From: Euryarchaeota archaeon UBA82
GTDB lineage: Archaea; Thermoplasmatota; Poseidoniia; Poseidoniales; Poseidoniaceae
Assembly: GCA_002496635.1 (NCBI GenBank)
Contig: DAKQ01000030.1
Span: forward strand, 1-17,213
Length of the DNA: 17,213 bases
Direction: 5' to 3'
Position numbers and translations under genes: made by a program
Notes under the pieces: generated by a model
What the model saw: the letters and a program-made list of their open reading frames with translations, nothing else
Told to the model about the DNA's origin: nothing
Databases searched by the model: none
Shown: positions 1 through 17,213 of the stretch, piece after piece
How the letters are laid out: each line of letters begins with the position of its first letter
Position numbering within the stretch: position 1 is the stretch's first letter

Positions 1-1122
1 CCGGGTATGGAAACGGCTGCAATCATCACCTTTGGAGCAGCTCTATTCCACCTCTTTAACCACGCAATGGCAAAAGGAATGCTGTTCATGGCAAGTGGTT
101 CTGTCATTCACGAAATGCATCATGCACATCATGACGTCCATCACCATGACGACCATGGAGATGACCACGGAGACGACCACCATGATGACTTTGATGCACA
201 ATCGATGGAGAACATGGGAGGACTTGCCTCGAAGATGCCGATCACCGCTACAGCAATGCTTGTAGGTTCAGCTTCAATCATGGGTCTACCATTGATTGGT
301 GGATTCTGGTCCAAAGAAGGCATCATCGCAAACACTTGGAGAGTTGCTCGCGAAGAGCCACTGTTCTGGTTCCCAGCTTTCTGTGTCCTTCTAGGTGCGG
401 CAATGACCGGTTTCTATATGTCGAGAATGTGGCTCAAGACGTTTGCTGGTAAACCAAAGACAGAAGTTGCAGCCAACGTTCATGAGAACACCCCTTGGAT
501 CCCGATTCCATTGGTGACTCTCACCTTCGTATCCCTTTCAAGCGTCATTCTCGCAGGAATGATGTTTACCCATTGGTCAAGTGACAGCAGCTATGCATTC
601 TTCAGTGAGGAGGGATTGATTGACGGTCTCATTTACGAATTTGAACACATCTTCCTCAATTCTGATGCCTTCTTCTTTGTACTGACCTATGTTGTAATCT
701 TCATCGGAGCCATTGTTGGACCTGGTCTTGCAATGGCATTGTATGGCGGCGCACTCAAAGAAGGCGAGAAAGCCAAGGGATGGATGCAACCGATCATCAA
801 TCTCTCTGCTCGTGTAAACGAGAAGCGTGGTTTCGACAACAGCGCTTGGGCTGATTCAAGCCTATCAGTTGCACTCAAAGAACGACTCTACTTCGATAAG
901 TGGTACGATACTGCAATGCTCAAAATCGTTGCAGGATTTGCAGTTCTTAGTGCAACCTTTGATCGTAAGGTCATTGATGGAACAATCAAGACCATCGAAC
1001 GTTCATCACAGAAGATTTCACTCAGCGTTCGTAAACTTACAACAGGGTCTGCTCGTGATTACATCATGATGGCGGCATTAGGTGTCCTTGTCATCTATGC
1101 AATGTTGGAGGTGATGCTCTGA
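1..1122 (+). CDS. nuoL: NADH-quinone oxidoreductase subunit L, C-terminal part (5' truncated by window)
   Basis: This is the largest antiporter-like membrane subunit of respiratory complex I, part of the proton-pumping arm. The frame is open from base 1, so the gene is cut by the window edge and the first ATG (base 7) is internal. About 373 residues are visible. They include the family segment with FNHAMAKG and SGSVIH, then GFWSKEG, where Lys (313-315) and Glu (316-318) fall at the place of Lys399/Asp400 of E. coli NuoL. Several hydrophobic helices follow, then an amphipathic stretch compatible with the lateral helix, and a final membrane helix. After SVIH there is a striking His/Asp-rich insertion (109-195: 12 His and 10 Asp in 29 codons), not typical of the family. 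nuoM starts 2 nt after the stop, so this is one operon. FpoL of F420H2 dehydrogenase is homologous and cannot be excluded. Confidence 0.93.
   Translation, partial: PGMETAAIITFGAALFHLFNHAMAKGMLFMASGSVIHEMHHAHHDVHHHDDHGDDHGDDHHDDFDAQSMENMGGLASKMPITATAMLVGSASIMGLPLIGGFWSKEGIIANTWRVAREEPLFWFPAFCVLLGAAMTGFYMSRMWLKTFAGKPKTEVAANVHENTPWIPIPLVTLTFVSLSSVILAGMMFTHWSSDSSYAFFSEEGLIDGLIYEFEHIFLNSDAFFFVLTYVVIFIGAIVGPGLAMALYGGALKEGEKAKGWMQPIINLSARVNEKRGFDNSAWADSSLSVALKERLYFDKWYDTAMLKIVAGFAVLSATFDRKVIDGTIKTIERSSQKISLSVRKLTTGSARDYIMMAALGVLVIYAMLEVML
1107..1115 (+). promoter_or_regulatory. Strong Shine-Dalgarno for nuoM inside nuoL
   Basis: GGAGGTGAT is a full match to the complement of the archaeal 16S 3' end. 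It ends 9 nt before the nuoM ATG and lies within the last codons of nuoL. It supports the chosen nuoM start and tight translational coupling. Confidence 0.75.
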
Positions 1123-1124
1123 AG

Positions 1125-2678
1125 ATGGATTACCTCTCACTCTTGGTCGTCCTGCCAATTATGGCAAGTATTTTCCTTCTGATTCTGACTTCTCGTCTTT
1201 CAGCAGAGTCTCGAAGAAAGTTTGACTCTTCTATTCGAATGGCAAGTCTTGGAATTACACTGGTTATGTTTGCACTTGCAACGTTCATGTTCCTCGGTCA
1301 AATTGGTGACGTCGATTGGAAGGATATTGCTTTCAATAATTTTGAATTCAAAGAATCTTATGTCTGGATTGAACCGCTTGGAATCGAATGGAGTGTTGGT
1401 GTCGACGGGCTGTCCTTCCCAATGGTTTGGCTGACAACACTTCTCTTACCAATTACGATCATCGCAACATGGAACGAAAAGGCAGGAGCAACCTACTTCC
1501 CTCTCATTCTCATGATGGGTGGTGCGCTTGTCGGTGTCTTTGTTGCACTTGACATGTTCATGTTCTACGTGTTCTGGGAATTGACATTGATTCCAATGTT
1601 CTTCCTTATTCTCAAGTGGGGTGGGAAAGACAGAAAGTATGCTGCTCAGAAGTTCTTCATCTACACCTTCACAGCATCTGTTGTCATGCTTCTAGGTTTG
1701 TTCACTATGTATTTCCTCATGGATACACAAACCTTCTCGATGGTAGATATGGTTACTGAAGCAAATGGAGCGAACAGCAGCGGCGTCTGGCTTGGTCTTG
1801 AAGTTCAGAAAGCACTCTTCATTATGCTCATGCTTGGATTCCTTGTGAAACTCCCTGCTGCACCATTCCACACTTGGCTGCCCGATGCTCACGTACAAGC
1901 GCCTACAGGTGGTTCAATGCTGCTTGCTGGTGTTATGCTGAAGATGGGCGCTTACGGAATGTTCAGGCTTCCAATCTCTCTCTTCCCACATGCACTTGAA
2001 GAATTCAGATTCATCATCATGCTGATTGGGTTGATCTCCTTGGTATGGGGTGCAATCGTTTGTCTTGGACAAACCAACCTCAAGAAGATGGTTGCATATT
2101 CCTCCGTTTCTCACATGGGTGTTATCCTTCTTGGTATCGCAAGTATGCAACCTCTTGGATGGGCTGCAGCTCTCTTCATGATGTTCGCACACGGAATCAT
2201 CAGCCCAATGCTCTTCGCAGTTTGTGGTGCATTCAAGCATCACTATCACAGCATGGAAATTGGTGCAATGCGAGGAATGGCAAAACATTCCCCTTGGCTT
2301 GCAACGAGCATGATGTTTGGATGGATGGCTTCTCTTGGTCTTCCACTACTTGCTGGATTCGTTGCTGAATTGATGCTTATGGTGGCCTACTGGCATGCCT
2401 ACGGATGGTGGATTCTCTTACCAGGTCTCGTTCTTGCTCTTACTGCAGCATACTATCTCTGGTCGATGCAACGAACCATCTTCGAAGGTGGGGATGAAAC
2501 TCAACCTCCAGAAAGCCTGCATGGTGATCCAGTTCCAGATATTGACAATTCAGAGAAGTTTGCAATGCTTCTTCTCGCAGGATTTACAATACTCTTCGGA
2601 ATTATGCCATGGATTTTCCTTGATATGATGAGCGAATGGACGATAAATGCCATGAAATTCCTAGGGTTTGGTGTTTGA
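1125..2678 (+). CDS. nuoM: NADH-quinone oxidoreductase subunit M
   Basis: This is the second antiporter-like subunit of the complex I membrane arm and drives proton translocation coupled to quinone reduction. Its 517 residues match the normal family length and are almost entirely hydrophobic helices. The conserved pump residues are visible: Glu152 in FWELTLIP and Lys242 in VKLPAAPFHTWLPDAH. Both are offset by 8 from Glu144 and Lys234 of E. coli NuoM, which supports the assignment and the N-terminus. The motif QAPTGGSMLLAG and a second conserved segment NLKKMVAYSSVSHMG are also present. The start is 2 nt after nuoL, behind a near-perfect Shine-Dalgarno. nuoN follows with only 1 nt between stop and ATG. 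Confidence 0.95.
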   Translation: MDYLSLLVVLPIMASIFLLILTSRLSAESRRKFDSSIRMASLGITLVMFALATFMFLGQIGDVDWKDIAFNNFEFKESYVWIEPLGIEWSVGVDGLSFPMVWLTTLLLPITIIATWNEKAGATYFPLILMMGGALVGVFVALDMFMFYVFWELTLIPMFFLILKWGGKDRKYAAQKFFIYTFTASVVMLLGLFTMYFLMDTQTFSMVDMVTEANGANSSGVWLGLEVQKALFIMLMLGFLVKLPAAPFHTWLPDAHVQAPTGGSMLLAGVMLKMGAYGMFRLPISLFPHALEEFRFIIMLIGLISLVWGAIVCLGQTNLKKMVAYSSVSHMGVILLGIASMQPLGWAAALFMMFAHGIISPMLFAVCGAFKHHYHSMEIGAMRGMAKHSPWLATSMMFGWMASLGLPLLAGFVAELMLMVAYWHAYGWWILLPGLVLALTAAYYLWSMQRTIFEGGDETQPPESLHGDPVPDIDNSEKFAMLLLAGFTILFGIMPWIFLDMMSEWTINAMKFLGFGV

Positions 2679-2679
2679 A

Positions 2680-4359
2680 ATGAGTGCGAATACATTTGAC
2701 ATGGATATGCTCCAAACGCTTGGGCCTGAACTCACAGTCTTTGTGGGTCTTCTTCTGATCATGATCGTTCCAAATCTTGGAAATGGGAAATTCCGTATCC
2801 CTGGAACCCAGATTAGACTCCCTTGGTTCCTTGGAGGTACTCGATACAAGGCAGTCTCTTCACCTCGTTTGCCGGGACTCATTGCGGTATTGACAATGTT
2901 GATTGCTCTAATTCAGGTCATTTGGTATCTTCTCGACTCAAGTTCCGTCAGTGAAGAAGTAACAAGTGAAAGCGGTTATGAGATTCTCAAAGTGAATTTA
3001 TTCTCCCGTCTATTCGAGGGTATCTTCTTCGCAGCACTCTTACTTGCAGCTCTTGCATCGCTTGACAGACTTCCAACTGGCTCTATGAAGAGTGATGATA
3101 TCGATGTGTTGTTTAACAATCGTAGACAAGCCGATTTCTATATTCTAATGCTCACATCTGCATTAGGAATGAGCGTTGTTGCGCTTGCTCAAGACATGTT
3201 CGTTCTCTTCATTGGACTTGAACTTGCATCATTCTCAACATATGTTCTGGTTGCCTTCCACAAGGAAACACGAGCAGGTTCAGAAGGTGGTGCAAAATAC
3301 TTCATCGTGGGTTCAGTTGCTTCCGCAGTAGGTCTCTATGGTCTTTCAATGCTCTATCTCTGGGCGGGTTCATTACAATTCGATGTTCTTGCAGCAACAT
3401 GGGCTTCTGACGGAGCAAACTCGCTGAGCATGATGGCGCTTGGATTTGTACTCGTTGGATTTGCATTCAAGATCAGTGCAGCGCCATTCCACTTTGCTGC
3501 ACCTGATGCCTATTCAGGAGCAAACAGCCCAGTTGCAGGTGTTCTTGCAACAGCCAGTAAGGCAATGGGAATGCTCGGACTGATGCGTGTTCTGTTGTTG
3601 ATTACAATCCCAGATGCAACTGAAGATGGCTCTGCTGTTTGGATTGGCTTACTCGGCATAATGGCTGCTGTGACAATGACATGGGGTAATATCGCAGCGC
3701 TTGGCAGCGAGAATCCAAAGCGTATGCTTGCCTACTCTTCCGTTGCTCATGCAGGATACATGCTTGCAGCATTGACTGCAATTGGAGCATGGAATTGGGG
3801 TCTTGTTGAAAACTCTGGCAATGCAAAGGATGTGGTGGTTGCAGCACTTCTCTTCCACATGGTCGTTCTCGTCTTCTTCAAACTTGGAGCCTTCCTTGTC
3901 TTGGGTCTGCTCGAAATGGAAGGCGGCGCATCTCGTTTGTCTTCACTCTCTGGACTTGGAAAGCGAGAACCATTGCTCGCAGTCGCTATGTTCCTGTTCA
4001 TGATATCTCTTGCAGGTGTTCCGCCAATGGCTGGATTCCTCTCGAAACTCCTCGTTATCATGGGAATTGTTGAGGTTGCTACTGGATCTGGTTCACTTGA
4101 TTCATTGATGGATGCTCATTGGGTTTGGTGGCTTGCGTTACTGATGGTTCTCAACAGCGCAATTTCGATGTTCTACTATCTACGTATTGGCGTAGTTATG
4201 TATTTCCATGAGCCTGAAGAAGGTCGTCAAGGCCCTCTTGCTTCTGGTGTTTCAATTCGACTTGCAATTGCTATCTGTGCAATAGGAACAGTTGCCTTTG
4301 GACTGGTTGGTGGCGAGTTGATCGACCTATGTCGTGATGCAGCCCAATCCCTCGGTTGA
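2680..4359 (+). CDS. nuoN: NADH-quinone oxidoreductase subunit N
   Basis: This is the third antiporter-like subunit of complex I (about 559 residues), the last gene of the operon. The family signature is clear: Glu181 in GLELASFSTYVLVAF and Lys264 in FKISAAPFHFAAPDAYSGANSP, corresponding to the essential Glu and Lys of the pump channel, plus KRMLAYSSVAHAGY. The ATG at 2680, 1 nt after the nuoM TGA, is preferred. An in-frame TTG at 2668 would overlap nuoM and add only four residues. GGTG about 6 nt upstream may act as the ribosome-binding site. It is longer than E. coli NuoN, partly through an extended loop between the first helices (about residues 30-100). Confidence 0.94.
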   Translation: MSANTFDMDMLQTLGPELTVFVGLLLIMIVPNLGNGKFRIPGTQIRLPWFLGGTRYKAVSSPRLPGLIAVLTMLIALIQVIWYLLDSSSVSEEVTSESGYEILKVNLFSRLFEGIFFAALLLAALASLDRLPTGSMKSDDIDVLFNNRRQADFYILMLTSALGMSVVALAQDMFVLFIGLELASFSTYVLVAFHKETRAGSEGGAKYFIVGSVASAVGLYGLSMLYLWAGSLQFDVLAATWASDGANSLSMMALGFVLVGFAFKISAAPFHFAAPDAYSGANSPVAGVLATASKAMGMLGLMRVLLLITIPDATEDGSAVWIGLLGIMAAVTMTWGNIAALGSENPKRMLAYSSVAHAGYMLAALTAIGAWNWGLVENSGNAKDVVVAALLFHMVVLVFFKLGAFLVLGLLEMEGGASRLSSLSGLGKREPLLAVAMFLFMISLAGVPPMAGFLSKLLVIMGIVEVATGSGSLDSLMDAHWVWWLALLMVLNSAISMFYYLRIGVVMYFHEPEEGRQGPLASGVSIRLAIAICAIGTVAFGLVGGELIDLCRDAAQSLG

Positions 4360-4389
4360 AGAGGGTGCCTTCAAGAGGGGTTGACCTCT
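4356..4389 (+). terminator. Two tandem small hairpins after nuoN
   Basis: TTGAAG (4356-4361) pairs with CTTCAA (4369-4374) across a 7-nt loop. AGAGG (4374-4378) pairs with CCTCT (4385-4389) across a 6-nt loop. They start at the nuoN stop codon and fill most of the 51-nt gap before the aIF1A gene. There is no T-run, so this is not a classic archaeal terminator. It could be an RNA-processing or stability element, or chance. Confidence 0.3.
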
Positions 4390-4410
4390 CCGTTTACATG
4401 GTGAGCCTCA

Positions 4411-5061
4411 ATGGGACGACGTCATGAAGAAAAAGTGGACGTAGAAGAACTCGCTCGTCTGGAGAATCCAGAGGGCTCTTCAGGCAAGATTCGTGTTAAA
4501 CTTCCAAATGGTGGGAAGAAGCGCGGAGAGTTTGGATTCAAGGGCGAAATGTTTGCTCTTGCTGAAGAGATTCTAGGAGGTCGCCGTGTTACTGTTCTGT
4601 GTGCTGATGGGGAGACCCGTATGGCACGTATACCTGGTAAAATGCGTCGTCGACAATGGGTTCGTGAAGGCGATCTTATCATTGTCTGGCCATGGGATTT
4701 TCAAGATTCAAAAGCTGATGTAAAGCATCGTTATACAAAGACTCAGGCTATGTATTTGTCAAGAAAACAAGTTCTCCCTGAAGTCGTTGACATGTTCGGT
4801 ATGAACGATCGTGTCGATGATGATGATGATGACGACTTATTCGGCATCTCTGATGCACCTGAGGCTGCTGATGACGATGATGATGACTTGTTTGGTGGAG
4901 ATGACGATGATGACGATGACGACTTGTTTGGAAGCGATGATTCGGTTGAAGAAGTCGTTGAAGAGCCAGTCGTAGCAGAAGAACCGGCAGAATCAGTTGA
5001 GCCAGAACCGCTTGATGATGATGATGATGATGACGAAGATATCGACGCATTGTTTGCTTAA
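4411..5061 (+). CDS. eif1A: Translation initiation factor aIF1A with long poly-Asp tail
   Basis: This is the archaeal IF1/eIF1A homologue, an OB-fold (S1-like) protein that binds the A site of the small subunit during initiation. Residues about 20-115 carry the family core: KIRVKLPNG, GEMFALAEEILGGRRVTVLCADG, RMARIPGKMRRRQWVREGDLIIV and a basic stretch after it. At 216 residues it is roughly twice the usual archaeal length (about 100-115). The extra part is an acidic tail from residue 136: three Asp runs of 6-8 residues, each followed by LFG (143-145, 160-162, 172-174), a Glu/Val/Pro linker, and a final Asp7 run ending EDIDALFA. Eukaryotic eIF1A also has an acidic tail, ending DIDDI, which contacts eIF5B. 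GGTGA lies 6 nt before the ATG. RIO1 follows after 54 nt. Confidence 0.92.
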   Translation: MGRRHEEKVDVEELARLENPEGSSGKIRVKLPNGGKKRGEFGFKGEMFALAEEILGGRRVTVLCADGETRMARIPGKMRRRQWVREGDLIIVWPWDFQDSKADVKHRYTKTQAMYLSRKQVLPEVVDMFGMNDRVDDDDDDDLFGISDAPEAADDDDDDLFGGDDDDDDDDLFGSDDSVEEVVEEPVVAEEPAESVEPEPLDDDDDDDEDIDALFA

Positions 5062-5066
5062 TCATC

Positions 5067-5132
5067 GGAGGATTGATGTTCCTCTTCAACATACTCACAA
5101 CAGGAAGGGTACACTATGTCTCGTTCAAATGA
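5067..5132 (+). other. Possible 18-codon leader ORF with its own Shine-Dalgarno, overlapping the RIO1 start
   Basis: GGAGG (5067-5071) sits 4 nt before an ATG at 5076. The frame reads MFLFNILTTGRVHYVSFK and stops with TGA at 5130-5132, overlapping the RIO1 ATG (5116) in another frame by 17 nt. It may be a coupling or leader peptide, or simply a chance ATG behind a stray purine tract. RIO1 has its own purine-rich site (AGGAAGGG) just upstream. Confidence 0.25.
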
Positions 5133-6111
5133 TGATTGGGATGAGCTCAGTGAGCGTACAAGCCAACGACGCAAGTCTCGTAAGAAACGCAACAAACGAA
5201 CGATGTCATTGGATGAACAAGCAGATGCTGATTTTGATGAACGCCAGGCATCCAAATTTGTTGAAGATCTAGCGGGCAAAAACAGCTCATTCAATTGGAT
5301 GAAAGATGAGCGTAATAAGCGAATGTTCAATCAAATTGAAAATCGTATTCAAGGGGCAATAGGAGGAGGGTCCTATGATTGGGTTGATCGAAGAGTCTTC
5401 GACCAAGTCTTTGATCGGCTTACATTGATGTCGCTTTACAAAATGATGAATTCAGGTATCTTAGATACACTCGATTTCCCAATAGCTCGCGGTAAGGAAG
5501 CGCACGTATTCCACGGAACTGATCATGATGGCAAATCTGTAGCAGTGAAAATTTTCCATACATCAAATGCAGTCTTCAAGAATCTCATGCAATACATCGA
5601 GGGTGATCCTCGTTTTGGTGGTCTTCGTCGCCGTCATCGAGATCTCGTCGACATTTGGGTGCGAAAAGAGCACCGTAACCTAACAAGACTTCATCGCTGG
5701 GGCTTACCAGTCCCTCGCCCAATCGCTGTTCAGAAAAATGTCCTTGTCATGGAATATCTTGGTAGTGAGACACAACCTTCTCCGAAGTTACGAGATGTCA
5801 GAGTCGAAGATCCTCAACCTGTATTCGATACAATGCTTGAGTTCTTGGCAGTTTCTTGGCAGAAGGCAGACCTCGTCCATGGTGACTTTTCACCGTTCAA
5901 TATCTTGTGGCATAATGGAGGCCCAATCGTCATAGATGTAGGCCAAGGGGTGGTTCAACATCATCCAAAAGCGAAAGAATTCCTTGTTCGAGATGTTACG
6001 AGATTGGTTGAGTGGGCGAACAAAAATGGTATTAACATCACTCTTGCAGATGCAATGTATGATGTCTTAGAAATGGATTTGTCACACGTTCACAGAATGG
6101 AAGAAGAATGA
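5116..6111 (+). CDS. rio1: Serine/threonine protein kinase/ATPase RIO1
   Basis: RIO1 is an atypical kinase/ATPase that acts in late maturation of the small ribosomal subunit. Catalytic landmarks are visible: the RIO nucleotide loop ARGKEAHVF (124-132), ATP-binding Lys145 in VAVKIF, the catalytic loop LVHGDFSPFNIL with Asp257 and Asn262, and the metal-binding IDVGQ with Asp274. At 331 residues it is longer than many archaeal RIO1 proteins (about 250-290). The extra part is a charged N-terminus (about 1-50, SQRRKSRKKRNKR), followed by the RIO-specific winged-helix region. AGGAAGGG precedes the ATG by about 6 nt. It lies in the same direction as aIF1A, a common archaeal pairing. Its stop faces that of the KH gene with one base between. 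Confidence 0.94.
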   Translation: MSRSNDDWDELSERTSQRRKSRKKRNKRTMSLDEQADADFDERQASKFVEDLAGKNSSFNWMKDERNKRMFNQIENRIQGAIGGGSYDWVDRRVFDQVFDRLTLMSLYKMMNSGILDTLDFPIARGKEAHVFHGTDHDGKSVAVKIFHTSNAVFKNLMQYIEGDPRFGGLRRRHRDLVDIWVRKEHRNLTRLHRWGLPVPRPIAVQKNVLVMEYLGSETQPSPKLRDVRVEDPQPVFDTMLEFLAVSWQKADLVHGDFSPFNILWHNGGPIVIDVGQGVVQHHPKAKEFLVRDVTRLVEWANKNGINITLADAMYDVLEMDLSHVHRMEEE

Positions 6112-6125
6112 ATCATTCTTCTTCC
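6099..6125. repeat. Perfect 13-bp inverted repeat spanning two facing stop codons
   Basis: The arm GGAAGAAGAATGA (6099-6111) and its exact reverse complement TCATTCTTCTTCC (6113-6125) flank a single A at 6112. The left arm ends with the RIO1 stop and the right arm begins with the KH-gene stop, so both genes finish with the same Glu-Glu-stop codons. Transcripts from either strand could fold here, so it may act as a bidirectional terminator or 3'-end signal. Confidence 0.6.
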
Positions 6126-6859
6126 CAAACAATGTGTTCATCTTCAGCCATTTCCATCATATCGTCAACGGCTTCCTCATCATCAGGATCGACTTGGCTC
6201 GCTTTGAGTTTACGGCCTCGTCGCTCACTCACATCTGCTAGGCCTGGAACAAGTCCATCGAACCCGTCTGGACGATCTTCACTGTCTTCTTTAGCTTCGA
6301 TATAATCCAATGAACGGTTGTCGAATTTCATTCGCTTTCTCCGTCGCTCAAGGAAGGAAAGAACAGTTCCATGCTCAGAACCACCCGCAAGCATTTCAAC
6401 AGCCTGTCGCGCAAGTCCAATACCTTCTGCATCCCCCACCAAGACAACAGTTGACTTGTAAATCGTAATTTCGACATCGGTTAAATTTTCGATTAATTTT
6501 CGTACCTTTCCTTGACTTCCAATGATTCGAGCTCGTATTCTTCGCTGTTGATGTGAACGCTTACCAACAAAATCTTTCAAATCTACCATCTCAAAGAAAT
6601 TCTCATCTTCGAGTAATCGAATTGCTGCTTTTGGAGCCATACCTCTTCCAATTGCTTTGATAACATCAGGGAACTTGAGGGCTTTAATTGGGTCATATGA
6701 ACCCGGTTCTCCCCAAACAACCTCAACATCTCCTGTCTCAGAGTCTATGTGGAATTCTTTGGCTCCAGATGCATTTCTCAGAGACTTTGCAGTCGAACCC
6801 TTCGAACCGATGAGAACAGCAATTCTGTCCTTTGGAATACGGGGGAGCCCTTGTCGCAT
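6113..6859 (-). CDS. KH-domain rRNA-processing protein, Pno1/Dim2-like
   Basis: This is a two-KH-domain RNA-binding protein of the universal archaeal family related to eukaryotic Pno1/Dim2 and Krr1, which helps pre-rRNA processing and 40S maturation. KH1 begins at IPKDRIAVLIGSKG (GxxG at 18-21) and KH2 has RARIIGSQGKVRK (GxxG at 114-117), joined by the family segment GRGMAPKAAIRLL. The ATG at 6859 is chosen: it places the KH1 strand at the N-terminus and leaves 26 nt to the upstream gene. An upstream ATG at 6928 would add a Cys-rich leader and overlap that gene. The 248-residue product is longer than many homologues because of an acidic C-terminal tail (about 190-248). It lies convergent to RIO1 rather than downstream of it. 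Confidence 0.88.
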   Translation of the reverse strand: MRQGLPRIPKDRIAVLIGSKGSTAKSLRNASGAKEFHIDSETGDVEVVWGEPGSYDPIKALKFPDVIKAIGRGMAPKAAIRLLEDENFFEMVDLKDFVGKRSHQQRRIRARIIGSQGKVRKLIENLTDVEITIYKSTVVLVGDAEGIGLARQAVEMLAGGSEHGTVLSFLERRRKRMKFDNRSLDYIEAKEDSEDRPDGFDGLVPGLADVSERRGRKLKASQVDPDDEEAVDDMMEMAEDEHIVWEEE

Positions 6860-6885
6860 ACTTACCACGCACAAGCCGTTGTTTT

Positions 6886-8688
6886 TCAATCCCGCTGTTG
6901 GAGCCATGCAACAACAAAGCCTGCACAAATGAGTGCAATCATGGTCGGAGCAAATGAAGGAACAAGGCCCGGGGATGAAATGTCAGCACCCGTTACAACC
7001 ATGTAGTGATCGTTGTTAATCTCGCTATTTTCATCGATGAGGTTCGAAGGATCAATACGTAACCGCAGGTCATATTGCCCTGTATTTGGAACCGTATAAT
7101 TCCATGTTAAGGAGGTAACACCAGTGCCCAGAGAACCTGCTGGAAGGGTTTGAATTTGCATAACAGTCCATTCAGTTGTTGCACTGCGATCAGCAGGAGC
7201 AGCCTCTAAACTAACTGCGACAGAACCAGGATATATCTTGTTGGAGCGAATTTCACCAGAGATTGTAATGTTGCCAAATGTCTCTCCCGGTCGAACGACA
7301 AGCCGGTCAACATCTGTTTCGGTTATGTTCCAGTAGAGATCGAGACCAGGCATGACTTGGAAGGCTCTTGGCTCTGTAGTCTCGCTGTTTCCTGCTTCAT
7401 CGACAATCGTTGCTCTTAGCATGAGATATTGTCGCGACTTTGTGGCCCAGTTTGCAAGTGCAAGATCACGGTCAAGACCAGAACCTGGCACTTCGAGCCA
7501 CTGACCCGAGAGGTCTGGGGTCAAGCCTACGCCGTTTAGGTCAAATCCATATTGCAACGAAATCTCACTTTCATCAATACCAGAGAGTAAATCATATGCT
7601 GCAAAAGAAATGTTTGCCTGTCCAATCAAATCTGTAGTCAGGGTATCAACAGTCCAGCCTACCATTTCAGGGATGGTGGTATCGACTTGCACAGTTGCAG
7701 TAATTATGTTTCCAACATTTCCAACTTTGTCAGTTGCTCGTAATTCAAGAGTATGATTTCCTTCTTCTAAGGTAATCATATGCGTATTTGTGGTGATGGT
7801 GGCCCATGCTCCAGAATCAATTTTCAATTCAACGATCTCAACACCTGAACCAGTTCCATCATTTGCTCCATCCAATATGCCTGATAGTTCTACGTCAGTA
7901 GAGGATTGCCATGTTGATCCACTTCCAACTACAATCGAGGACATGGTTGGCCCAGTTCGGTCAATGCCCATGAATAAAGTCGAAGTGTTACTCAATCCAG
8001 AATCATCGTAAACAGTAAGTCGAGGGTTCCAAGTCCCTTCAGAAAAACTTCCAGTCGACCAGTCCCAGCCATATGCAAGACTGGTAGGCCCATCTGTAGA
8101 TGGCGCCCCTGGTCCTGGGACATTTTGCAAAGTTGCTCGATCAAAATCATCATCAGAAACACCGTATCTAAATTCCAACGTACCAGATTCAGCGATTCCA
8201 AACCATGCCCTATCGGTACTGCTTACCCCAGTTCCAACATCTGGAGAGAGTACGGTAAATGCTGTGATGTCTGGAATGTGATTATCGATTGTAAATTCTC
8301 CTGTTGTGGTAACTGTCGAGTCATCAACGTCGGTATCCCAACCAGTTGCTCGCATTGTGTATGTACCGTTTGCAACTGATGTTGAATCGAAATTAAACAG
8401 CCAAGGCGAGCCTGTGAGGTTTGTAAGCGTAGAATAAGATCCTCCTTGTAATGCAATCTCGACCAAAATGGAATCGATTGTTCCTGTGCCTGAGATACTC
8501 AGTGTAATTGTCTTCAAACCAGTAACTGATTCGGATTGAACTGGACCATTGGAAAACGTGATGCTTGCTGCTGAGGAAGAGTGTATGATCTGTTCTTCTT
8601 CAAGATGTAATTCGTTGTGGAAATCAAGTGGAAGAATGGAAATGAGGAGGAGGGAAATGATGCCGAATGCAACCGTTCTGCCTCCCAT
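6886..8688 (-). CDS. Secreted Ig-like/CARDB-like surface protein with C-terminal membrane anchor
   Basis: I do not recognise a specific gene. The 600-residue product has an N-terminal signal segment (about 5-22, VAFGIISLLLISILPL). Four Ig-like beta-rich units follow (about 41-136, 137-243, 246-336, 339-446), with tell-tale phrases such as ELRATDKVGNVG and VDEAGNSETTEP. A CARDB-like unit (about 449-567, RIDPSNLIDENSEINND) comes next. A hydrophobic helix at 576-596 is followed by a short QQRD tail, consistent with a cell-surface protein anchored at its C-terminus. The ATG at 8688 is preferred because the signal peptide begins there. A TTG at 8718 with AAGGGGAG just upstream is an alternative and would add ten residues. 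It is divergent from the CARDB/zinc-ribbon gene and 26 nt upstream of the KH gene. Confidence 0.8.
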   Translation of the reverse strand: MGGRTVAFGIISLLLISILPLDFHNELHLEEEQIIHSSSAASITFSNGPVQSESVTGLKTITLSISGTGTIDSILVEIALQGGSYSTLTNLTGSPWLFNFDSTSVANGTYTMRATGWDTDVDDSTVTTTGEFTIDNHIPDITAFTVLSPDVGTGVSSTDRAWFGIAESGTLEFRYGVSDDDFDRATLQNVPGPGAPSTDGPTSLAYGWDWSTGSFSEGTWNPRLTVYDDSGLSNTSTLFMGIDRTGPTMSSIVVGSGSTWQSSTDVELSGILDGANDGTGSGVEIVELKIDSGAWATITTNTHMITLEEGNHTLELRATDKVGNVGNIITATVQVDTTIPEMVGWTVDTLTTDLIGQANISFAAYDLLSGIDESEISLQYGFDLNGVGLTPDLSGQWLEVPGSGLDRDLALANWATKSRQYLMLRATIVDEAGNSETTEPRAFQVMPGLDLYWNITETDVDRLVVRPGETFGNITISGEIRSNKIYPGSVAVSLEAAPADRSATTEWTVMQIQTLPAGSLGTGVTSLTWNYTVPNTGQYDLRLRIDPSNLIDENSEINNDHYMVVTGADISSPGLVPSFAPTMIALICAGFVVAWLQQRD

Positions 8689-8804
8689 GCTTTTCCTACA
8701 GATGCGACCTCCCTTCAAATCTCCCCTTCAAGCAGGAGTTTTTTTGTCAACTTTTTGCCTTCTTATGAGATGGGTTCAAGTGCTTTGCATGTCGTGGGAA
8801 AAGC
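8689..8804. promoter_or_regulatory. Divergent intergenic region between the two surface-protein genes
   Basis: This 116-nt spacer must hold the start signals of two opposed genes. It contains T-rich runs (about 8740-8757) and purine-rich tracts on the minus strand that could be ribosome-binding sites. No TATA box could be placed confidently. Confidence 0.4.
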
Positions 8805-11624
8805 ATGGCAAGAAGGGCGTATGTAGTCTTCTGTGTTTTGTTGATGATGACTTCATTGGCTCCAACCTCTGCAAGTTCATACGACAGCGGGGGCATTCAA
8901 GCCTCAGATTCCACCCTCAGCATCATGCCTGCAAACCCCTCTGCAGGGGGCTCGATTGAAGGTTCACTAACGCTTCAGAATACGAATTCTCAAACTGCTT
9001 TTGATGTACAATATTCCTTCTATCGTAATGGAATATCAACCAATAATCGTATCATTACAAGCACCATCACGATCGATGCTAACAGCTTTGAAACAGTAAC
9101 GGCGCAATGGGATAATCTGATCGAGGGTGAAAACAAACTCTGGGTCACATATTCCTACAACGGTCAACCTGAAGTGGAATTTTACCATTCCTTTACAGTT
9201 CAAGGATTACCAAACCTTAGAGTAACCGAAACAGTACTCAGTCCAAGCACTGGTCTTCATTCTGGTGACACGATTTCTCTGAGTGCGAAGGTGACGAATA
9301 TCGGTTCAGTTGATGCACAGTCGTCGTATCTCGGGATAAATTATCCTGGATCAATAGCTGATGTAGAACTCCAAACCCCCGCTATTAATTCGAGCGAATC
9401 TGTTTGGGTCAACACGACATTTACTGCTCCGGTCACGGGCTCCTATGATCTCATTTTGACTCCAGATTGCCGAGATGAAGTCCTGGAAGCCACTGAACAA
9501 GGGAAAGACGAAACGGTCTCGTTTGTTATTGAACCGAGAATGGATTTGTCACACGTCGGGGATATACTCATCACGTCAACACCTGGTTCCTTAACTGGTC
9601 CTTGGGCTGTTTCTGGTACAATCGCAAGAGAGTCTGGAGATGGTACGCTTGAGGTTCCAATGGTCATAGAATTACGTGAAGGGGCATCAATTGTCCGTTC
9701 CCTTCAGCCGTTTTCCGTGAGTGTCTTCGGAACTGGATTTTCTCAACACGCATGGACAACCTCAATTGAGAGTTCCAACATTGCAGGTTTGAGCAATGGC
9801 CAATATTCACTCGTTGCCCGCATCGACCCTTTCCAGACGGGTGGGTTTGAGCAAGAGAGTACAGAGAATGATGATAATATTGCAACCTTTACACTTCCAG
9901 AGATACCAGATGTCTATGTCGATCCGCTTGCTTTACCAAATTTGACATCAGTATCTGCTGGTTTGCCACTTGATTGGTCAATGACTGCGACAAATACAGG
10001 TGATATTTCTGTGAATGGTAATTTCCTCTATACTTGGGAAGGGCAATCCTTCCAATCTGGTCTTATCACTCTTCAATCAGGAAGTAGCTACACCTACACC
10101 GTTTCATTGTCAACATCTCTAGGGGCACACACCGCAGAACTCGATGTTCAATGGCAACCAGCAACTAATTCCTACGATCGAAATCCAACCAATAGCCGTG
10201 CATCTGGCTCAGTTCTAGTTGAAGCAAATCTCCAACTTGAGTGGGATGAAGACACACAGATGTTGGTTGACAAGGATGGAGAACCAGCGAGTTTCCCACT
10301 TGACTCCGGCGAAGAATATACGCTCAGTCTTTCGTTGAAATCAACTCGAGGGTCTGGCGATGTTTCGATAACATGCAAGAATAGCCAAGTCACGTGGTCC
10401 GTATCTGAGATTGTTATTGAGAATCCAGGTGACAGAGCAGATGTGTCATGTACATTCAAAGCATCAGGGAAGTTAACAACGATTCAACTCGTACATTCAC
10501 CATCTTCCACAATGACAACCACGTTTGAGCGTTCTTATTCAACAGCCTTCACAGATAATGGTGGCAGTGCAAATGCTGAAAATAGCGGTACAGGTACTGC
10601 AATTCTAATGTTTATTGGAGCACTTGTACTCATTGGATTCTTAGTGGGTGCAGTTCTTCTAACACGTGATAGTGAGGACGAAGTAGAGCGAGATATTTTC
10701 AATTATTGTCCTGCTTGTGATGGTGAACTTGAAGGTGATGAAAACCGCTGCCCACATTGTTCATTCAATCTACGAAAAGCACGTTCACAGTTCCACGAGT
10801 GTGCTGAATGTGGTGAATCCGTTCCTGATCTCATGGAAAACTGTGCATATTGTGGAGCAGAACAAGATGTGAGTTCATACTTTGAACGCCGAGAACGCCG
10901 TATGCGAGAAGTTCCAGAAGAAAAGGAACTTGTTTCATTACCTGAGGAAGATGAAAATGAAATCGTTAGTGGGACCGAAGATTTCGCTTCCGCAGTCAAA
11001 GAATTTGGTTATGATGAAGAAAATCTCGAAGATGAATGGGATGAGAATGTTGTCGCTGCTGAAGAAGAAGTTACAGCTGCATACGATCGACGATATGCGG
11101 ATGAACTATCCATGGAAGACATGACAGATGAGGAAATCGAAGAGATGCAGAACAAGGTTGTCCCAACCCTAAAGACCGCAAAGGAAGCATTCGAAGGTCA
11201 TGATTTGGATGCATTCTTACCGGGCAAAGACTCCATGAAATCTCTCAAGGATGACGGAACTGACAAAGATGGCGATGCTTGGAATACACTCTCAGCAAGC
11301 GATGCTGACATCAGAGAGGACTTGTTTGAAATCACTGGTGAAGAAGGCGTTCTACCTGGCGACAAGGTCGTTGTTGGCATGGGCTTGACCGACAGTTCAC
11401 TTGCAGGGAATGAGATCACCGAGGCTTCGCATAATTTCTCCGTTGAAGATGATTCAGAACCACTTTCAACAGAATCAGAAGAACCCAAGAAGGCTGCTAA
11501 ACCACGTCGTCGCCCTCGTCGAAAGGCAGAGGTTGCTAAAGAAACAGCAGATTGTGGCGCTTGTGGGGCTGTCATCCCAGCAGATGCAACCGAATGCCCA
11601 ACATGCGGCGCTAAGTTCGAATGA
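8805..11624 (+). CDS. CARDB-repeat exoprotein with one transmembrane helix and three zinc ribbons
   Basis: This is a modular 939-residue protein of unknown role. An N-terminal signal peptide (about 1-24, YVVFCVLLMMTSLAPTSAS) leads into four or five CARDB/Ig-like beta-sandwich units (about 35-590), e.g. LPNLRVTETVLSPSTGLHSGD with VTNIGSVDAQ. A single transmembrane helix at about 598-620 follows. Past it are two adjacent four-Cys zinc ribbons (Cys635/638/649/652 and Cys666/669/680/683), a long Glu/Asp-rich region (about 690-895), a basic stretch with PRRRPRRK, and a third zinc ribbon at the very end (Cys917/920/931/934). With the usual topology the CARDB part is outside and the ribbons are cytoplasmic, which suggests linking an external scaffold or sensor to intracellular partners. 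That role is inference. Start ATG at 8805 fits the signal peptide. Confidence 0.82.
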   Translation: MARRAYVVFCVLLMMTSLAPTSASSYDSGGIQASDSTLSIMPANPSAGGSIEGSLTLQNTNSQTAFDVQYSFYRNGISTNNRIITSTITIDANSFETVTAQWDNLIEGENKLWVTYSYNGQPEVEFYHSFTVQGLPNLRVTETVLSPSTGLHSGDTISLSAKVTNIGSVDAQSSYLGINYPGSIADVELQTPAINSSESVWVNTTFTAPVTGSYDLILTPDCRDEVLEATEQGKDETVSFVIEPRMDLSHVGDILITSTPGSLTGPWAVSGTIARESGDGTLEVPMVIELREGASIVRSLQPFSVSVFGTGFSQHAWTTSIESSNIAGLSNGQYSLVARIDPFQTGGFEQESTENDDNIATFTLPEIPDVYVDPLALPNLTSVSAGLPLDWSMTATNTGDISVNGNFLYTWEGQSFQSGLITLQSGSSYTYTVSLSTSLGAHTAELDVQWQPATNSYDRNPTNSRASGSVLVEANLQLEWDEDTQMLVDKDGEPASFPLDSGEEYTLSLSLKSTRGSGDVSITCKNSQVTWSVSEIVIENPGDRADVSCTFKASGKLTTIQLVHSPSSTMTTTFERSYSTAFTDNGGSANAENSGTGTAILMFIGALVLIGFLVGAVLLTRDSEDEVERDIFNYCPACDGELEGDENRCPHCSFNLRKARSQFHECAECGESVPDLMENCAYCGAEQDVSSYFERRERRMREVPEEKELVSLPEEDENEIVSGTEDFASAVKEFGYDEENLEDEWDENVVAAEEEVTAAYDRRYADELSMEDMTDEEIEEMQNKVVPTLKTAKEAFEGHDLDAFLPGKDSMKSLKDDGTDKDGDAWNTLSASDADIREDLFEITGEEGVLPGDKVVVGMGLTDSSLAGNEITEASHNFSVEDDSEPLSTESEEPKKAAKPRRRPRRKAEVAKETADCGACGAVIPADATECPTCGAKFE

Positions 11625-11793
11625 TCAGGGAAACTTGTTGAGAAGAACGCCTGTCAGCACTCATAGGGTTCGTCATCGCTTTCGCTCGGTTCGAATTCGC
11701 TTCACTCAGGCAAATTGTGTGAAATGAATCTCACGTTTGAACGCTTCCCTTTTCGGCGCGCTTTTCATATTCTTGTGTATGCTGGGGGTGTTC
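11625..11793. other. Intergenic region with no recognised element
   Basis: These 169 nt separate the zinc-ribbon gene from the lipoprotein gene. A GGTTCGAATTC string near 11688 recalls a tRNA T-loop but has no matching stem or cloverleaf. TTCGCT-like repeats give weak local symmetry. An open frame from a TTG at 11737 runs into the lipoprotein gene but is unlikely to be its start. Confidence 0.4.
11784..11790 (+). promoter_or_regulatory. Ribosome-binding site deciding the lipoprotein start
   Basis: GGGGGTG lies 3 nt before the ATG at 11794. The spacing is short but the match to the anti-Shine-Dalgarno is good, and this start gives a clean signal peptide. It argues against the upstream TTG at 11737. 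Confidence 0.5.
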
Positions 11794-12339
11794 ATGCAGC
11801 ATCGAACGCTCGCCGCTTTCGTCGCATTAACGATACTGCTCGTATCAACATCTGGCTGCCTTGGTCTACTCCAAGGGAGAGAGTACATGGAATCTCTTCG
11901 TGGCGAACCACAACAAGACAAATCGTATACTCCTCTTTCAATAGAACATACATTTGTCAATGCTCAACAAGAATCTTGGGATGAAGATTTCAAAATTGAC
12001 TCCGCAGTAACTGAAATATCGGTTTATTTCAAAGCCTCATTCTTCCTTTCGGATGTCATCAGTGATGATGTCGATCCGCGTTATGTCGACGTTTCAATCA
12101 AGGATTCGAACGGGAATGAGTTGTGGTCAAAGAGAACAACTACGACCGAAAGTACACTCGAAGAGAAGATTGAACCACAAGAAAATGGTAAATTCCTATC
12201 AGGTGATTGGAATGTATTCATCGAAGCAAGCGGTGGAGGTCTAGCAGGAATTGGAGAAGACAGTTTCTTAGTGACAATTACCGTTACTAGAACCTGTATT
12301 CTGTTTCCACAAGATGATGGCGAATGCGTTACTCTGTGA
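11794..12339 (+). CDS. Small predicted lipoprotein of unknown function
   Basis: I do not recognise the family. With the ATG at 11794 the 181-residue product starts MQHRTLAAFVALTILLVSTSGCLG, a signal peptide ending in a lipobox-like STSGC, so Cys22 is the likely lipid-attachment site. The mature part looks beta-rich (SAVTEISVYFKASFF, YVDVSIKDSNGNELW, GDWNVFIEASG), resembling small extracellular beta-sandwich domains. Two Cys near the C-terminus (168 and 178) may form a disulfide. It lies in the same direction as the large CARDB protein after a 169-nt gap. Its end overlaps the end of the convergent nuclease gene by 11 nt. An in-frame ATG at 11779 is an alternative start. Confidence 0.7.
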   Translation: MQHRTLAAFVALTILLVSTSGCLGLLQGREYMESLRGEPQQDKSYTPLSIEHTFVNAQQESWDEDFKIDSAVTEISVYFKASFFLSDVISDDVDPRYVDVSIKDSNGNELWSKRTTTTESTLEEKIEPQENGKFLSGDWNVFIEASGGGLAGIGEDSFLVTITVTRTCILFPQDDGECVTL

Positions 12340-13504
12340 ACAGTGATTGTTCACAAGCGTGCCTTCTACTACAGTTTCTACACTTCCCTTCACGTTCGTG
12401 ATTTCGTTTAGCACCACCTTCAACCATGAGTTTCTGAACTTCTTTGATGTTGTTGTGAAGCAATTCCTTGGCATGTTCATCCCAGAATACTTGATGTGCA
12501 TCTTCTTCACCATATTTTAGAACGCCATATGGAGGGGCCTTTTTGGTGTTCGTCTCAACAAGGGAAATGTACGCTAAGAGTTGTACTCGATGTGATTGGT
12601 GAGGCTTTTTTGGCACCCGTCCGGTTTTTTGTTCGACAGGGATGAATTCCCCATCGATAATGATGATTTGATCAGGTCTTCCTCTCAATCCAGTATTCGT
12701 ATCCTGCAACAATCCACTCGACTTATCATCGTCTGAGTATACAATCTCAGTGCCTTCTTCCAAACCTGCTCGGTTTCTATTTGCAATCATTTCATTCTCT
12801 GCAAAAAGGGATTTTTGCAACTGCCAAGTTGCAAGAAACGTCCAAACAAATGCAGTAACGACCAATATGAAACCAGCTTGAGTTCGGTTATCTGCTGCAG
12901 CTAAGGCAATCGCATGCAACCCTATGACAATTGTAGAAAGCAAAAGTCCGGCTTCGGTTTTTCCTCCAGAAAACCAACCACCAAGGAATCCGATCGGATT
13001 CCATGTGGGCTCAAGTCCAGTGGCCTCAAAACTCTTTGATAGAGTTTCAATCTGAGAGGTTGTGGGTTCCATATTCAACCAATTTCTCCATGGTATAACA
13101 ATGGAAAGAACAGCGGCTCCAAGAAAAGAAACAGACCACATGGACAGAATTTTTGCCATTTCCATTGGAGAATTCATCAGATCATCAATGTAAACAAAAG
13201 CAATTGCATCAATCGCAAATGCGATAATGATTCCAAACCACCACGACCAAATCAGGAGTTCACGTCGTAATTTTATCATTGAGGCTTGAAAATCATTCAT
13301 CTCTTGATGAATTTCTTTGTGCTTTTCAATACCACTTGTTATGGCTTCACCTAAGCCGGCGGCTCCTTCTTTTGCTAGTCGCCATGAAACAGGACAATAC
13401 GTATACCGCTCAAGTTCGCTTGCACTAACTGGTAACGGGCTTCCTTTAGAATCGAGGTAAAACCCGTCTGGGCCTTCACTTCCTTCAGCAAATGTGACCC
13501 CCAT
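12329..13504 (-). CDS. Cas4-like PD-(D/E)XK nuclease with a four-helix transmembrane insertion
   Basis: This protein resembles Cas4/RecB-type PD-(D/E)XK nucleases with an iron-sulfur cluster. The N-terminal part has SASELERYTYCPVSWRL with Cys37 and a following KHKEIH (His62). The catalytic core comes late: GRPDQIIIIDG (Asp278), then PVEQKTG (Glu291, Lys293), then HRVQLLAY (Gln308). The C-terminus carries Cys375, Cys378 and Cys384 in CRNCSRRHAC, completing the four-Cys cluster set. Between the first Cys/His block and the core, residues about 83-227 form four predicted transmembrane helices, absent from ordinary Cas4. At 391 residues it is about twice the length of Cas4. No cas genes or CRISPR repeats are nearby, so a CRISPR role is unlikely from context. 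DNA repair or defence at the membrane is inference. No clear ribosome-binding site is seen before the ATG. Confidence 0.8.
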   Translation of the reverse strand: MGVTFAEGSEGPDGFYLDSKGSPLPVSASELERYTYCPVSWRLAKEGAAGLGEAITSGIEKHKEIHQEMNDFQASMIKLRRELLIWSWWFGIIIAFAIDAIAFVYIDDLMNSPMEMAKILSMWSVSFLGAAVLSIVIPWRNWLNMEPTTSQIETLSKSFEATGLEPTWNPIGFLGGWFSGGKTEAGLLLSTIVIGLHAIALAAADNRTQAGFILVVTAFVWTFLATWQLQKSLFAENEMIANRNRAGLEEGTEIVYSDDDKSSGLLQDTNTGLRGRPDQIIIIDGEFIPVEQKTGRVPKKPHQSHRVQLLAYISLVETNTKKAPPYGVLKYGEEDAHQVFWDEHAKELLHNNIKEVQKLMVEGGAKRNHEREGKCRNCSRRHACEQSLFTE

Positions 13505-13536
13505 ATCTTCATTTTAACACTCATCCATATTGATAT

Positions 13537-13581
13537 CTTCGCATACAATCCCATCTTTTTGGGTGGGGAGATACTGCGAAG
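13537..13581. repeat. Nested inverted repeats between nuclease and uS2 genes
   Basis: CTTCGCA (13537-13543) and TGCGAAG (13575-13581) form 7-bp arms, and within them CCCA (13550-13553) and TGGG (13560-13563) form a smaller pair. They lie in the 122-nt divergent promoter space. This could be an operator or the upper part of a leader RNA for uS2. Confidence 0.35.
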
Positions 13582-13605
13582 CGGTTAAGAAGAGGGTTTA
13601 GGTCG

Positions 13606-13623
13606 GTTGCTTGCTGAGGCAAC
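13606..13623 (+). promoter_or_regulatory. Small hairpin at the uS2 ribosome-binding site
   Basis: GTTGC (13606-13610) pairs with GCAAC (13619-13623) across an 8-nt loop. GAGG (13616-13619), 7 nt before the ATG, is the best Shine-Dalgarno and is partly inside the structure, so folding could modulate initiation. The stem is short. Confidence 0.3.
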
Positions 13624-13626
13624 ATT

Positions 13627-14235
13627 ATGTCGGAAGAAACAGGTCTTTTGATTCCACTAGAACTATACGAAGAGTCTGGTGTAAACATCGGTACAAAACA
13701 GAAGAGTGCGGACATGGGCCGCTTTATTGATTCCGTTAATTCCGATGGCCTTTACCTGCTGAATGTTAACGCTACAGACACCCGTGTTCGTATCATCGCA
13801 TCATTCCTGAACCAATATGATGCATCTCGAATTATGGTTGTCTCCGCACGACAATATGGACAGAGACCTGCTCGTATGTTTGCAGAAGCAATCGGAGCAC
13901 TCTCCGCTGTTGGACGATTCATTCCTGGAAGTCTAACAAACCCAGCTCTCCGTTCCTACAAGGAGCCGAATATTTTGTTCGTAACCGATCCAGCATCCGA
14001 TCAACAATCACTACGTGAAGCAGTCAACACAGGTCTACCTATTGTAGGACTTGTTGATGCAAACAACAAGTTGCGAAATGTTGACGTTGCACTTCCTGCA
14101 AACAACAAGAGCCGCCATTCCCTTGCATTGGTCTACTGGCTCCTCTCAAGAGAAGTTCTCAAACTCCGTGGCGAAACCACTGATGAGGCATGGGCAGAAG
14201 CAAATGATCTCGAAGATTGGAAGTCAACCTTCTGA
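13627..14235 (+). CDS. rpsB: 30S ribosomal protein uS2
   Basis: Archaeal-type small-subunit protein uS2 (Rps2), which sits between the head and body of the 30S subunit. The 202 residues match the usual archaeal length. Family landmarks are RIIASFLNQYDASRIMVVSARQYGQRPA, GRFIPGSLTNP, EPNILFVTDPASDQQSLREA, GLPIVGLVDANNK and LPANNKSRHSLALVYWLLSREVL. In many euryarchaea this gene belongs to the rpl13-rps9-rpoN-rpoK-eno cluster. Here it stands alone, divergent from the nuclease and convergent with the dihydrouridine synthase, whose end it overlaps by 12 nt. Its 5' region holds two sets of inverted repeats. Confidence 0.96.
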   Translation: MSEETGLLIPLELYEESGVNIGTKQKSADMGRFIDSVNSDGLYLLNVNATDTRVRIIASFLNQYDASRIMVVSARQYGQRPARMFAEAIGALSAVGRFIPGSLTNPALRSYKEPNILFVTDPASDQQSLREAVNTGLPIVGLVDANNKLRNVDVALPANNKSRHSLALVYWLLSREVLKLRGETTDEAWAEANDLEDWKSTF

Positions 14236-15267
14236 TTCGGCCTTTGGCTGCAAGAAATTTGAAATCGCTTGAGCGGATTCATCAACATCTGATAAGTCGT
14301 GCATTAGTGTGCGAACAGATTTCGCACCAGGCAACCCTTTCGAGAACGCAATAGCGTGGCGCTGCATGGATTGCTTAGCAAGTCCAGTTGTTTCACGACA
14401 TAGTTCGACATATCGATCCCAACACCACCTTCGACTTGCGAATGCCTTTGAGGTGTCACTCATTGATTCCCATGACCCTTCATGTAACTGAACCCACGGT
14501 AATTCTGATTCCTCCATCCATCCTAATCCTACCTTGATTCTACCAAAAATATCTGGTCGCCCAATGGCAGCTCTTCCGATCATAAGTCCAGATGCATTTG
14601 TTAATTCGAGGCACCTTTGAGCACTTTGTGCATTGGTAATGTCTCCATTTGCTACGACTGGAATTTCAACTGCATTGACTGCAACCTGTATTGTTTCCCA
14701 GTCTGCAACTCCTGAGTAACGTTGTCTGAGGGTCCGTCCATGGATGCATAATCGTTGAGCACCTACCTTTTCCAGTGATTGACAAATATCAACAGCATTG
14801 TTTGGACCTTGGCCAGTCCCAAGGCGCATCTTTGCAGTTACAGGTATGTCGATTGCATCAACAATCTGTTCCACCATGGAAACAAGTTTCTGAGGTTCCC
14901 CCATCAATGCAGCACCAGCGCAGATATTGGTAACTTTTGGAGCAGGGCAACCAAAATTGAGATCGATAACATCTGCACTATCCTGGAGCATTGAAGCTGC
15001 AGTTACCATATCACTCATTTCACCTCCAAAAATTTGAGGAATAAATGGTGTTTCTCTTGGATCAGATTCCATTTTCCTCCATGAGGTCGTTGCTTCTCGG
15101 CTTAGTGCTGTACTGTTTGTGAATTCAGTAATCGTGATATCAGCGCCACATTCTTTGGCCAACAGACGATAAGGAAGGTCTGAGACTCCAGCCATAGGAG
15201 CAAGATAGAGGGGTCTTTCTTCACCTGACCAAGGTTCGAAAGTGTCGAATCCAATAGTGCTCATCAT
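14224..15267 (-). CDS. dus: tRNA-dihydrouridine synthase
   Basis: This is an FMN-dependent enzyme that reduces specific uridines in the tRNA D-loop region. The TIM-barrel signatures run in order: LAPMAGVSD (22-30), PQIFGG, DLNFGCPAPKV with the likely catalytic Cys107, AKMRLG with Lys146, IHGRT with His176, VVANGDI with the FMN-site Asn207/Gly208/Asp209, and GLMIGRAAIGRPDIF. The 347 residues fit the family. The ATG at 15267 overlaps the stop of the upstream winged-helix gene (ATGA), so the two are translationally coupled. A second in-frame ATG follows immediately at 15264. The 3' end overlaps the uS2 gene on the other strand by 12 nt. Confidence 0.95.
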   Translation of the reverse strand: MMSTIGFDTFEPWSGEERPLYLAPMAGVSDLPYRLLAKECGADITITEFTNSTALSREATTSWRKMESDPRETPFIPQIFGGEMSDMVTAASMLQDSADVIDLNFGCPAPKVTNICAGAALMGEPQKLVSMVEQIVDAIDIPVTAKMRLGTGQGPNNAVDICQSLEKVGAQRLCIHGRTLRQRYSGVADWETIQVAVNAVEIPVVANGDITNAQSAQRCLELTNASGLMIGRAAIGRPDIFGRIKVGLGWMEESELPWVQLHEGSWESMSDTSKAFASRRWCWDRYVELCRETTGLAKQSMQRHAIAFSKGLPGAKSVRTLMHDLSDVDESAQAISNFLQPKAESEG

Positions 15268-16382
15268 TCATCGCCTGTTGCTAACACTTCTTCGATCATG
15301 TCACCAACTCGTCGAATTCTTCGAAGAACTCGATCCAATCGAGCAATGACATTCTGCTTTGCTGCTTCAGAAGACTCACCAATCATCCGGTAACCGAGCG
15401 GTAATCGTCCACCAAGTAGATTCAGAAGCAGCATCTGATCGGTCGATGAAATCTCATTCATCGTCGTCTCAACAACCTCAACTGTGAGTTTCCCCTTCGC
15501 TAAGGGTTTGAGCAGCGATGCATGTTTACCCTCAGGAATCAATCGCATGAAACCTCCTTTCTTCAACATCCAGTCTTCCCCACGGCGTTGATGTTGAGTG
15601 ATCATAGCCGACCAGAGGGTCATTGGGAGTCGATCAGTTCTTGGTATTCGTTCAACCAGTCCACATGTTCTAAACCGTTCAAACATTCTTCCTAGACGTG
15701 CTTTCTGACCAGGTATTGCCTCATCCGCATCATCCAAAGAGATTGGAGTATCTGATTCAAGCAGCATCTTGAACAATTGTTCAGAAATCGAATCTTCCTT
15801 TAATTCATCACCAGGGCGTTCGCCTAACATTCCTAAATCGGCCATCCATTGAGTCAAAACACTTGCACCAACTTCTTGATTTGGAGGCCGATAATCAACG
15901 ATTGCAAGTGTGAGTAAGAGAGCAGCATCTTCTGGTAATTCATTCGGCAAACGGTCTCCATTTCGTTTCCAATAGGGATTCAAACGATTCATTTTTTGTT
16001 CAACCATTAACCGATACTGTGCTGAACACAACTCCAATGCTTGAGTTAATCCACCACCGCGAAGCATGTAGCGTCTCCAACCCTTTCCTTCATTTGCATA
16101 CGTAAGCAGACCCGAGTCGATAAGGCGAGTAAGGTGATGATTCAAAGCAGCAGGTGTCATTGCCAATTCATCTGCAAGCATTTGAGCATCCCAAGAATTT
16201 CCTGGATTTGGAAGAATGTGATCTCGAAGAAGGCGATGTATCGGTGATGCTGAACCATAATCTGCAGTAGCTTCCCCTTTTCTGCGAACAAAACAGAAGG
16301 ATTCTACCAGCCAACCAACCAATCGATCAATCGAGCGGTCGCTCGTCGGCATCGGTATCTCGTCTAACCGAACATTGAGCAT
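15264..16382 (-). CDS. Winged-helix domain protein coupled to dus
   Basis: A 372-residue soluble protein that I cannot assign to a named family. Residues about 46-110 form a helix-turn-helix with wing (SPIHRLLRDHI, WDAQMLADELAMTPAALNHHLTRLIDSGLLTY, then GKGWRRYML), typical of archaeal ArsR/MarR-like DNA-binding domains. A second winged-helix-like segment is likely at about 205-265 (EQLFKMLLE, ARLGRMFERFRTCGLVERI). The C-terminus (about 320-372) is helical and basic (RLDRVLRRIRRVGD). No membrane segment is seen. Its stop overlaps the dus start in ATGA, so the two are made from one transcript. It may regulate transcription or bind RNA alongside dus, but the sequence does not decide. Start ATG at 16382; an in-frame ATG at 16352 is an alternative. 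Confidence 0.75.
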   Translation of the reverse strand: MLNVRLDEIPMPTSDRSIDRLVGWLVESFCFVRRKGEATADYGSASPIHRLLRDHILPNPGNSWDAQMLADELAMTPAALNHHLTRLIDSGLLTYANEGKGWRRYMLRGGGLTQALELCSAQYRLMVEQKMNRLNPYWKRNGDRLPNELPEDAALLLTLAIVDYRPPNQEVGASVLTQWMADLGMLGERPGDELKEDSISEQLFKMLLESDTPISLDDADEAIPGQKARLGRMFERFRTCGLVERIPRTDRLPMTLWSAMITQHQRRGEDWMLKKGGFMRLIPEGKHASLLKPLAKGKLTVEVVETTMNEISSTDQMLLLNLLGGRLPLGYRMIGESSEAAKQNVIARLDRVLRRIRRVGDMIEEVLATGDE

Positions 16383-16384
16383 GG

Positions 16385-16418
16385 ACAGTCACATCCACCG
16401 ATGGTCTTTGAAGACTGT
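16385..16418. repeat. Inverted repeats before the dus-linked winged-helix gene
   Basis: ACAGTC (16385-16390) and GACTGT (16413-16418) form outer arms. GTCTT (16404-16408) and AAGAC (16411-16415) form a tight inner palindrome. They lie 3-36 nt upstream of the start codon of a DNA-binding protein gene, so an autoregulatory operator is possible. Confidence 0.35.
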
Positions 16419-16421
16419 GCA

Positions 16422-16450
16422 TCAATTGCTTTCCAGAAAGCGGTTATTGA
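16422..16450 (-). terminator. Hairpin just after the membrane regulator stop codon
   Basis: TCAAT (16422-16426) pairs with ATTGA (16446-16450), and inside them GCTTT (16428-16432) pairs with AAAGC (16437-16441) across a 4-nt loop. On the minus strand it starts 2 nt after the TGA of the winged-helix membrane gene. No T-run follows, so it may be a 3'-end processing or stability hairpin rather than a standard terminator. Confidence 0.4.
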
Positions 16451-16452
16451 AC

Positions 16453-17115
16453 TCACCGTTGTCTTCCATCATCCCATTGATATCGCAATCGTTCAGGACG
16501 TTGGAATGTCTCTGGTTCGATGTGAGGCCCAATTTCTAAACGATCTTGGCGAAGAATACCTCGACGACGTAGAACTTTCACTGCGGAATGAACGCTTGCT
16601 CGAGAACGTCCAATTCGTCGAGCAAGTTCTGCTTGAGTTCTTGGCGTTCCTTCCTCTAAAATATCATCAACAATTTGCCGTTGAACGGTGGACAAGCCGA
16701 TTGGTAGACTTGAAGCAACCATCTCTTGACTGGTTGACATCGTTTGTAAGATCTCAACTTGCGCAGGCCCTCCCGCAAAGTAACAGGTTCTTCCATTAAC
16801 GGGCATGACAGTAATACTACTTTCATTTTGCAAGACGTCAAGGTGATGTCGTAGGGTTCCATTAGCAGCACTGAGTTCATGTTGAAGTTCACGATAACAG
16901 AGCCCAGGGTGGCGCTCAAGGGTGCGTAAGACCCGTGTTCTGAACGGATGTTCAACTTGATGCCGTTTTGATGCAACGCCTCCAAAGGCGAATGCTGAGG
17001 CTGCAGATGCAGCGGCTACAACACCGTGGGCCAACCCGGTAACTCCGCCGGCAGCACCTGCAATTCCTGCAGCGAGCCATGGCCTCTGCCGAACCCATTG
17101 TGCAAGGAGTGCCAT
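16453..17115 (-). CDS. Membrane-anchored tandem winged-helix transcriptional regulator
   Basis: A 220-residue protein with an Ala/Gly-rich hydrophobic N-terminus (about 12-48, one or two membrane helices) followed by two winged-helix domains. The first spans about 55-115 (HPFRTRVLRTLERHPGLCYRELQHELSAANGTLRHHLDVL, ArsR-like). The second spans about 140-200 (VQRQIVDDILEEGTPRTQAELARRIGRSRASVHSAVKVLRRRGIL). This architecture is common among archaeal membrane-bound regulators that hold DNA near the membrane. Ligand and targets are unknown. It is transcribed toward the winged-helix/dus pair with a 70-nt gap holding two inverted repeats, so it may act on that operon or itself. A TATA-like box 26 nt before the ATG and the lack of a ribosome-binding site suggest a leaderless transcript. 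Confidence 0.85.
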   Translation of the reverse strand: MALLAQWVRQRPWLAAGIAGAAGGVTGLAHGVVAAASAASAFAFGGVASKRHQVEHPFRTRVLRTLERHPGLCYRELQHELSAANGTLRHHLDVLQNESSITVMPVNGRTCYFAGGPAQVEILQTMSTSQEMVASSLPIGLSTVQRQIVDDILEEGTPRTQAELARRIGRSRASVHSAVKVLRRRGILRQDRLEIGPHIEPETFQRPERLRYQWDDGRQR

Positions 17116-17137
17116 AAGTTTGGGTTTGCTTTTTGGT

Positions 17138-17145
17138 ATCTTAAA
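17138..17145 (-). promoter_or_regulatory. TATA-like box for a leaderless transcript
   Basis: On the minus strand this reads TTTAAGAT, centred about 26 nt upstream of the ATG at 17115. That is the archaeal TATA-to-start distance if transcription begins at the ATG. No Shine-Dalgarno-like sequence lies between. Confidence 0.5.
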
Positions 17146-17213
17146 CCATCGTCTCTTTGATTCTATGCGCTGATGATAGAACCCTTGTGGATTTTCATAA
17201 ATGCAACAAGTGG
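17146..17213. other. Right-edge region without an assignable gene
   Basis: It contains a small inverted repeat, TTCTAT (17161-17166) with ATAGAA (17176-17181). An ATG at 17173 opens a plus-strand frame that is still open at the window edge (13 full codons). This is too short to call. Confidence 0.3.

Follow-up and report, generated by a model that had tools for sequence, protein, structure and literature searches.

The window, by which we mean the whole analysed stretch of 17,213 nucleotides from the archaeon UBA82, carries on its forward strand a gene for the translation initiation factor aIF1A, followed on the 3′ side by a gene for a RIO-family kinase (5116-6111). The encoded protein belongs to the aIF1A family by virtue of its OB-fold core, where PF01176 (eIF-1a) aligns with residues 45-107 at 5e-20 and 71.4 bits against a cut-off of 30.2, and it is the single PF01176 match in its own assembly. 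C-terminal of this core the chain continues for approximately 80 residues as an acidic tail, in which three runs of Asp, seven, six and eight residues long, are each followed by LFG, hereafter called beads, and a fourth run of seven Asp leads into EDIDALFA and the stop codon. An earlier note made from the letters alone had singled out this arrangement, and the stretch it named, 4816-5061, starts exactly at the codon that opens the first Asp run and closes with the stop codon. Tandem Repeats Finder (TRF) recognizes part of the tail as a two-copy, 36-bp repeat (4870-4940, 82% match), so that the number of beads stems in part from tandem duplication. The arm beyond the core is probably disordered; the AlphaFold2 model of the protein, built with 28 close relatives, has a mean pLDDT of 43.6 and is poor throughout, the OB core included. 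At the other end of the window, positions 148-180 encode a His/Asp repeat (HHDDHGDDHGDDHHDD) over a 12-bp tandem repeat, within a membrane-protein-like frame (1-1122) that we take to resemble an NADH dehydrogenase subunit.

Features of the aIF1A gene and of its C-terminal tail, in window coordinates
Feature	Position	Strand	Details and basis
aIF1A gene	4411..5061	+	216 aa; stop codon 5059-5061; ORF list and PF01176
OB-fold core (PF01176)	4543..4731	+	Pfam match
Core-end D-M-F-G (within V-D-M-F-G)	4789..4800	+	order-wide comparison
Bead 1: seven Asp and LFG	4816..4845	+	sequence, codon pattern, alignment
Bead 2: six Asp and LFG	4870..4896	+	sequence, codon pattern
Bead 3: eight Asp and LFG	4900..4932	+	sequence, codon pattern
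Imperfect 36-bp tandem repeat spanning beads 2 and 3	4870..4940	+	TRF
Glu/Pro/Val-rich linker	4933..5013	+	sequence
Terminal acidic run and tip, DDDDDDDEDIDALFA	5014..5058	+	sequence, pattern search, alignment

In acidic, low-complexity sequence some resemblance to other tails is cheap, and the motifs were accordingly searched as codon patterns throughout the UBA82 assembly (175 contigs totalling 1.62 Mb, with a completeness of 94.5%), with the reversed pattern as control. DDDLFG is encoded three times, each time in the aIF1A tail (control, 0), and acidic-x-acidic-x-Phi-F-[GA]-stop once, at the aIF1A end (control, 0); shuffling of this tail yields a mean of 0.26 motifs versus the three observed. 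The bare pattern Phi-x-x-[LF]-F-[GA]-stop, which omits Met before F, occurs at chance level, with 42 matches versus 40 in the control, 30 of them with a true stop codon and 12 with TGG. Three of the 30, aP1, aP0 and aIF1A, combine an acidic run with the tip; another is a 419-residue frame ending AGIKLLFA without an acidic lead, and the remaining 26 are frames of at most 101 residues. No fourth protein ending in an acidic run and PhixxLF[GA] was found in the assembly by these pattern searches.

We then followed the tail through the order, which is identified as Poseidoniales by named relatives; among the 120 relatives listed for the window protein, two are assigned to Candidatus Poseidoniaceae. 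An order-wide search recovered aIF1A from 267 of 292 genomes, and 100 of these proteins, covering 22 genera and including that of UBA82, were read, leaving out L084 (a run of N) and L034-L036 (repeats of the UBA82 gene); one of the hundred, L085, runs off its contig, so that 99 tails are complete. All 99, in 22 of 22 genera, are long acidic extensions, of 39-127 residues (median 75) with a D+E content of 33-56% (median 44%). The tip Phi-x-x-[LFMVI]-F-[GADE] closes 96 of them, a final PA being allowed in one genus, and shuffled tails end in Phi-x-x-Phi-F-[GADE] in 170 of 198,000 trials (0.09%). The stricter [DE]-Phi-x-x-Phi-F-[GA] fits 90 of the 99 ends, and D-[ILV]-D-x-Phi-F-[GA] fits 70. DIDSFFG (28), DIDSLFGPA (15), DIDALFA (14) and EINDLFG (11) are the most frequent ends, and identical tips are written in many DNA versions: 21 for the 28 DIDSFFG, 13 for the 15 DSLFGPA, 12 for the 14 DIDALFA and 7 for the 11 EINDLFG, as expected if selection acts on the peptide. 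Chance or sequencing artefact as the origin of the tail is ruled out by its conservation.

The internal beads follow a different pattern. Counted as internal [DEGSN][LMIF][FW][GASED], with the last ten residues left out, they number 0 in 25 of the 99 tails, 1 in 38, 2 in 4, 3 in 16, 4 in 12, 5 in 3 and 6 in 1; a related count without W, taken over whole tails, gives 234 versus 18.1 in shuffles. Among 28 aligned close relatives, the window protein included, the first D-L-F-G and the DIDALFA end are invariant (28/28), and the total of internal beads ranges from 2 to 4. Runs of N fall within the acidic tail or just past the core in L084, L337 and L338, which hints at a repeat that is difficult to assemble and at bead counts that may be wrong in draft genomes, as most of those used here are. 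A further element lies at the end of the core itself, where all 100 order proteins have [ILVMG]-[DN]-[ILVMFT]-F-G; outside the order, 36 of 50 aIF1A proteins stop at [ILVM]-[DN]-[ILVM]-[FY], no more than four residues from the C-terminus. Since the core-end unit DMFGMND resembles the unit of bead 1, DLFGISD, the beads may have been copied from the core end, by duplication of its Phi-D-Phi-F-G element. In several genera (L004-L016, L067, L068) a proximal DDxG[IL][FW] motif directly follows the core.

Three of the 99 tails lack the tip: L086 and L101 of genus g22, and L098 of genus g17. A search of 15 more genomes gave 14 aIF1A genes, one of them from a genome that had been counted before; it added seven proteins of g17, none of which has the tip, and seven from elsewhere that all have it. 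In g17 the tip is thus absent from eight of the nine genomes read, the remaining one ending SLDDLFE, and in g22 from both; with 10 of 11 genomes of the two genera devoid of it, the tip is dispensable in some lineages. An aIF5B tree, which represents one gene and has several weak nodes, groups g17 with g22 (support 96) as sister to the tip-bearing g15 (90), a position that makes loss of the tip likelier than repeated gain. Most g17 and both g22 proteins (L086, L098, L101, L342-L348) keep the proximal motif as G-[IL]-W in the absence of the tip, that of L342 being DDIW.

To look beyond the order we searched the whole phylum, where 139 of 145 genomes yielded aIF1A; 106 of these lie outside Poseidoniales. 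Of these 106 proteins we read 50, the 30 best-scoring and 20 chosen ones (many with long frames, three from the same class), and none bears an acidic tail with a tip: the frames stop at or near the core. L130 continues for about 20 mildly acidic residues past the core without the tip, and L138-L140, which belong to the sister family within that class, have no acidic tail and end ILDIY. L139 and L140 also have a Lys-rich open frame before the core, perhaps an N-terminal extension. In a scan of named genomes, a set that may overlap with the unnamed one, the best 80 loci carry mostly Thermoplasmata-type labels and in one case a Proteobacteria label; three, labelled Poseidoniales, Marine Group II or Thalassarchaeaceae, end DDIDSFFG, and the other 77 have no such tail (72 by script, 5 by eye), L310 having the same kind of short end as L130. 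The Haloferax aIF1A paralogs, given as 11.5 and 11.2 kDa (PMC8576121), are too small for such a tail, and the matches listed by a search of the open-licence literature contain no prior description of an acidic tail on Poseidoniales aIF1A.

The simplest account of this distribution is that the tail was gained once in the order's ancestor and the tip lost in one lineage. Its absence from the rest of the sampled phylum suggests that its likeness to the eukaryotic tail, as in the human and yeast factors, is convergent rather than inherited. Lateral transfer of eIF1A from eukaryotes was considered and rejected, the four best PDB matches of the protein being archaeal. Set against these data, the earlier note was right that ordinary archaeal aIF1A lacks the tail, at least in the phylum sample, and its worry that the feature might be private to one genome falls away with the terminal motif found in 96 of 99 tails across the order. 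Its emphasis on the repeated LFG motifs needs shifting: the end and the first bead are conserved, but the internal repeats are the variable part.

The build of the tail and its conservation are firm; the partner most readily suggested for it is aIF5B, a reasoned guess with about an even chance at best. The factor is present in 29 of the 30 genomes searched. In the order (21 of 21 aligned sequences, that of UBA82 and 20 others) it carries a six-residue insertion of the type LGxxRQ, seen in none of seven other Thermoplasmatota and situated after the P-loop region and ahead of the conserved block that follows it, before switch I. The order's proteins also have, further along, A-G and W where six of the seven outgroup sequences, those with letters at these sites, have P-R and F, as well as two basic gains and several fixed differences. 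These changes could reflect a partner-side change or plain lineage drift, a comparison of one clade (21 sequences) with seven outgroup sequences being unable to link them to the tail. In the UBA82 genus (L179 and L180, the latter being the UBA82 gene, 1450-3270) aIF5B has four more residues, RHIA, after the common FWGR end, an extension absent from the other genera read. In a Haloferax study tagged aIF1A paralogs made few contacts, which its authors ascribe to low affinity or to the tag, and aIF5B was co-isolated by 11 other factors (PMC8576121).

In light of these observations, we propose that the aIF1A tail is a convergent, eIF1A-like tether that recruits aIF5B via its stalk-peptide pocket, a reading to which we give slightly less than an even chance. 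The arm, most simply of a single origin in the order's ancestor, would work like the C-terminal tail of eIF1A, the extreme end of which recruits eIF5B (PMC6298780). While the OB core occupies the 30S A site, the tip of the arm, D-I-D-x-[LF]-F-[GA], aided in many genera by additional D-[LM]-F-[GA] beads, would bring aIF5B-GTP to the initiation complex and link its arrival to the joining of the subunits. The tip would dock in the aIF5B pocket normally taken by the stalk peptide, the arm holding the GTPase until the 50S stalk takes over. Published stalk data (PMC6791870) fit LF and MF beads, internal copies and LFGPA ends: the contacts common to both EF1A states are made by L106-F107 (P. horikoshii) or M108-F109 (A. 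pernix), 14-mer peptides bind with Kd values of 10.4 and 23.6 μM, effective binding is lost when the three final residues are removed, and the peptide tolerates one additional residue at its C-terminus. A fuller version, in which the order independently rebuilt the eIF1A-eIF5B tether with stalk-type chemistry, presenting one to seven [LM]F[GA]-type tips, handing aIF5B over to the 50S stalk at joining and perhaps deriving its beads from duplication of the core end, we hold only tentatively. The 25 of 99 tails without an internal bead, and the g17 and g22 proteins without the tip, count against the tether proposed here.

A general stalk mimic, whose beads would bind the pockets of aEF1A, aEF2, aIF5B and ABCE1 and serve as a local reservoir or compete with the stalk, with no special role for aIF5B, is a doubtful alternative. 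The [LM]F[GA] tip with its acidic lead is common to aP1 and aP0, one stalk peptide is accepted by several GTPases and by ABCE1 (PMC6791870), and up to six internal beads would suit multivalent, weak binding. The UBA82 aP1 indeed has the LFG-type end that the earlier note expected of it (GLGSLFG, within EEEEEEAGGFEGLGSLFG), and its aP0, named on account of its length, its end and its position next to aP1, the PF00428 match being below cut-off, ends EEEEEEGGGFAGLGDLFG; the PF00428 matches of this assembly lie on contig C46 and none is in aIF1A. A PF00428 search of 30 further genomes gave matches in 29, each with two stalk proteins, and a script for frames ending in [LFIM]F and at most four more residues, six or more of their last 35 residues being acidic, recovered both in 29 of 29 loci. 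All 58 of these ends read FxGLG[SDN][LM]FG regardless of the clade's aIF1A end, and this lack of covariation argues against close mimicry: aIF1A ends vary by clade, and FxGLGx before a final LFG is absent from all those read. The window tail does show the stalk-type Phi-x-x-[LM]-F-G after an acidic run, as IDALFA with A for G. Moreover, the most conserved element is a single terminal tip and not the bead array, and a competitor for elongation factors would have no obvious use on a 30S-bound factor. Between the stalk mimicry and the eIF1A convergence that the earlier note had offered side by side, convergence thus fares better, with D-[ILV]-D-x-Phi-F-[GA] at 70 of 99 ends, and strict stalk mimicry worse.

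The tail could instead act on the ribosome, either as a P-site arm that tunes accommodation of the initiator tRNA or start codon choice, or as an RNA mimic folded back against the basic OB core. In eIF1A the scanning enhancers are two direct repeats within the acidic tail (PMC3434475), an eIF1A tail in the PDB (NFGFESDEDVNFEFG, then EELDIDD near the end) has the aromatic pairs FGF and FEF, and many genera of the order have a bead adjacent to the core. This reading is nonetheless unlikely, for it leaves the conserved Phi-x-x-Phi-F-[GA] end unexplained.

Closer to the tether proposed here, but with poorer prospects still, is a functional copy of the eukaryotic contact, with the tip docking on domain IV of aIF5B at the very site used by the DIDDI end of eIF1A. 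The tail occupies the same position on an orthologous protein, 70 of 99 ends fit D-[ILV]-D-x-Phi-F-[GA], and human EIF1AY ends DDDEDIDDI (DDIGDDDEDIDDI; PMC12249807), sharing the word DDDEDID with the window protein. The other 27 of the 28 aligned relatives have D in place of the E, so that the conserved likeness comes down to D-I-D-x-Phi; the window protein does not end DIDDI but, two residues further on, DIDALFA, with an F-[GA] that is absent from eIF1A. Subunit joining in eukaryotes needs the last residue of eIF1A and helix H14 of eIF5B, H14 being eukaryote-only (PMC4231746). All 22 aIF5B proteins read from the order keep a C-terminus of archaeal type, in which W[GA] stands at the end or close to it; alignments with eukaryotic eIF5B stop at query residues 563-574 of 606, those with full-length archaeal aIF5B reach 600-603, and comparison by sequence found neither H14 nor an alignable eukaryotic C-terminus in the order's proteins. 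The C-terminus thus kept lies where a review puts an extra archaeal helix that may block the eIF1A docking site (PMC7531240), provided that this helix is, as we infer, the C-terminal stretch aligned here. From the archaeal C-terminus and the missing H14 counterpart, docking would probably take place in the stalk-peptide pocket rather than at the eukaryotic domain IV site.

Two further readings carry little weight. Recruitment of a partner outside the translational GTPases, such as a degradation factor or a clamp, is very improbable: DIDSFFG, the I-x-x-F-F of 28 of 99 ends, resembles the hydrophobic part of the PCNA-binding box, but Gln is missing from the box start and the lead is strongly acidic, which rules out a PCNA box in the tip; other clades have LFA or LFGPA, and there is no functional link. 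A non-adaptive or merely electrostatic low-complexity tail grown by codon repeats, for which the 2 to 4 internal beads among close relatives, the 36-bp tandem repeat and the runs of N in the tails of three genomes might speak, is scarcely credible given a tip in 96 of 99 tails with synonymous variation beneath and a DDDLFG pattern found nowhere else in the assembly.

The proposed convergent tether to aIF5B can be compared with three known systems. Ordinary aIF1A, as in PDB entries 1jt8, which we take to be the M. jannaschii protein, and 4mno, has the same OB core (E-values 1.4e-22 and 2.5e-19) but is 102 and 115 residues long and has no acidic extension. In the P. abyssi-type chain 7zag_6 (134 residues) the core matches at 43-121, and its extra residues are therefore N-terminal. 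Two reviews, one of which identifies 4mno as P. abyssi aIF1A (PMC6412873), state that archaeal aIF1A lacks an acidic C-terminal extension, that the acidic tail of eIF1A contacts eIF5B and that archaeal aIF1A perhaps makes no aIF5B contact (PMC6412873, PMC7531240). Poseidoniales, an abundant group of marine archaea, break the first half of this contrast between a tailed eukaryotic and a tailless archaeal factor, with a tail that is absent from their sampled relatives outside the order.

The archaeal stalk proteins aP1 and aP0 share with the aIF1A tail a C-terminus in which an acidic run precedes Phi-x-x-[LM]-F-G. They differ in their Glu-rich runs and in FxGLGxLFG, whereas in the window protein Asp continues as far as the tip, GLG is absent, the motif has internal copies and PF00428 does not match, and the stalk likeness accordingly seems looser than that to eIF1A. 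Eukaryotic eIF1A differs in turn: the order's tip has two more residues, F-[GA], its beads are LFG, MFG or LFA versus the FGF and FEF of the PDB eIF1A, and its aIF5B has no H14 counterpart by the searches above. What the two tails have in common is their acidity, their position after the OB core of orthologous factors, their repeated hydrophobic pairs and the terminal D-I-D-x-Phi.
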